NCBI GenBank assembly: GCA_022572185.1
Contig: JACZWL010000017.1
Coordinates: 1-61,066, forward strand
Source of the DNA: Pseudomonadota bacterium
GTDB taxonomy: Bacteria > Pseudomonadota > Gammaproteobacteria > Steroidobacterales > Woeseiaceae
Direction of reading: 5' to 3'
DNA: 61,066 nucleotides
Shown here: in pieces, positions 1 to 61,066 of the stretch
Layout of the letters: every line of letters begins with the position of its first letter
Numbering within the stretch: position 1 is the stretch's first letter
The notes under the pieces: generated by a model
Database searches by the model: none
What the model was told of the DNA's origin: nothing
Seen by the model: the letters and a program-made list of their open reading frames with translations, nothing else
Program-made: the position numbers and the translations under genes

Positions 1-219
1 GGCAAGGCAATCTTCGTCGATTACCACAAGCCGCACTGGGCCAATCCTTTGAAGCCTGTGATGAGCCTGGTCTTCGATACGCTCGAGCCGTTTGCGAAGA
101 GCTTGTGGCGCCAGGATATTCGGGATTTTGCCAGCGAGCCGGAAAAATTCCACTGGCGCAAAGAGTCGTTCTTCGGCGGCCTCTACCAGAAGGTAGTGGC
201 GACACCAGTCAGTCGCTGA
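1..219 (+). CDS. rquA: C-terminal part of a SAM methyltransferase, probably rhodoquinone synthesis protein RquA
   Basis: The reading frame is open from the window edge to a TGA at 217-219, giving the last 72 residues of a protein whose start lies outside. Visible motifs are VDYHKP, a hydrophobic stretch ([16 protein letters not shown]) and a terminal [10 protein letters not shown]. This tail resembles UbiE-like methyltransferases and in particular RquA, which converts ubiquinone to rhodoquinone. The identification leans on context: the fumarate reductase genes start 5 bases downstream, and rhodoquinone is the low-potential quinone that feeds fumarate reductase in such bacteria. The catalytic SAM-binding half is not visible, so another class I methyltransferase remains possible. 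Confidence 0.6.
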
Positions 220-224
220 CCGGC

Positions 225-1982
225 GTGGAAACACTAACAAGCGACGTCGCGATCGTCGGTGCCGGTGGTGCCGGTCTGCGGGCCGCTATAGCGCTCGCCG
301 AGTCGAATCCCGGACTGCGCATCGCTCTGATATCCAAGGTCTATCCCATGCGCAGTCACACCGTCGCAGCGGAGGGCGGCGCTGCCGGCGTCATTAAGGA
401 CAACGACAGTTTTGACAATCATTTTAATGATACGGTCGCTGGCGGCGACTGGCTCTGTGATCAGGATGCTGTTGAGTTTTTCATTCATGAAGCGCCGAAG
501 GAACTGACCCGAATCGAACATTGGGGCTGTCCCTGGAGCCGCCAGGCAGACGGCCACGTGGCCGTGCGTCCGTTTGGCGGCATGAAAGTCGAGCGTACCT
601 GGTATGCGGCGGACAAGACCGGGTTCCATCTCCTCCACACTCTGTTTCAGACGACTCTGAAGTACCCATCCATCAAGCGTTATGACGAGTACTTCTCCAC
701 CGATATTGTCGCTGTCGACGATGCCTGTCAGGGCGTCGTTGCCCTCGAGATGCGGACGGGACAGCTGCGATTCTTCCGTGCGAAGGCCGTCATTATCGCG
801 ACTGGCGGAGCCGGGCGAATTTTTCCGTTTACGACCAACGGCGCCATCAAGACCGGGGATGGAATGGCAATGGCCTACCGGATCGGTGTGCCGCTCAAGG
901 ACATGGAATTCGTGCAATATCACCCGACCGGCCTGCCCGGCACCGGGATACTCATCACCGAAGGTTCGCGAGGCGAGGGCGGCATTCTGGTCAACAAGGA
1001 CGGCTACCGTTATCTGCAGGATTATGATCTCGGTCCGCCGGATCCCTGGCCGCGCAAGAAGGCGATGGAGCTCGGCCCGCGGGATCGACTCAGTCAGGCG
1101 TTCTGGCATGAACAGCAAAAGGGCCGGACGATCAAGACCGACTATGGCGACGTCGTGCACCTGGACTTACGTCATCTCGGCGAGGCGAAAATCAACGAAC
1201 GGCTCCCCATGGTTCGCGAACTCAGCAAGAGCTATGTGGGTATCGATCCGGTTGATGCGCCGATTCCCGTACGCCCCGTCGTGCATTACACGATGGGCGG
1301 CATCGATACCGACATCAACGGTGCTACCAGGGTCGGCGGTCTGTTTGCGGCCGGCGAATGTGCCTGCGTCAGTATCAACGGGGCGAACCGGCTCGGCTCC
1401 AATTCGCTGACCGAGTTGCTGGTATTTGGCGCGCGGGCCGGGCGCGCTGCGGCCGAGTATGCAGCGGCCGGCGGCGGCGCAGCGGTCTCGGAGGCGCTGG
1501 TCACGGAGCAGGCCGAAGCAGCCGAGAATCGGGTGCTGGCGCTGTTTCGCAGAACGAACGGCATCGAGGATATTGCCGCCCTGCGCCGCGAACTGACGGC
1601 GACGATGGAGGCCGGCGCGGGCATCTACCGCAGCGAGGGCTCGTTGCAAGAGGCCTGTGCAAAGATGGCGGAGATACGGCAGCGGTATGCATCGATCGAG
1701 CTGCGCGACAAGAGCAATGTCTTCAACACGGATCTGACCGAAGCCCTGGAGCTCAAATCCATGATAGATGTGGCGAGCGCGCTCGCTGTCTCGGCATATC
1801 ACAGGACAGAGTCGCGTGGCTCGCATCAGCGCCTGGATTACACGGACCGGGACGACGAGAAATTCCTCAAGCATTCGCTGGCCACTTATGCAGCCCAGGG
1901 CGAGCCGCGCATCGATTATTGTGACGTCGTCATTACGCGCTCGAAGCCCGGCGATCGGGTGTACGGAGGCAAACAGGAGTGA
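225..1982 (+). CDS. frdA: fumarate reductase flavoprotein subunit FrdA
   Basis: This is the catalytic FAD subunit that reduces fumarate to succinate, or the reverse, on the cytoplasmic face of the membrane. The N-terminus carries the dinucleotide fold [14 protein letters not shown]. It is followed by [10 protein letters not shown], whose His carries covalent FAD in this family, then the substrate-site motif [19 protein letters not shown], and [15 protein letters not shown] near the C-terminus. Length is 585 residues, normal for FrdA. I chose GTG 225 because an upstream extension would overlap the preceding gene and has no family likeness. It heads a tightly overlapping frdABCD operon. SdhA is the alternative, but the two separate FrdC- and FrdD-like membrane subunits favour fumarate reductase. 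Confidence 0.93.
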
Positions 1983-2722
1983 GGGAGACGATCCATCAAC
2001 TGGAAGTATTGCGATACGATCCGGAGACGGACACCGCGCCGCATTTCCAGACCTACGCGGTTACCTGTCAGGAAGACTGGGTCGTGCTCGATGCCATTAA
2101 TTACGTCAAGGAAAACCTCGATCGCACGCTGAGTTACCGCTGGTCCTGTCACATGGCCGTTTGTGGCAGCTGCGGCATGGTTGTTAACGGCGAGCCTGTA
2201 CTGTCCTGCCACGCGTTCGTCCGCGACTACCCGGAAAAGATACGCGTCGAACCGCTAGCCAACTTTCCAATCGAGCGGGACCTGGTCGTGGCAATCGACG
2301 ACTTCGTCGAGAAGTTGACGAGCGTTAAACCCTATATCATTTCCGCTGAGGAACGGCCCGTTGAATCCGGCGAGAACCTGCAGAGTCCCGAGCAGCTTGC
2401 CGTGTTCAAGCAATACGCGGACTGCATCAACTGCCTGCTGTGTTATTCGGCCTGCCCGCAGTATGCGCTGAATGACAGTTTCATCGGGCCTGCTGCGCTG
2501 GCCCTTGCGCATCGCTACAACCTTGATTCCCGCGATGAGGGGCGCAGTGCACGGGCGGACGTGGTTGCCAGCAATCCCGGTATCTGGGAATGCAGCTTTG
2601 TCGGCGCCTGCTCCGAGGTGTGCCCGAAGGATGTCGATCCTGCTGCGGCGATCCAGCAAACGAAGATCGCGAGCACGGTGGACTATTTCATGAGGTTTCT
2701 GATGCCCTGGCGGAAACAATGA
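1979..2722 (+). CDS. frdB: fumarate reductase iron-sulfur subunit FrdB
   Basis: This 247-residue electron-transfer subunit links the quinone site to FrdA. The N-terminal plant-type ferredoxin domain has [11 protein letters not shown] followed by a later cysteine (LSC) for the [2Fe-2S] centre. The C-terminal half has [12 protein letters not shown] and [14 protein letters not shown] for the [4Fe-4S] and [3Fe-4S] centres. The GTG start overlaps the frdA stop by four bases (GTGA), which suggests translational coupling. The length matches E. coli FrdB. Confidence 0.94.
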
Positions 2723-3108
2723 TCCGCGGGCCGTACGTTCGTCCGGTGGGCCGGTATTCCTGGTGGCTGTCACAGCCACGCTATATTCGCTACATGTTGC
2801 GCGAGGTCAGTGCGGCATTTATCGGCGCCTACATATTGATGCTGATCGTCGGTCTGCTGAGGCTGAGCCAGGGACCCGCAGCCTACGAATCCTACCTGAC
2901 TGCCGTTCTGAGTTCCGCCGGTGTCGCTTTCGGTCTCATAACGTTCGTTTTTGCCGTTTACCATTCGTTGACCTGGTTCCGGGTAACGCCGAAGGCGATG
3001 CCGCTCAGGATGCGCGGCAAGGCGGTACCGCCGGCGATTATCGTCGGCGCACACTGGCTCGGCTGGGCAGTCGCGTCGCTGCTGATTCTGTTGTGGGTTG
3101 CTGTGTAG
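2719..3108 (+). CDS. frdC: fumarate reductase membrane anchor FrdC
   Basis: This 129-residue membrane protein has about three hydrophobic helices and anchors the FrdAB dimer. The N-terminal PYVRPVGRYSWW and the following YMLREVSA match the FrdC pattern (PYVRP ... WW ... FYMLREGTA in E. coli), as does the later TWFRVTPKAMPLRM segment. The ATG overlaps the frdB stop by four bases. With FrdD it forms the quinone site. E. coli-type FrdCD lack heme, and I see no conserved heme-ligand pattern here that would suggest otherwise. Confidence 0.9.
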   Translation: MIRGPYVRPVGRYSWWLSQPRYIRYMLREVSAAFIGAYILMLIVGLLRLSQGPAAYESYLTAVLSSAGVAFGLITFVFAVYHSLTWFRVTPKAMPLRMRGKAVPPAIIVGAHWLGWAVASLLILLWVAV

Positions 3109-3109
3109 G

Positions 3110-3457
3110 ATGGCCACATCCAACAAACCTTTGGTCTGGGCAGTCTTCGCCGCCGGCGGCACGCTGGCCGCGTTCGTGCTCCCGGCAATTATATTTTCGC
3201 TGACACTCGGTGTCGTGCTGGGCTGGATTCCGCCGGAAGCGCTTGCGTACGAGCGGGCCATCGCCGGCATGCAATCGCCGCTTGCTAAGCTTGCTGCGTT
3301 CGCGGTGATAGTGCCGATCCTGTGGCACGCAGCTCATCGACTCAGAATTACGGCGCACGACCTGGGCGTTTACGCCGATGGTCTTGTCATGCTTATTTGC
3401 TACGGCATCGCTGCGCTCGGCACTATCGCGACGTTGGTGGCTTTGCTCGGTCTGTAA
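3110..3457 (+). CDS. frdD: fumarate reductase membrane anchor FrdD
   Basis: This 115-residue protein has three predicted transmembrane helices. The opening NKPLVWAVFAAGGTLAAFVLPAII and the internal ALAYERAIAGMQS and HAAHRLRITAHDL segments match FrdD, including the H..HR...HDL pattern. The start is one base after the frdC stop. A complete separate FrdC and FrdD pair, rather than SdhCD or a single SdhC, is the best evidence that this operon encodes fumarate reductase. Earlier in-frame starts would overlap frdC and add no recognisable sequence. Confidence 0.9.
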   Translation: MATSNKPLVWAVFAAGGTLAAFVLPAIIFSLTLGVVLGWIPPEALAYERAIAGMQSPLAKLAAFAVIVPILWHAAHRLRITAHDLGVYADGLVMLICYGIAALGTIATLVALLGL

Positions 3458-3831
3458 TGATTGTTGATGATGCAAAACATGTCCTGTTGGATGAACTGTT
3501 CAAATCCATAGATCAGAAAGACACGGAACAGTTCTTGCATTTTCTTACTGCTGATGCGGTGTTCCGTTTCGGATCGGCACCGCCGGTTGAGGGACGGAAA
3601 TTAATTCGCGATGCGGTGAACGGTTTCTTTTCAACGATTGCCGGGTGCAAACACGTACTGACCAAGGTAGTTGTTGAGACCGACACACTCGTTTGTGAAG
3701 GCGAGGCAACATACACGCGACATGACGGTACGGAAATAACCTTGCCATTTGCCAACATACTCGAGTTTGAAGGAGATCTCATTTCGCACTACAAGATCTA
3801 TGCTGATATCGGACCACTCTATGTGGAGTGA
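3457..3831 (+). CDS. SnoaL/NTF2-like fold protein
   Basis: This 124-residue protein has the pattern of the SnoaL-like/NTF2 superfamily: an N-terminal helix (LLDELFKSIDQKDTEQFLHFLTADAVFRFG), a PPVEGRKLIRDAVNGFF segment and C-terminal beta strands ending HYKIYADIGPLYV. Such small cone-shaped proteins bind hydrophobic ligands or act as isomerases or cyclases, so the activity cannot be inferred. Its ATG overlaps the frdD stop (TAATG), so it is probably translated with the fumarate reductase operon. There is no signal peptide and no metal motif. Confidence 0.7.
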   Translation: MIVDDAKHVLLDELFKSIDQKDTEQFLHFLTADAVFRFGSAPPVEGRKLIRDAVNGFFSTIAGCKHVLTKVVVETDTLVCEGEATYTRHDGTEITLPFANILEFEGDLISHYKIYADIGPLYVE

Positions 3832-3847
3832 TGGGTAGTAATCGACA

Positions 3848-5146
3848 GTGAGCGCAGCATTCATGAAAATTGACTCTCTGATAGGCAAATTCGTTCGTCG
3901 AGTCAATCGGCAGCACATATGCTTTCCGGAGGCGGCTGGCGGCACGCGTCTGCCATCCCCGAATCCCGACCGGCGCTATTTGCTGTACCTGCATGTTCCG
4001 TATTGCGTCGTCCTTTGCCCGTTTTGCTCCTTTCACCGGGTCAAATTCAATAAGGACCGTGCGCAGCAGTATTTTCGAGCCCTGCGCCGCGAAATAGAGC
4101 TGGTCACGGATGCCGGTTACAAATTCGATGAGCTTTACGTGGGTGGCGGAACACCAACCGTGTTGCCGGATGAACTGCTCAGGACCATCGGTCTTTTGCG
4201 TGAGCTGCATTCGATAAGAGGCATCTCTGTCGAAACCAATCCGGACGACCTCGATAACGGTCGGCTGCCGGAATTGCGGGAAGCCGGTGTCAAGCGCCTG
4301 TCCGTTGGCGTGCAAAGCTTTGACGATGAGCTCCTGCGCGAAATGCAGCGCTTCGAGAAATACGGTAGCGGCAGCCAGATTCGCAGCCGCCTGCGACGCG
4401 CCATGGGAATCTTCGATACGCTCAATGTCGACATGATTTTCAATTTTCCGCATCAAACCGAAGCGTCACTTCGAAGGGACCTGGACATACTCGTTGATGA
4501 GGTCGGCGTCGACCAGGTCTCTTTCTACCCTTTGATGTCGGTAAACAGTACGAGAAAGATGATGCTTCGTACTGTCGGCCGGGTGGATGACTCTCGCGAA
4601 CGGAAAATGTACGAAATGATTGCCAGGCGCATGCTCTCGGCCGGATACACGAGATCGTCGGCATGGTGCTTTTCGCGACGGCCCGGCATGCTCGATGAGT
4701 ACATTGTTGAGAGGGACGAGTATCTTGGGTTGGGCAGCGGATCTTTCAGCTATCTGCAAGGGAGCATGTACGCCAGCACGTTTTCAATCAATCACTACTT
4801 GCGGGTGGTGGAGGCCGACAGGACCGGCACAGTTCGCCGTCGCGACATGACGGAGCGGGACCAGATGCGTTATTACTTGTTAGTGCAGCTTTTTGGCGGT
4901 TCGCTGGACCAGGCGGCGGCCGAAGCTCGTTTTGACGGAAGATTTCAACGAACCATGTGGCCCGAACTGGCAGCATTACGCATCATTGGTGCGATGCGGG
5001 ATTCCGGCGGTGTGCTGACGCTAAGCGAGAGCGGCTACTATCTCTGGGTCTTGTTGATGCGCGAATTCTTAACCGGGGTTAACAGCCTTCGTGACCAGAT
5101 GAGACACAACATCGCTCGCGAGACCGCACTCCTGCCGGTTCATTGA
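3848..5146 (+). CDS. HemN/HemW-like radical SAM protein
   Basis: This 432-residue protein belongs to the coproporphyrinogen III oxidase-like radical SAM family. The cluster motif CxxxCxxC is at Cys53, Cys57 and Cys60 ([11 protein letters not shown]), followed by the family signatures [38 protein letters not shown] and [13 protein letters not shown]. Oxygen-independent HemN and the heme chaperone HemW share these motifs, and sequence reading alone does not separate them or related heme-utilisation paralogues. Its place right after frdABCD fits a function in oxygen-poor conditions. GTG 3848 gives the longest form, but ATG 3863 is an equally good start since neither has a clear ribosome binding site. 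Confidence 0.75.
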
Positions 5147-5322
5147 TCGGTTTTGCTGTCGCCATACGACGCGCCCAGCCCACCGTGACAGAAACTGCAT
5201 CATGCACTACGGGATGACCCGTGCGTGGATCGATTGGTTGCGAGTAGCGATTGCCCGCATGTTTGAAATGATTTCGGTAATCCCCGGATGCTTTGTTGTT
5301 GGTCGAGGCGTAGTTCGATTCA

Positions 5323-6312
5323 TTACGCGGACCACCAGAATGAGAATAGCAGGCAAGCACAGAGCCATAATGAGCCGAGCGTGTGAATTCCAAGCGTGGC
5401 TTCGATGGCGCGCGTCAGGCCGCCTCGATCCTGCAAACCCTGCTTGATCGCCGCAGCTGCCCTGAGAGCTAGCACGAGAAGGCCGATCGGCAGGAGCGGC
5501 GATGCCAGTGGCAACGACCCCATTACGGTCAGCAGCGCGATGGCAGCGACCGCGAAGAGGTGAATGCCGATATAAAGAGTGGCTGTGCCGCCAAGGCCGA
5601 GTCGGACCGGCAGGGTTCTTCTTCCGGTCGCAGCGTCCGCACTGATGTCCGGGACTTCGTTGATGAGAAGAATTGCCGCCACCCAGGCACTGATTGGCAA
5701 AGAGAACAGCAACAGCTGCGCATCGACCCCACCGCTCTGCAGCCATGCAGCGCCTGTAACAGGCAGAATGCCGAAAGCGACGGCAACCGTAGTTTCGCCG
5801 AGACCGATCGCGCTCAAGCGCATCGGGCCCAGGGAATATACGACTGCGAGCGCCACGCCGGTAAAGCCGAACAGCAGAATCATCGATCCTTTCGCAAGGA
5901 GCAGGACCAGACCTGCGACAGCTGCAACAACCAGGAGGCTGATGCCCAGACGTGCCATCCCTGCGGCCGCCATGATGCCTGTCTGAATGAACCGTGAGCC
6001 ACCCGTATACGGATAAATCCGGTCCACATTGCAGCGGTCGGTACCCCCCGAATCGTCGCCGACATCGTTGAGAACGTTAGCGCCGGCATGCACACACATC
6101 GTTGCCAGCAACGCCAGTGCAAAAATGGCGATGTCGAAATCACCGGATACCTGAAAACCCCAGGCTGTGCCGGCAAGGACCGGTAGAACCGAAGCCGGGA
6201 AAAATTTCGGGCGGGTAGCATGAAACAGGCGCCTGGCAATCTGCCCGGGAGTGTCCCCGGCAAAATCCTGCAGGGAGGGGCTGCCGGTTGCTAGGTTGTC
6301 TGTCGTGATAAT
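5323..6312 (-). CDS. UbiA/MenA-type prenyltransferase, start codon unclear
   Basis: This integral membrane prenyltransferase would attach a polyprenyl chain to a quinone precursor. The two Asp-rich motifs of the family are present: [14 protein letters not shown] and [22 protein letters not shown]. The second resembles MenA (dihydroxynaphthoate prenyltransferase) more than UbiA. About eight hydrophobic helices follow. The first ATG is at 6111, but the conserved N-terminal segment [21 protein letters not shown] is encoded upstream of it in the same frame. No ATG, GTG or TTG lies between the in-frame stop and the family N-terminus. The only candidates are ATT near 6312 or CTG near 6273. I give the widest extent. 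It lies just downstream of the hydrogenase operon, consistent with a role in supplying quinone. Confidence 0.75.
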
Positions 6313-6319
6313 GACAGAT

Positions 6320-6535
6320 TTACCGCGGGTGCTTGCTATTGCGCCGGGCGCTTCTGTGCAAGGATCGGTAGAGGACGATGCCGCCGAAGATCAGGATTGC
6401 TGTCAGTGGCAGATGATGCAAGCCCAGGAGTTGGTGGCCGAGCTGCAAAGGAAGACTTTCGTCGCCGGACAGCGTGTGTGCGCCCGCCAAGCCGGCAGCG
6501 CCTGAAATAAGACATAGGCTGAGTATTAGTCGCAT
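6320..6535 (-). CDS. small membrane protein downstream of hydrogenase large subunit
   Basis: This 71-residue protein has a cleavable-looking N-terminal signal (MRLILSLCLISGAAGLAGAHT), a His-rich amphipathic segment (LGHQLLGLHHLPL), one hydrophobic helix (TAILIFGGIVLY) and a basic tail. The ATG is preceded by a strong purine-rich site (GGGAAAGAGAAGAAAG) 15 bases after the hynL stop, so it is very likely translated as the last gene of the hydrogenase transcript. I do not recognise the family. The histidines beside a membrane helix could bind metal or heme, but that is speculation. Confidence 0.6.
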   Translation of the reverse strand: MRLILSLCLISGAAGLAGAHTLSGDESLPLQLGHQLLGLHHLPLTAILIFGGIVLYRSLHRSARRNSKHPR

Positions 6536-6550
6536 CTTTCTTCTCTTTCC

Positions 6551-8269
6551 CTAACATATTTTAACATTGACGAGTTCCTTGCCGTTCGGGTCCATGATGT
6601 GGACCGCACAGGCAATACACGGGTCGAAGCTGTGGATCGTCCGCAGTATTTCCACCGGCTGTTTCGGATCATGCAGGCGGTGGCCAGCCAGTGCAGCTTC
6701 ATACGGACCCGGCTGACCGGCGGCATCGCGCGGCCCGGCATTCCAGGTGCTTGGCACGACTGCCTGGTAGTTTGCGATTTTGCCGTCTTCAATAACGATC
6801 CAGTGCGCCAGCGCACCACGCGGCGCCTCCGTGAAACCGACGCCCCGCGCCTGTTTCGGCCACGTAGACGGCTCCCACAACACTTCGTTGAACGTACGGG
6901 TATCGCCTGCCTTGATATTGTCGATCAGGTTGTCGTACCAGGTCTGCATATTATCCGCGACCACCTTGCTTTCTAGTGTTCGTGCGGCAGTCCTGCCGAG
7001 CGTCGAAAAGAGTGCCTCGACAGGGACGTCAAGTGTTTGCAAGGTATAGTTGACCAGCTCCTGTGTCTGTTCATGGCCGGAGGCATACAGCATCAGCACA
7101 CGCGCCAGCGGTCCGACTTCCATGACATTGCCTTTCCAGCGCGGCGACTTGACCCACGAGTAACTCTCTTCTACATCGAGGTGCTCATAGGGCGGGGTCG
7201 GGCCGTCGTAATTGAGCGCTGTTTCGCCGTCGTAGGGGTGCAGTCCGACCGTCTTGCCACCGTCGTAGTCGTACCACGAGTGCGCGACGTGCTCCCGCAC
7301 CTGGTCCATGGCATAGAGATCGACTTCATGAATCGTCGACAAGTCGCGTCCGAGAATGGCGCCCCGCGGGAACAGGAACGTGGCCGGGTCGTTGATACCC
7401 TGCTCCGGAAAATCGCCGTAGCACAGGAAGTTGCCGACACCCTCACCCTGCGTCGTCCAGTCCTTGTAGAAGCCGGCAATTGCGAGTGTGTCCGGCAGGT
7501 AAACCTGATCCACAAACTCGCGCATCTGCACGATGACATTCTGCACGGTCGCGAGTCGGGCAGAGTTGATCGCCGAATCAGAATTGAGATCGATAGGGCA
7601 GGGGACGCCGCCGACCAGGAAATTCGGATGCGGACTCTTGCCGCCGAATATCGTGTGCAGCTTGGCAACGTCGCGTTGCCAGCTCAGCGCTTCCAGGTAA
7701 TGCGCAAAGGCCATCAGGTTGGCTTCGGGCGGCAACTTATAGGCCGGGTGTCCCCAGTAACCCTTGGCGAAGATACCGAGCTGGCCGGACTCGACGAATT
7801 TCTTGAGCTTCATGCGCATGTCACTGAAGTAACCCGGGGAACTCTTGGGGTACTTACTAATGCTTTGAGCAAGATCGGAAGTTGCCTGCGGATCGGCCTG
7901 TAGTGCCGATACTACATCGACCCAATCCAGTGCATGCAAATGGTAGAAATGCATCACGTGATCGTGAACATATTGCGCCCCGATCATGAGATTGCGGATC
8001 AATTGCGCGTTCTTCGGAATCTCGTATTTCAGTGCGTCTTCGACCGCTCTTATCGAGGCAATGCCGTGCACCAGTGTGCAGACACCGCAGATGCGCTGCG
8101 TGAATGCCCAGGCGTCGCGCGGGTCTCTGCCGCGCAGAATGATTTCGATGCCGCGAACCATGGTGCCGGAGGACCAGGCCTCGGCAATCCGGTCCCCATC
8201 CATCCGTGCTTCGATACGCAGATGGCCCTCGATTCTGGTTATCGGATCTACGATGACACGATCGTTCAT
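6551..8269 (-). CDS. hynL: [NiFe]-hydrogenase large subunit HynL (group 1e, Isp type)
   Basis: This 572-residue catalytic subunit splits H2 at a NiFe(CN)2CO site. The L1 motif RICGVCTLVHG supplies Cys61 and Cys64. The L2 motif FDPCIACAVH supplies Cys551 and Cys554, with His557. A 15-residue tail after His557 (IMDPNGKELVNVKIC) is the peptide a HyaD/HynD-type protease removes after nickel insertion. The N-terminal RIEGHLRIEARMDG...RGIEIILRGRDP pattern is typical of uptake (group 1) enzymes. The gene order hynS-isp1-isp2-hynL, with the large subunit separated from the small one, is the arrangement known from Thiocapsa and Allochromatium. Confidence 0.95.
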   Translation of the reverse strand: MNDRVIVDPITRIEGHLRIEARMDGDRIAEAWSSGTMVRGIEIILRGRDPRDAWAFTQRICGVCTLVHGIASIRAVEDALKYEIPKNAQLIRNLMIGAQYVHDHVMHFYHLHALDWVDVVSALQADPQATSDLAQSISKYPKSSPGYFSDMRMKLKKFVESGQLGIFAKGYWGHPAYKLPPEANLMAFAHYLEALSWQRDVAKLHTIFGGKSPHPNFLVGGVPCPIDLNSDSAINSARLATVQNVIVQMREFVDQVYLPDTLAIAGFYKDWTTQGEGVGNFLCYGDFPEQGINDPATFLFPRGAILGRDLSTIHEVDLYAMDQVREHVAHSWYDYDGGKTVGLHPYDGETALNYDGPTPPYEHLDVEESYSWVKSPRWKGNVMEVGPLARVLMLYASGHEQTQELVNYTLQTLDVPVEALFSTLGRTAARTLESKVVADNMQTWYDNLIDNIKAGDTRTFNEVLWEPSTWPKQARGVGFTEAPRGALAHWIVIEDGKIANYQAVVPSTWNAGPRDAAGQPGPYEAALAGHRLHDPKQPVEILRTIHSFDPCIACAVHIMDPNGKELVNVKIC

Positions 8270-8295
8270 CTCATTTACCTACCTGTTGCAGTTCT

Positions 8296-9630
8296 TTACT
8301 CAGCCAAACTGGCTGCCACTTTCTCCACGAGGCTTTCAACCGGCTTCTGCCAACCGGCATTGTCCGCTCCGATCATCAGATTGATCCTGCAGTTAGCGCA
8401 GGATGTGATGACCGTGTCCGCACCCGTCTCGTCAAACTCTCTTTTCTTGATTTCAAATGCTTTCTGACGCAGGGGCGCCGATCGTTTGATCACGTACTCG
8501 CCGCAGCCTCCACCGCAGCAAAAGTTTTCGCGGCCGTTCGAGTCCGCTTCGCGGAAATCCAGGCCCAGAGCCTTAAGCACCTGTCTCGGTTGCTCGATGA
8601 CGCCCCCATGCCGCCCGAGCCTGCAGGGATCGTGATAAGTGACGGAGCTGCCGTTTGCCGGGGATTTCAGTTTCAGCCGGCCCGCATCAATTTCGCGGGC
8701 GATGAATTCCGACATCGCAAGCACTTCGAACGGCAACACCTCACCCAATACGTTGGCGCCTTCCCAGCGCAGTGCCTGATAGGCGTGACCGGATTCGGGG
8801 AGGATGACAGTCCTGGCGCCGCAAGCTTTCGCCTGTTCGACAATCTTTGCGGTCGCTCTCTTTTGTGTGACTTCGTCCCCCGACACCAGGCCGATATTCG
8901 CAGCTTCGAAGCCCTGACTGAGCATGGTCCAGTCGGCGCCAAGCCGGTTCAAAATTTTCGCCGTTGCTGCGAGCGCGTCAGAAAACAACAGAACTTCGAC
9001 AGCGGTCGTCAGTACCAGCACCTCAGCCTGATCTTTGTCCAATGGAATTTCGATTCCCTGCCGACCCAGCCTGTCGATGACTTCGCGCAGCTTGCCTGCG
9101 CCGACGCCAAACACAGTATCGCTGTCACGCTGTTCGTTTTGCAGCGCCTGCAGTTCGGCAGGAACCAGGCCGGCGCTGGCCAGACCCTGCCGCATGACGT
9201 TGATCAACGTCGACAGCCTGATGCCCATCGGGCACATCATGTCGCAGCGTCCGCAGCCGGTGCAGGCGTCGTACACCAGTTCCTGCCATGTCTCGAGATC
9301 CTGAGCGGTGATATCGCGTGTGAACGGCCTGAATAGCCAGCGCATCGGGCTCAGTTCGCGGCGATAGAAGCGCCGTAACGGCTCGAACTTGTGGACCGGC
9401 GCGTATTTTTCGTCCTGCGTTGCTTCATAGAAGTGACACGCCTCTGCGCACATGCCGCAGTGAACGCAAGTTGTGAGATCAACCGCCATGCGCCCGTCGA
9501 GCTTGTCCATGAATGTTTGCTTGGCGCGCCGCACACGCTCTTCGTCAGAGATTACTTCGCTCGGCGTATCGATGCCAAGACGTTCGAGTGACTCGCGAAA
9601 ATCACGGAATGCTGCGTTGTCGACGCTCAT
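8296..9630 (-). CDS. isp2: HdrD-like iron-sulfur protein Isp2
   Basis: This 444-residue cytoplasmic iron-sulfur protein resembles the catalytic HdrD subunit of heterodisulfide reductase. A first 4Fe-4S motif CVHCGMCAEAC starts at Cys55, and a second, CTGCGRCDMMCP, lies near residue 140. The C-terminal half has two CCG-type domains: a partial one around YHDPCRLGRHGG and a full one around ENFCCGGGCGEY...SCANCRINL. In Isp-type hydrogenases, Isp1 and Isp2 carry electrons between HynSL and the membrane quinone pool or a sulfur pathway. The start overlaps the isp1 stop by four bases. Confidence 0.9.
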   Translation of the reverse strand: MSVDNAAFRDFRESLERLGIDTPSEVISDEERVRRAKQTFMDKLDGRMAVDLTTCVHCGMCAEACHFYEATQDEKYAPVHKFEPLRRFYRRELSPMRWLFRPFTRDITAQDLETWQELVYDACTGCGRCDMMCPMGIRLSTLINVMRQGLASAGLVPAELQALQNEQRDSDTVFGVGAGKLREVIDRLGRQGIEIPLDKDQAEVLVLTTAVEVLLFSDALAATAKILNRLGADWTMLSQGFEAANIGLVSGDEVTQKRATAKIVEQAKACGARTVILPESGHAYQALRWEGANVLGEVLPFEVLAMSEFIAREIDAGRLKLKSPANGSSVTYHDPCRLGRHGGVIEQPRQVLKALGLDFREADSNGRENFCCGGGCGEYVIKRSAPLRQKAFEIKKREFDETGADTVITSCANCRINLMIGADNAGWQKPVESLVEKVAASLAE

Positions 9631-10280
9631 GCCTTGACCCCCCTGCGACCGAACGCCGCTCCGGCCCGGAAGCGCGACGGGAACGTCAAAGCTGTATGCA
9701 TCAGCTTGCCGAACGGGAACCAGACGAACAGCGCTTCAACACTGAGGAAATGAATCGCCAGCAAGGTCTCATATCGTGCGCCGATATGTGCGGAGGCGAG
9801 CATTCCGGTTACCAGTGGCACGATGACAACAATGACACTGATGTAGTCGTCGGCGTTGGAGATCAGTCGTTGTACCGGATGGCTTAGCCGACGAATGACC
9901 AGGGCAAACAGGATGGCCAGCGCGATTGCGGCAGTCACCAGGATGATGCCGTTCGGTAGATGCGGCCAGCCGAAGCCGAGCACCGACTCGAAGAAAAGAA
10001 TATGCGGTGCGGAAAAGAGGACTGCGATAAACAGCGCAACATGCCAGGCATAACCGGAGAAATGTTGAAAGCGGATTTTTTTCTCGAACTGATGTTCTGG
10101 CAGCGATCGCGTGGCAATTGTTGCAAGCCCGTCCCTGACTGCGGTATTTCGTCGCGGCTTCGAAAGATCCTTTTTTACCCCGATCAGTATTGTGCCCAGG
10201 AGTTGCCACAGGACCCCGAACACCAGGATGATCAGCGACCATTGCAGGGCGGGACCGCGGGCGAAGTCGAGCAAAGTCAT
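9627..10280 (-). CDS. isp1: membrane cytochrome b-like subunit Isp1
   Basis: This 217-residue membrane protein has about five hydrophobic helices and NarI-like character. Candidate heme ligands are in HFSGYAWHVALF, SAPHIL and the C-terminal LLAIHFLSVEALFVWFPFGKLMH. The family carries electrons across the membrane between the hydrogenase small subunit outside and Isp2 inside. I chose ATG 10280 because it overlaps the hynS stop (ATGA) and begins with the cytoplasmic MTLLDFARGPALQ. Longer in-frame versions run back through hynS and are not credible. Confidence 0.87.
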   Translation of the reverse strand: MTLLDFARGPALQWSLIILVFGVLWQLLGTILIGVKKDLSKPRRNTAVRDGLATIATRSLPEHQFEKKIRFQHFSGYAWHVALFIAVLFSAPHILFFESVLGFGWPHLPNGIILVTAAIALAILFALVIRRLSHPVQRLISNADDYISVIVVIVPLVTGMLASAHIGARYETLLAIHFLSVEALFVWFPFGKLMHTALTFPSRFRAGAAFGRRGVKA

Positions 10281-11344
10281 GATTCTGCCTCCTCTGCTGC
10301 CCGAGCCTTTTTCTTGCGCGCCCGGGCAGCCAGCGCCGAGCCGACACCGAGCGCGGCGCCGGCGGCGGCGGCACCGATCAAGGTCTCGCGGGATCCCCAG
10401 AGGCCCGCGGAGATCGGTGTATAGAAACTGCCTTTGTCCCAGAAGTCGGGCTCGGAACAGCCAAGACAGCCGTGCCCCGAAGCAATGGGATAGCTTGTGC
10501 CTTCGTTCCATTTCAAGGTGGCGCAGGCGTTGTAGGTGGTCGGTCCCTTGCAGCCAAGCTCGTACAGGCACCAGCCTTTGCGTGCGCCTTCGTCATCGAA
10601 TGTGTGGGCAAACTGACCGCGTTCGTAGAATGGCCTTCGGTAACAACGGTCGTGAATATTCTGGCCGAAAAAGGCCACTGGTCTGCCAAGGTGGTCGAGG
10701 TCCGGAAGAGTACCGAAGGTCAGGAAATGTGCGAGGACGCCTGTAATGACGACTGGAATCGGCGGACAACCGGAAACATTGACGATCGGTTTGTCAGTAA
10801 TGATTTCCGATACGGAAACGGCGCCCGTGGGATTCGGACTTGCGTGCGGAATACCGCCGAATGCGGCGCAGGTGCCGACGGCGATGATGGCTGCAGCACC
10901 GCCGGCGGTCTCCCGCAGCATGTCGAGATTGCTCATGCCGGCAATGGTCGAGTAACCCGGGTTGCCGAGCGGAATCGATCCATCGACGACCAGCAGGTAC
11001 TCGCCCTCGTTCTCTTCCATCGCGGCGATGCGGGCAGCTTCTGCGCTTTCGCCTGACGCGGCCTGCAGGGTGTGATGATAATCGAGTGAGATGGCGTCAA
11101 AGATCAGTGACTCCAGCGTCGGTGCATGCGACCGCGTCAGAGATTCCGTGCAGCCTGTGCATTCCTGGAACGACAACCAGATTACGGATGGGCGCCGCGC
11201 CGCCGCCAGCGCTGCCGCGACCTGCGCCGCCGCTGATGGGGGCAATGCCATCAGGGACGCGGTGGCGGAACAGAATTTCAGGAAGGCGCGGCGCGATACG
11301 CCCTGCGCATGCAAATATACGCCCAATGTCTGATGTTTCCGCAT
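10277..11344 (-). CDS. hynS: [NiFe]-hydrogenase small subunit HynS
   Basis: This 355-residue iron-sulfur subunit has an N-terminal Tat signal (SRRAFLKF at 17-24, then a hydrophobic stretch), so the HynSL dimer is exported folded. Proximal cluster ligands begin at ECTGCTES (Cys62, Cys65) and continue with GTCAAFGG and SGCPPIP. Distal and medial ligands lie in IHDRCYRR...KGWCLYELGCKGP and CATLKWNEG...GHGCLGCSEPDFWD. The extra proximal cysteines of oxygen-tolerant group 1d enzymes are absent, so oxygen-sensitive catalysis is likely. A C-terminal hydrophobic helix and basic tail anchor it in the membrane. A good site GGAGGAAGTGAG precedes the ATG. Confidence 0.94.
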   Translation of the reverse strand: MRKHQTLGVYLHAQGVSRRAFLKFCSATASLMALPPSAAAQVAAALAAARRPSVIWLSFQECTGCTESLTRSHAPTLESLIFDAISLDYHHTLQAASGESAEAARIAAMEENEGEYLLVVDGSIPLGNPGYSTIAGMSNLDMLRETAGGAAAIIAVGTCAAFGGIPHASPNPTGAVSVSEIITDKPIVNVSGCPPIPVVITGVLAHFLTFGTLPDLDHLGRPVAFFGQNIHDRCYRRPFYERGQFAHTFDDEGARKGWCLYELGCKGPTTYNACATLKWNEGTSYPIASGHGCLGCSEPDFWDKGSFYTPISAGLWGSRETLIGAAAAGAALGVGSALAARARKKKARAAEEAES

Positions 11345-11366
11345 CTCACTTCCTCCGCGGCTTGTA

Positions 11367-11825
11367 TTAACCGCTGTCCTTTATCTCCTGACCCGCAACG
11401 CTTTCCCGGCGCGATCTTTCTACTTTGCTACTGGCGGCTAACGCGTCCTCGAGCCTGCTGATACCGCGTTCGATATCTGCTCTCTGTGACTTCAGCAACT
11501 CCGGCGTCCGCGTGACCTCGATGAACCGGGTGAGCACCGCCTGCTTCATGTTGCGGTGAGTAACCAGCCAGACCCCGGCGTACGAAGTCTCCTGAAACAC
11601 AGTTGCTCCGAACGTATCGAGTTCGGCGCGAACCTCGCCTTCACCAAGGAAAGCCTCTATGCGTTCCTCCTCGCCCGGCGCCAGGGGCAGGCTGCGCAAA
11701 TCGATAACCGTTCCTTCCTTGCCGTCCGCCACACGTTTCAAGGCGTGTCGAATCTCGTGCAACAAGGGCTCGACGTTGCCGGTAGCCGATTCAACTTTCA
11801 CCGCAATGCCATCCAGCGAAGTCAT
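11367..11825 (-). CDS. HupH/HyaF C-terminal-domain hydrogenase assembly protein
   Basis: This 152-residue protein has the HupH_C-type pattern GEGEVRAELDTFGATVFQETSYAGVWLVTHRN...RFIEVTRTPELL, found in hydrogenase formation proteins HupH and HyaF. Known HupH/HyaF proteins are about 280 residues with two related halves; only one copy is seen here, so this is a short form. It starts at ATG 11825, overlapping the hynD stop, and precedes hynS. A role in small-subunit or cluster assembly is inferred from family and position. The C-terminal third is charged and probably helical. Confidence 0.7.
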   Translation of the reverse strand: MTSLDGIAVKVESATGNVEPLLHEIRHALKRVADGKEGTVIDLRSLPLAPGEEERIEAFLGEGEVRAELDTFGATVFQETSYAGVWLVTHRNMKQAVLTRFIEVTRTPELLKSQRADIERGISRLEDALAASSKVERSRRESVAGQEIKDSG

Positions 11826-12310
11826 TGATTCACCGCCCTGGCGGTCGCTTCGTCCAGCCATCTGTAAATCAGTGCCGCCGCCTGCCACGCGGCTTGCGGT
11901 ATTGCGGCGCGAACGGTTGCGCCTGGCTGGTCGCCCCAGCCCAGGTGCTCCGGCTGAATCCCGATCAGGGCGCAGTTTTCCGGCAGGCTGTCCTGCAGGC
12001 GGGTGATATCCATGAGATCGGCGAAGCCGACCTCGTGGACGCTGCGGCAACCGGAGAGCAGAAATTCGTCGAATTCGGCGCCTTCGAATACACGAATGAA
12101 ACCGGGTTTGGCGTCCAGTTCTGCAGCGTCGAAAATGATCAGGTTGCTGGTTTCGGCGATGTCGCCGGCGAGCGAGAAACTCAGTGTGCCACCGTCGAGA
12201 AATTCAGTGTCGGGAAGTTGGTAATGGTCCTGCAGGAAATGCATCGCATGTACGCCAGCGCCCTCGTCGGCAAGCAATGTGTTTCCGACACCGAGCACCA
12301 GCGTCTTCAT
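11822..12310 (-). CDS. hynD: hydrogenase maturation endopeptidase HynD (HyaD/HupD type)
   Basis: This 162-residue protease removes the C-terminal tail of HynL after nickel loading. The family opening TLVLGVGNTLLADEGAGVHAM contains the metal-binding Glu. DGGTLSFSLAGDI and FDAAELDAKPG follow, and the conserved SVHEVGFADLMD and GIQPEHLGWGD contain the third metal ligand region (His). It is the first gene of the minus-strand hydrogenase operon, divergent from hypC. The ATG has no strong ribosome binding site. It overlaps the end of a short upstream frame by four bases, but that frame does not look coding. Confidence 0.92.
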   Translation of the reverse strand: MKTLVLGVGNTLLADEGAGVHAMHFLQDHYQLPDTEFLDGGTLSFSLAGDIAETSNLIIFDAAELDAKPGFIRVFEGAEFDEFLLSGCRSVHEVGFADLMDITRLQDSLPENCALIGIQPEHLGWGDQPGATVRAAIPQAAWQAAALIYRWLDEATARAVNQ

Positions 12311-12508
12311 ACTGCCAGTACCGCAATTCTGGCGATGGTCATGTCATTTCCCGCGTCTCGGGCAGCAAAAAGCCTCCTTCGTTCACTGCAGGAGATGGAC
12401 TTCTCCAAGTGACCACAGTAGGCGTGGTTCCGACGCATAAAAATAAGAGTTATTACGTACTGCAGGCGGCTACGCATCGGGATTAAGATCACTGAGTGTC
12501 AGAATTTT

Positions 12509-12537
12509 CTTCGCCGCGCCGAAGGCGCGGTTCGAAG
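12509..12537 (+). promoter_or_regulatory. hairpin abutting the hypC ribosome binding site
   Basis: CTTCG-CCGCGCC, a GAA loop, then GGCGCGG-tt-CGAAG forms a 12-base-pair stem with a two-base bulge. It ends inside the purine-rich site AAGGGG (12535-12540) that serves the hypC ATG at 12548. It lies in the 237-base region between the divergent hydrogenase and hyp operons. No T-run follows, so it is not an intrinsic terminator. It could modulate hypC translation or protect the mRNA 5' end. I see no convincing sigma54 or FNR site here. Confidence 0.4.
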
Positions 12538-12547
12538 GGGTGAAAAG

Positions 12548-12775
12548 ATGTGCCTTGCAGTCCCCATGCAAATAAAGACGATTGACGATTTCCAATGCGT
12601 CTGCGAAGCGCGCGGAATCGAGCGTGAGGTAAGTCTCTTCATGCTGCAGGGTGAAGAAATCGGGCCCGGCGATTTCGTGCTGGTGCATGTCGGTTACGCA
12701 ATTCAGAAGGTTTCAGCAGAGGATGCTGCCAGTTCCTGGGAGCTCTTCGATGAAATACTGGCAGCCGATGCATGA
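12548..12775 (+). CDS. hypC: hydrogenase maturation chaperone HypC
   Basis: This 75-residue chaperone brings the Fe(CN)2CO unit with HypD to the hydrogenase large subunit. The essential N-terminal MCLAVP, where Cys2 binds iron, is present. PGDFVLVHVGYAIQKVSAEDA is the standard HypC C-terminal signature. It heads the hypCABDFE operon, which reads away from the structural genes. The purine-rich site AAGGGG lies 7 bases before the ATG. Confidence 0.95.
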   Translation: MCLAVPMQIKTIDDFQCVCEARGIEREVSLFMLQGEEIGPGDFVLVHVGYAIQKVSAEDAASSWELFDEILAADA

Positions 12776-13139
12776 GCTGGCGATATGTCAGGCGTTGATT
12801 GCCCAGGTCGCGGCGGTCGCAAGGTCTGAACACGCAAGTTCAGTCACCGATGTCTACGTCAGTGTCGGGCCGCTATCCGGCGTGGAGTGTCCGTTGGTGC
12901 GCAGTGCGTTTCCTTTCGCTGCAGCGGGCACGGTTGCCGGCGAGGCTACGCTGCATCTGCGGCAGACGCCGGTTCGCGTCAGCTGCGAGGACTGTGGCGC
13001 AGAGACCGAGGTTGCCGCAAACCGCCTGATCTGTGGGCGCTGCAGTAACTGGCGAACGCAATTAATCAGCGGCGACGAACTGTTGCTGCAGCGTGTCGTC
13101 ATGCGTTCCGGCCGGCCGCGAAGGAACAACGATGTGTGA
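12768..13139 (+). CDS. hypA: nickel metallochaperone HypA
   Basis: This 123-residue protein delivers nickel to the hydrogenase large subunit together with HypB. The start MHELAICQAL contains the invariant nickel-binding MHE. A zinc site is formed by CEDCGAETEVAANRLICGRC. The start was chosen at ATG 12768 because MHE must be N-terminal; it overlaps the hypC stop by eight bases. The C-terminal RRNNDV tail is slightly extended. Confidence 0.94.
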   Translation: MHELAICQALIAQVAAVARSEHASSVTDVYVSVGPLSGVECPLVRSAFPFAAAGTVAGEATLHLRQTPVRVSCEDCGAETEVAANRLICGRCSNWRTQLISGDELLLQRVVMRSGRPRRNNDV

Positions 13140-13929
13140 ATCTTGCGGCTGTAATCTGACCCACGGTAATGAGCATCTTGTCGCCGCAGACGGCCACCTC
13201 GCGCGTACCTCGTCGGGGACCGAGTCGATAGAGGTGCTGAAAGGCCTGCTCGACGCGAATGATCACCAGGCAAGACATAATCGCGAGCATTTCAATCAGC
13301 ACCGGGTCTTCGCGGTCAATCTCATGTCGTCGCCGGGTGCCGGCAAAACATCACTGCTCGAGGCGACGATCGATGCGCTCGCCGGTGATCTGAACATGGC
13401 GGTCATCGAGGGAGATCTGGAAACCGAAAACGATGCCATGCGGATTCGGGACAAGGGCATTGCAGCAATTCAGATCAGTACCGGCAGCGCCTGCCACCTG
13501 GATGCTCACATGGTGCACTCCGCGTTGCACGAACTGACATTGGACGAACTGGATGTCCTCTTCATAGAGAATGTCGGCAACCTGGTTTGTCCGGCAAGTT
13601 TCGATCTCGGGCAGCACCGCAATGTCACACTGCTGTCGTCCCCCGAGGGGGATGACAAGCCCGCCAAGTATCCGGTCATGTTCCGGGCGGCCGATCTTTT
13701 ACTCATCACGAAGTCGGACTTGATGGAAGTGCTGGGCGACTTCGATCCTGAAAGGGCAGGCGCATATCTCCGCCGGCTGGCGAACCCGGCGCCGGTACTC
13801 GTGTTGTCTGCCCGGAGCGGTTTTGGCATGCAGGCCTGGCTCGACTGGATCAGGGAGGAGATCAATCTTCATCGACGGAGACTTCCGCAGGAAAAAACCG
13901 ATCGTCACATTGGCAGCCGGACGGTGTGA
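13132..13929 (+). CDS. hypB: GTPase HypB, nickel insertion
   Basis: This 265-residue GTPase drives nickel insertion into the hydrogenase large subunit. The N-terminal MCESCGC is the high-affinity nickel motif of the E. coli type. The poly-His stretch of some HypB proteins is missing, so it probably does not store nickel. The P-loop MSSPGAGKTSLLE, the metal site EGDLETENDAMR...GSACHLDAHM, FIENVGNLVCPASFDLG and the base-recognition ITKSDL are all present. The ATG at 13132 overlaps the hypA stop and starts exactly at the nickel motif. Confidence 0.95.
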   Translation: MCESCGCNLTHGNEHLVAADGHLARTSSGTESIEVLKGLLDANDHQARHNREHFNQHRVFAVNLMSSPGAGKTSLLEATIDALAGDLNMAVIEGDLETENDAMRIRDKGIAAIQISTGSACHLDAHMVHSALHELTLDELDVLFIENVGNLVCPASFDLGQHRNVTLLSSPEGDDKPAKYPVMFRAADLLLITKSDLMEVLGDFDPERAGAYLRRLANPAPVLVLSARSGFGMQAWLDWIREEINLHRRRLPQEKTDRHIGSRTV

Positions 13930-13972
13930 TGCTGCGCGCCTACATACAGTGTCACGACGCGGGAGACCGCCG

Positions 13973-15100
13973 GTGAGTCACTCCGCTGAGTACTGGCTCG
14001 AAGCGCTGCACGGACTCGGATTCAAGCGGCCGGTCCGGATCATGAATGTTTGCGGCGGACACGAGCGCACAATATCGCTGGCCGGGTTACGGGGAGCTAT
14101 CCCGGGCAATATCGAACTCGTGCCAGGACCGGGCTGCCCGGTCTGTATCTGCCCGGAAGAAGACGTCTTTGAGGCGATTCAACTGGCACTTCACGAGGAC
14201 ATCATTTTGGTAACGTTCGGCGATATGCTGCGCGTGCCGGTCAACGTGCCGAAACGCGAACCGCGGTCTCTCGAACAGGCACGGGCCGCCGGTGGCGACA
14301 TCCGGCCGATCGCTTCGCCGAGCGAAGCCGTGCGTATTGCGAAGGAAAACGCGTCGCGCCGTGTCGTATTCTTCGCAGCAGGTTTTGAAACTACGACGGC
14401 GCCGGTTGCTGCGATGCTGGCAGAAGGCGCGCCCGACAATCTCCTCGTATTGTTATCAGGACGCCTGACCTGGCCGGCGATCGCGATGCTGCTGGATTCG
14501 GAAAAGGCGGGTTTCGATGCCCTGATTGCGCCGGGTCATGTCGCGACGGTGATGGGTCCGGAGGAGTGGCAGTTTGTCGTGGACAAGCACAACATACCTG
14601 CGGCAGTTGCGGGTTTCAGGCCCGATACCTTGCTGGCGGCCATGTACTCGGTATTGCGTCAATTGAAGGACGGCAAACGATTCCTCGACAACTGCTATCA
14701 GGAAGTCGTTCTCCCGGGCGGCAATCGGGAGGCGCAGCGGCAGCTCAATGAGGTGATGCAGGTAGGTGACGCAAACTGGCGTGGGGTCGGCGTCATCCCG
14801 GACTCCGGGTTTGCATTACGCGATAGCTTCGCCGCTCACGATGCGCGCCGGCATTTCCGTGCCTATGCGGACGATTCGCGCAAACGTGTCGGTGAAATGC
14901 CGCCGGGATGCGACTGCGCCAGAGTGGTGCTGGGCAAGATTTACCCGAACCAGTGCCGACTGTACGGACTTGGCTGTACACCGCGCAAGCCGATTGGTCC
15001 CTGCATGGTCTCGGACGAAGGCGCCTGCAGAATCTGGTGGTCGTCGGGATACCGCGAGAACGAGTGGGAGGGCAGAAAAAAGAGGCAGTCCGTTGGCTGA
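13973..15100 (+). CDS. hypD: hydrogenase maturation protein HypD
   Basis: This 375-residue 4Fe-4S protein forms the scaffold with HypC on which Fe(CN)2CO is made. The motif NVCGGHERT (Cys27), the thiol-redox motif GPGCPVCIC (Cys55, Cys58), FAAGFETTTAP and a C-terminal cysteine cluster (PPGCDCARV...NQCRLYGLGCTP...GPCMVSDEGAC) are all present. I chose GTG 13973, just before SHSAEYWLEALH. A GGGAG site lies upstream, and longer versions would run into hypB. Confidence 0.93.
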   Translation: MSHSAEYWLEALHGLGFKRPVRIMNVCGGHERTISLAGLRGAIPGNIELVPGPGCPVCICPEEDVFEAIQLALHEDIILVTFGDMLRVPVNVPKREPRSLEQARAAGGDIRPIASPSEAVRIAKENASRRVVFFAAGFETTTAPVAAMLAEGAPDNLLVLLSGRLTWPAIAMLLDSEKAGFDALIAPGHVATVMGPEEWQFVVDKHNIPAAVAGFRPDTLLAAMYSVLRQLKDGKRFLDNCYQEVVLPGGNREAQRQLNEVMQVGDANWRGVGVIPDSGFALRDSFAAHDARRHFRAYADDSRKRVGEMPPGCDCARVVLGKIYPNQCRLYGLGCTPRKPIGPCMVSDEGACRIWWSSGYRENEWEGRKKRQSVG

Positions 15101-15113
15101 GCACGCAGAACAG

Positions 15114-17435
15114 ATGGGTCGGGTCTCCGACAGGCAATTACTTGCAGCGAAAGTGCATCGGCTACCCGTACCTGAGCGCAGCATCAGGATCGTCCTGTCC
15201 GGACAGGTTCAGGGCGTAGGTTTCCGACCGTTTGTTTATCGCCTTGCAAAAAAACACGGGCTGGCGGGGCAGGTTCAAAACCGGCTCGGTGAGGTGGAAA
15301 TCATTGCGTCCGGTAACACTGCTGCGGTGCAAAGATTTCAGCATGATCTGATCAGCCGCGCGCCGCCATTATCAAGACCGCGAATCGACGAGGTGGTGCC
15401 GGTCAGTTCAGGGCCGTTTGATCGTTTTGAAATCATTGCCAGTTCGCTGCGGGCGAATGCGCGCATTTTTGTGCCGCCCGATTACTTCATGTGCGATGAC
15501 TGCCGGTATGAATTGCACGATGTGGGCGACCGCCGATATCGATACCCGTTCATCAACTGCACGCAATGCGGTCCGCGCTATACACTGATTCGAAAGCTGC
15601 CCTACGATCGCCCGAATACAAGCATGGCATGTTTTCCGCTATGCGAGGATTGCACCGAGGAGTACCTGGACCCGGCCGATCGCCGGTTTCATGCGGAGCC
15701 GGTCGCCTGTCCGGCCTGCGGTCCCCAACTGAGTTTCAGCCGTCCCGGTCAGGAGCGCGTCGTCGACAAAGGCGCCGCGCTGAATGCCGCGCTGGCGAGC
15801 CTGCGTAACGGACAGATCATCGCCGTCAAAGGTATTGGTGGTTATCACCTGATGTGCGACGCCGGCAATGCCGATGCCGTAGAGATACTGCGGCAACGCA
15901 AACAAAGACCGAGTAAACCGCTGGCTGTCATGTTCCCGGTTTCAGGTCGGGACGGACTCGATGTCGTGCGCCTGTACACGGACCTTAGCGGCCTGGAGGC
16001 TGAACTGCTCGCCAGCCCTGTCAGGCCGATCGTGCTTGCAGACAAAAGCAGCGATTGTGATCTGGCAGGAAACGTCGCTCCGGGTTTGCGCGAGCTGGGC
16101 GTATTCCTGCCATACAGCCCACTGCACCAGCTCCTGCTCGAGGAGTTTGCTGCACCGCTCGTTGCCACGTCGGGCAATATCAGCGGGGAACCCGTACTGA
16201 CTGACAATGAGGAAGCTGCAAGGCGACTTGCCAGGGTCGCGGATGCTTTTCTTCATCACAATCGCCCGATCGTGCGGCCGGCAGATGATCCCGTGTATCG
16301 GAGAATTTCCGGTGTGATGCGTCCATTGCGCATTGGCCGCGGCTGTGCGCCCTGTGAACTGGAACTACCGTGGCGACAACGGCAGCCGGTCCTGGCCGTC
16401 GGTGGTCACATGAAGGCGACCGTCGCCGTAAGCTGGGACAACCGTGTCGTGGTGTCACCACATATCGGTGAGATGGACAGTCCGCGCAGCCTCGCCGTAT
16501 TCGAACAGGTGGCGGCCGACCTGCAATCGCTCTATGGCGTGCGGGTGGAAAGAATCGTCTGCGATGCGCATCCCGGCTATACGACCCACCGCTGGGCGAA
16601 AGCACAGAAGTCGCTGCCCGTGGAAACTGTCTGGCATCACCGTGCTCATGCAAGCGCACTGGCAGCTGAGCTATCTGTTGCCGGTCGCTGGCTCGTTTTC
16701 ACCTGGGACGGTGTCGGCTTTGGCGAGGACGGCACTCTGTGGGGTGGCGAGGCATTCCTGGGCAAGCCCGGCGCCTGGCGCCGCGTCTGCAGCATGCGGC
16801 CGTTCCGCCTGCCCGGTGGTGAGCGTGCCGGGCGTGAGCCATGGCGCAGTGCGGCTGCGCTCCACTGGGAGTGTGGCCGGACCTGGCCGGACTGCCCGGA
16901 CCGGGACGGTCTTGCCCGGAACGCCTGGCTGCGACAACTGAATTGCCCCGTGACAAGTGCTGCAGGTCGCTTGTTCGACGCCGCAGCGGCACTGATAGGC
17001 AAGCTGTCTCACGTCACTTACGAAGCACAGGGACCGATGTATCTCGAGTCGCTGTGCCGGGAACGCGGCGAGCATTTGAAATTGCCGCTGCATAAAGACC
17101 AGGACGGCATCTGTCGTACTGACTGGGAACCGTTGCTGACAATGATGACAGATGTCCGGCGCAGTGCTGCATGGCGGGCCGAGGCTTTCCACTCGAGCAT
17201 GGCTTATGCCTTGCTCGAGCAGGCGCGCAGGATTCGCGAGGAGTCGCGGATTGATCAGATCGGTCTCTGCGGCGGTGTTTTCCAGAATCGGATTCTGACC
17301 GAGCAGCTTGTTGCGCTGCTGGAAGCTGACGACTTTCAGGTTTATTTGCCCCGTGAACTGCCGTGCAACGATGCGGCGCTGAGTTTCGGGCAGGCGGCGG
17401 AGCTTGCAGCGCGCGAGCACGAGGGGACAGATTAA
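15114..17435 (+). CDS. hypF: carbamoyltransferase HypF
   Basis: This protein of about 773 residues makes the cyanide ligands of the NiFe site from carbamoyl phosphate. Domains in order are: acylphosphatase (IVLSGQVQGVGFRPFVYRLA), two zinc fingers (CDDCRYELHD...CTQCGPRYT and CEDCTEEY...CPACGPQL), a YrdC-like domain (AKGIGGYHLMCDA form, here VKGIGGYHLMCDA) and a Kae1-like domain (WHHRAHASALAAE; LCGGVFQNRILTE). ATG 15114 gives a normal length. TTG 15093, overlapping the hypD stop and preceded by AGAGG, is a reasonable alternative. Confidence 0.93.
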   Translation: MGRVSDRQLLAAKVHRLPVPERSIRIVLSGQVQGVGFRPFVYRLAKKHGLAGQVQNRLGEVEIIASGNTAAVQRFQHDLISRAPPLSRPRIDEVVPVSSGPFDRFEIIASSLRANARIFVPPDYFMCDDCRYELHDVGDRRYRYPFINCTQCGPRYTLIRKLPYDRPNTSMACFPLCEDCTEEYLDPADRRFHAEPVACPACGPQLSFSRPGQERVVDKGAALNAALASLRNGQIIAVKGIGGYHLMCDAGNADAVEILRQRKQRPSKPLAVMFPVSGRDGLDVVRLYTDLSGLEAELLASPVRPIVLADKSSDCDLAGNVAPGLRELGVFLPYSPLHQLLLEEFAAPLVATSGNISGEPVLTDNEEAARRLARVADAFLHHNRPIVRPADDPVYRRISGVMRPLRIGRGCAPCELELPWRQRQPVLAVGGHMKATVAVSWDNRVVVSPHIGEMDSPRSLAVFEQVAADLQSLYGVRVERIVCDAHPGYTTHRWAKAQKSLPVETVWHHRAHASALAAELSVAGRWLVFTWDGVGFGEDGTLWGGEAFLGKPGAWRRVCSMRPFRLPGGERAGREPWRSAAALHWECGRTWPDCPDRDGLARNAWLRQLNCPVTSAAGRLFDAAAALIGKLSHVTYEAQGPMYLESLCRERGEHLKLPLHKDQDGICRTDWEPLLTMMTDVRRSAAWRAEAFHSSMAYALLEQARRIREESRIDQIGLCGGVFQNRILTEQLVALLEADDFQVYLPRELPCNDAALSFGQAAELAAREHEGTD

Positions 17436-18436
17436 TGGAAGACGACAGAATCTCTCTGGCACACGGAAACGGCGGTCGCTTCATGCGCGAGCTGATCGAA
17501 GAAGTGTTTGCCCGTAATCTGGTTGACTCCGACCTGGATATCCAGGCCGATGCGGTGCCGATAGCGCTGAACGGCGGCGAAGCGATGATCACGACTGACG
17601 GTTTTATTGTGCAGCCGCTCGAGTTTCCAGGCGGTGACATCGGTTCGCTCGCCGTGCACGGCACGATAAATGATCTTGCTGTCGCCGGCGCGCGTCCTCT
17701 GTACCTGACGCTTAACGCGTTCATCGAAGAAGGCCTGGAAATTGCCTTGCTCGATCGCATCGTGGGCAGTCTCGCGAAAGCAGCAAAAGATGCTGGTGTA
17801 AAGGTAAGCGCCGGTGACACCAAGGTGTTGCGACGAGGCGAGGGTGGCGGTCTGTACCTTGCGACGACGGGAGTCGGTGTGCGGCTTGCCGGGGTAAGAC
17901 CCGCAATGAACCGGATCCGGGACGGTGACATCATCCTGATCAGTGGAACGGTTGGCGATCACGGCACGGCCGTAATGCTGGCGCGGCAGGACTTCGGTCT
18001 GCGCGGCGACCTGGTGTCCGACGCCGGCCCCGTGACGGAGCTGACAGAGTCACTGATGGATTTCGACGGATTGCGGTTCATGCGCGATCCGACGCGCGGA
18101 GGCATTGCCACGATTGCACACGAAATCATTCGGGCAACCGGCTTTGGCGTGCGCTTCGAGGCAACGATTCCGGTCAAGGAGCAGGTGCAGTCCGTCTGCG
18201 ACATGCTGGGATACGACCCTTACTACCTCGCCTGTGAAGGCCGCGTCCTGGCGGTGATAGCGCCCGAGCAGGCAGATGAGGCGCTGGAAGCATGGCGCGC
18301 GATACCGGGGGGTCGTGACGCGGTCAGGATCGGCCGTATCGTATCCAATATGAATCGCGTTATTCTCGAAACGACCCTGGGTGGTGAGCGCTTCCTCGAA
18401 GAACTTGAGGATGATCCGCTGCCGCGTATCTGCTGA
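17435..18436 (+). CDS. hypE: carbamoyl dehydratase HypE
   Basis: This 333-residue PurM-like ATPase dehydrates the thiocarboxamide on its own C-terminal cysteine to a thiocyanate for the NiFe site. The N-terminal LAHGNGGRFMRELI, DGFIVQPLEFPGGDIGSLAVHGTINDLAV and the obligatory C-terminal PRIC are present. The start overlaps the hypF stop (TAATG) and has GAGGGGACAG before it. It completes an unbroken hypCABDFE set. Confidence 0.95.
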   Translation: MEDDRISLAHGNGGRFMRELIEEVFARNLVDSDLDIQADAVPIALNGGEAMITTDGFIVQPLEFPGGDIGSLAVHGTINDLAVAGARPLYLTLNAFIEEGLEIALLDRIVGSLAKAAKDAGVKVSAGDTKVLRRGEGGGLYLATTGVGVRLAGVRPAMNRIRDGDIILISGTVGDHGTAVMLARQDFGLRGDLVSDAGPVTELTESLMDFDGLRFMRDPTRGGIATIAHEIIRATGFGVRFEATIPVKEQVQSVCDMLGYDPYYLACEGRVLAVIAPEQADEALEAWRAIPGGRDAVRIGRIVSNMNRVILETTLGGERFLEELEDDPLPRIC

Positions 18437-18441
18437 GTGCG

Positions 18442-19668
18442 GTGGATATTCTCTATCTCATCCTTGTCTTGCTTGTGGTGACCCGGGTCTTCGCGGAACT
18501 CGCGGAGCGGGCCAGGCTTCCAGCAATAGTCGGGGAGTTGGTCGCCGGTGTGGCTTTGGGTTTTTTGTTGCAGCGTTCATCCGACGCCTGGTCTGTTCTC
18601 TGGTCGGCCTGTCAAAGCGAAACGTACACATCACTCGTCAGTTTGGGCATGTTTTTCCTGATGTTGCTGGCGGGAATTCGCATGGAACCACTGGAATTTG
18701 CCCGAACCTCGAAATCGGCTGCCCTGGTCGCACTCGGCGGTATGATTATCCCTGTCGGTGCTGGCTTTGCGCTCGGTCTTGCAGTGCTGCCTGAATCGCC
18801 ATTCAAGCTGGTACAAAGCCTCTTTCTCGGGACGGCACTGGCCGTCACCGCAGTGCCAGTGACAGTACGTATATTTATGGATCTCGGCCAACTCGAAACG
18901 CGGGTCGCGAAGACGGTCATCGCGGCTGCGCTCTGGGATGATTTGCTGAGTCTTTTTTTGTTGGCATTACTGCTTGCCGCAATCGGTGAGGGCTTTTCGG
19001 GCTCTTTTCAATCCGGAGCCGCGCTCTTATTGCTTGGCAAAGCAGTTTTGTTTTTTGCCGTGACCATTCCAGTAGGCTTCCTTGTATTCCCACTAATCGG
19101 AAGATATCTGAGACACTTACACTTTCCAGAAGTCGATTTCAGTATGCTGCTCATCGCTGCGCTCGCGTACGCCGTCTTTGCTGAAATGATGGGGCTGCAC
19201 TTTATCCTCGGGGCTTTTCTTGCCGGTATGTTTTTTCATCCGAAAGTTGTCGACGCGGATGTGTACCAACGCGTCGAGCAGCAGATGTCCGGCATCACCC
19301 GTGGCTTTCTCGCACCAATCTTCTTTGTGTCGGTGGGTCTGCATTTGGACTTCAGCGCGATCAGTCAGGTGCCGGGATTCGTGGCAGTGCTCATCCTGAT
19401 TGCGATCGCCAGCAAACTCATCGGTTCGGGATTTCCGGCTTATTGGGTAGGGCTGTCGAAGCGTGAGTCGTTGATGGTCGGCATCGGTATGAGTGGTCGA
19501 GGTGCCGTCGAGTTGATCGTAGCCGGTGTCGCTCTGGAGGCGGGTTTGTTTTTACAGCCGTATCCAACTCCGGTAATTGTAGAAAGTCTCTTTTCCGCGA
19601 TTGTGATCATGGCATTGGTTACAACCGTCCTGACGCCGATTTTCCTGCATCGGCTGGCGTCGTCGTGA
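18442..19668 (+). CDS. CPA2-family cation:proton antiporter
   Basis: This 408-residue membrane protein has about twelve hydrophobic helices of the Na+/H+ exchanger (CPA2/Kef-like) fold. Recognisable features are ELVAGVALGF, GMFFLMLLAGIRMEP, LGTALAVTAVPVTVRIFMDLG (discontinuous helix), AALWDDLLSLFLLALL (Asp-Asp in the ion site), MGLHFILGAFLAGMFF and GMSGRGAVELIVAGVAL. There is no C-terminal RCK/TrkA-N nucleotide-binding domain, so it is a transport-only form. GTG 18442 lies 5 bases after hypE, implying co-transcription. The ion (Na+, K+ or other) cannot be told from sequence. Confidence 0.82.
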   Translation: MDILYLILVLLVVTRVFAELAERARLPAIVGELVAGVALGFLLQRSSDAWSVLWSACQSETYTSLVSLGMFFLMLLAGIRMEPLEFARTSKSAALVALGGMIIPVGAGFALGLAVLPESPFKLVQSLFLGTALAVTAVPVTVRIFMDLGQLETRVAKTVIAAALWDDLLSLFLLALLLAAIGEGFSGSFQSGAALLLLGKAVLFFAVTIPVGFLVFPLIGRYLRHLHFPEVDFSMLLIAALAYAVFAEMMGLHFILGAFLAGMFFHPKVVDADVYQRVEQQMSGITRGFLAPIFFVSVGLHLDFSAISQVPGFVAVLILIAIASKLIGSGFPAYWVGLSKRESLMVGIGMSGRGAVELIVAGVALEAGLFLQPYPTPVIVESLFSAIVIMALVTTVLTPIFLHRLASS

Positions 19669-19680
19669 GACCCGGTTAAG

Positions 19681-20334
19681 ATGTTTTTTAAAGGCGCGTC
19701 AGGTCGCGAAAAACAAATTCAAGCAAAGCTTGATCAATATTTTGATGCGCTACGGCAAATCGGTTGTCGCCATCGGGAGGCCCTCATTGGCTATTTGGAT
19801 CAGGATGAGCAGTCGTTTACGAACCTGTTGGAGGCAATCAACGCGTTGGAGAGTCGCCTGGATGGGATTCGTCGTGACATCGAGATGGAGATTTACGGTC
19901 GCAGGCTGTTGCCCGATACGCGTGACGATGTCCTGGGTCTGCTCGAGAGCATAGACAAAATTCCGAATCGCATTCAGTCCGTCACCCGTAACCTGCAATT
20001 GCAGAACGTAGACATACCGAGCCCCTTGAAAGGGGACCTGAGGCAACTCTCCGATCACATAGTCGAAGCCATTCAGATTCTCATCGAAATCAGCAACGCA
20101 TTTCTCAGCAAGCCAGCGGAGGTTAGAGATCTTGTGCGCCAATTGTCGCGACTGGAGCATGAAGCCGATCTGGTCGAGGAGCGGGCCATTGCTCTGGTTT
20201 TTGATGCCCCGGACCGGGAGTTGGCTCACAAAATACAGCTACAAGGGCTGATCGATCGGATCGGTTCCATTTGTGATTTAGCCGAAGATGTGGGTGATCG
20301 CCTGATGGTTGCGTCTCTCAAACGCGTGTTGTAG
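19681..20334 (+). CDS. DUF47/PhoU-like phosphate transport accessory protein
   Basis: This 217-residue, all-helical protein is of the DUF47 (TIGR00153) family, distantly related to PhoU. The pattern includes long coiled helices (FDALRQIGCRHREALIGYL, EAINALESRLDGIRRDIEMEIYG), the RRLLPDTRDDVLGLLESIDKIPNR signature and a C-terminal ICDLAEDVGDRL. Such genes nearly always sit beside a Pit-type phosphate permease, as here, and are thought to regulate it. Confidence 0.85.
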   Translation: MFFKGASGREKQIQAKLDQYFDALRQIGCRHREALIGYLDQDEQSFTNLLEAINALESRLDGIRRDIEMEIYGRRLLPDTRDDVLGLLESIDKIPNRIQSVTRNLQLQNVDIPSPLKGDLRQLSDHIVEAIQILIEISNAFLSKPAEVRDLVRQLSRLEHEADLVEERAIALVFDAPDRELAHKIQLQGLIDRIGSICDLAEDVGDRLMVASLKRVL

Positions 20335-20336
20335 TC

Positions 20337-21350
20337 GTGCTGTTCTGGCTTGCTGGCGGCCTGTTGGTGGGTTGGTCCCTGGGGGCGAATAACACAGCCA
20401 ATGTCTTTGGAACAGCCGTTGCGTCACGAATGCTGCGCTTTGGAACCGCGGCCGGCCTGAGTGCAATATTCATCGTCCTGGGCGGCGTGGTGAATGGACC
20501 GGCTGCGATGGCCACCGTTAGCGAATTGGCTAATGTCGACACGCTCCGGGTCGCCTTTACCAGCCTGTTGGCCGCCGGTCTGATCGTTGCGGTGATGACC
20601 AGGGCCGGCATGCCCGTCTCCATATCGCAAGCGATTGTGGGAGCGCTGATAGGCTATCGCTTGTTCGCCCATGGCAGTATCGATGAGTCAACCTGGACAC
20701 TGTTAACAAAAATAATCCTGGCTTGGGCCGCTTCGCCGCTGCTGGCTGCATCGCTAGCGGTGTTGATGTACAAGCTCCTGGCTTGGACGTTTCGTCGGCT
20801 GCCGATGCCCCTGTTTGCCCTGGATCGCTGGTTGCGTTTCGGCCTCGTAACGGCAGGCTGTTACGGTGCCTGGGCCCTGGGTGGAAACAACATGGCCAAT
20901 GTCGTCGGTGTTTATCTGGGCCTGGATCTCTTCGCCGCTGTCTCAATCGGCCCGTTAGAGCTATCAGAAGCACGGATATTAGCGCTTTTCGGTGGAGCCG
21001 CGATTTCTCTGGGGGTCATAACGTATTCCCGGCGCGTTATTCTTACAGTCGGTCGTGACCTTGTGAAACTGGATGCGATAACCGCGCTCATTGCCGTCAC
21101 GGCGCAAGCTGTTGTCGTCGACTTCTTTGCCCATGCCTGGGACTTTGGTACTTTTGTCTTCCCGGCAATACCGGTCTCGACGTCCCAGGCAATGGTGGGG
21201 GCGGTGTTGGGAATCGGCGTAGTTCGTGGTTTCCAGGAGGTGAACAAACGCTTACTTGGCCATATCGCACTTAGCTGGGTCGCAACACCGTTCGCTGCGG
21301 CTGGGCTCACGTATTCATTACTTCTCTGGACACGGGTAAGCGCTTTTTAG
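20337..21350 (+). CDS. inorganic phosphate transporter, Pit family
   Basis: This 337-residue permease has about ten hydrophobic helices and the two internally repeated Pit signatures: GANNTANVFGTAVASR near the N-terminus and GGNNMANVVGVYLG in the middle. Each is followed by a PVS-type motif (MPVSISQAIVGALIGYR; IPVSTSQAMVGAVLGIG). It moves metal-phosphate complexes with protons. GTG 20337 follows the DUF47 stop by two bases. A sulfate or Na+-coupled variant cannot be excluded from sequence. Confidence 0.85.
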   Translation: MLFWLAGGLLVGWSLGANNTANVFGTAVASRMLRFGTAAGLSAIFIVLGGVVNGPAAMATVSELANVDTLRVAFTSLLAAGLIVAVMTRAGMPVSISQAIVGALIGYRLFAHGSIDESTWTLLTKIILAWAASPLLAASLAVLMYKLLAWTFRRLPMPLFALDRWLRFGLVTAGCYGAWALGGNNMANVVGVYLGLDLFAAVSIGPLELSEARILALFGGAAISLGVITYSRRVILTVGRDLVKLDAITALIAVTAQAVVVDFFAHAWDFGTFVFPAIPVSTSQAMVGAVLGIGVVRGFQEVNKRLLGHIALSWVATPFAAAGLTYSLLLWTRVSAF

Positions 21351-21437
21351 TCGTGCGCCAGGACAACAGGAGGTCAGGACCCTTGTCCCTCCCGAAATAT
21401 CAAATGAAGCAGGAAGCAGTGGCCCGGGCTTGTGCCG

Positions 21438-23012
21438 ATGCATAGGGCCGGCACAGCGGTTACTCCTCTCGATACGAGCCTGATCGACTCATTAATGAGC
21501 CCGGCTGCGTTCAGCCATCCTGTCAGGGCTGTTCAGTTGATCGAAACTCATATCTCGTGGGTCTTTCTTGCTGGTGACTATGTATACAAAGTCAAAAAGC
21601 CAATCGCGCTCGACTTCCTGGACTTCCGCGACCTTGAACGCCGCAAGTTCTACTGCGAGGAGGAAATCAGGCTGAATCAGCCCTGGGCGCCGGATATCTA
21701 CCTTGATGTCGCGCCGATTACTGATGACAATGGTCAACCGCGCTTCGGCGGAGGCGGTGCGCCAATTGAATATGCGGTCAGAATGCGCCGTTTCGATCAG
21801 CAATTGCGGCTCGACCTGCAACTCGAGTGCGGTAAGCTTTCTATCGCTGACATGAAGGAACTTAGTCGCAACATCGCAGTTCGTCATACCGCAGCACAGG
21901 TCGTCGACGAAGATCAGCGCGACCGGGTTGTTGCACTGACGAAAGAATTCATTTGGGACAATTTTGCAGCACTGGACGGATTCATCGACGCCGCCGAGCT
22001 GAACTCGTTGCGCAAATGGACGGAACGGGAGCTGAAGAAAGTCGATGCACTTTTGTGGCAACGCTTCGATGACGGGTTTGTCCGCGATTGCCACGGAGAT
22101 CTGCATCTGGCCAATCTGGTTCGTCTGCCGGGCGGCATCACGACTTTTGACTGCATCGAATTCAGCATCGATCTGCGTCATATCGACGTTGCCTGCGACA
22201 TCGCATTCCTGATCATGGATCTCGTGGCAAGGGGACGGCGCGATCTGGGGGCGCATTTTCTGAATCGATACCTCGAATGCACAGGCGACTACGGCAGTAT
22301 GGGCATGCTCAGCCTTTACTTTGTCTATCGTTGTCTCGTACGGGCGAAAGTGGCGGTCATTCTGAGTAAAGAGCGGGAGAGCGACGAAGCACGGCAAGCT
22401 GATCTCAGCGAGGCGCAGCGGTACTGCGAAATGGCCAAGAGACAGGCTACAGCACGCACCCCTGTTCTCGTTATCATGTCGGGACTGTCCGGATCGGGCA
22501 AGACTTGGGTGTCCGGGCAGCTCATGGCGGCGCTGCCGGCGATTCGAATTCGATCTGACTTCGAGCGCAAACGCATTTTCGGCCTGAGTGAAACGGAAGG
22601 CAGTGCATCGCGCTTTGGATCAGGAATATATAACGATGATGCAAACCGGATCGTCTACCAATGCCTGTACGATAACGCCCGGATAATTCTTGGAGCAGGT
22701 CACAACGTCATATTGGATGCTGCGTTTTTGAAATCTGCTGATCGCGCCACGGCAACTTCCATAGCGGCGGATTGCGGATTGCCTTGTATCTTGCTCGAGG
22801 TCACTTCGCCGGCCAAGGAATTGCGCGATCGCATTCGGCAGCGCTCGATACATGCGGACGATGCTTCCGAAGCCGGACTAGAGGTCCTCGAACATCAGCG
22901 GGCAACCGCAGAACCGTTCACAGATGACGAAAAAGCGATCGCGGTATGCTGCAAGAACACGGGAGAGGTCAACGTCGAATCTATCGTCAGGCAGATCAGG
23001 GCCCGGAGTTGA
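21438..23012 (+). CDS. bifunctional APH-like kinase / AAA P-loop protein
   Basis: This protein of about 524 residues has two parts. Residues 20-310 resemble an aminoglycoside phosphotransferase-like kinase (WVFLAGDYVYKVKKPIALDFLD; catalytic loop VRDCHGDLHLANLV; metal site TFDCIEFS). The C-terminal part is a P-loop kinase (LVIMSGLSGSGKTWVSGQLM) with a downstream RSDFERKRIFGL. This fusion is widespread in proteobacteria with unknown substrate. It should not be read as antibiotic resistance. GTG 21432 is an alternative start two codons upstream. Confidence 0.78.
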   Translation: MHRAGTAVTPLDTSLIDSLMSPAAFSHPVRAVQLIETHISWVFLAGDYVYKVKKPIALDFLDFRDLERRKFYCEEEIRLNQPWAPDIYLDVAPITDDNGQPRFGGGGAPIEYAVRMRRFDQQLRLDLQLECGKLSIADMKELSRNIAVRHTAAQVVDEDQRDRVVALTKEFIWDNFAALDGFIDAAELNSLRKWTERELKKVDALLWQRFDDGFVRDCHGDLHLANLVRLPGGITTFDCIEFSIDLRHIDVACDIAFLIMDLVARGRRDLGAHFLNRYLECTGDYGSMGMLSLYFVYRCLVRAKVAVILSKERESDEARQADLSEAQRYCEMAKRQATARTPVLVIMSGLSGSGKTWVSGQLMAALPAIRIRSDFERKRIFGLSETEGSASRFGSGIYNDDANRIVYQCLYDNARIILGAGHNVILDAAFLKSADRATATSIAADCGLPCILLEVTSPAKELRDRIRQRSIHADDASEAGLEVLEHQRATAEPFTDDEKAIAVCCKNTGEVNVESIVRQIRARS

Positions 23013-23069
23013 GGGCTGGGCAGACGGCGGCGCATAAGGATGGGACATCGCCTGCGCCATGCATAGGAT

Positions 23070-23327
23070 CTAAGCGTCGAGATCGGGGATAAGCGAACTC
23101 TCCATTTGCGCGATCATGTCTTTGAGAATCAGGCGGCGTTTCTTCAGCCGGCGAATGCGAAGCTGATCAACGAGGGGGTCGTGTGAGAGCCGGTCAATTA
23201 GGTCATCGAGGTCCCGATGACTGATACGCAATTCTCTGAGCCTTGCGAACTCTTTGAATGATTCAGTATCGATTTTGTCGTTCATACCCGCTGGCAATGA
23301 GGCGGACTCGGTTTCTTCGATTTCCAT
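23070..23327 (-). CDS. YdcH/DUF465 family small protein
   Basis: This 85-residue protein has the DUF465 pattern: RISHRDLDDLIDRLSHDPLVDQLRIRRLKKRRLILKDMIAQME. That is a His followed by two helices rich in Leu and basic residues. The function of the family is unknown. The start at 23327 gives an acidic N-terminal extension; the internal ATG at 23285 would give the more usual length of about 71 residues. It is convergent with the kinase gene and lies 33 bases from cysQ on the same strand. Confidence 0.78.
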   Translation of the reverse strand: MEIEETESASLPAGMNDKIDTESFKEFARLRELRISHRDLDDLIDRLSHDPLVDQLRIRRLKKRRLILKDMIAQMESSLIPDLDA

Positions 23328-23359
23328 ACCCGCAATATTAGCTCAGTTGACCGCGAATG

Positions 23360-24163
23360 TTACGCGCTTTTCTGCACCATCCCGAGCCAGTCCCGATCTT
23401 CGGGCCCTACTACCAGAAAGTGAGGGTTCAGAATGTCCGATTTGCAGTTATAAGACAATGGTTTACCGTCCAGTGTGACGACGGAGCCACCCGCTTGTTC
23501 CACCACTGCCTGGGCGGCTGCGGTGTCCCACTCGGAGGTTGGCCCGAGCCGCGGATAGATGTCTGCCGCACCTTCTGCGACGAGGCAAAACTTGAGTGAG
23601 CTGCCCATGGGATGCATTTCGTATTCACCCAGGTTCTCAAGAAACCCATCCATGCTCGATCCCCCGTGGGACCGGCTTCCGACGACACGCACAGGCTCGG
23701 CACTTTTTTCCGCAACGCTGATCTTCCGGGACTCGGCACCGGCATCGCGAAGCTCGGCGCCATACCCGGCACAACCGAAATAGGTCTTGTTATGCACCGG
23801 TATGTGCACGACCCCGAAGACGGGACGGTTTTTTTCGATCAGGGCAATGTTGACCGTGAATTCGCCATTGCGGTTAACGAATTCCTTCGTGCCATCCAGC
23901 GGATCGACAAGCCAGTACGTTTCCCACTGCGATCGCTCAGCGAATGCCGGCAGAGCGGATTCCTCGGACAGAACAGGTATGTTCGGCGTGAGTGCCCGCA
24001 GCCCCTGCTCGATTCGACGATTCGATGCCATGTCCGCCTGAGTCAGGGGCGATGAGTCATCCTTTTCTTGTACATCGAAATCGGTCGCGTAAACTTCGAG
24101 GATCGCGTCGCCGGCCTCGATGGCCAGCTCAACCACCGGTTCGATGAATTGCTGTAGCTCCAT
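23360..24163 (-). CDS. cysQ: 3'(2'),5'-bisphosphate nucleotidase CysQ
   Basis: This 267-residue Mg-dependent phosphatase clears 3'-phosphoadenosine 5'-phosphate left from sulfate assimilation. The lithium-sensitive phosphatase motifs are clear: a Glu-Glu pair (SEESALP, 67-69), VDPLDGTKEF with Asp87 and Asp90, and WDTAAAQAVVEQAGG near the C-terminus. The length is normal. It is divergent from yrfG. Confidence 0.9.
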   Translation of the reverse strand: MELQQFIEPVVELAIEAGDAILEVYATDFDVQEKDDSSPLTQADMASNRRIEQGLRALTPNIPVLSEESALPAFAERSQWETYWLVDPLDGTKEFVNRNGEFTVNIALIEKNRPVFGVVHIPVHNKTYFGCAGYGAELRDAGAESRKISVAEKSAEPVRVVGSRSHGGSSMDGFLENLGEYEMHPMGSSLKFCLVAEGAADIYPRLGPTSEWDTAAAQAVVEQAGGSVVTLDGKPLSYNCKSDILNPHFLVVGPEDRDWLGMVQKSA

Positions 24164-24207
24164 GGAGATCTCTGTCTGTGAGGCGGGCGCGCAGTATAAA
24201 TCAAAAG

Positions 24208-24873
24208 ATGAAAATTAATCCCAAAACAGTGCTGCAGAACTGCGATACGCTGATGCTCGACATGGACGGCACGGTTTTGGACCTGGCGTTCGATAATTAT
24301 GTCTGGAAAGAGCTTGTGCCCGAGGAGTACGCGCAGCAGACGGGCATCAGCAAGGACGAAGCCCGAGAATTTCTCTATGCAACGTATCGCAGCATGGAGG
24401 GGCAACTCGACTGGTATTGCCTCGATCACTGGAGCGAGAAACTCGGCCTCGACATTCTCGCGATTCATCGCAATGTCCATGAACGTATTGGCTACCTGCC
24501 CGGGGCGCGGAAATTCCTCGAGACGGTGTCCAGGCGCGATATTCGCCTGCTACTTGTCACTAACTCCCACCGAGACACGCTGGCCGTCAAGACGGAGGTG
24601 ACCGGGATTGCCGATTTCTTCGATCACGTCTACACCTCGCACGACGTTGGGCACGTAAAGGAGGATCAATCATTCTGGCAGGCGTTGCAGGACGCCGAGT
24701 CTTTCGATCCTGAGCGCACACTCTTTGTCGATGACACGGTCTCGGTATTGCGCAGCGCACACAAGTTTGGCGTGCAGATGTTGTTAACCGTAACGCGCCC
24801 CGATACAACTGCGCCGGTCAAAGATAACAGCGAGTTTGCCGGCGTTGAAGGGCTTGTCGATCTGCTGGTTTAG
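24208..24873 (+). CDS. yrfG: HAD-family GMP/IMP nucleotidase YrfG
   Basis: This HAD hydrolase of about 221 residues has motif I DMDGTVLDL (nucleophile Asp18), motif II VTNSHRDTL, a lysine in VKEDQSFW and motif III LFVDDTVSVL. The DNYVWKELVPEEYA and YATYRSMEGQLDWYCLDHWSEKLGLD segments are typical of YrfG, which dephosphorylates GMP and IMP. I chose ATG 24208, preceded by AAAAG, over the upstream in-frame ATG, because residues before it show no family likeness. Confidence 0.87.
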   Translation: MKINPKTVLQNCDTLMLDMDGTVLDLAFDNYVWKELVPEEYAQQTGISKDEAREFLYATYRSMEGQLDWYCLDHWSEKLGLDILAIHRNVHERIGYLPGARKFLETVSRRDIRLLLVTNSHRDTLAVKTEVTGIADFFDHVYTSHDVGHVKEDQSFWQALQDAESFDPERTLFVDDTVSVLRSAHKFGVQMLLTVTRPDTTAPVKDNSEFAGVEGLVDLLV

Positions 24874-24912
24874 AAAAGACCCTTCGAATTGCGCAGGAGT
24901 CTGAGGGCCTTC

Positions 24913-26202
24913 TCACAAGGTTTCTTTTTTACGTCTATGCGAACGCCCTTTGCCGGGTGGTCTCTTTTTTCCAGATCGCTGGTGTTGTCCGGCGGATCGG
25001 CTTTTTCGTGGCCGCATCGCCGGTTTCTTTATTTCGGGGAGCAGGGCAGGGTCATGCTTCGCGACCGGTATTCCGTGGCCGATGAATTCCTCGATATCCG
25101 GCAGGGAAACCGCATAGGTCTCGCAGCCAAAGCTGATTGCGTCACCCGATGCGCCAGCGCGTGCGGTGCGGCCGATGCGGTGAACGTAATCCTCACAGTC
25201 CTGGGGCAGGTCGTAGTTGATGACGCATTTCACATCCGGGATGTGCAGGCCGCGAGACGCGACATCGGTACCGATCAATACCTGCAATTCGCCGCTTTGA
25301 AAGCGCCTTAGCAAGTTGAGGCGTTTTTTCTGTGGTACGTCCCCCGAGATCGCGCTGGCATCAATGTCGTTTGCCTGCAAATAGTCCTGCACACGCTCGG
25401 CTTCTCTTTTCGTATTCACGAACACCATGATGCGGCCTGAGCCCATCTCGCGGATCAAGCCGATGAGCAAGGGCATCTTTTCCGGATTCGACGGAAAGAA
25501 GATCGCCTGGCGGACACTGTCGACCGTAACTTTGTCGGGTTCGATCCTTATCAGTTCCGGTTCGTTCATATGCTCGTAAGCAAGTTCCATGACGCGATGC
25601 GAAAGCGTTGCGGAGAAAAGCATGTTGAGCCGCTGCTCCGGCGGCGGGAGGCGGCGCAGAAGATAGCGAATGTCCTTGATGAATCCGAGGTCGAACATTC
25701 GATCCGCTTCATCCAGCACGACGACCTGGACCTCGTTGAGCTTGAATACGCCCTGCTTGAAATAGTCAATGATTCTGCCGGGCGTGCCGATCAGGACATC
25801 CACACCATTCTCGATGTGACGGCGCTGTTTCTCATAATCGATGCCGCCATAGGCGAGCGCGATCGTATATCCTGTGTGCTTGCCGAGGATCTCTGCATCC
25901 CTGGCGATCTGCACGGCCAGCTCGCGTGTCGGGGCCAGAATGAAGATCCTGGGCTGTTTTTTGCGCTCGGTGTCCACCGGTGTCGATAACAGGCGCTGAA
26001 AGGCGGCTATCAGGAATGCGGCGGTCTTGCCCGTGCCAGTTTGCGCCTGGCCGGCCACATCATGCTGTTGCAGCGCGATCGGCAGCGTGCTCGCCTGAAT
26101 AGGCGTGCAATACTCAAAGCCGGCATCGCGAATGCCGGCCAGCGTGCTCTCATGGAGCCCCAGTGCGTCGAATCTGAGCTCGCTCAGATGGCTATCAGTC
26201 AT
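24913..26202 (-). CDS. rhlB: DEAD-box RNA helicase RhlB
   Basis: This 429-residue ATP-dependent RNA helicase has all core motifs: Q motif (FEYCTPIQAS), motif I (AQTGTGKTAAF), PTRELAVQ, motif II VLDEADRMFDLGF, motif III SATLS, and motif VI YVHRIGRTARAG. The basic C-terminal tail (RPRKSRSAGQHQRSGKKRPPGKGRSHRRKKE) suits RNA binding. RhlB works with RNase E in the degradosome. Its position divergent from trxA-rho is the usual gammaproteobacterial order, which favours RhlB over RhlE. Confidence 0.9.
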   Translation of the reverse strand: MTDSHLSELRFDALGLHESTLAGIRDAGFEYCTPIQASTLPIALQQHDVAGQAQTGTGKTAAFLIAAFQRLLSTPVDTERKKQPRIFILAPTRELAVQIARDAEILGKHTGYTIALAYGGIDYEKQRRHIENGVDVLIGTPGRIIDYFKQGVFKLNEVQVVVLDEADRMFDLGFIKDIRYLLRRLPPPEQRLNMLFSATLSHRVMELAYEHMNEPELIRIEPDKVTVDSVRQAIFFPSNPEKMPLLIGLIREMGSGRIMVFVNTKREAERVQDYLQANDIDASAISGDVPQKKRLNLLRRFQSGELQVLIGTDVASRGLHIPDVKCVINYDLPQDCEDYVHRIGRTARAGASGDAISFGCETYAVSLPDIEEFIGHGIPVAKHDPALLPEIKKPAMRPRKSRSAGQHQRSGKKRPPGKGRSHRRKKETL

Positions 26203-26461
26203 GAAATTTTGATCAGAAAATGTGGGTTAAAGGCTTGCAAAATGTCTCGCGAAGGGGTCAAATTGGCGCAATATGACGCGACAGTCGTCGCATCTGCCAG
26301 ACTCGCCACCAGCGAAATCCAAGAGAAGCCGCGATAAAGCTGCGACATAGTGCCTGATTGAGCAGGCAGCGTCATCCATTTTGCAATGTTCGCAGGTCCT
26401 GGATTTACTGACGAGCAAGGCCAATACCAACCGACCACAAATCAATTGGAGGGTAATGCCG

Positions 26462-26788
26462 GTGAGCGATAAGATCGTCCACACCAACGATGAGAACTTT
26501 GAGGCAGACGTTCTCAAATCTGACAAAGCCGTTTTGCTCGACTTCTGGGCAGAATGGTGCGGCCCGTGCAAGATGATTGCACCGCTTCTTGACGAGGCGG
26601 CCGAGCAGTACGCCGACAGGCTTACGGTCGCCAAATTGAACATCGACGAAAACCCGAATACGCCAGCGAAGTACCAGATTCGGAGTATTCCTACACTGAT
26701 GTTGTTTAAGGATGGCGCAGTGCAAGCGCAAAAGCTGGGTGCGATGCCGAAAAAAGACTTGACTGATTTTTTGGAAACTAATCTGTGA
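26462..26788 (+). CDS. trxA: thioredoxin TrxA
   Basis: This 108-residue disulfide reductant has the active site [10 protein letters not shown] (Cys33, Cys36) and the cis-proline motif [11 protein letters not shown] 26462 is preferred over ATG 26456 for two reasons. The ribosome binding site GGAGGG (26448-26453) is 8 bases from the GTG but only 2 from the ATG. Translation from the GTG also gives MSDKIVH, matching E. coli TrxA (MSDKIIH). The trxA-rho order is standard. Confidence 0.94.
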
Positions 26789-28221
26789 GAGGATACTTGG
26801 GTAATTCAACAAGAAGCCGGCCGAAGCAGTCGGCTAAATCAAAGAATCCGGGCGGACAAGCGAACCGTCGCCGGCGGCGAAGACCTAACTACGATGAATA
26901 TCCTGATGACGACGGGAATCTCGAGATAATTTCGCTCGAGCAGCTCGAGCAAAGCAAAAACGTCATGAACCTGACGGAGCTCAAGATCCGTCCCCCCGCC
27001 GAGCTGGTGGAGCTCGGCGAGTCGCTCGGCCTGGATGACCTTGCGCGTTCACGCAAACAGGACATCATTTTTGCCATCCTCAAGGCGCACGCCAAGCTCG
27101 GAGAGGACATTTACGGCGATGGCGTGCTGGAGATTCTGCAGGACGGCTTCGGCTTTCTGCGTTCCTCCGACAGTTCCTATCTGGCCGGGCCGGACGACAT
27201 TTATGTCAGCCCCAGCCAGATTCGACGATTCCATCTTCGGACTGGCGACACTGTCTCAGGCCTGATTCGGCCACCCAAGGATGGCGAACGTTATTTTGCG
27301 CTTCTCAAGATCGGGCAGATCAATTTTGATTCACCGGAGAACGCCAGGAACAAGGTGCCCTTCGCGGACCTGACGCCGCTTTTTCCGCACGAGCGCCTGT
27401 TGCTCGAGCAGGGCAATGGCAGTACCGAGGACCTGACGGCCCGGATCATCGATATGGTTGCACCGATCGGCAAAGGACAGCGCGGCCTGATCGTCTCGCC
27501 GCCGAAAGCGGGTAAGACCATTCTGCTGCAGAATATCGCATCCGCCATTGTGGCGAATTCACCGGAGGTCATACTGATTGTTCTTCTGATCGACGAACGG
27601 CCGGAGGAAGTGACCGAGATGTCGCGCACGGTGCGTGGCGAGGTCGTCTCTTCGACGTTTGACGAGCCGGCAAGCCGCCACGTACAGGTCGCTGAGATGG
27701 TCATCGAAAAGGCCAAGCGACTGACGGAGCATAAGAAAGACGTCGTCATTCTTCTTGATTCGATCACGCGGCTCGCACGCGCCTACAACACGGTCGTGCC
27801 CTCATCGGGCAAGGTGCTGACGGGCGGAGTCGATGCGAACGCGCTACACCGGCCAAAACGCTTCTTCGGTGCGGCGAGAAACATCGAAGAAGGCGGCAGC
27901 CTGACGATTCTCGCGACCGCACTGGTTGACACCGGGTCCAAGATGGACGAAGTGATTTACGAGGAGTTCAAAGGCACCGGCAACATGGAAATCCACCTGG
28001 ATCGCCGCATCGCCGAAAAACGCGTTTTCCCGGCCATCAACATCAACCGATCCGGCACGCGCAAGGAAGAGTATCTGACGTCACCCGAAGAGCTGCAGAA
28101 GATGTGGGTGCTCAGAAAAGTCCTGCACCCGATGGATGAGCTCGCAGCGATCGAGTTCCTGCTGTCCAAGCTAAAGGACACCAAGACGAATGCGCAGTTC
28201 TTCGAGGCGATGAAGCGCTGA
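26785..28221 (+). CDS. rho: transcription termination factor Rho with N-terminal extension
   Basis: This hexameric ATP-driven RNA translocase ends transcription. From MNLTELK (ATG 26965) onward it matches typical 419-residue Rho: RNA-binding DGFGFLRS, Walker [15 protein letters not shown], Walker [17 protein letters not shown], and the Q/R loops near [28 protein letters not shown]. The GTG at 26785 overlaps the trxA stop (GTGA) and adds about 60 residues. These comprise a basic stretch (RRRRRRP) followed by an acidic segment. No ribosome binding site precedes ATG 26965, so the long form is preferred. Confidence 0.93.
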
Positions 28222-28245
28222 CAGCCCTCCAGATATATCAAGCGA

Positions 28246-29454
28246 TTACGGTGTGCTCCAGCGGTGTAACGAGACCGCGGATCCTTTCGGAAATTTGTCA
28301 GTCTCTTTGTCCAACTCTATATATCCATCCGTTCCACTTAAAGAGGCGAAGTCACCGGAGGTGTTCGTTGGCGCCGGCTGCGCCAGCAGCTTACCGTCGC
28401 TACTGCCTTCGAGACGCACCGGCAGGAAGCAGGTCAGGCTGGGATTGAAGGTCACATCTTCCGAGAGCAAGGCAGTTTCTTTGCCACGGGCCCGGCGGCC
28501 GCTTGCCAGAAATAATGCGGGCAAAACGTATTGCCGGCAGCAGATCAGCGTCGACACCGGGTTGCCGGGTAGTGCGAATACGGCCTGATTTTTCGGGCCG
28601 ATGCCGAACCACATGGGCAGGCCCGGGCGCTGACTGATCTTGTGAAAAATCAAGCTTACACCGAGGTCCGCCAACACCTGCGGTACGTAATCTGCTTTAC
28701 CCATCGATACACCGCCGCTGAGAATCATCACGTCGGATTGATCCAGGTGCGCTGCCAGGCTTTTTTCCAACAATTGACGTTCATCGACAAGGTGATCGTG
28801 CGTACATCGATCAAATCCCTGACCCTGCAACATTGCGATAAGGGCCGGGCCATTGGACAAACGGACCTGGTGGTCTTCGATAGGCTGGCCGGGAGGCACG
28901 AGTTCGTTGCCGGTTGAAATAACGCTTAACAAAGGTCGCTGACTCACGCTGACCGTCTCCAGGCCGCAGGAGGCGATGATGGCGATGTCCATTGGCGAGA
29001 TCATTGTGCCTGCAACCAGAACTTCGACACCTTTCCTGTGATCGGAACCACGTGGATGAATGAACTGGTTTTGCGCAGCCGTGTAGTCCGCTTCGACTTC
29101 GGCGATGTTGCCTTTGACATCGATGCGCTCCACCGGAATGACGCAATCGGTGTTTTTCGGCATGACGGCGCCGGTCATGATCTCTATGCAATGGCCGCTG
29201 TCTTGCAGAGACTGCACGGGATCACCGGCTGCCTGTGTCGCCTGAATAATGAATTGCCGGGCACCGTTTGACAGAGATGCGTAGTCAACCGCGATGCCGT
29301 CCATCATGACGCGATCAAACGGTGGCTGATCGCGCTCCGCCTTTATCGATTGGCGAAGAATCCGGCCGGCGGCATCGGCCAGCGCCACATCCACCGCCTT
29401 AAAAGTCATCATAGACTCCGCGATGGCCTTGCTTGCTTTCTTGGTGGTTAACAT
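28246..29454 (-). CDS. moeA: molybdopterin molybdenumtransferase MoeA
   Basis: This 402-residue enzyme inserts molybdate into adenylylated molybdopterin. Typical features are ADAAGRILRQSIKAERDQPPFDRVMMDGIAV near the N-terminus, EIMTGAVMPKNTDCVIPVE, STGNELVPPGQ, LSGGVSMGKADYVP and ALPGNPVSTLICC. Molybdenum cofactor is needed by MsrP, encoded at 47764-48726. The gene is convergent with rho, 24 bases away, and no intrinsic terminator is visible between them. Confidence 0.92.
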   Translation of the reverse strand: MLTTKKASKAIAESMMTFKAVDVALADAAGRILRQSIKAERDQPPFDRVMMDGIAVDYASLSNGARQFIIQATQAAGDPVQSLQDSGHCIEIMTGAVMPKNTDCVIPVERIDVKGNIAEVEADYTAAQNQFIHPRGSDHRKGVEVLVAGTMISPMDIAIIASCGLETVSVSQRPLLSVISTGNELVPPGQPIEDHQVRLSNGPALIAMLQGQGFDRCTHDHLVDERQLLEKSLAAHLDQSDVMILSGGVSMGKADYVPQVLADLGVSLIFHKISQRPGLPMWFGIGPKNQAVFALPGNPVSTLICCRQYVLPALFLASGRRARGKETALLSEDVTFNPSLTCFLPVRLEGSSDGKLLAQPAPTNTSGDFASLSGTDGYIELDKETDKFPKGSAVSLHRWSTP

Positions 29455-29501
29455 GATCTATCGATGGATGGCCAGTGCAGCGATTTGATATATAGTGCGT
29501 A

Positions 29502-29530
29502 TTGACAATATGTCAGTTCTGACATATCAT
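29502..29530 (+). promoter_or_regulatory. sigma70-type promoter of the toxin-antitoxin operon
   Basis: A perfect -35 TTGACA (29502-29507) is separated by 17 bases from -10 TATCAT (29525-29530). Transcription should begin near 29537, only about four bases before the toxin ATG at 29541, so the mRNA is almost leaderless. Confidence 0.75.
29508..29527 (+). promoter_or_regulatory. palindromic operator inside the toxin-antitoxin promoter
   Basis: ATATGTCAG-TT-CTGACATAT is a perfect inverted repeat with 9-base arms filling the spacer between -35 and -10. An antitoxin dimer bound here would block RNA polymerase, the usual autoregulation of HigA-like antitoxins. Confidence 0.75.
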
Positions 29531-29540
29531 ACTATCCCAT

Positions 29541-29873
29541 ATGAGCCCAAAGGATAAGCCGCTAGCTTGGTTACATGGTGATGTAAAAACACCGCCATTC
29601 TCCAAGAAAGCACGACTTGAAGCAGGCTTTCTGCTCCGATTATTGCAGCGCGGCGAATCAATTGGAATGCCCCATTCTCGGCCTTTGCCATCGATCGGGG
29701 CTCGGTGCCACGAACTCAGGATTCCTGATCGAAACTTGAGTTGGCGAATCATGTACCGAATTGATGCAGACGCGATTGTACTAATTGAAGTGTTTAGCAA
29801 GAAAACTGGCAAAACACCAAAGCACATTATCGACCTGTGCAAAAATCGACTAAAGGACTATGACAGTGAATAA
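29541..29873 (+). CDS. RelE/HigB-like toxin (phage Gp49-like, DUF891)
   Basis: This 110-residue basic protein has the RelE-superfamily pattern of DUF891/Gp49 toxins: PLAWLHGDVKTPPFSKKARLEAGFLLRLLQRG, then PLPSIGARCHELRI, SWRIMYRI and FSKKTGKTPKHIIDLCKNRLKDY. Relatives are ribosome-dependent mRNA interferases. Toxin before antitoxin is the higBA order. There is no ribosome binding site and almost no 5' leader. The operon is clearly more AT-rich than the flanking moeA and purD genes, suggesting acquisition by transfer. Confidence 0.83.
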   Translation: MSPKDKPLAWLHGDVKTPPFSKKARLEAGFLLRLLQRGESIGMPHSRPLPSIGARCHELRIPDRNLSWRIMYRIDADAIVLIEVFSKKTGKTPKHIIDLCKNRLKDYDSE

Positions 29874-30195
29874 GGCAAAGAAAGCGAAGTTAGAAAAGAA
29901 GGGCTGGAAACTCGGTTCAGCTGACGAATTCTTGGGTCTGTCCGCTGAGGAAGCTGCATACGTTGAAATGAAGCTCGCGCTGAGCGAAAAGCTTAAAGAG
30001 AAACGAGTTCGGAAGAAGCTGACCCAGGCTGAGTTAGCTCGAATGACAAATTCGAGCCAATCCCGAATCGCCAAAATGGAAGCGGGAGATCCAACGGTAT
30101 CGATCGATCTTCTCGTCAAGTCTCTATTGGCACTTGGTGTTTCCAAGAAAGAGCTCGGACGTTCAATTTCCCAGGAAATCGCAGGCACTATATAA
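29860..30195 (+). CDS. XRE-type helix-turn-helix antitoxin
   Basis: This protein of about 111 residues has an N-terminal basic region and a Cro/C1-type helix-turn-helix (LKEKRVRKKLTQAELARMTNSSQSRIAKMEAGDPTVSIDLLVKSLLALG). It overlaps the toxin stop. ATG 29860 gives the longest form. GTG 29866 is better spaced from AAAGGA (29852-29857) and may be the true start. It should neutralise the toxin and repress the operon at the palindrome 29508-29527. Confidence 0.83.
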   Translation: MTVNKAKKAKLEKKGWKLGSADEFLGLSAEEAAYVEMKLALSEKLKEKRVRKKLTQAELARMTNSSQSRIAKMEAGDPTVSIDLLVKSLLALGVSKKELGRSISQEIAGTI

Positions 30196-30413
30196 CAAGT
30201 ATTTATGCCGCGAAAATGGAGTGATTGTTATGGGTAAATGTGCCTTATAACCTGCTTTGGCAAGGATAAGTTCCTGAAAAATAAGAGTTCAGGTGGAAGG
30301 CTATACAGCACAGTGACGGATGGATATCTGGCATTGGGACGGTTCTGTTCGAGTGAATCGCAGCAGGCCGGTCGTGATCTGACAGTAATCAAGGCAAATC
30401 CACCTTGCGCAAA

Positions 30414-31697
30414 TTATTCTTCCCGAGCGATGGCGCGATGTCCGATATCACGACGAAAGAAAACATTGTCCCAGCTGATCCGCTCTACCCGGGCGTAGGC
30501 TGCGTCTCTGGCCGCGGCGACGGTATCGCCCAGGCCAACCACGCAGAGCACGCGACCGCCGGTCGTCACGACATCATCACCACGCATGGCTGTGCCGGCG
30601 TGAAAGACCTTTCCTTCGATACCAATCACATTCGGTAAGCCGTTAATCCTGTCGCCTTTGCGGTAGTTTGAGGGATAACCTCCGGCTGCCATGACAACCC
30701 CGAGTGCCGCCCTCGGGTCCCAGTCGATCGATTTGTCGGCGAGCTCGCCGTCGATAGCGGCCTGACAGAGTTCGACCAGATCGCTGTTCAGTCTGGCCAT
30801 GATCGGTTGCGTCTCAGGGTCGCCGAAGCGGCAGTTGAACTCCAGTACTTTCGGCGTGCCGTCCGAGCTAATCATCAGGCCGGCGTAGAGAAAGCCGAGA
30901 TACTCTATGCCGTCGGCGGCCAAGCCATCGAGTGTCGGTTGTATGACCTCGTCCATGATGCGTTTTTCGAGCTCGGCTGTTACGACGGGCGCGGGGGAGT
31001 ATGCGCCCATGCCGCCCGTGTTCGGTCCGGTATCGCCTTCGTCTCTGGCTTTATGGTCCTGCGAGGTGGCAAGCGGCAGGATGGTCTTGCCGTCGGTCAT
31101 GACGATGAAACTTGCTTCCTCACCTTCGAGAAATTCTTCGATGACGATTCGATTGCCTGCGTCGCCAAAGGTACCCGCGCTAAGCATATCAGTAGCAGCT
31201 TTTTCCGCTTCTGCAACGGTCGTTGCGACGATCACGCCCTTGCCTGCCGCCAGGCCGTCGGCCTTGACGACGATAGGGGCGCCCTGTTCACGAATATAGG
31301 CGAGTGCGGGCTCGAGTTCGGTGAAACTCTGATATGCCGCGGTCGGAATGTCATGGCGTTTGAGAAACTCTTTGGTAAATGCCTTGGAGCCCTCGAGCTG
31401 AGCAGCTTCAGCCGTCGGCCCGAAGCAGGGAAGTCCCTGTTCCCTGAACCGGTCGACGACACCTGCGACCAGGGGTATTTCCGGGCCGATGATTGTCAGT
31501 TCGACTGACTCGGATCTGGCCAGAGCAAGGAGGCCGTCGATATCCCCGGCGCCGACTGCAGCGTTTCGCAATTTTGGTTCCAGTGCGGTGCCAGCATTGC
31601 CTGGTGCTACGATGACTTCCGTGACGTTTTTCGATTGGGCGCATTTCCAAGCCAGGGCATGTTCACGACCACCACTGCCAACAACCAATACTTTCAT
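30414..31697 (-). CDS. purD: phosphoribosylamine-glycine ligase PurD
   Basis: This 427-residue ATP-grasp enzyme of purine synthesis has the N-terminal KVLVVGSGGREHALAWK and GPEIPLVAGVVDRF. Its ATP-grasp motifs include APIVVKADGLAAGKGVIVATT, IVIEEFLEGEEASFIVMTDG and SQDHKARDEGDTGPNTGGMGAYSPAP. It follows purH by 9 bases on the same strand and ends the dusB-fis-purH-purD cluster. The 218 bases between it and the antitoxin gene contain no recognisable feature. Confidence 0.95.
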   Translation of the reverse strand: MKVLVVGSGGREHALAWKCAQSKNVTEVIVAPGNAGTALEPKLRNAAVGAGDIDGLLALARSESVELTIIGPEIPLVAGVVDRFREQGLPCFGPTAEAAQLEGSKAFTKEFLKRHDIPTAAYQSFTELEPALAYIREQGAPIVVKADGLAAGKGVIVATTVAEAEKAATDMLSAGTFGDAGNRIVIEEFLEGEEASFIVMTDGKTILPLATSQDHKARDEGDTGPNTGGMGAYSPAPVVTAELEKRIMDEVIQPTLDGLAADGIEYLGFLYAGLMISSDGTPKVLEFNCRFGDPETQPIMARLNSDLVELCQAAIDGELADKSIDWDPRAALGVVMAAGGYPSNYRKGDRINGLPNVIGIEGKVFHAGTAMRGDDVVTTGGRVLCVVGLGDTVAAARDAAYARVERISWDNVFFRRDIGHRAIAREE

Positions 31698-31706
31698 GAA
31701 TTCTCT

Positions 31707-33257
31707 CTAATGCCTGAAATGCCGCATGCCGGTAAAGACCATGGCGATGCCATGTTCATTGGCGGCGGCGATAACTTCATCGTCGCGCATTGAGCCCCCA
31801 GGCTGAATGATGGCGTGGATGCCATGTTCTGCCGCGGCATCGATGCCGTCGCGAAACGGAAAGAACGCGTCCGACGCCATTACGGAACCTTCCGTAGTCA
31901 GCCCTTCGTCAGCCGCCTTGATTGCCGCAATCTTCGTGCTGTAGACGCGGCTCATCTGACCTGCGCCGACGCCGATGGTCGTGCAATCCTTGCAAAATAC
32001 AATAGCGTTCGATTTTACAAATTTTACAACCTGCCAGGCAAACAACAGGTCGGCGATCTGTTTGGCGTCCGGTGATTTTTCGGTGACGACCTTGAGATCG
32101 CTCTCCGATACCAGTCCGGTGTCAGTGCTTTGCACCAGGAGCCCGCCGCTTACCTTCTTATAGTCCAGTCCGGGTATCACGCCGGCGGCCCATTCGCCGG
32201 TCTCGAGAACGCGCAAGTTCTTTTTCTTGGCCGTTGCCGCCAGCGCCTCCTTTTCGACGCTTGGCGCAACGATGACCTCCGTAAACTGTTTGTCCATGAT
32301 TGCCTTTGCTGTTACAAGGTTGAGTGGCCGGTTGAACGCGATTATCCCGCCATACGCCGATGTTGGATCGGTTGTGAACGCCCGCTCGTAGGCTGACAGA
32401 ATGTCGTCTGCGATCGCAACGCCACAAGGGTTTGCGTGCTTGACGATGACGCAGGCCGGCTCCTTGAATTGCCTGACGCATGCCAGTGCGGCATCGCTGT
32501 CCGCAATGTTATTGTACGAGAGCGCTTTTCCCTGCAGCTGCGTTGCTGTCGCCAGAGTGCCACGCGCGTGGACCTGGTCGAGATAAAAAGCGGCGTCCTG
32601 ATGCGGGTTCTCGCCGTAACGCAGTTTCTCCACGAGGCTTCCGGCATACAGAAACCTGGCGCCCAGCGGATCGTCATTCAATGACTGCGAGAGATACTTT
32701 GCGATCGCCGTGTCATAGCTTGCCGTATGCGTATAAGCTTTGGCTGCAAGCCGCCGCCGGTACTCTGCCGACAAATTGTTGTTCCTGAGCGTCTGGAGCA
32801 CTTCGTCGTAATCGTCCGGATCCACGACGACGGCAACGCCGTCATGATTCTTTGCGCCAGCGCGGATCATTGCCGGCCCGCCAATATCGATATTCTCGAT
32901 GGCATCTTCCAATGTCGCGTCCGGGTCAACAACAGTCGCCTCGAACGGGTAAAGGTTGACCGCCAAAAGGTCGATCGGCTCGATACCGTGCTCCGACATG
33001 ACCGCCTCGTCCGTCCTGCGCCGGCCCAGAAGGCCTCCGTGAATGACCGGGTGCAGGGTTTTCACCCGGCCGTCCATGATTTCCGGAAAACCGGTCTTTG
33101 CGGAGACCTCGATTGCCTCGATGCCGGCTTCGTTCAGTTGCCGGCAGGTGCCGCCCGTCGAGAGAATCTCGATACCCAGGTCCGCAAGTCCGGACGCAAA
33201 TGGAATGAGATCACGCTTATCAGAAACGCTGATAAGCGCGCGACGTACAGTCAACAT
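31707..33257 (-). CDS. purH: bifunctional AICAR transformylase / IMP cyclohydrolase PurH
   Basis: This 516-residue enzyme catalyses the last two steps of IMP synthesis. The N-terminal MGS-like cyclohydrolase domain has [35 protein letters not shown] and the strong [16 protein letters not shown]. The C-terminal transformylase has KYGENPHQ-type [30 protein letters not shown] and a C-terminal [34 protein letters not shown]. The length is typical. It starts 9 bases after fis. Confidence 0.95.
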
Positions 33258-33266
33258 GAATGACCT

Positions 33267-33548
33267 TTACTGGAGCAGAGAGTAAATTTTGAGCTTCTTG
33301 CGCAGCGTACCCCGATTGATGCCGAGAATCCCGGCCGCCTGGCTCTGATTGCCGTGCGTGAAATCCATAACGGCCTTGAACAGTGGCTCTTCCACCTCCC
33401 CAAGTACAAGATCATAGAGCTGTCCAGGCTGGTCACCGTTAAGGCCGGCGAAATATCTGTTGAGCGCTTCTTCTGTATGTTTGCGTAGCGGCTTGGTGTT
33501 CTTTAGGGTCAAAATCTGCTTGTTCTTCTGGGAGTTACTGTTGGCCAC
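33267..33548 (-). CDS. fis: nucleoid protein Fis
   Basis: This 93-residue DNA-bending regulator has a C-terminal helix-turn-helix close to E. coli Fis: EEPLFKAVMDFTHGNQSQAAGILGINRGTLRKKLKIYSLL. The N-terminal part is more variable and contains the LNRYFAGLNG dimer region. It lies between dusB and purH, the common order in gammaproteobacteria. Confidence 0.93.
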   Translation of the reverse strand: MANSNSQKNKQILTLKNTKPLRKHTEEALNRYFAGLNGDQPGQLYDLVLGEVEEPLFKAVMDFTHGNQSQAAGILGINRGTLRKKLKIYSLLQ

Positions 33549-33622
33549 TTTTCGAAACTTCCCCTAGGTAGAGCTAAACGTTAATTCAGCTCTTGTTGTT
33601 GACGGGTCCTGAGCGAAATTCT

Positions 33623-34609
33623 TTATGCCGCTGCTGAAATCTTTCTTGCGCTACGGCTAAAGTATTCCCGCGTAAGGCGAATTTGCTCGGAAGCACTATC
33701 GACTCGTAGCACCTGACGGCGAAACTCCTCTGATTTTTCCAGACTGGTGCAATACCAGGCAAGGTGCTTGCGAGCCACCCTAACGCCAGTTGTGTCCCCA
33801 TAAAACCGGTACAGGTCGTTAAGGTGGCCGAGCATAGTATCACGCAATTGTCTTTTTGCTAATGGCGGAACAGTTTTGCCTGTCTTATGAAAGTAATTCA
33901 ATTCGCGAAAGAACCATGGTCGGCCCTGCGCGCCGCGACCAATCATCAAGGCGTCTGCGGAACTTAGACGAAAAACTTCAAGCGACTTCTCCACTGTGCG
34001 TATGTCGCCATTGGCAACCACCGGGATGTCGACTGCGTTCTTGATTTGCGCAATCGTTTCGTATTCGGCGAGCCCCTTGAACCGGCACGCCCGGGTGCGT
34101 CCGTGAACCGCCAGCGCCTGAATACCACAGTCCTGTGCAATCCTGGCTATGGTAATGCCGTTCTTGTGATCTCGATCCCAACCGGTACGAATCTTCAGCG
34201 TGACGGGGACGTCGACGGCGGTGACAACTGCGTCAAGAATGCGGGCGACAAGGCCCTCATCCTGCAGGAGCGCGGAACCTGCGAATCGCCTGCAGACTTT
34301 CTTTGCCGGACAGCCCATATTGATATCAATGATTTGCGCACCGCGGTCCACACATAGCTTTGCCGCATGCGCCATTTTCCAGGGCTCAGAACCGGCGATT
34401 TGCACCACCCGCGGTTCCGCGTCGTGATCGATATCGAGGCGTCGCCGGGATTTGGCTGTATTCCAAAGCCTGGTATCGGCGGTCGTCATCTCCGAGGTCG
34501 TCATGCCAGCGCCAAATCGGTGGCACAGGCGACGAAACGGCGCATCGGTAATGCCCGCCATCGGCGCCAGCAGAAACGGACTGGCGAGTTGATAGGGTCC
34601 GATTCTCAC
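33623..34609 (-). CDS. dusB: tRNA-dihydrouridine synthase DusB
   Basis: This 328-residue FMN enzyme reduces uridines in the tRNA D-loop. Signatures are LLAPMAGITDAPFRRLC, QIAGSEPWKMAHAA, DINMGCPAKKVCRRFAGSALL with the catalytic cysteine, ALAVHGRTRACRFKG and IPVVANGDIRT...GADALMIGRGAQGRPW (here SADALMIGRGAQGRPW). The C-terminal helical domain ends in KISAAA. Linkage to fis identifies it as DusB rather than DusA or DusC. Confidence 0.94.
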   Translation of the reverse strand: MRIGPYQLASPFLLAPMAGITDAPFRRLCHRFGAGMTTSEMTTADTRLWNTAKSRRRLDIDHDAEPRVVQIAGSEPWKMAHAAKLCVDRGAQIIDINMGCPAKKVCRRFAGSALLQDEGLVARILDAVVTAVDVPVTLKIRTGWDRDHKNGITIARIAQDCGIQALAVHGRTRACRFKGLAEYETIAQIKNAVDIPVVANGDIRTVEKSLEVFRLSSADALMIGRGAQGRPWFFRELNYFHKTGKTVPPLAKRQLRDTMLGHLNDLYRFYGDTTGVRVARKHLAWYCTSLEKSEEFRRQVLRVDSASEQIRLTREYFSRSARKISAAA

Positions 34610-34653
34610 AGCAAGTCAGGTCAGATGTACTGCTCCGGAAAGACCAAAATCAT

Positions 34654-34898
34654 AGTGTAAGCCACTGCTGTCCCATAAAAGATTGCATCATTGACTGGAT
34701 CACAGTAGTTGCGGGGGGTTCCGATAGGGCGAATCACTACGGACATGCATTGCCAGCCTTCAGTCTGAGACACGCCGCAAGTACGTCCCTGTAGGCTCGG
34801 GGCCCGCATCCCTGCGGGCCACGGTCTCAGACTGAAGGCTGGCAGCCCATGTCCTTGGTCGTCGTACCCGGTTTATGGGACAGCAGCGAGTGTAAGCC
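34654..34898. mobile_element. MITE-like element with 15-bp terminal inverted repeats
   Basis: Perfect terminal inverted repeats CTGCTGTCCCATAAA (34665-34679) and its complement (34872-34886) bound a 222-base non-coding segment. It is flanked by the direct repeat AGTGTAAGCC (34654-34663 and 34889-34898), which looks like a 10-base target duplication. No transposase is encoded, so it would need one in trans; the termini resemble some IS4-family ends, which is inference. It fills most of the 335-base gap between dusB and the zinc-ribbon gene. Confidence 0.7.
34741..34854. repeat. long palindrome inside the MITE-like element
   Basis: A perfect 21-base inverted repeat (TGCCAGCCTTCAGTCTGAGAC, 34751-34771 against 34824-34844) is extended outward by 7 further paired bases after a 3-base mismatch (34741-34747 against 34848-34854). 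The loop contains a second perfect hairpin GGCCCGCA-tccc-TGCGGGCC (34801-34820). It is either part of the MITE or a separate palindromic element inserted in it. Confidence 0.8.
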
Positions 34899-34905
34899 TG
34901 AAATT

Positions 34906-34926
34906 TCGCCCGTCAGGACGGGCGAT
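34906..34926. repeat. 21-base palindromic repeat, copy 1
   Basis: TCGCCCGTC-AG-GACGGGCGA followed by T is identical to the sequence at 50001-50021. It has 9-base arms. It lies 18 bases beyond the stop of the minus-strand zinc-ribbon gene, so it may act as a REP-like element or 3' mRNA stabiliser. No T-run follows on the minus strand. Confidence 0.7.
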
Positions 34927-34944
34927 ACTGGCCAGTCCCCCTTG

Positions 34945-37080
34945 TCAGTTCTTGAAGTCTTCTGTGGCACATCGCACCCGGTCTTGCGCGACCCGGTAGC
35001 AGACACTCAGTTTGAATCCTGTGGCCTCAGCAGATGGCGATTCTACTGTGATTACGGCGGTAAAGTTTTCACCGGACGGCACTGGTTTTCTCGGATCCAG
35101 GTCGCCCGCGAGGTACTCGTTCGGCTCCAGCACGCGGCTGCCGATAATTTCCTCCCATCGATCAGTAAGAGAGACGTGTACAAGCGGGTAGGGCAGAGAC
35201 TGGCTCGACTTGTTTGCTATGCGCGAGTAGATCGTCAGCAAGTCTTCGCTCTCATCGACACTGCCGTTGGTAGCCTCAAACTGCCAGCCTTTGATGTCCC
35301 AATCGGGCGTCACCGGTTTGCCCAGTACTCGATAGATCGGTCCAATCGTATGGTTGAATACACCGTATGTCGCCAGTGACTGTCGAGCCTGGTGCATTAT
35401 CTGCCCAACCAGGAGCAAGCCCAAAAGGACGACACTGGCAATCACGGTGTAGCTGGGCGGATCGCCGGCCCGCCTGCCGCCGCGGATCTTGCCCCCCCGG
35501 TCCCGGTTCAGCGAGTAAGTATCTTCCAGCCGTCCTGGGCTTTTGAATTCGCTGGCAGCACTGTCGAGCTTTCGGCGCTCCTCGGACAACGCGCCGCGGA
35601 CCATCTCGCCCTCCATGATGATCGTCTCGACCATCGGAGAGTCTTCGTTGAAAAGTTGGTCAATGTTCTGGTCCTTGCTCTTTGCCGAGGCAAATATGTC
35701 ATATGTCTGAGTTGCCCGGAGTAGCTCCTCGTCAATCTGCTGATTGATCGTCATTTCCTCCTCGGTCTGAGGGGGTACGACGTGTTCGGGCCTCTCGGGC
35801 TCGATGTCCTCTGCCGTTTGGTCCGCTTGTTCGTCATCGCTGTCGCTGGCCTCATCGACGTATTCCCCCGCAAGGGCTTTTGCCGCAGTGGCAATTCGCG
35901 CTTCAAATTCTCCGGATGAATCGAGCTGCGCCAAAGCATCTTTTTCTTCGACAGCCAACGCCTCTATGTCCGCTTCCTTCTCCAGTTGCGGCGCCTCAGC
36001 TTCGTCACCTTCGGCTGCGACCTCACTATCGATCTTCCCGGCTGGCTCATCCTCAACGGCATCCGGAAGTTCGCTGCCCTCGCCATCAACGACAGTAATT
36101 TCATGGCTTCCTGTGACTTCCAGGCCCAGTGCCTTGACCTGTTTCATGAACTGCAAATCGACATAACTGGGCAGGTCGTCATCTGCAGACTCACCGGTGG
36201 CTTCGGCGGGCTCTTTGTCAGCAGCTTCCGGCTCCGCAACGTCAGTTGCCCCGGTTTCCTCCTCAGCAGACACCTCTGAAGTTACTTCACTGTCCGCGCC
36301 GGCAATAGCTTCGCCATCTTCCTCAGCCAGCTGATCCGCAGCACCCACTTCGTCAAGAAGCTCTACCCAATCATCGGGTTCGCTCAAGCTGAGGTCGGCC
36401 TGTGCCGCATCAAACGCGGATGTGTCCTGGGCCGATTCACGATCGCTGGCCCGTCGTTTCGGCGTCTCTGGTTCGACCAGAAACGGCAGCTCATCGAGGT
36501 CGTCTTCGTCACCAAACTCGTCGGGAAGCACCGTGCTGTCGTCGTAACGACGTTCACCTGGCTCTAATGGCGGCCGAGCTTCTTCCGTCTCCGCGAGGTC
36601 GAGAGATTCCTGCGAGTCGGCAACCGGTTCTGGTAAGTCATCATGCCGGCCGCGAAGTACCGTTTTCTCGGGCGCTTCTTCATCTGCGTCGCCCTCAATC
36701 ACAAAGCGCGGAGAACTTGTGTCGTCCGTTTCGCCCTCGCTATCCGATTCCGGGGGCATCTCATCCTCGTCGTCTTCATCTATTACACGCCATTCGACGC
36801 CCGTGTCCTCGATTCTGACGTCAGGGCCGGCAAGCTTGTCGAGTGTTTCGAGGAGCTCCTTGTTGTAATCCGTCTTGAAGTCGTCGGGCGCAGCCGTTTG
36901 CTCCGCTGCCTGATCTTCCGATTCGACCTCATGCTTGTCATCTTTGGAAAGATGCTCAAGCGCATTGAAGGCATTACCACAACCACCGCAACGCACGCGC
37001 CCGTCTGCCTGTTGCAGCACCTTCGCGCTTACACGAAATGTCGTTTGGCAATCAGGGCATTGCGTAAACATGCCGGCCAT
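34945..37080 (-). CDS. zinc-ribbon / DUF3426 membrane protein with long acidic region
   Basis: This 711-residue protein begins with an MJ0042-type zinc ribbon (CPDCQTTFRVS...VRCGGCGNAF, four cysteines). Then come about 450 residues dominated by Glu, Asp, Ala and Ser, and a basic segment with one transmembrane helix (YTVIASVVLLGLLLVGQI). The C-terminus is a DUF3426 domain (WDIKGWQFEATNG...YSRIANKSSQSLPYPLVHVSLTDRWEEIIGSRVLEPNEYL). Family members usually follow prmA, as here, but most I know of are far shorter. The function is unknown; the acidic spacer may be intrinsically disordered. Confidence 0.8.
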   Translation of the reverse strand: MAGMFTQCPDCQTTFRVSAKVLQQADGRVRCGGCGNAFNALEHLSKDDKHEVESEDQAAEQTAAPDDFKTDYNKELLETLDKLAGPDVRIEDTGVEWRVIDEDDEDEMPPESDSEGETDDTSSPRFVIEGDADEEAPEKTVLRGRHDDLPEPVADSQESLDLAETEEARPPLEPGERRYDDSTVLPDEFGDEDDLDELPFLVEPETPKRRASDRESAQDTSAFDAAQADLSLSEPDDWVELLDEVGAADQLAEEDGEAIAGADSEVTSEVSAEEETGATDVAEPEAADKEPAEATGESADDDLPSYVDLQFMKQVKALGLEVTGSHEITVVDGEGSELPDAVEDEPAGKIDSEVAAEGDEAEAPQLEKEADIEALAVEEKDALAQLDSSGEFEARIATAAKALAGEYVDEASDSDDEQADQTAEDIEPERPEHVVPPQTEEEMTINQQIDEELLRATQTYDIFASAKSKDQNIDQLFNEDSPMVETIIMEGEMVRGALSEERRKLDSAASEFKSPGRLEDTYSLNRDRGGKIRGGRRAGDPPSYTVIASVVLLGLLLVGQIMHQARQSLATYGVFNHTIGPIYRVLGKPVTPDWDIKGWQFEATNGSVDESEDLLTIYSRIANKSSQSLPYPLVHVSLTDRWEEIIGSRVLEPNEYLAGDLDPRKPVPSGENFTAVITVESPSAEATGFKLSVCYRVAQDRVRCATEDFKN

Positions 37081-37402
37081 TCAATTCCTCTTGTCGGCCA
37101 GACGAACCCAGGTCTGGTCTGTCGCTGGTAACTCAAAATCGATCCGCTCGCGACAGGCGTGGATGACGCTCTCGGCCCGTTTGGCAGGAATACCGGACAG
37201 CGCCACAGAGCTACAGGGAACGACTCTGTCGCTGATCTCCCGGGCATTTTACACCAGGGGTTCAGCAAGAATATTCACGACAACAATATCAACTGCCGCG
37301 CCGATTTTCGCCACGTCCTGTGTCACAAACAGCCTGTCCGCAGCGTGTTTTTTCGCGCATCCTGCTTCGTCGCTGCAATGGCTTGCGATTTGATCAATGC
37401 CG
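37081..37402 (-). pseudogene. prmA: decayed 3' part of prmA (ribosomal protein L11 methyltransferase)
   Basis: Directly after the accC stop, one frame reads GIDQIASHCSDEAGCAKKHAADRLFV, then VDIVVVNILAEPLV, a TAA stop (37249-37251), then VALSGIPAKRAESVIHACRERIDFEL...TWVRLADKRN and a final TGA at 37081-37083. This lines up with the last third of PrmA (E. coli [20 protein letters not shown]..., ADVVVANILAGPL, LSGVLASQAESV, EWCRITGRKN). The first roughly 180 residues, including the SAM-binding GCGSG motif, are missing and there is an internal stop. The slot accC-prmA-zinc ribbon is the normal place for prmA. Confidence 0.82.
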
Positions 37403-38743
37403 TCAAAGTCCGAGTCGTTTTTCCAGGTAATGAATGTCCGTACCGCCTGCCTGAAACGCCGAATGCTGAAAAATTTCCTGATGCAGCGGCACATTCGTCT
37501 TGATGCCTTCGATAACGATCTCCGTCAACGCGTTTTTCATGCGCGCGATCGCAGTCGGACGGTCTTCGCCATGTGCGATGATCTTGCCGATCATCGAGTC
37601 GTAATAAGGTGGCACCTTGTATCCGGTATAAACATGGCTGTCTACCCGGATACCGGGCCCGCCCGGTGCATGCCAAAGCGGTATGAGACCGGGTGACGGC
37701 ATGAATGTCTTGGGGTCCTCTGCGTTGATGCGGCATTCGATCGCGTGTCCGCGCCACTGAATGTCGTCCTGCGTGAAGCTCAATTCTTCGCCGCTGGCAA
37801 TACGCAGCTGTGCCTTAACGATATCGATTCCGGTGATCATTTCAGTGACGGGATGCTCGACCTGCAGCCGGGTATTCATTTCAATGAAATAAAACTCGTT
37901 GTCCTGATACAGGAACTCAAAAGTGCCGGCGCTTCGGTAACCGATATCCTGGCAGGCACGGACACAACGCTCGCCGATACGCGCACGTTGTTCGGCCGTA
38001 ATTCCCGGCGCCGGCGCTTCTTCGACGACTTTCTGATGCCGGCGTTGCATGGAGCAGTCCCGCTCTCCCAGATGTACCGCGTTGCCGTGACTGTCAGCGA
38101 GCACCTGGACTTCGATGTGTCGCGGGCGCTCCAGAAATTTTTCCATATAAACGACGTCATTGCCGAATGCCGCGCGAGCCTCTGCCTGAGTGACGCTGAT
38201 GGCGCCAGCCAGCGATGCTTCCGAATGCACAACGCGCATGCCCCGGCCGCCACCGCCGCCGGATGCCTTGATGATGATCGGGTAGCCGATCTCGCGCGAC
38301 ATGCGGAGATTTTCATCCGCATTATCGCCGAGCGGGCCGTCGGATCCTGGCACACAGGGTACACCCGCCGCCTTCATCGCCTGGATGGCAGATACCTTGT
38401 CGCCCATCAGTCTGATCGAGTCGGCTTGCGGTCCGATAAACACGAAACCGCTCGACTCGACGCGTTCAGCAAAATCTGCATTCTCCGCGAGAAAACCGTA
38501 TCCGGGATGTATGGCTACCGCATCGGTAACCTCGGCTGCGCTGATGATCGCCGGCATATTGAGATAGCTATCTGCCGATGCGGGCGGTCCGATGCACACG
38601 GTCTCGTCGGCAAGCAACACGTGTTTGAGATTGTTGTCTGCCGTCGAGTGTACGGCGACGGTTTTGATGTCCATCTCGCGGCATGCGCGCAGGATACGCA
38701 GGGCGATTTCGCCGCGATTAGCTATTACGACCTTTTCCAGCAT
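37403..38743 (-). CDS. accC: acetyl-CoA carboxylase biotin carboxylase AccC
   Basis: This 446-residue ATP-grasp enzyme carboxylates biotin on AccB in the first step of fatty acid synthesis. Signatures are [84 protein letters not shown] and [13 protein letters not shown]. Length and ends are normal. It follows accB by 15 bases on the minus strand. Confidence 0.96.
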
Positions 38744-38758
38744 GGCGTTGTCGGTTGA

Positions 38759-39238
38759 TTACTCGGGATGTCGCTGATCGATGACGAACAGTATCTGCCC
38801 GTATTCGACAGGATCGCCGCTTTGCACGCGAATCGACTTCACGGTCCCTGACACTTCGGCCTCGATCTGATTCATCATCTTCATCGCCTCGACGATACAA
38901 AGCGTGTCGCCTTCATTGACATGATCGCCAACCTGGACAAACGGCGGCGATCCGGGTGAGGACGCGGCATAAAATGTTCCGACCATTGGCGCGGTCACTT
39001 CATATCCGTCTGAATCATCCGCCGCCGCGGGGGCCGCTGCGGTAGCTGGCGGAGCCGCGGGCGTCGGCTCCGGCGCCGGCGCTACATATGCCGGTGTTGC
39101 ATAGGCAGGCGCAGCTGCGGCTACGTTCGGCACATTACGGCTGATGCGAACCGAGTCATCACCTTCGGTGATCTCGATCTCCGAGATGCCGGACTCGTCC
39201 AACAGTTCAATTAGTTTTTTTACTTTTCGAATGTCCAT
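38759..39238 (-). CDS. accB: biotin carboxyl carrier protein AccB
   Basis: This 159-residue carrier protein has an N-terminal [34 protein letters not shown] domain, a Pro/Ala-rich flexible linker (about residues 40-80) and a C-terminal biotinyl domain with [15 protein letters not shown]. The lysine of AMKM carries biotin. ATG 39238 overlaps the aroQ stop (TAATG). Longer in-frame forms would extend into aroQ. Confidence 0.95.
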
Positions 39239-39690
39239 TATTTTTCCTCGTCGTCCGCAAGCTGACAGGAAGCAGCTTTGAGCGCAAGTTCGTAACCGTA
39301 GGCGCCGAGGCCGAATAGACAACCCGCGGCAATGTCGCTGAAATAACTGTTGTGTCGAAAATCCTCTCGGGCAAATACGTTGCTCAGGTGAATTTCAATG
39401 AATGGAATCCTGACGGCCAAAAACGCGTCGCGCATGGCAATGCTCGTATGCGTGAACGCGCCGGGGTTCAGCAGGATGAAATCCGTTCGGTCGGTTGCGG
39501 CCTGCTGTATGCGATCGACAATCTCATGCTCGGCGTTACTTTGAAAGCACTGCAAGCTATGGCCGAGTTCCGCGGCGAGATCCGTCAGACGGCTCTCGAC
39601 CTCAGCCAGGCTGGTGTCGCCGTAGACGCCCGGTTCGCGGCTGCCAAGAAGGTTCAGGTTGGGTCCGTTTATCAGCAAAAGGCTCGCCAT
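39238..39690 (-). CDS. aroQ: type II 3-dehydroquinate dehydratase AroQ
   Basis: This 150-residue shikimate-pathway enzyme begins [21 protein letters not shown], with the catalytic Tyr in the flexible loop. It has [62 protein letters not shown] and [11 protein letters not shown]. The aroQ-accB-accC order is widespread. The usual Tyr of GAYTHTS is Phe here, a conservative change. Confidence 0.94.
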
Positions 39691-39816
39691 TTCTTCTTGC
39701 CCAGTACCAGTTAGCCGAAGATGGCAACAATTCTACCTTCTTTCCAGGTAGATGGCGCAAATTTAGCGACAAGTTATAAGCGGCGAATTGCCGGATTGGT
39801 GTATTTTTGAGGTGCT

Positions 39817-40401
39817 CTAAAGGCCTTGCAGCGCCGATCTGGCGCCCTCGAGGTCCAGTTCACCGCTCTGCAACTTGTCGAAGACTTCGACGATGAGCCT
39901 CACGTGCTCTTCGACGATCTCCCCGATGTGCGTATTGATGAGCCTTCCGTCAGGCGAGATGATCATCGTAAACGGGAGGCCGATGAAATCGATCCCGGTC
40001 GCCTCCGCGGCGGCCATGGCATCTTCCTGTCCGACGAGTATCGGGTAATTGAACTCGGCCGTTTCCGCGTACTGTGTTACCTGTTCGACAAAGTCGACCG
40101 CAACCCCGATCACCTGCAAATTGTTTTTCGCCTGTTCGGCCTGCGTTTTCTTCAGCAGCGGGATTTCACGACGACACGGCGCACACCATGTCGCCCAGAA
40201 GTTGACCAGACGCGCTTTGCCGGCCCACTCTGATAACTGGCGAGGATTGCCGTCGAGATCCGGCAGCGTAAATGCGACGACAGCGCCGCCGATTGGGTCG
40301 GGCGCGACCGGCAGGGCGTCGTCCGCGAACCGGTTGTAGAGAAAATATCCGAGGGCGGCGGACGCGACTAACAAACCTGCCACCGCTATGTGCTTTTTCA
40401 T
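39817..40401 (-). CDS. membrane-anchored TlpA/ResA-like thioredoxin
   Basis: This 194-residue protein has an N-terminal hydrophobic anchor (VAGLLVASAALGYFLYNRF) and a periplasmic redoxin domain with ARLVNFWATWCAPCRREIPLL (active site CAPC) and GLPFTMIISPDGRLI. It is a reductant or disulfide handler outside the cytoplasm. It follows dsbD with a four-base overlap, so it probably receives electrons from DsbD. The target, for example cytochrome c maturation, cannot be decided. Confidence 0.85.
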   Translation of the reverse strand: MKKHIAVAGLLVASAALGYFLYNRFADDALPVAPDPIGGAVVAFTLPDLDGNPRQLSEWAGKARLVNFWATWCAPCRREIPLLKKTQAEQAKNNLQVIGVAVDFVEQVTQYAETAEFNYPILVGQEDAMAAAEATGIDFIGLPFTMIISPDGRLINTHIGEIVEEHVRLIVEVFDKLQSGELDLEGARSALQGL

Positions 40402-42680
40402 TCTTGTGTCCGTGTTGTTTGTGCTGTGACTACATCGCCTGTACCAAACGCGAGGCGTACGTGCGCGGCGAAGTCCTTCGCCTTCATATATCCGACCACT
40501 TCATAACCATTTCGTTGCAGCCCGTCTTTGCCGAAGAAGACGATCGTTGGCGGCCCGAAGACACCGAATTGTTTCAGGAGTGCCTGGTCTTCCTCATCGT
40601 TGGCAGTGACATCCGCCTGCAGCAGTATCGTGCCGGAAAGTGCTGCCTGCACCGTTGCGTCGGTGAATGTGTAATGCTCCATCTCCAGGCAGGAAACGCA
40701 CCAGTCGGCATAGAAATCGAGCATGGCTGTCTTCCCCTGACTGGATGCTTGCGCGAGCGCCTGATCAAGGTCGTCGACGGTCTTGATTCGGCGAAACTCG
40801 AGTCCACGATGCTCTGCCACACCAAGTTGCCCCGGAATGCCCAGGCCTGACAAGGGTTGCAGCATGCTGTGCCCGCCAGCCAGCGAGCCAAGCAGCAGCA
40901 CGGCGCCGTAAATGATCGCCAGGAGACCGAAGCCCTTGCCGAGTTTCTGCGCGCCGCCTGATGCGGGCGTGAGCGTGGTCAGTCCGCCGAGATAGACGCC
41001 CCCCATGAATATCAGCATGCCCCAGAGCGCGAGTGTTATGGTGCCGGGCAGAACGCGGGACATCATCCAGATTGCGAGACCCAGCATCATGAAGCCGAAA
41101 GTGCTTTTGACGGCGTCCATCCAGGGTCCTGCTTTCGGGATCAGCTTGCCTGCCGACGCGCCAACCACCAGCAGCGGCGTCCCCATGCCGAGGCTCATTG
41201 CGAAAAGAGCTGTGCCACCGCGCAGCATATCTCCGGACTGGGCCATGACGGTCAGGGCAGCGATGAGTGCTGGTGCAACACAGGCAGTAACGATCAGCGC
41301 AGACAGTGCACCCATCACGAACGCGCCAATAGCCGTGCCGGTCTTCTGGCTGCCGCTGATCTTCGCAAGGCGGCTCTGGATGCCGGATGGCATCTGCAGT
41401 TCAAACAGCCCGAACATGCCGAGCGCGAGCACGACAAAAAGTCCCGAGAACAATGTCAGAACCCACGGCTGATTGAAAATCGCCTGCAACTGCAGGCCGA
41501 TTGCCGCCGCCGCGACGCCGGCGGCTGTGTAGACCAGCGCCATGCCCATCACATAGGTAAATGCCAGCGACAGGCCTCTCGCCGTGCTTATGTTTTCGCC
41601 TTCGCCTGCGATGATCCCTGAAAGGATCGGTACCATCGGCAACACACAGGGCGTAAACGCGAGTAGCAGGCCCGCGCCGAAAAAGGTGGCGATAACCACC
41701 CACAAATTGGCCGTGCCGATCAACTCGGCAAGCTTTGCCTGCTCGGAAACCGGCGGCGCGCGATCGCTGATGGCGGCCAGTGCCGAGACAGTGGTAGCCG
41801 TCGGCAGTGTCACACTCAGAGTCCGCGTTGTGGGCGGGTAGCAGATGCCGCCGTCCGCACACCCCTGGTAACTCAGATCGATATCGAGGTCCATCGCCGC
41901 CGGTGTCGCGCGTACCAAAGACAGCTTGCCGAAGACATCGCGGTGATACACCTCCATGTCGCCGAAGTACTCATCGTTCTTCATTTCGCCAGCAGGTAAT
42001 TCCATTCTACCGAGCTGCACGCGGTCGGACTGAGTCGCAGCAGATATCTTGTCCTTATAAAGGTAATAGCCAGGGGCGACCTGTATCGATACTTCGATCG
42101 TGTTGCCGTCCAGAGGAATTAGCATTGGCTTGAATGCTTCGTCAACCGGCAAGAAATCGTCTGGTGCCTTGCCGAACGAGCTGCCGAATATCAGTTTGTC
42201 GGGCTTGTTTGCCTGGACGGTGTTCGCTGCCACCAATCTGACCGGCTCGGTCCAGGTCTGCGGCGGATAGCAGATGCCGAGGTCCGCGCAGCCCTGTGAC
42301 TTCAGTACCAGCTCCATCGACGCCGGCCGTTCACCCTCGATGGAATACGGCAGGCGGACAAAAAAACGGCCGCGATAAATTTGCTGGGCACCGAAGAACT
42401 CGTCCTCATGCATTTCGCCTTCGGGCATCTCGGCCGCAGCAAGGACGATGGCCGGCGTGTTGCTGGCATAGGACATTTTTTGACGATAGAGGTAGTAGCC
42501 GTCCTCGATCGCCCAGTCGATCTCGAGCGCATCGCCCGTATCGGTCACCGCATATCGATAGGCGGCCTCTGGTCTGAGGATGTCCTCTTCACCCAATGCA
42601 AAGACGGCAACAGCGGGCAGAAGCAGGAAAAGGCTGCCTAGCACGGTCAGAAATCGATGGGTCTTTGCGGTCAAGTGCAC
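40398..42680 (-). CDS. dsbD: thiol:disulfide interchange protein DsbD with duplicated N-terminal domain
   Basis: This 760-residue protein carries electrons from cytoplasmic thioredoxin across the membrane. After a signal peptide come two similar periplasmic alpha domains. The first has DGYYLYRQKM...FGAQQIYRGRF...GCADLGICYPPQ; the second has PGYYLYKDKI...FGDMEVYHRDVFG...GCADGGICYPP. About eight membrane helices follow (FTPCVLPMVPILSGII and VTACVAPALIAAL contain the paired cysteines). The C-terminal thioredoxin domain has FYADWCVSCLEME. Standard DsbD has one alpha domain and about 560 residues, so the N-terminal part is duplicated. Confidence 0.93.
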   Translation of the reverse strand: MHLTAKTHRFLTVLGSLFLLLPAVAVFALGEEDILRPEAAYRYAVTDTGDALEIDWAIEDGYYLYRQKMSYASNTPAIVLAAAEMPEGEMHEDEFFGAQQIYRGRFFVRLPYSIEGERPASMELVLKSQGCADLGICYPPQTWTEPVRLVAANTVQANKPDKLIFGSSFGKAPDDFLPVDEAFKPMLIPLDGNTIEVSIQVAPGYYLYKDKISAATQSDRVQLGRMELPAGEMKNDEYFGDMEVYHRDVFGKLSLVRATPAAMDLDIDLSYQGCADGGICYPPTTRTLSVTLPTATTVSALAAISDRAPPVSEQAKLAELIGTANLWVVIATFFGAGLLLAFTPCVLPMVPILSGIIAGEGENISTARGLSLAFTYVMGMALVYTAAGVAAAAIGLQLQAIFNQPWVLTLFSGLFVVLALGMFGLFELQMPSGIQSRLAKISGSQKTGTAIGAFVMGALSALIVTACVAPALIAALTVMAQSGDMLRGGTALFAMSLGMGTPLLVVGASAGKLIPKAGPWMDAVKSTFGFMMLGLAIWMMSRVLPGTITLALWGMLIFMGGVYLGGLTTLTPASGGAQKLGKGFGLLAIIYGAVLLLGSLAGGHSMLQPLSGLGIPGQLGVAEHRGLEFRRIKTVDDLDQALAQASSQGKTAMLDFYADWCVSCLEMEHYTFTDATVQAALSGTILLQADVTANDEEDQALLKQFGVFGPPTIVFFGKDGLQRNGYEVVGYMKAKDFAAHVRLAFGTGDVVTAQTTRTQE

Positions 42681-42845
42681 GGGTCTCTTTGATCGGGCGT
42701 TGAACTCTATGATTTGACCTCAAGAAGGCCTGGTTTGTTACCGATTATGTGAACTGGGATACCACGACGGACACGCAGGATACCGGCCGATGGACTCCCT
42801 GTCATTGAACCAGGTCGATATTTGCCGCTGGAAGCCTTGCGGGCC

Positions 42846-42873
42846 TTGAATTTTGCAGTGCCGGCCCTATCAT
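42846..42873 (+). promoter_or_regulatory. heat-shock/sigma70-like promoter of groESL
   Basis: TTGAAT (42846-42851) and TATCAT (42868-42873) are 16 bases apart. CTTGAA followed by CCCTATCAT also partly matches a sigma32 promoter. The -10 abuts the CIRCE repeat, so a bound HrcA would block initiation. Confidence 0.55.
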
Positions 42874-42899
42874 TAGCACTCCCTGAGGTAGAGTGCTAA
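42873..42899 (+). promoter_or_regulatory. CIRCE operator (HrcA binding site)
   Basis: TTAGCACTC, nine bases, GAGTGCTAA is a perfect match to the CIRCE inverted repeat bound by the HrcA repressor. It lies 64 bases upstream of groES. hrcA itself is not in the window. Confidence 0.93.
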
Positions 42900-42963
42900 C
42901 AGCCTCCCGCCTCGAAAGCCGCGAAGTCGGTTAATAATCAATAGTTTAGAGGAGATCCAAACG

Positions 42964-43254
42964 ATGAAGATTCGACCGCTTCATGATCGAGTTATCGTAA
43001 AGCGCATGGAAGAAGAGCGCACGTCCCCCGGTGGCATTGTCATTCCGGACGCCGCGGCCGAAAAGCCAATCAAGGGTGAGGTCATTGCCGTCGGCAACGG
43101 CAAGATCCTGGAATCTGGCGAAGTTCGTGCGCTGGACGTCAAGGCTGGCGACAAGGTGCTGTTCGGCAAGTACTCAGGCACCGAAGTCAAGGTTGACGGC
43201 GAAGAGCTTCTGGTGATGAAGGAAGACGACATCATGGCCGTCATCGAAGGCTAG
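42964..43254 (+). CDS. groES: co-chaperonin GroES
   Basis: This 96-residue lid of the GroEL chamber begins [35 protein letters not shown], with the mobile loop, and ends [14 protein letters not shown]. The strong site AGAGGAGA precedes the ATG. It is co-transcribed with groEL and controlled by the CIRCE element. Confidence 0.97.
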
Positions 43255-43298
43255 ACGTCTCAAACCAATAGAAATTCAGAATCTAAGAGGATATTTAA

Positions 43299-44933
<1,635 letters not shown>

Positions 44934-44958
44934 GTCATTTTGCCTGAGTGAAAATGAA

Positions 44959-44983
44959 GCCCGGCACTTGCCGGGCTTTTTTT
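44959..44983 (+). terminator. intrinsic terminator after groEL
   Basis: GCCCGGCA-ct-TGCCGGGC followed by seven T residues, 26 bases after the groEL stop, is a textbook Rho-independent terminator. Confidence 0.92.
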
Positions 44984-44993
44984 ATAAAGTGGC

Positions 44994-45061
44994 GCCGGTG
45001 TTCGGTTTCTTCGGTTTCCGAGGCACGTAGTGCCGGAGATCCGAAGGAACCGAATACCGGC
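44994..45061. repeat. 68-base imperfect hairpin between convergent genes
   Basis: Two arms of about 32 bases, starting GCCGGTGTTCGGTT and ending AACCGAATACCGGC, pair with a few mismatches around a GTA loop. It lies 20 bases beyond the stop of the minus-strand pyruvate kinase gene and may terminate or stabilise that transcript, or be a dispersed palindromic repeat. Confidence 0.65.
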
Positions 45062-45080
45062 ACCCCATTTGTTTCGGTAA

Positions 45081-46916
45081 TCAGACTTCAGTAATACTCA
45101 GTTTCCCGAGCTTCGGCGTTTTCTTGTGCTGATGATTCTGCATGCGGCGCAGGATGTTATCGAGCATTTTTATTGCAGCCAGAATGTGGGGGCCTTTGTT
45201 AAGCATCACGCAATCAGCGCGCTGCGACATTGCGGCATCGGTGATCTCCGGCCGCGATGGCCGGCCTTTTTTCGTCTCGCGCTCAAGCACCTGGGTTGCC
45301 CAGATGACCGGTAGCTGCGCGGCTTCGCACATCCAGAGTATCTCTTCCTGTATTTCTGCAAGTCGTTCCCAGCCGCATTCCACTGCCAGATCGCCTCTGG
45401 CAATCATTACGCCAGCCGGATATCGGCGCATTGTCGCCAGCAGGAGCCTGGGCAGGGCGTTGAAGGCTTTGACAGTCTCCACCTTCGGAATGATGCTGAG
45501 CCGGTGCGCAGGATATTTTTTGAGTTCCTCCTGCAGGGCAATAATGTCCTTGGGTTTTCTGACGAAAGACAGGCCTACCGCGTCGGCGTGTTGGGCAATA
45601 AACTCGAGATTGGTCTTGTCCGTTTCGGTCAGTCCGCGAAGTCGAATGTCGCTTTTTGGGAAGTTAATGCCTTTGTCGCCACGAAGCCGGCTTCCTGATG
45701 ACTTAGCATGCGTAATTTCAATAAGCAGCTCTTCATCCGAGACGGATTTGACGATGCCTTCGATTTTGCCGTCATTCAGATGAATTGGCTCACCTGCCGC
45801 TATGAAGCAGAACACTTCTGGTTGTCTGCAGGAAATGTGTGCTGGTTTAACGACCAAGCCATCGGCATCGACCACTGCCGGTTCACCCGGCGTGCTGTCA
45901 CCATGCAGGATCAGCGTGTCGCCTTCATTAAGAACGATGGGTTCCTCGATCGGTGGCAGCTTGCCGACTCTGAACGAAATCTTCTCCCCGGATTCCTGTC
46001 GTTTGAGCTTCAGTTTGGTGCCGGTGGCGATATAGGCCGTCTTGTGGCACTCGAGGCGCAGGCCATTCTTGTCCTTGCGCATGACCCGCAGCTTTCTTTT
46101 CTTGCCTCGCGTATCTCTGAACAAGAATACGTCACCCACCTGGGCGTATTCGATACTTTGACGCGGCACCGGAACAACGGCACTTTTTGTGGATGACCAC
46201 TGTGTGTCCTCAGACGTGAAGCGCACGAGCCTCGGTGCGATCACCCGGCCGAGCGAATCGCGCTTCGGCCGTATACGCAAGACACCAGGGCCTGGCAGCA
46301 GGTTGCCTGTTCTGAGTTTCGGCCCAGCGAGATCCATCATGATTTTGCAACTCTGGCCGGTCTCCTTCTTCGCCCTATTTATGTTGTCAATCATGCGCGA
46401 CCAGGTAGCCTTATTGTCGTGCGCACAGTTGATACGGGCGATGTCCATCCCTGCCGTAATCAGGTCGCACACCAGCTGGTGCTCGTCGGCAGCTTCTGTT
46501 GGCAATGTGACCATGATGTGGACTTCGCGGCCATCCGCTCTTGTGCCGAGCGTATCTTCGATGTGTGTTTTTAGCCGGCGATTGCTTTGTTCGAAGTTGC
46601 GGCGTTCCCCGTCGAGCTCGTAGTCTTGCCCTGTCAATAACTTGCCCAGCGCTTTCTGAACCGTTCGGATAGAGGCCATGACATTCTTCTCTGCTCTGCC
46701 CAATGATGACAGACCCAAAAAAGCGAGCTGTTCCTGAGGCTCGCGGATGTCGACCTGGCGAAGCGCTATGTAAGCAAGGAGATTTCTTGCGCTGGCGCGA
46801 AATTCAGGGTGAACCTGAGCCAACTCGTCCGCAAACCGGGCCTCCAATGCTTTGGCCTGCTCGACGATCAGCTCGAGCTGACCACTTATTGCAGCGATAT
46901 TCGGGGCATTGGCCAT
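45081..46916 (-). CDS. atypical pyruvate kinase with N-terminal extension
   Basis: This 611-residue protein has pyruvate kinase motifs: HIMVTLP at the barrel start, AGMDIARINCAHD, KIMMDLAGPKLRTG, LSIIPKVET (catalytic Lys and metal-binding Glu), GVMIARGDLAVECGW and LPVIWATQVLERETKKGRPSRPEITDAA. About 130 helical residues precede the barrel, and the C-terminal allosteric domain of bacterial PykA/PykF is missing. The chain ends soon after the barrel with a basic tail. The middle B-domain is enlarged. It should convert phosphoenolpyruvate and ADP to pyruvate and ATP, with different regulation from typical enzymes. Confidence 0.8.
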   Translation of the reverse strand: MANAPNIAAISGQLELIVEQAKALEARFADELAQVHPEFRASARNLLAYIALRQVDIREPQEQLAFLGLSSLGRAEKNVMASIRTVQKALGKLLTGQDYELDGERRNFEQSNRRLKTHIEDTLGTRADGREVHIMVTLPTEAADEHQLVCDLITAGMDIARINCAHDNKATWSRMIDNINRAKKETGQSCKIMMDLAGPKLRTGNLLPGPGVLRIRPKRDSLGRVIAPRLVRFTSEDTQWSSTKSAVVPVPRQSIEYAQVGDVFLFRDTRGKKRKLRVMRKDKNGLRLECHKTAYIATGTKLKLKRQESGEKISFRVGKLPPIEEPIVLNEGDTLILHGDSTPGEPAVVDADGLVVKPAHISCRQPEVFCFIAAGEPIHLNDGKIEGIVKSVSDEELLIEITHAKSSGSRLRGDKGINFPKSDIRLRGLTETDKTNLEFIAQHADAVGLSFVRKPKDIIALQEELKKYPAHRLSIIPKVETVKAFNALPRLLLATMRRYPAGVMIARGDLAVECGWERLAEIQEEILWMCEAAQLPVIWATQVLERETKKGRPSRPEITDAAMSQRADCVMLNKGPHILAAIKMLDNILRRMQNHQHKKTPKLGKLSITEV

Positions 46917-47096
46917 GCACTCACTCCCGCATTGTCTCTCTATAGAGCATGGCAGGGACAGGCGCAGTTATGGAAAGCACGTATATGTAGTCGGGCAGAG
47001 CATTGCAGCTGAGAATTGTCCCGGCGCTCAATCGAGAGTTCCGTCTTTACGGCTGACTATTGCGACGTACATTACTCGTGCTGCTGCAAAGAGCAA

Positions 47097-47735
47097 TCAC
47101 TGTGATGGTGCCGGTGACCCCGCAACAGATATCTGTCGGTTGTGCCTGTATCGCCACCAAATTCGATAACCCAATAATAGAGCAAGGATAAGCGCGTAGA
47201 TCAGGGGGTCACTTACGTCCATTTTGACCTGCCACCAGTAATGCCAGACACCGAGAAATCCGACGATGTAAACGCCATAGTGAATCTTCTGCCAGCGTTT
47301 GCCAAGGCGTCTGCGCATGGCGTTCGTCGATGTCGACGCCATCGCAATGAGAATGAGAAAGGCAGTGAAGCCGATCGTGATGAACGGCCTTTCGAAAATA
47401 TCTTCCGTTATGGCGGAAAGAAGCAGGCTCTGATCGAGAATGAGCCAGGTCAGGAAATGCATCAGGATATAAAAGAATGCGAATAATCCGAGCATGCGCC
47501 GAAAACGTGTGACCCAGTTTCGGCCGGTGATGTGCCTGAGTGGCGTCACAGAAAGTGTAATCAGCACGAATCTCAGGCCCCAGTAGCCAAACCGGTCCTG
47601 GATTTCCTCGATCGGGTTAGTGCCGAGACGTCCTGTTATTTCGAAGGCATCGGTGAACACCAGGGTCACCGGGATAAGGCATAGCGCGAAAACCAGCGGC
47701 TTCCAGATGAAACGAATTTGGCTGATCGTATTCAC
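47097..47735 (-). CDS. msrQ: heme-binding membrane subunit MsrQ
   Basis: This 212-residue membrane cytochrome b (YedZ) passes quinone electrons to MsrP for periplasmic methionine sulfoxide repair. About six helices are seen. The family features LGLFAFFYILMHFLTWLILD and KRWQKIHYGVYIVGFLGVWHYWWQVK provide heme histidines, and GLRFVLITLSVTPLRHITG is typical. It follows msrP by 28 bases on the minus strand. Confidence 0.9.
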   Translation of the reverse strand: MNTISQIRFIWKPLVFALCLIPVTLVFTDAFEITGRLGTNPIEEIQDRFGYWGLRFVLITLSVTPLRHITGRNWVTRFRRMLGLFAFFYILMHFLTWLILDQSLLLSAITEDIFERPFITIGFTAFLILIAMASTSTNAMRRRLGKRWQKIHYGVYIVGFLGVWHYWWQVKMDVSDPLIYALILALLLGYRIWWRYRHNRQISVAGSPAPSQ

Positions 47736-47763
47736 CGGAAAGCGGGGCCGCGCTTTGGAAACT

Positions 47764-48726
47764 TCAGAAATTTCGGCGAAGGTCTAGCCCCGCATAGAGG
47801 TGAGCCACATGCTCGCCGTAGCCGTTGAACATCAGCGTTGGCTGTTTCGGGGTGAACAGGCCGGCGCCGATACGCCGTTCACGGGCCTGGCTCCATCGCG
47901 GGTGATCGACTTCCGGGTTGACGTTCGCGAAGAAACCATACTCGCTAGGTGCCGCCAGTTCCCAGCTCGTTTTCGGTTGTTTTTCGACGAAACTCATCTT
48001 GACGATGCCCTTGATGCCCTTGAACCCGTATTTCCATGGGACGACCAGCCGGATCGGCGCGCCGTTCTGGTTCGGCAAGACTTCCCCGTACAAGCCAACA
48101 GCGAGAATGGTCAGCGGGTTGGTCGCTTCGGCAATGGTCAGTCCCTCACGATAGGGCCATCGCAGGACTCGGGAACGCTGTCCCGGCATTCTTCGCCGGT
48201 CTTCGAGTGTCTCAAAGCGCACGAACTTTGCGTTCGACGTCGGTTGAAAATGTTTGATGACGTCGGCGAGCGGAATACCTACCCATGGAATGACCATCGA
48301 CCAGGCCTCCACACAACGCATGCGATAGATGCGCTCCTCCAGCGCATACGGTTTTACAAAGTCTTCGAGATGAAACGTGCCGGTTTTTTCTGCGTGGCCC
48401 GTGACTTCAATGGTCCAGGGATGAGGCTCGAAGTCCTCTGCGTTTCGGTATGGATCGTCTTTTTGCGTACCGAATTCATAGTAGTTGTTATAAGTGGTGA
48501 TGTCCTCATAGGCGTTGATCGCTTCGCTGGTGCTGAAATCGCTTGTACCGACATCAACCAGCTTTTCCCGCCGTTCAGTGGGCACCAGAGCGCCGAAAGC
48601 CGGCGCCGCCGCCAACAGCGAGCCCCCGGCAATAGCACCGTTTTGGATGAACTCTCGCCGATTGAGGTAGTTCTCCTTGCTGGTGATCTCAGACGATCGA
48701 ATATCGGCAGCTCTTCGAATAGGCAA
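47764..48726 (-). CDS. msrP: periplasmic methionine sulfoxide reductase catalytic subunit MsrP
   Basis: This molybdopterin enzyme of about 320 residues repairs oxidised methionines in envelope proteins. A Tat signal (LNRREFIQNGAIAGGSLLAAAPAFGA) is near the N-terminus, and the molybdenum-ligand cysteine lies in YRMRCVEAWSMVIPWVG. The family start IRRAADIRSSEIT identifies TTG 48726 as the initiation codon, supported by GGAGAG a few bases upstream. Longer versions begin in non-homologous sequence. Its cofactor needs MoeA. Confidence 0.92.
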   Translation of the reverse strand: MPIRRAADIRSSEITSKENYLNRREFIQNGAIAGGSLLAAAPAFGALVPTERREKLVDVGTSDFSTSEAINAYEDITTYNNYYEFGTQKDDPYRNAEDFEPHPWTIEVTGHAEKTGTFHLEDFVKPYALEERIYRMRCVEAWSMVIPWVGIPLADVIKHFQPTSNAKFVRFETLEDRRRMPGQRSRVLRWPYREGLTIAEATNPLTILAVGLYGEVLPNQNGAPIRLVVPWKYGFKGIKGIVKMSFVEKQPKTSWELAAPSEYGFFANVNPEVDHPRWSQARERRIGAGLFTPKQPTLMFNGYGEHVAHLYAGLDLRRNF

Positions 48727-49251
48727 TTGATCTCTCCACACTGGGATCTCAAAGTATAGACCCTCCGATCCCTGAAAATATTGCAGGAATGTGGCGATAG
48801 CCTGGGGCCATGAATAGGAGTGAAACAGGAGCACTGATACCGACGAAACGGGTAAGCGGCTACCGCAGCGCGACCGCGGGTTTCGTCATTCCGCTCGACC
48901 CCCTTCGAGGAGGGCAGAGATTTGCTGCTGTCAAGGCACTCCTGCACTTCGTCATTTCCGCTACCGTCGCGTATCTTGTGCTGATGCGGGCTGTATAGCC
49001 GGAAATCGAGAATTCCTGTGAACAGGCCGCTAAAATTCACGAATTTCTCTGAAAATCCGCTAAACTGGCCGAAATCCCGGCCGGCCGCCAGATATCCGTC
49101 AAAACTTTGAGGCGCCATGCCTGTCCAAACAACTATGGCGGTTGCTTACCCCGCCTGGACTTAAGGTTTGGGCAATCTTGAAATCAAGACGGTGAGCCTT
49201 ATCTCCTAGCTTAGTCTGCGAACCGGCAGACATCGCAATATTGAGGACAGA
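48727..49251. other. 525-base intergenic region without a recognised feature
   Basis: This lies between the divergent msrP and DsbA-like genes. A 62-codon plus-strand frame at 48810-48998 has no ribosome binding site or family likeness. I see no RNA gene, strong promoter or repeat. Confidence 0.6.
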
Positions 49252-49983
49252 GTGCGAAACACAATGAGCCAGAATCTTTCGAACATCGTCGGACAGGACG
49301 GCAAGCCGCTGCAAGCAGTGCTGCAGGTGGATGTTATCGCCGACCTCGTTTGCCCCTGGTGTTACCTGGGCAAGCGGCGTCTCGATGATGCGTTGCTGGC
49401 GGTGCACGGTCCGAGCAAGGTGAGCTGGTATCCGTTTCAACTCAATCCGGCGATGCCGGCCGCCGGCATGGGGTTCGAAGAGTACCTCGCGTCCAGGTTC
49501 GGCGATCCGAAGGCGCTCAGGCCCGCACTCGAGCAACTAACCACAGAAGGTAAGATGGAAGGCATCAACTTCCGTTTTGACAAGCTATCGCGCGTACCGA
49601 GCACGCTGAACGCGCACCGGCTCATGAAGCTGGCCGAGACCGAACGCGCGAACACGTCGGACCTCGCCGAGGAATTCCTCAAAGGCTTTTTCGAATCGGG
49701 GCTCGATATCGGTGACAGGGACGTGCTCAGCGAACTGGCGACACGTCACGGCCTCGAAACCAGTGACATCAATAAGACCCTGGATGACGATTTATCTCGC
49801 CGCGCGGTGCTTGCGCAGGAAGCGCAGGTAAGGCAGCGCGGCGTAACCGGCGTTCCCGACTTTCTCGTCAATAAACGCCTCTTCGTCGTCGGTGCACAAA
49901 GCACCGAGGCACTGGTCAGCGCATTTGATCGTGCGATATTCGGCGAGTTCAGCGACAACCCCGTCGCCGCAACGATTCATTAA
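49252..49983 (+). CDS. DsbA-family oxidoreductase, FrnE-like
   Basis: This 243-residue protein has a thioredoxin fold with a helical insertion: VDVIADLVCPWCYLGKRRLDDAL (active site CPWC, Cys34 and Cys37), VSWYPFQLNPAMP, STLNAHRLMKLAE and the cis-proline region VTGVPDFLVNKRLFVVGAQ. FrnE/2-hydroxychromene isomerase-like proteins of this group are cytoplasmic, and no signal peptide is visible. GTG 49252 has GAGG five bases upstream; ATG 49264 is too far from it. Confidence 0.87.
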   Translation: MRNTMSQNLSNIVGQDGKPLQAVLQVDVIADLVCPWCYLGKRRLDDALLAVHGPSKVSWYPFQLNPAMPAAGMGFEEYLASRFGDPKALRPALEQLTTEGKMEGINFRFDKLSRVPSTLNAHRLMKLAETERANTSDLAEEFLKGFFESGLDIGDRDVLSELATRHGLETSDINKTLDDDLSRRAVLAQEAQVRQRGVTGVPDFLVNKRLFVVGAQSTEALVSAFDRAIFGEFSDNPVAATIH

Positions 49984-50000
49984 TAAAACGTTCGTTTGAT

Positions 50001-50021
50001 TCGCCCGTCAGGACGGGCGAT
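50001..50021. repeat. 21-base palindromic repeat, copy 2
   Basis: This is identical to 34906-34926: TCGCCCGTC-AG-GACGGGCGA then T. It lies between the convergent DsbA-like gene (stop 49983) and the hydrolase (stop 50047). Both copies are in the same position relative to genes, just beyond a stop codon. Confidence 0.7.
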
Positions 50022-50046
50022 CTTGATCAAGCCACTGATATTAAAA

Positions 50047-51006
50047 CTATGCTGGATAGTGCCGCTCGAGCCAGTCCAGAATCAAGGAATTGACCTCGGC
50101 CGGTTTCTCCTGCTGCGTCCAGTGCCCGCAGTTCTCGATCATCTGAATTTCGAGATCGGGTACGTGTGGCTTCATGGCCTCGATCTGGGCCGGCGAGACG
50201 ATGACATCGTCCTCGGCAGCGATGAAGAGCGTTGGCACGTTGACGGTTTGTTCGACATCAGCTGTGCTCGACCAGTTTCGGCTCCAGTTGCGGTACCAGT
50301 TGATCGGCCCCGCAAACCCACCGGCTTCGAATGCCTCGGTGAAAGTGCGGTGCTCTTCATCTGTCAGTAGTGGCTCGCCGCTCAAATGCGTCCGGGCGAG
50401 GGCTGCAAGCAGGCTGAAAGCCCGGCTTTCCTTTGGTAGCGTTTCAAACTGGGCTCGCGTAATCTGATTTCGCCGCATTAATACGTCGAACACGTGTCCC
50501 GGGTCGGCTTCGCAACGGAGGTCGGCCTCGTTCGTGTCCTGAAAATTCACGATATAAAAGTCGTCGCCGAGAAAGTTACGCATCAGTGTGATCGGATCCA
50601 CGGGCGTGCGCGCAAAGAAAGGGATATTCAGGTTGATGAGGCCGGCCATGCGCCCGGGCTCGAGAAGCGCCATTTGCCAAAGCACCAAAGCGCCCCAGTC
50701 ATGGCCGATGAATAGAGCGCGCTCAAGCGATAGTGCGTCCAAAAGACCGCTCAGGTCTGCGATCAAGTCCTGAATCGTGTAATCGCTGACACTGCCGGGC
50801 TTATCAGTTGCGCCGTAACCTCGCTGATCAGGCGCAATTGCCCGATAGCCGGCCGTGGCGAGCGCGGGGAGCTGATGGCGCCAGGAAAAGGCAAGCTCGG
50901 GAAAACCGTGCAGCAGAATAACGGGCGGCCCCGTTCCCTGCTCGTGGACGGCCATACGTATGCCATTGGTATCGATGTAGTCAGGAGCTGGAAATGGGTT
51001 TGTCAT
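50047..51006 (-). CDS. alpha/beta hydrolase, epoxide hydrolase-like
   Basis: This protein of about 319 residues has VILLHGFPELAFSWRHQ (oxyanion HGFP), YRAIAPDQRGYGATDKP and the nucleophile elbow LFIGHDWGALVLWQ with Asp as nucleophile, as in epoxide hydrolases and haloalkane dehalogenases. The C-terminal His is in IENCGHWTQQEKP. HGFPE plus GHDWGA favours epoxide hydrolase. ATG 51006 is preferred; the in-frame ATG at 51039 adds 11 unremarkable residues. Confidence 0.82.
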   Translation of the reverse strand: MTNPFPAPDYIDTNGIRMAVHEQGTGPPVILLHGFPELAFSWRHQLPALATAGYRAIAPDQRGYGATDKPGSVSDYTIQDLIADLSGLLDALSLERALFIGHDWGALVLWQMALLEPGRMAGLINLNIPFFARTPVDPITLMRNFLGDDFYIVNFQDTNEADLRCEADPGHVFDVLMRRNQITRAQFETLPKESRAFSLLAALARTHLSGEPLLTDEEHRTFTEAFEAGGFAGPINWYRNWSRNWSSTADVEQTVNVPTLFIAAEDDVIVSPAQIEAMKPHVPDLEIQMIENCGHWTQQEKPAEVNSLILDWLERHYPA

Positions 51007-51159
51007 GTCCAATAAGGCGTCAGAGTGATTTATCGGCATCGTACCGCATCCTTTGCCGGCCGGTTGCCGGACAGATTGCCGAAAAGTAAATCTGACACCT
51101 TTCTGGACCGGATTGACTCTTGTATTTTAAAGCCATGACAGCTAGTTTCCCCTGCAAGA

Positions 51160-51429
51160 CCTTGACGGGGAGGAGTACGAAGGCTGGCCCGATACCAGCG
51201 AACGGGGGATGGTGAGAGCCCCGGATCGAAGCCTTTGGAAAATCGCCCCTGAGTCGCTGCCCGAAATGCGACGTCGTTGCCAAAGCATCGTTGTCGCGCT
51301 GTAGGATCAGCCGGCTGACCCCCGATATCGGGTATATGAGGCGGGAGCCAAGGTGCTCTCGTGAAACCGGGTGGTACCGCGATTGGATAGATGTCGCCCC
51401 GGACGCAGGATCTGCGTTCGGGGTTTTTT
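51160..51429 (+). promoter_or_regulatory. T-box riboswitch, isoleucine-specific, upstream of ileS
   Basis: The leader has the ordered parts of a T-box. Stem I begins GACGGGG and carries the loop-E motif AGTA (51174-51177). Its apical part is CGGGG-GATGGTGAGAG-CCCCG, and its 3' side is GGAAAATCGCCCC. The specifier codon read there is ATC (51242-51244), an Ile codon. A bulged TGA next to CCCC fits a kink-turn. A second stem GTCGC...GCGAC and a third GGGAGC...GCTCTC follow. The antiterminator core GGGTGGTACCGCG (51369-51381) has TGGT, which pairs with a tRNA ending ACCA as tRNA-Ile does. An intrinsic terminator completes it. Uncharged tRNA-Ile should favour read-through into ileS. Confidence 0.9.
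51397..51429 (+). terminator. conditional terminator of the T-box leader
   Basis: CCCCGGACGCAG-gat-CTGCGTTCGGGG followed by six T residues. It lies directly after the antiterminator sequence and 20 bases before the ileS start, so it controls transcription rather than translation. Confidence 0.9.
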
Positions 51430-51448
51430 ACTTATCAGGATAAAGCCT

Positions 51449-54400
51449 GTGGGTTTTAAGGAAGTTTCAGGACGCTACAACGGGCCGGCACTCGAAAAAG
51501 AAGTGCTGACGTTCTGGCGTGACAACAAGGTCTTCGAACAGACCCTGAGTCAGTCCGAAGGCCGGCCGCAGTTCAGTTTCAATGAAGGTCCGCCGACGGC
51601 GAACGGCAAGCCGGGTATCCACCATGTGCTGGCACGAAGCTTCAAAGACGCCTTCCCACGATACAAGACCATGCGTGGCTATTACGCGCCGCGTAAGGCA
51701 GGCTGGGATACGCACGGATTACCCGTCGAGCACGAGATCGAAAAAGAGCTCGGCATATTCGACAAGAAAGAGATCGAGGAAAAGGTAGGGATTGCCGAGT
51801 TCACGCGGCGATGCCGCGAGTCCGTCATGCGCTACATCGGCGACTGGGAAAAGATGACCGAGCGCATGGGATTCTGGGTCAAGCTGGATGAAGCTTATTA
51901 CACGCTCGATAACAGATACATAGAGTCGGTCTGGCACCTGCTTAAGGTCATTTGGGACAAGGGCCTGATCTATCGTGGCTATAAAGTCGTGCCGTATGAT
52001 CCGAGAATCGGCGCAACCTTGTCTTCGCACGAACTGGCGCTGGGCTACAAGGAAACGGAGGACCCGTCGGTAACGGTGCGCTTCAAGGTCGAAGGCGAAG
52101 AGAACACATTTTTTCTGGTCTGGACCACCACACCGTGGACATTACCGTCCAATCTTGCGCTCGCCGTACATCCGGACGTGGACTACGTCTATGTCGAGGC
52201 GGAAGGCGAAACACTGATTCTGGCAGAAGACCTGCGAGAAGCAGTTCTTCGCGATCTGCCGCACAAGGTCACGAAAACAGTAAAAGGAACCGAGCTCGTC
52301 GGCATGCGCTATGAGCAGCTGTTCAAGTACCTGTCGGTTGAAGCCGATGCGTTCAAGGTACTGCCAGCCGACTTTGTCACCACAGAAGACGGCACGGGCA
52401 TCGTGCACACGGCGCCGGCATACGGTGTCGATGATCTCGAGTTCGGGCAAAAACATGGATTACCGGTGCTGCACGGCGTGGGCCTGGACGGGCACTTCTT
52501 GCCGGAGGTCACTCCGGTGGCCGGCAAGTTCTTCAAGCACGCCGACCAAGTGCTGATTCGCGAACTCGAAGACCGGGGCATGATGTTTCGTGCCGAGACC
52601 TGCGTGCACAACTACCCGTTCGGCTGGCGGACGGGCGACCCGATCATTTATTACGCCAAGAACGCCTGGTACATCCGTACATCCGATTTCAGCGAACGCA
52701 TGGTCGAGCTCAACAAGACGATCAAGTGGGTACCCGAGCACATCCGCGACGGGCGGTTCGGCAAGTGGCTGGAAGGCAACATCGACTGGGCACTGTCTCG
52801 CGAGCGTTTCTGGGGAACGCCGCTACCCGTGTGGAGTAATGGTCAAGGCGACTACCTATGCATCGGCTCCGTTCGAGAACTCGAGGAACTGACCGGGCGG
52901 GAACTCGGCGATCTTGACTTGCACAGGCCAGCCATCGATGACGTTACGTTCGAGAAGGACGGCAAGACATGGCGACGCGTGCCGGAAGTGATCGACTGCT
53001 GGTTCGATTCAGGTGCGATGTCGTACGCGCAATGGCACTACCCTTTCGAAAACCAGGAAAAATTCGAGAAGCATTTTCCGGCCGATTTTATTTGCGAGGC
53101 CATTGATCAGACCCGCGGGTGGTTCTACACGCTGCATGCGATCGCCACGCTGGTCTCCGACACCGTCGCCTTTCGAAACTGTATCTGCCTGAACCTGATC
53201 GTGGATAAGGAAGGCAAGAAAATGTCGAAGTCGCTCGGCAATATCGTCGATCCCTACGACGTCTTCGACACGGTGGGCGCGGACGCGCTGCGCTGGTATT
53301 TCCTCGCCCGCCTGTCACCGGACGCGCCGAAACGCATCTCGGTGGAAATCGTCGCCGCCGTGGTCAGCTCCTTCATCAATACATTCTGGAACACTTACAG
53401 CTTCTTTATTCTGTACGCGCGGCTGGATGATGTGGATCTGAGCACCGACATACCGGCAGCTCAGCGTCCGGAGATCGACCGCTGGGCGCTGGCGTTGATG
53501 AACCAGACGATCAGGCGCTGTACCGAGGCAATGGACGACTACGACGCAAAGTCCGCCGGTGATGCGATCGAGTCTTTTATCGATCAACTGAGCAACTGGT
53601 ACGTTCGTAGAAACCGGCGCCGCTTCTGGAAATCCACCGATCCCGAGGACAAGCGTTCGGCCTACCTGACCCTTTACCAGTGCCTGAATGCGGCTCATCG
53701 GCTGATGGCGCCTTTCGTGCCGTTCCTGGCCGAGCATGTCTATCAGAACCTCGTCAGAGGAGCAGACGAAAACGCGCCGCTGAGCGTACACATGAGCGAC
53801 TGGCCCGAAGTAAACGAGGCTTACGACAACGATCAGCTGCTGTTCGACATCGGCGTCGTGCAGAAAGTCGTCGGCCTGGCCAGGGCGGCGAGAGGGCAGT
53901 CGGGCGTGCGCACAAGACAGCCGCTGTCACGCCTGCTCATCAGGGCGCCCGACGACGCCTCGGCCAGAGCCCTGGCCGATCACCAGGCGCAGATTCTCGA
54001 GGAGCTGAACGTCAAAGCAATCGAATTCATCGCGCGCGATGCGAGTCACGTGAGTTACCGTATCAAGCCGAATCTGCCGAGAATCGGCAAGCTATACGGC
54101 AAGGATATTCCGTCGATCCGCAAGGCACTCGAGGAGAGCGATGGCGCCGAGATTGCCGCTGCGGTTGCGAAAGGTGAGTCATACACGATAGTCGTACCTA
54201 CCGGCGAGATCACGCTGGAAGCCGACGACCTGCTGGTCGAGACGAGCTCTGCCGAGGGCTATGCCTGCGCTGAAGACGCAGGATTCCTGACGGAACTCGA
54301 TACGACCCTGAACGATGCCCTCATAGCCGAGGGCACAGCCCGCGAGCTGATTCGGACAGTACAGGACGCCCGTAAGCAGGCCGGCCTGGAGGTCTCCGAC

Positions 54401-54583
54401 AGGATCGTTCTGGGCGTCTCGGGAACCGGGGGCGTGGAGTCGTCCCTTGAAGCGTATCGCGACTATCTGATGTCAGAAACCCTGGCAACAAAGTGGCAAA
54501 TTGGGCAGCCGGATTCGCTTTTTACGTGTCACAAGGAACTCGGTGATGAACGCTGGTTTATCGAAATCAGCATGGCAGGCTGA
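51449..54583 (+). CDS. ileS: isoleucyl-tRNA synthetase, type 2 (IleRS2) with GXHH motif
   Basis: This 1044-residue class I synthetase is of the eukaryote-like IleRS2 type. The nucleotide-binding HIGH motif appears as GIHH (residues 56-59, in PPTANGKPGIHHVLARSF). The second motif is KMSKS (591-595). The CP1 editing domain has VWTTTPWTLPSN and TTEDGTGIVHTAPAYG. The C-terminal half has SNWYVRRNRRRFWK, the anticodon-binding region, and the long IleRS2 tail. GTG 51449 starts MGFKEVSGRYNGPALEKEVLTFW, as the family does, with AGGA upstream. IleRS2 enzymes resist mupirocin, and GXHH forms extremely so. Control is by the T-box leader. Confidence 0.95.
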   Translation: MGFKEVSGRYNGPALEKEVLTFWRDNKVFEQTLSQSEGRPQFSFNEGPPTANGKPGIHHVLARSFKDAFPRYKTMRGYYAPRKAGWDTHGLPVEHEIEKELGIFDKKEIEEKVGIAEFTRRCRESVMRYIGDWEKMTERMGFWVKLDEAYYTLDNRYIESVWHLLKVIWDKGLIYRGYKVVPYDPRIGATLSSHELALGYKETEDPSVTVRFKVEGEENTFFLVWTTTPWTLPSNLALAVHPDVDYVYVEAEGETLILAEDLREAVLRDLPHKVTKTVKGTELVGMRYEQLFKYLSVEADAFKVLPADFVTTEDGTGIVHTAPAYGVDDLEFGQKHGLPVLHGVGLDGHFLPEVTPVAGKFFKHADQVLIRELEDRGMMFRAETCVHNYPFGWRTGDPIIYYAKNAWYIRTSDFSERMVELNKTIKWVPEHIRDGRFGKWLEGNIDWALSRERFWGTPLPVWSNGQGDYLCIGSVRELEELTGRELGDLDLHRPAIDDVTFEKDGKTWRRVPEVIDCWFDSGAMSYAQWHYPFENQEKFEKHFPADFICEAIDQTRGWFYTLHAIATLVSDTVAFRNCICLNLIVDKEGKKMSKSLGNIVDPYDVFDTVGADALRWYFLARLSPDAPKRISVEIVAAVVSSFINTFWNTYSFFILYARLDDVDLSTDIPAAQRPEIDRWALALMNQTIRRCTEAMDDYDAKSAGDAIESFIDQLSNWYVRRNRRRFWKSTDPEDKRSAYLTLYQCLNAAHRLMAPFVPFLAEHVYQNLVRGADENAPLSVHMSDWPEVNEAYDNDQLLFDIGVVQKVVGLARAARGQSGVRTRQPLSRLLIRAPDDASARALADHQAQILEELNVKAIEFIARDASHVSYRIKPNLPRIGKLYGKDIPSIRKALEESDGAEIAAAVAKGESYTIVVPTGEITLEADDLLVETSSAEGYACAEDAGFLTELDTTLNDALIAEGTARELIRTVQDARKQAGLEVSDRIVLGVSGTGGVESSLEAYRDYLMSETLATKWQIGQPDSLFTCHKELGDERWFIEISMAG

Positions 54584-54852
54584 GGAAAACGCGGCTCGAT
54601 GACCTCGTTTTTTCTCCGCCTGTAAGGCGGCTTCGGCCCAATCCCGATCGCCCGATCGGATTTAGCGCTTGCGCCCGGCTGCCTAGATTTGATATAAGAA
54701 TGCAACGCAGTTGTTTAAGAGACCAAGAGTACAGACAGGATGACACGACGCGGCCCGGCCGCGGACTACAAGAAGTAGTTGACTCTGGAAGCGTAAATAA
54801 AGCCGCTGAGACGTGAAAAAAAGCGGCCTCTAATAATAACGCTGGAGTAGAC

Positions 54853-55224
54853 ATGTCCTACCACGTTGATAAGTTTTTCGCCGCCGTTTCGGTGCTATCC
54901 GGACACGGCCACATAAAACAAAGACTTATATCAGCCTACGAAGACCACCTGACGTCTATCAGAGATGACGACCTGCCGGTTGCGGTGAAGCAGACTTTCG
55001 CCGATCTCACAGACCTGATGCACCATGTGACACCGCTGAATGGCGAAGGGCCGATCTGCGCCTCCGTGCGCAAAATGTCTGTTGACGAGGCAAATCAATG
55101 TGCGCAGCTCATGGTCGATCTGTACGGTGACATGATTCGCCACAGCGACAGCGGCCAGACAGCGTTGCCTCTGCAGTTCGATGAACGGCGTTCAGTCCCG
55201 GCCTTACTGGTCAAGACAAACTAG
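54853..55224 (+). CDS. conserved-looking hypothetical protein
   Basis: This 123-residue soluble, mostly helical protein (MSYHVDKFFAAVSVLSGHGHIKQ...) is not a family I recognise. A long helix QRLISAYEDHLTSIRDDDLPVAVKQTFADLTDLMHHV and a later VDEANQCAQLMVDLYGDMIRH are visible. Codon use resembles its neighbours, and CTGGAG precedes the ATG, so it is probably real. The 269 bases before it contain a perfect inverted repeat CCGATCG-cc-CGATCGG (54644-54659) and no clear promoter. Confidence 0.6.
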   Translation: MSYHVDKFFAAVSVLSGHGHIKQRLISAYEDHLTSIRDDDLPVAVKQTFADLTDLMHHVTPLNGEGPICASVRKMSVDEANQCAQLMVDLYGDMIRHSDSGQTALPLQFDERRSVPALLVKTN

Positions 55225-55301
55225 GACTCCATCAATATCACCTTGACGGAATACTAGCCAGGAAGTCGGCTTTCAACCCCGATCCACGCGTTTTTCTCCC
55301 C

Positions 55302-56330
55302 CTAGAAATCCCCCGGCACGATCGGGTAATAGACATACGTCAAAAGCTCGTCTGCATCGGTGCGGGTCGGATCGCTGACATATGACTCCCAGGCATCGCC
55401 ATTCCTCTCGATTCCGAGGGCCGCGAGATAGGCGGCTATCTTGTCGTGGGTCTGGCCGAGTTCTCGGTATGGGCCGATGTGCTTGGCGCGGACGACGGGT
55501 CCCTCATAGGTCGTCCCGAGTTTGACGGAGTGCCCGCTTCGCGGTGTGCTGTCCATAATCCCGCGAACAGGGATCGCGGCATCGAACCTTATTTCAGAGC
55601 CGCTGAATGCCCGGCTTATGGATATCGGCGCACCGGATTCCTGCAGATCATATTCATCGATGAAGTTAAGAATATTGAAATACGCTTTACCTATCGCATC
55701 CGAAATCGCCGCCGCTTCCAGGATGCTGGCGGTCGGTAGGTAGGCAATATCGAGGGCCTCGACGACAACATGCTCCATATCCACGTCGCTGAAGTCTGCC
55801 CGGGGCAGGCCCTCGGCCATCGATTTGAGACTCGCCAGACCCTTCTCATAATCCTCGCCGACAATGCTGCCGAGCATGAGCCCGATATAGCGACCGACCA
55901 GATTGAAACCGAATTCCATGCCGAAAGTCCAAACGACTTCTGTGCCGTCATCTGCCTCGCTCAGATCAAAAACCGCGTTGGCCTTGCCCCGATCGCCGAA
56001 GTCCAGTGCAGTGACTACCCGCTCGAGCGGCACGCTCTCGGTGATCAACTGGCTGCCCTGGCCGACGATGTTGCCGTCCCATATGACGGTGGCGCCCACG
56101 CCACGTCTGGGACCAAAAAAATCGATTTTGGCGTTCGCATCTGCCTCGATCCAGGGTGACCATTTATTGACCTGATGGAAGTCGTTCAATAGCGCGAACA
56201 CGGTCGCCCGGCTCGCATCGATGGTGATACTTCGTTCAATTTGAGCCCGTGACGGCAGAAAAATGCCGATCACGGCGAGCCCTAAAATCAGCGCGCCGAT
56301 CGAATAGAGAAACTTCTTGAGAAAGCCCAT
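55302..56330 (-). CDS. SRPBCC / GyrI-like effector-binding domain protein
   Basis: This 342-residue protein has an N-terminal membrane anchor (FLKKFLYSIGALILGLAVIGIFL) and a SRPBCC/START-like ligand-binding domain (IERSITIDASRATVFALLNDFHQVNKWSPWIEAD...GVGATVIWDGN). It ends in a GyrI/AraC effector-binding-like domain (YEGPVVRAKHIGPYRELGQTHDKIAAYLAALGIE...ESYVSDPTRTDADELLTYVYYPI). The combination is known in proteobacteria but has no established activity. ATG 56330 is chosen because the membrane anchor begins there. Confidence 0.8.
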   Translation of the reverse strand: MGFLKKFLYSIGALILGLAVIGIFLPSRAQIERSITIDASRATVFALLNDFHQVNKWSPWIEADANAKIDFFGPRRGVGATVIWDGNIVGQGSQLITESVPLERVVTALDFGDRGKANAVFDLSEADDGTEVVWTFGMEFGFNLVGRYIGLMLGSIVGEDYEKGLASLKSMAEGLPRADFSDVDMEHVVVEALDIAYLPTASILEAAAISDAIGKAYFNILNFIDEYDLQESGAPISISRAFSGSEIRFDAAIPVRGIMDSTPRSGHSVKLGTTYEGPVVRAKHIGPYRELGQTHDKIAAYLAALGIERNGDAWESYVSDPTRTDADELLTYVYYPIVPGDF

Positions 56331-56600
56331 CCTACGATCCGGTTTTCCTGTCGGTTTCCGAGAAGTGTGGCACCGCGTTACTGCCAACGCTAGCCCCAAA
56401 GGGTAGCCGTGGAGCGCGGGGCACACAATCCGGCGGAGATTGATGATGTCTGTTTTTGGCGAAAGCAGACTATTGGGTGTCCTGTTCCGGCTGATCTTGT
56501 TCACCGGCAAACTGTGAACCCGGTCACAGTTCCGAATTCTTATGGGGAATTACGTTAAGCCGTGGCGCCACCCTTCCGTCCATTTGGTAACCTAATCCGC

Positions 56601-56681
56601 GCTGACAAGGGCAAACCTGTCGAAAGACAGGGACGCAAAGCCACCGGTCTAAGGGCGCAAGCCTAGGACAGCGGGGCTGCC
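56601..56681 (+). promoter_or_regulatory. GEMM-I riboswitch (cyclic di-GMP-I class)
   Basis: The sequence carries the class consensus in order: GGGCAAACC, a P2 stem CTGTC-GAAA-GACAG with GNRA loop, GGGACGCAAAGCC, CCGGTCTAAGG (tetraloop receptor), then AGGACAGCGGGGCTGCC. It is very close to the Vibrio Vc2 aptamer. The gene for a secreted protein starts 122 bases downstream. A hairpin GAACATA-tctg-TATGTTC follows, but no T-run, so control may be translational. A cGAMP-sensing variant of the same fold cannot be excluded by eye. Confidence 0.92.
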
Positions 56682-56803
56682 AAAACCAACGCTGAACATA
56701 TCTGTATGTTCGGCAGATCCGGTGTGATCGCCGGTCGAGAGTTCTGGTCGTATTGCCCGACATTAGCGAAGGGCTTTCCCAGGAATCTCGACGGAGCGAC
56801 CTT

Positions 56804-57499
56804 ATGACCGGCCGATCTCGACTCAAGCTCTTATGCCTCCTCGCTGTGCTGGTGTGTGTTGTCAACTTCGCCATTAGCCCGGAGGTATCGGCAAAACCTA
56901 AAAAAGACGTGGGTTCCGGGAGCGGCAAAGCTTTGGGGAAGCTCAAAAAGAACAGGGAAAACTCTCCGCCGTCTCTCTCCGGGACACCCGATGGGGTGGT
57001 GCTCGAGAATTCGTTCTACGAATTCGTGCCCAGCGCTTCGGATCCGGACGGCGATACCTTGACCTTTGCGATCAATAACAGGCCCGGCTGGGCCGACTTT
57101 GATCCCACCACAGGTGCGCTCTTTGGCACGCCAAGTGCGGCGGACGTGGGCCGCTACAGCGCCATACAGATCGCGGTAAGCGACGGTCTGGCTACTGCCG
57201 AGTTGTCGTCTTTCGACATCGATGTGACGTCGACAACTCTGGCCTCAGTGACGCTCCAATGGCAGCCTCCCACGGAAAATACCGATGGCACCCCGCTTAC
57301 CGACCTTGCGGGCTATCGCATCTACTACGGCGTCGACCCGGCCGATTTGAGCGGTCTCATCGAGTTGTCGAATCCGGGTCTGACAAGCTACGTCGTCGAA
57401 GCGCTGACCCCCAACACCTGGTACTTCGCCATGACGTCTGTGAACGACCGGGGCCAGGAAAGCGACTTCTCTAACCAGCTGATTGGCGACACCCGCTAA
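56804..57499 (+). CDS. secreted protein with putative Ig and fibronectin type III domains, under riboswitch control
   Basis: This 231-residue protein has an N-terminal signal (LLCLLAVLVCVVNFAISPEVSAK), a basic linker, then an Ig-like (He_PIG/cadherin-like) domain: NSPPSLSGTPDGVVLENSFYEFVPSASDPDGDTLTFAINNRPGWADFDPTTGALFGTPSAADVG. A fibronectin type III domain ends the protein (ASVTLQWQPPTENTDGTPLTDLAGYRIYYG...VVEALTPNTWYFAMTSVNDRGQES). Such domains occur in extracellular matrix and adhesion proteins. ATG 56804 has GGAG eight bases upstream. The c-di-GMP-type riboswitch before it fits a biofilm or surface role. Confidence 0.82.
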   Translation: MTGRSRLKLLCLLAVLVCVVNFAISPEVSAKPKKDVGSGSGKALGKLKKNRENSPPSLSGTPDGVVLENSFYEFVPSASDPDGDTLTFAINNRPGWADFDPTTGALFGTPSAADVGRYSAIQIAVSDGLATAELSSFDIDVTSTTLASVTLQWQPPTENTDGTPLTDLAGYRIYYGVDPADLSGLIELSNPGLTSYVVEALTPNTWYFAMTSVNDRGQESDFSNQLIGDTR

Positions 57500-57742
57500 T
57501 CAGCATGGCGGCAGGCTGTGCTCCAGTGCCAGGTTTGTCACGAGCAACACGTGCAACAGCTCGCGTCCCAGTTCGATATCGAGATTGATAAGCTTGCGGT
57601 CAACGGTTTGTGCGTAAAACGATGCGGCATCGACCGAGACCCGTTCGATGACCAGACCGGGGGAAGTCCAGGCGGCAGACTTCAGGTATAAGCCACTGCC
57701 CCGCTGAAATCGGCGCCGGCGGCTATCGGGGCGTGGGTGTAT
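57500..57742 (-). pseudogene. possible frame-disrupted coding remnant downstream of the PAP2 gene
   Basis: On the minus strand one frame reads GEYTHAPIAAGADFSGAVAYT and stops. Another then reads GLYLKSAAWTSPGLVIERV and continues DAASFYAQTVDRKLINLDIELGRELLHVLL to a TGA at 57500-57502. Both have coding-like composition, but neither has a usable start codon. I do not recognise the product. It may be chance. Confidence 0.25.
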
Positions 57743-58294
57743 TCACCAGCGAACCTGAATCTGCAGTCCCGCCGACTTGCCGTCGGTCCACGCCGATGCA
57801 CGGACGTTATCGGTGAACGGCTTGGTCAGCAGATACGACGAGATGATGCCGACCGCCGTGCCGCCAATAACATCGGCGGCATCATGATCATCGGTCTCGA
57901 TGCGCAGCCAACCGACGTAAGCGGCGACGAGGTATGCCGGTATTCCCGGGTGCCAGCCATACCGTCTCTGTATGAACGCGGCCGAACCGAACGCGATTGC
58001 CGCGTGTCCGGACGGAAACGCGTTGTTGCTGCTGCCGTTTGGTGCATCTTTGTCGATGAGCGAGTTCAGCACGAGCGTGCCGGCCGCCGCCAGGCCTAAC
58101 GATTTCGTTAGCGCCCACGCTCCCTGTCTGTCCTGTTTATTCAAGGTCATCAAGTACGCGCTCGCGGGCAGCGCCAGCACCAGTACGTCGGCCTGCTTGT
58201 CTTTGTCGGCATTGGCGCTCGAAACATGCAGCGCCAAGATCCAGAAAATCGGCATGGTCCAGTTCGATGGCGGGCGATGGTGCGGCTTCATCAA
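57743..58294 (-). CDS. PAP2-superfamily phosphatase, exported or membrane-associated
   Basis: This 183-residue protein has an N-terminal hydrophobic segment (MPIFWILALHVSSANA, likely signal). The PAP2 phosphatase motifs are NAFPSGHAAIAFGSA (motif 2, PSGH) and VGWLRIETDDHDAADVIGG, where the R...HD..DV motif 3 histidine is seen. Motif 1 (KxxxxxxRP) is not obvious. Hydrophobic stretches surround the site, as in lipid phosphatases. The substrate is unknown, and weak motif 1 leaves activity uncertain. Confidence 0.75.
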   Translation of the reverse strand: MMKPHHRPPSNWTMPIFWILALHVSSANADKDKQADVLVLALPASAYLMTLNKQDRQGAWALTKSLGLAAAGTLVLNSLIDKDAPNGSSNNAFPSGHAAIAFGSAAFIQRRYGWHPGIPAYLVAAYVGWLRIETDDHDAADVIGGTAVGIISSYLLTKPFTDNVRASAWTDGKSAGLQIQVRW

Positions 58295-58661
58295 TGATCT
58301 CGATAGCAGACGGGCGCATTAAATCACATCAGAGGTTCCTGTTCCTGATCGACGCCCGGGCTGGCGACCGACATTGAAGTTTACTTCTGCGATCCGCAAA
58401 GTCCGTGGCAACGCTGTTCCAACGAGAACACCAATGGTCTGCTCCGGTAGTACTTTCCCAAGGGAACGGACTTGTCGGTACACTCGCAATCTCACCTAAG
58501 CAGAGTGGCACGTCAGCAAAACGAACGACGACGTCAGACGTTGAAAATTGAAACACTAGCGGAGAGATTTAACGCTTGTGTTGCATCGACCTGTTGGGGT
58601 GGTAACCCAAAGTGAAGGTTCAAGAATCCCCTATCACTGGCCGCCACAAGGATACATGTGG

Positions 58662-58690
58662 TTGACCGTATATACGGTATTCCGTCTATT
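58662..58690 (+). promoter_or_regulatory. promoter of the arsenic operon
   Basis: TTGACC (58662-58667), 17 bases, TCTATT (58685-58690). Initiation near 58697 would put the start of the mRNA at the arsR ATG (58699), giving a leaderless transcript. The preceding 360 bases back to the PAP2 gene show no other feature. Confidence 0.65.
58665..58678 (+). promoter_or_regulatory. palindromic ArsR operator
   Basis: ACCGTATATACGGT is a perfect 14-base palindrome starting inside the -35 hexamer and extending into the spacer, well placed for repression by an ArsR dimer. Confidence 0.65.
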
Positions 58691-58698
58691 GTGTCCGC

Positions 58699-59052
58699 AT
58701 GAAAATGCAATGCCGCCAGTTTTTTCAGCTTCTGTCCGATGACACACGCCTCCGCAGCCTGATGTTGATTCAGCAAGAGGGCGAATTGTGCGTCTGCGAA
58801 CTCGTCCATGCGCTGGGTGTAATACAGCCCAAGGTATCTCGCCATCTTGCAGCACTGCGTGACTGTGGTGTCGTCGCCGATCGACGATCCGGGCAATGGA
58901 TTTACTACCAGATTCACCCCGACTTGCCTGATTGGGCACGTCAGGTGATCGACGCGACGGTCAGTGAGCAGGCAACGCGAGAACCCTATGTAAATGATCT
59001 GGCTGCGTTGTCAGGTATGCCAAACAGACCAGGTGCTGCTCGTTGTGCCTAA
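58699..59052 (+). CDS. arsR: arsenic-responsive repressor ArsR
   Basis: This 117-residue winged-helix repressor has the As(III)-sensing motif ELCVCELVHAL and the recognition helix region VIQPKVSRHLAALRDCGVVADRRSGQWIYYQIHPDLP. It should release the operator when arsenite binds the cysteines. The start lacks a ribosome binding site, consistent with leaderless initiation. It heads arsR-arsC-acr3. Confidence 0.92.
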   Translation: MKMQCRQFFQLLSDDTRLRSLMLIQQEGELCVCELVHALGVIQPKVSRHLAALRDCGVVADRRSGQWIYYQIHPDLPDWARQVIDATVSEQATREPYVNDLAALSGMPNRPGAARCA

Positions 59053-59076
59053 GCACCGCCCGATAGAAGAATCCCA

Positions 59077-59517
59077 ATGAACATATTGTTCTTGTGCACT
59101 GGCAACTCCTGTCGCTCACAAATGGCGGAGGGCTGGGCCGGTCAACTCGGTGGAAAATGGGTCGAGGCACAATCCGCCGGTATTGAATCTCACAGGAAAA
59201 ACACCCGCGCTATCGATGTGATGCGAGAAGCAGGTGTGGACATTTCCCGGCAGGAGTCCACCAAACTGACTGATGAGATGCTGACCTCGGCCGATTGCGT
59301 GGTTACCCTTTGTGGCCATGCGGACGAAAACTGTCCGGTTTTACCGGAAGGAACACGGAAAGAGCATTGGCCGCTCGATGACCCAGGCAAAGCGATGGGC
59401 TCAGAGGACGAAATAATGGCGGTATTCAGAGCAAGCTGCGCTGACATCCGCCGACGGGTGGAGGACTTGATCAAACGGATAGAAAAAGAGAACGGGACGG
59501 AAAACAATGAGTGCTAA
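59077..59517 (+). CDS. arsC: thioredoxin-coupled arsenate reductase ArsC
   Basis: This 146-residue protein of the low-molecular-weight phosphatase fold has the loop LFLCTGNSCRSQMAEGW (P-loop CTGNSCRS). A second pair of cysteines lies in VTLCGHADENCPVLP, as in Staphylococcus-type ArsC, which passes a disulfide to thioredoxin. EHWPLDDPGKA provides the catalytic Asp. It reduces arsenate to arsenite for export by Acr3. Confidence 0.93.
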   Translation: MNILFLCTGNSCRSQMAEGWAGQLGGKWVEAQSAGIESHRKNTRAIDVMREAGVDISRQESTKLTDEMLTSADCVVTLCGHADENCPVLPEGTRKEHWPLDDPGKAMGSEDEIMAVFRASCADIRRRVEDLIKRIEKENGTENNEC

Positions 59518-60622
59518 CAGTAAGGGCAGCGGTGAAATGAGTATTTTTGAACGCTATCTCACCATATGGGTTGCAATTTGCATTGTCGTTGGCATCGGGC
59601 TTGGACAGCTGTTCCCGAACGTATTTCAGTTCGTGGGCCACATCGAGGTGACGCACATCAACCTGCCAGTTGCCGTGCTTGTCTGGCTGATGATCATTCC
59701 GATGCTAATCAAAATCGATCTGAAGCAACTTACAAGAGTCAGGCAACACTGGCGAGGGGTTGGAGTCACCTTATTCGTAAACTGGGGCGTCAAGCCGTTT
59801 TCAATGGCGCTGCTCGGCTGGTTGTTCATCGGCTATCTTTTTCGTGACTACCTTCCTGCCGAACAAATCGATTCTTACATCGCCGGGCTGGTGATACTGG
59901 CCGCAGCGCCGTGCACTGCAATGGTATTCGTTTGGAGTCACCTGATGCGGGGCGAGCCCCACTTCACACTGTCGCAGGTTGCCTTAAACGACGTCATCAT
60001 GGTGTTTGCTTTTGCGCCTATCGTTGCATTGCTGCTGGGATTGTCCGCGATCACCGTACCCTGGGATACGCTGATTCTGTCAGTAGTTCTCTACATCGTT
60101 ATACCTCTAATCATCGCAAGTCTGTGGCGCAGGAATCTATTGAATCGCGATAATGGTCAGGCGAAATTAAATCAGCTTATAGCTCGCCTCGGTCCGATGT
60201 CTCTTGGCGCATTGTTAGCCACACTGATATTGCTCTTCGGTTTTCAGGGAAAACAGATAATTGCCGAGCCATTAATTATTGTGTTGCTGGCAGTGCCGAT
60301 CCTGATTCAGGTCTTTTTCAATTCAGGATTGGCTTATTTGCTTAATCGTCAGGTGCGTTCCCCGCACTGCGTTGCAGGACCGTCCGCACTGATTGGTGCA
60401 AGTAACTTCTTTGAACTAGCCGTGGCCACAGCTATTGCATTATTTGGATTCGAATCCGGTGCCGCATTAGCCACTGTAGTAGGCGTGTTGATCGAAGTAC
60501 CAGCAATGCTGGTGGCTGTGCGAATAGTCAACCAGTCTCGAGCTTGGTATGAGTGTCGCGCCGGTATCGTTCCGTACAGTGAATGTTGCCCTGAGGCTGT
60601 GCCTCTGAATACGCGCCCTTAG
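59507..60622 (+). CDS. acr3: arsenite efflux permease Acr3
   Basis: This 371-residue permease of about ten helices exports arsenite. Family motifs are present: FERYLTIWVAICIVVGIGLGQLFP, LAAAPCTAMVFVWSHL (conserved cysteine) and HCVAGPSALIGASNFFELAVATAIALFG. The start overlaps the arsC stop. The last 20 residues (ECRAGIVPYSECCPEAVPLNTRP) are more polar and contain extra cysteines that may be accessory. Confidence 0.93.
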   Translation: MSANSKGSGEMSIFERYLTIWVAICIVVGIGLGQLFPNVFQFVGHIEVTHINLPVAVLVWLMIIPMLIKIDLKQLTRVRQHWRGVGVTLFVNWGVKPFSMALLGWLFIGYLFRDYLPAEQIDSYIAGLVILAAAPCTAMVFVWSHLMRGEPHFTLSQVALNDVIMVFAFAPIVALLLGLSAITVPWDTLILSVVLYIVIPLIIASLWRRNLLNRDNGQAKLNQLIARLGPMSLGALLATLILLFGFQGKQIIAEPLIIVLLAVPILIQVFFNSGLAYLLNRQVRSPHCVAGPSALIGASNFFELAVATAIALFGFESGAALATVVGVLIEVPAMLVAVRIVNQSRAWYECRAGIVPYSECCPEAVPLNTRP

Positions 60623-60825
60623 CCTGATTATTTTCAGCTTTTTGAATGACCGCGTCTGGCCGAGGCTGTGTGAAAACGCAGTGTTCATTATAATGTAGAG
60701 GCCTCAGTGGCAGGGCCGTCAGCAGACGTGCTAAACTTGATGGGAAATAGGTGTCACGAGTTCCAAGCAGTGGCTCAAGCTGTGCGATAATTACCCGCTC
60801 AATACAATCCGGTGGGGAAAGCATC

Positions 60826-61066
60826 GTGCGAACATTCCTCGCATTGCGCCTTTCTGGCGTATTTTTTTTATTGTCAGCCTTGATGGTTGCTTGCGCACCC
60901 GAAACGGCGGAAAGCCCGGCAGTTGAAGCTAAACCGGCCGTTGCGGGTCCTAAAGCTGAGGTCGCGCCGCGCCCGGACGTTTATGCCGAGTTCACACTGA
61001 CAAGCGACCTGTCTTATTTAAGCGATAACCAGCGCGAAATGATCGGCATACTGATCGAAGCGTCGC
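60826..61066 (+). CDS. N-terminal part of a lipoprotein, possibly an M49-family peptidase
   Basis: The GTG at 60826 has GGGGAAA upstream. It starts a signal ending in a lipobox (SALMVACAPE), then an Ala/Pro-rich linker and YAEFTLTSDLSYLSDNQREMIGILIEAS at the window edge. That last segment resembles the start of dipeptidyl-peptidase III-like (M49) zinc peptidases, but the HEXXGH-type site lies outside the window. A TATAAT (60689-60694) upstream may be its -10. Confidence 0.55.
   Translation, partial: MRTFLALRLSGVFFLLSALMVACAPETAESPAVEAKPAVAGPKAEVAPRPDVYAEFTLTSDLSYLSDNQREMIGILIEAS

What the first reader, a model, noticed from the sequence alone, without database searches (positions are those of the whole stretch)
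51160..51429. T-box riboswitch controlling ileS in a gammaproteobacterium-like genome
The leader shows a full transcription-terminating T-box: AGTA loop-E motif, AUC specifier, probable kink-turn, GGGUGGUACCGCG core with UGGU matching tRNA-Ile, and a terminator. T-boxes are known mainly from Firmicutes and Actinobacteria, with few in other groups. The surrounding gene orders (trxA-rho, dusB-fis, aroQ-accB-accC) are gammaproteobacterial. Leader and gene may have moved together from a Gram-positive or deltaproteobacterial donor, or the lineage may keep an undescribed T-box regulon.
Basis: partly seen in the sequence, partly recalled or inferred. Interest (0 to 1): 0.88.

Follow-up and report, generated by a model that had tools for sequence, protein, structure and literature searches.

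The report
T-box switch before a gammaproteobacterial ileS
A gammaproteobacterial family (Woeseiaceae) carries, just before an isoleucyl-tRNA synthetase gene, an RNA switch of a kind known mainly from Gram-positive bacteria, and switch and gene appear to have arrived together as one unit.

Summary
The finding is real. Window 51153-51404 matches Rfam T-box RF00230 at 87.6 bits, E 8.1e-20, just under the gathering score of 93. It is the only match in the 3.14 Mb genome. AGTA, AG bulge, AUC specifier, UGGU bulge, antiterminator and a terminator with U-run are present. Stem I covaries strongly across 88 leaders; 104 of 104 leaders have AUC.

It is no stray contig: 85 of 101 genomes of the same family have exactly one T-box; contig lengths identify the family as Woeseiaceae. 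53 sampled genomes from 15 other families of the order gave no match. A second order, gammaproteobacterial by record titles, has it in 43 of 109 genomes, only where the same IleS type occurs (43 of 59 with it, 0 of 50 without).

The IleS is type 2 with GIHH, a signature linked to mupirocin hyper-resistance (PMC10485003, passages), and the only full IleS found in this genome. Most likely: an ordinary transcription-terminating T-box sensing uncharged tRNA-Ile, acquired together with its ileS2. The ultimate donor is unknown. New member of a known kind, in an unexpected lineage.

The parts
51158..51255 (+). T-box Stem I (base helix, kink-turn-like region, specifier loop, distal arm)
   Evidence: RF00230 alignment; 17 of 20 pairs with double changes in 88 leaders
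51174..51177 (+). AGTA (loop E / S-turn) motif of Stem I
   Evidence: AGTA in 66 of 88 leaders, AACA in 16 of 88
51197..51201 (+). AG bulge (AGCGA) of the distal arm
   Evidence: AGCGA 76 of 88, AGAGA 11 of 88
51211..51218 (+). distal loop GGTGAGAG
   Evidence: alignment; its third and fourth bases (T, G) invariant in 88 leaders
51242..51244 (+). specifier codon AUC (isoleucine; would pair with anticodon GAU)
   Evidence: ATC at the aligned column in 104 of 104 distinct leaders, alignment not anchored on it
51369..51381 (+). T-box core GGGTGGTACCGCG; TGGT at 51372-51375 would pair with an ACCA 3' end of uncharged tRNA-Ile
   Evidence: RF00230 alignment; GGGTGGTACCG invariant in 50 leaders
51367..51402 (+). 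antiterminator helix around the tRNA-binding bulge
   Evidence: 100% of 450 cells paired in 50 leaders, but hardly any variation
51396..51424 (+). intrinsic terminator hairpin; shares 51396-51402 with the antiterminator
   Evidence: covariation in 50 leaders; shared strand and energies
51424..51429 (+). U-run of the terminator
   Evidence: sequence
51449..54583 (+). ileS, type 2 isoleucyl-tRNA synthetase (1044 aa, GTG start, GIHH signature), the only full IleS found in the genome

Best explanation
A canonical class I (transcription-terminating) T-box riboswitch in the leader of ileS. When tRNA-Ile is charged, the nascent leader forms the terminator at 51396-51424 and transcription stops before ileS. 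When Ile-tRNA synthesis fails (isoleucine shortage or IleRS inhibition), uncharged tRNA-Ile pairs its GAU anticodon with the AUC specifier in Stem I and its ACCA end with the UGGU bulge, stabilising the antiterminator that uses the 5' arm of the terminator, and ileS is transcribed. Element and target gene form a cassette that the Woeseiaceae ancestor acquired laterally and that stands in place of the ileS1 used by most of its order. Shown here: the RNA family match, conserved structure, specifier, mutually exclusive hairpins, family-wide distribution and exclusive pairing with one IleS2 clade in the genomes examined. Inferred: tRNA binding, termination in the cell, and the lateral transfer and its direction.
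For: RF00230 87.6 bits, E 8.1e-20. One match in the genome, one full IleS. 85 of 101 family genomes positive, 43 of 45 among good-quality ones, 12 of 12 genera. ileS follows directly in 23 of 23 fetched family loci L007-L029, and in the 4.06 Mb single-contig genome G006. Stem I: 91.9% of cells paired against 79.1 shuffled and at most 54.3 when slid; 259 double-change cells against 85. Terminator: 97.6% paired, 44 double-change cells against 14. AUC in 104 of 104 leaders. The 43 T-box genomes of the second order all lie among the 59 with this IleS type, none among the 50 without (lists compared by eye). IleS tree: these IleS2 are one clade (95 rows, support 100), Woeseiaceae a clade within it (61 rows, 99). 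In the rest of the order sample, 49 of 53 genomes have IleS at about 27-34% identity, and 11 of 11 of those read have HIGH or HMGH.
Against: The score is below Rfam's gathering threshold. The single-sequence fold energy is unremarkable and no sigma-70-like promoter was found by consensus. The antiterminator hardly varies, so it has no covariation support of its own (1 double-change cell; 30 of 500 shuffles reach every value). By my pattern 15 of 67 Woeseiaceae leaders and 18 of 37 leaders from outside the family lack a clear U-run, so termination is not the obvious mode everywhere. Several relatives have lost, truncated or rebuilt the T-box (L061, L066, L071, L073, L084, L100, L102; judged by pattern and eye), so it is dispensable. 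The genome's tRNA-Ile was not found with a short pattern. The class-wide survey used strict filters and showed nothing of the second order, so absence elsewhere is only a lower bound. The order is not uniform: family f8 has a distant IleS2-like enzyme (37-43% identity, 2 genomes) and 2 genomes gave no match.
Confidence: 0.87

Rival explanations
1. The T-box is real but vertically inherited from an early gammaproteobacterial ancestor and lost in most lineages.
For: It occurs in two orders and has been lost several times within Woeseiaceae.
Against: None of 53 genomes from 15 other families of the same order gave a match, and 49 of these 53 carry IleS at about 30% identity; the T-box-linked IleS2 are a single clade. 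Vertical descent would need loss of both element and gene type in nearly every lineage.
Confidence: 0.08
2. The leader acts mainly on translation or through Rho rather than by intrinsic termination, at least in part of the clade.
For: 18 of 37 leaders from outside the family and 15 of 67 Woeseiaceae leaders lack a U-run by pattern, and in several a GGAG ribosome-binding-site-like stretch follows the hairpin closely (by eye).
Against: The window's own leader has a 13-pair hairpin and six Ts, and 52 of 67 Woeseiaceae leaders have a U-run by pattern.
Confidence: 0.1
3. A decaying relic with no regulatory role.
For: Losses and truncations in relatives.
Against: Compensatory changes across 88 leaders, invariant specifier and nearly invariant core; the window copy is complete.
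Confidence: 0.05
4. Assembly chimera or contamination from a Gram-positive organism.
For: None found.
Against: 85 of 101 family genomes have it, including a 4.06 Mb single-contig genome and a 3.6 Mb contig titled Woeseia sp. (L080).
Confidence: 0.01

Closest known systems
T-box leader RF00230, class I transcriptional T-box before ileS of Firmicutes (for example Staphylococcus aureus ileS, cited in PMC2494555)
   Same: Stem I with AGTA, AG bulge and specifier, core UGGUACCGCG, antiterminator competing with a terminator, ileS target, Ile specifier
   Different: Host lineage: the published surveys that I could read (passages) list Firmicutes, Actinobacteria, Chloroflexi and Deinococcus-Thermus and, in Proteobacteria, only Geobacter/Pelobacter (PMC2494555; PMC3766115). 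One target gene only.
ileS T-boxes of Deinococcus and Chloroflexi (PMC2494555 passages)
   Same: An ileS T-box outside Firmicutes; 1ile (T. thermophilus IleRS by recall) is the best solved-structure match to this IleS
   Different: No sequence of those leaders was compared here; kinship is untested.
Actinobacterial class II (translational) T-boxes
   Same: Target ileS in some Actinobacteria (PMC2494555 passages)
   Different: Those are translational and often have a truncated Stem I (PMC7778990 passages, and recall); this one has a full Stem I and a terminator.
GXHH-type IleRS2 (PMC10485003, passages)
   Same: GIHH in place of HXGH; type 2 sequence; 8c8u-8c9d (P. megaterium IleRS2 by recall) are among the best solved matches
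   Different: Resistance of this enzyme untested; here it is the only full IleS found in a gammaproteobacterial genome, behind a T-box.

Membership tests
T-box (RF00230) | Covariance-model match over the whole family model | tested here: met
   87.6 bits, positions 1-219, E 8.1e-20, though below the gathering score of 93; 16 of 101 family genomes exceed the cut-off
T-box (RF00230) | Stem I with loop E (AGTA), AG bulge and distal loop | tested here: met
T-box (RF00230) | Specifier codon matching the amino acid of the downstream gene | tested here: met
   AUC in 104 of 104 leaders before ileS
T-box (RF00230) | UGGN bulge in an antiterminator that excludes a terminator | tested here: met
T-box (RF00230) | Cognate tRNA whose 3' NCCA end complements the bulge | tested here: inconclusive
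   UGGU fits A73-CCA, usual for tRNA-Ile (recalled); the tRNA gene was not found in this draft genome with a short pattern
T-box (RF00230) | Read-through raised by uncharged, not charged, tRNA | not testable with these tools
   needs in vitro transcription
T-box (RF00230) | Kink-turn at the base of Stem I | not tested
   the sequence only resembles the consensus (alignment)
IleRS2 with GXHH signature | Type 2 IleRS sequence and G-X-H-H signature | tested here: met
   GIHH in the window protein and in 80 of 82 distinct rows from L031-L035 and L060-L139, 2 not readable by the pattern; best solved matches
IleRS2 with GXHH signature | Mupirocin hyper-resistance | not testable with these tools
   needs enzyme kinetics

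The most novel reading that the evidence does not exclude
T-box plus GXHH ileS2 is a mobile, self-inducing antibiotic-target-replacement cassette: marine gammaproteobacteria took it up under pressure from natural IleRS inhibitors of the mupirocin/thiomarinol type, lost their own ileS1, and have since been rebuilding the switch, with palindromic repeats becoming terminators and, in L100, a Stem I joined directly to a repeat-made terminator so that a tRNA-stabilised Stem I would itself be the antiterminator.
Probability: 0.25. Interest if true: 0.78.

Novelty: new member of a known kind. Interest (0 to 1): 0.6.

Why it matters
T-boxes are textbook Gram-positive regulators. A family-wide T-box in a gammaproteobacterial group, found only with one type of IleS in the genomes examined, is a clean case of a regulatory RNA moving together with its target gene. 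It gives a natural series (intact, U-run lost, repeat-interrupted, truncated, absent) for studying how a riboswitch adapts to or decays in a new host, and it makes a concrete prediction: inhibition of IleRS should induce its own, probably mupirocin-tolerant, target.

Tried and rejected
Default Rfam scan: no T-box at gathering score; only the E-value mode showed it. Single-sequence folding gave no significance. The promoter scan found nothing. Search for a wider regulon: none. Search for a donor: the phylum sample and plasmids gave nothing above 49% and 45% identity outside the clade; the named-genome scan kept only the best 80 of 163 relatives, all with proteobacterial titles, so other phyla were hardly reached. 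The tRNA-Ile pattern found two matches with two mismatches each, while the reversed control pattern gave one.

In the first leader extraction my core pattern missed L091, L092 and L098, which do have a T-box (GGGTGGTACCGTG); searches use a wider pattern. The expression required ATC, so its specifier count is circular; one search repeats the count without that anchor. From the 95 leaders, alignment A2 leaves out 7 that looked like near-copies (L008, L014, L107, L125, L132, L134, L180; likeness not measured). Alignment A3 uses 50 of the 95: I left out by hand the leaders from outside Woeseiaceae, those with repeat-filled terminators (L022, L077, L094, L096, L101, L122), L010, L011 and L014 (no U-run) and L008, L107 and L119. 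The terminator covariation therefore describes regular Woeseiaceae terminators only. The grouping into Woeseiaceae and the rest was typed by hand; the tree is a quick IQ-TREE run. For L111, L112, L115, L117 and L139, which group outside Woeseiaceae in that tree, I did not establish the order. Losses of the T-box were judged by pattern and eye; RF00230 was not run on those loci.

Full report
What is there. The stretch 51153-51404 matches the Rfam T-box family from first to last model position at 87.6 bits, E 8.1e-20. It lies under the curated gathering score of 93, which is why the default scan of the window returns only a c-di-GMP-I riboswitch at 56600. In the whole genome (3,142,915 bases, 99 contigs, 96% complete) it is the only match up to E 10. 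The parts are those of a class I T-box: Stem I 51158-51255 with AGTA, AGCGA and GGTGAGAG elements, the specifier ATC at 51242-51244, the core GGGTGGTACCGCG at 51369-51381, and a 13-pair terminator at 51396-51424 followed by Ts. Antiterminator and terminator share 51396-51402, with calculated energies of -10.5 and -24.5 kcal/mol. The terminator is thus the default state unless something stabilises the alternative. ileS begins at a GTG at 51449. The consensus scan found no sigma-70-like promoter upstream.

Is it more than chance? The bare fold of the leader is not (z -1.33, 19 of 200 shuffles as good). The comparative evidence is. In 88 distinct leaders, 20 Stem I pairs form standard pairs in 91.9% of cells (79.1% when partners are shuffled, at most 54.3% when slid), and 259 cells carry changes on both sides (85 shuffled); 17 of 20 pairs have such changes (13.4 shuffled). 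The terminator helix in 50 Woeseiaceae leaders pairs in 97.6% of cells with 44 double-change cells (14 shuffled). The antiterminator is pairable in all 450 cells but nearly invariant (1 double-change cell, 30 of 500 shuffles as high), so it gives no covariation evidence. In an alignment not anchored on the specifier, 104 of 104 distinct leaders carry ATC.

Whose is it? 85 of 101 genomes of the window's family have a match at E 0.001 or better, one each; 43 of 45 among good-quality genomes, 12 of 12 genera; 16 genomes gave none and one match (G067) is partial. In 23 of 23 fetched T-box loci of the family ileS follows at once, and also in G006, a single contig of 4,059,891 bases. Contamination and chimerism are thereby excluded. 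In the order at large 6 of 59 genomes were positive, all six in this family; the other 53, from 15 families, gave no match. In a sample of 369 genomes of the class only two were positive, both of this family. That survey used strict filters, and neither it nor the protein search of an equal sample showed anything of the second group described next, so it says little about rare carriers.

A second group. The named-genome scan with the family's IleS alignment gave 80 relatives (best of 163), the lower part at 66-70% identity in MAGs titled Gammaproteobacteria, Acidiferrobacteraceae, Arenicellales, Thioglobus and others. Of the genomes behind 23 of these loci 19 have one T-box; two of them (L113, L138) are themselves Woeseiaceae, since their T-box coordinates equal those of G030 and G007. 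In the order of one of them (G530, the record of L127) 43 of 109 genomes have one T-box, and 59 of 109 have an IleS of this type at E 1e-150 or better. All 43 T-box genomes are among those 59; none of the other 50 has a match. In 40 of the 41 loci L140-L180 the IleS gene lies in the fetched stretch (L144 has none). The titles of these MAGs disagree, and I do not name the order.

The enzyme. The genome holds one full IleS; the other TIGR00392 matches are partial and below the cut-off. It carries GIHH where IleS1 has HIGH. GIHH was read in 80 of 82 distinct rows from L031-L035 and L060-L139 (2 not readable by the pattern) and in 12 of 12 rows from L201-L230, while 11 of 11 IleS1 rows of the window's order have HIGH or HMGH. 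Passages of PMC10485003 describe this swap as a feature of some IleRS2 that confers mupirocin hyper-resistance. The nearest solved structures are 1ile and 8c8u-8c9d, by recall T. thermophilus IleRS and P. megaterium IleRS2. More distant IleS2 (36-48% identity) occur in 14 other genomes of the 369 of the class; GXHH was read in 11 of these 14. None of the 369 genomes outside the family had a T-box match. In the 20 loci L181-L200 the core pattern occurs in four (L184, L187, L188, L196) and in none at the place of an ileS leader: in L187 it lies inside the gene, and L195 has only a short upstream stretch.

History. In the IleS tree (quick method, 127 rows, midpoint root) the T-box-linked IleS2 form one clade (95 rows, support 100, including the relatives without a T-box). 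Two second-order rows branch first; the other rows from outside the family form a clade (32 rows, 96), and Woeseiaceae form a clade (61 rows, 99). In the order sample, 49 of the 53 genomes outside the family have IleS at about 27-34% identity, two (family f8) a distant IleS2-like enzyme at 37-43%, and two no match. The simplest account is that leader and gene entered the Woeseiaceae ancestor together, perhaps from the second order. The direction rests on one fork with support 95, and no outgroup from another phylum was available. One relative without a T-box, L139, has ileS2 between ribF and lspA, the usual place of ileS in Gammaproteobacteria (recalled), which would fit gene replacement in place; in L137 and L126 ileS2 is followed by metK.

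Variation in the switch. By pattern, 52 of 67 Woeseiaceae leaders and 19 of 37 leaders from outside the family have a U-run after the hairpin. In L022, L077, L094, L096, L101 and L122 the terminator hairpin contains a palindromic repeat; in L100 the T-box domain is gone and such a repeat pairs on from the 3' strand of Stem I into a hairpin with a U-run. L071, L073, L084 and L102 have no recognisable T-box; L061 and L066 look truncated (by pattern and eye). In L159 an ORF that resembles a glutathione S-transferase (my reading, not searched) lies between T-box and ileS.

Against the literature. Passages of PMC2494555 (2008) list T-boxes in 2 of 125 proteobacterial genomes, both before leuA in Geobacter and Pelobacter, and ileS T-boxes in Deinococcus, Chloroflexi and Actinobacteria. 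PMC3766115 (2013, passages) limits T-boxes to Firmicutes, Actinobacteria, Chloroflexi and Thermus/Deinococcus, plus Geobacter. Searches for T-box with Gammaproteobacteria and ileS (one paper, listing only), T-box with Woeseiaceae (none), T-box with Gammaproteobacteria, Deinococcus, riboswitch and aminoacyl-tRNA synthetase (one paper), T-box with Proteobacteria, horizontal, leader and synthetase (five papers) and T-box riboswitch with Gammaproteobacteria (six papers, listing only) showed no report of this. The library is open-access only; TBDB's entries (23,535 sequences; PMC7778990 passages) and Rfam's member list could not be consulted and may already contain some of these sequences.

Why the pairing makes sense (inference). 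Thiomarinol, a mupirocin-like IleRS inhibitor, is made by marine Pseudoalteromonas, and a plasmid-borne ileS of strain SANK 73390 gives resistance to it (PMC3069032 passages); the IleS on a plasmid record of that strain is 39.5% identical to the window's. Any IleRS inhibitor should raise uncharged tRNA-Ile, so a T-box before a tolerant IleS would respond to the threat itself. Nothing here tests this.

Verdict. Mechanistically it is an ordinary T-box; its interest lies in the lineage, the exclusive pairing with ileS2, and the natural series of altered switches.

Noticed in passing
window 56600-56684 (+): c-di-GMP-I riboswitch aptamer, 89.7 bits, about 70 bases before an ORF (56753-57499) with Ig-like and fibronectin type III domains.
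   Followed up: no
L022, L077, L094, L096, L101, L122 (ileS leaders): The ileS terminator hairpin contains a palindromic repeat; six exact forms searched occur 13 times in all in 920 kb of loci L060-L139 and not in the window.
   Followed up: partly
L100 about 4800-5000: Stem I with specifier is kept, but the T-box domain is replaced by a palindromic repeat that continues the 3' strand of Stem I into a terminator-like hairpin: a possible Stem-I-only attenuator.
   Followed up: partly
L120, L123-L126, L130, L132, L134, L173, L178-L180: These leaders from outside Woeseiaceae seem to have an extra hairpin inside the antiterminator, no U-run by eye, and (in those printed in full) a GCGCGA-like stretch before the start codon: perhaps control of translation.
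   Followed up: no
L159 (G580): A 214-aa ORF that reads like a glutathione S-transferase lies between the T-box and ileS, so the T-box may control a two-gene operon there.
   Followed up: no
L139: A T-box-clade ileS2 without T-box sits between ribF and lspA; the record is titled Rhodospirillales but its IleS groups with those of records titled Gammaproteobacteria.
   Followed up: partly
window 59507-60622 (+): ACR3-family arsenite efflux transporter gene.
   Followed up: no
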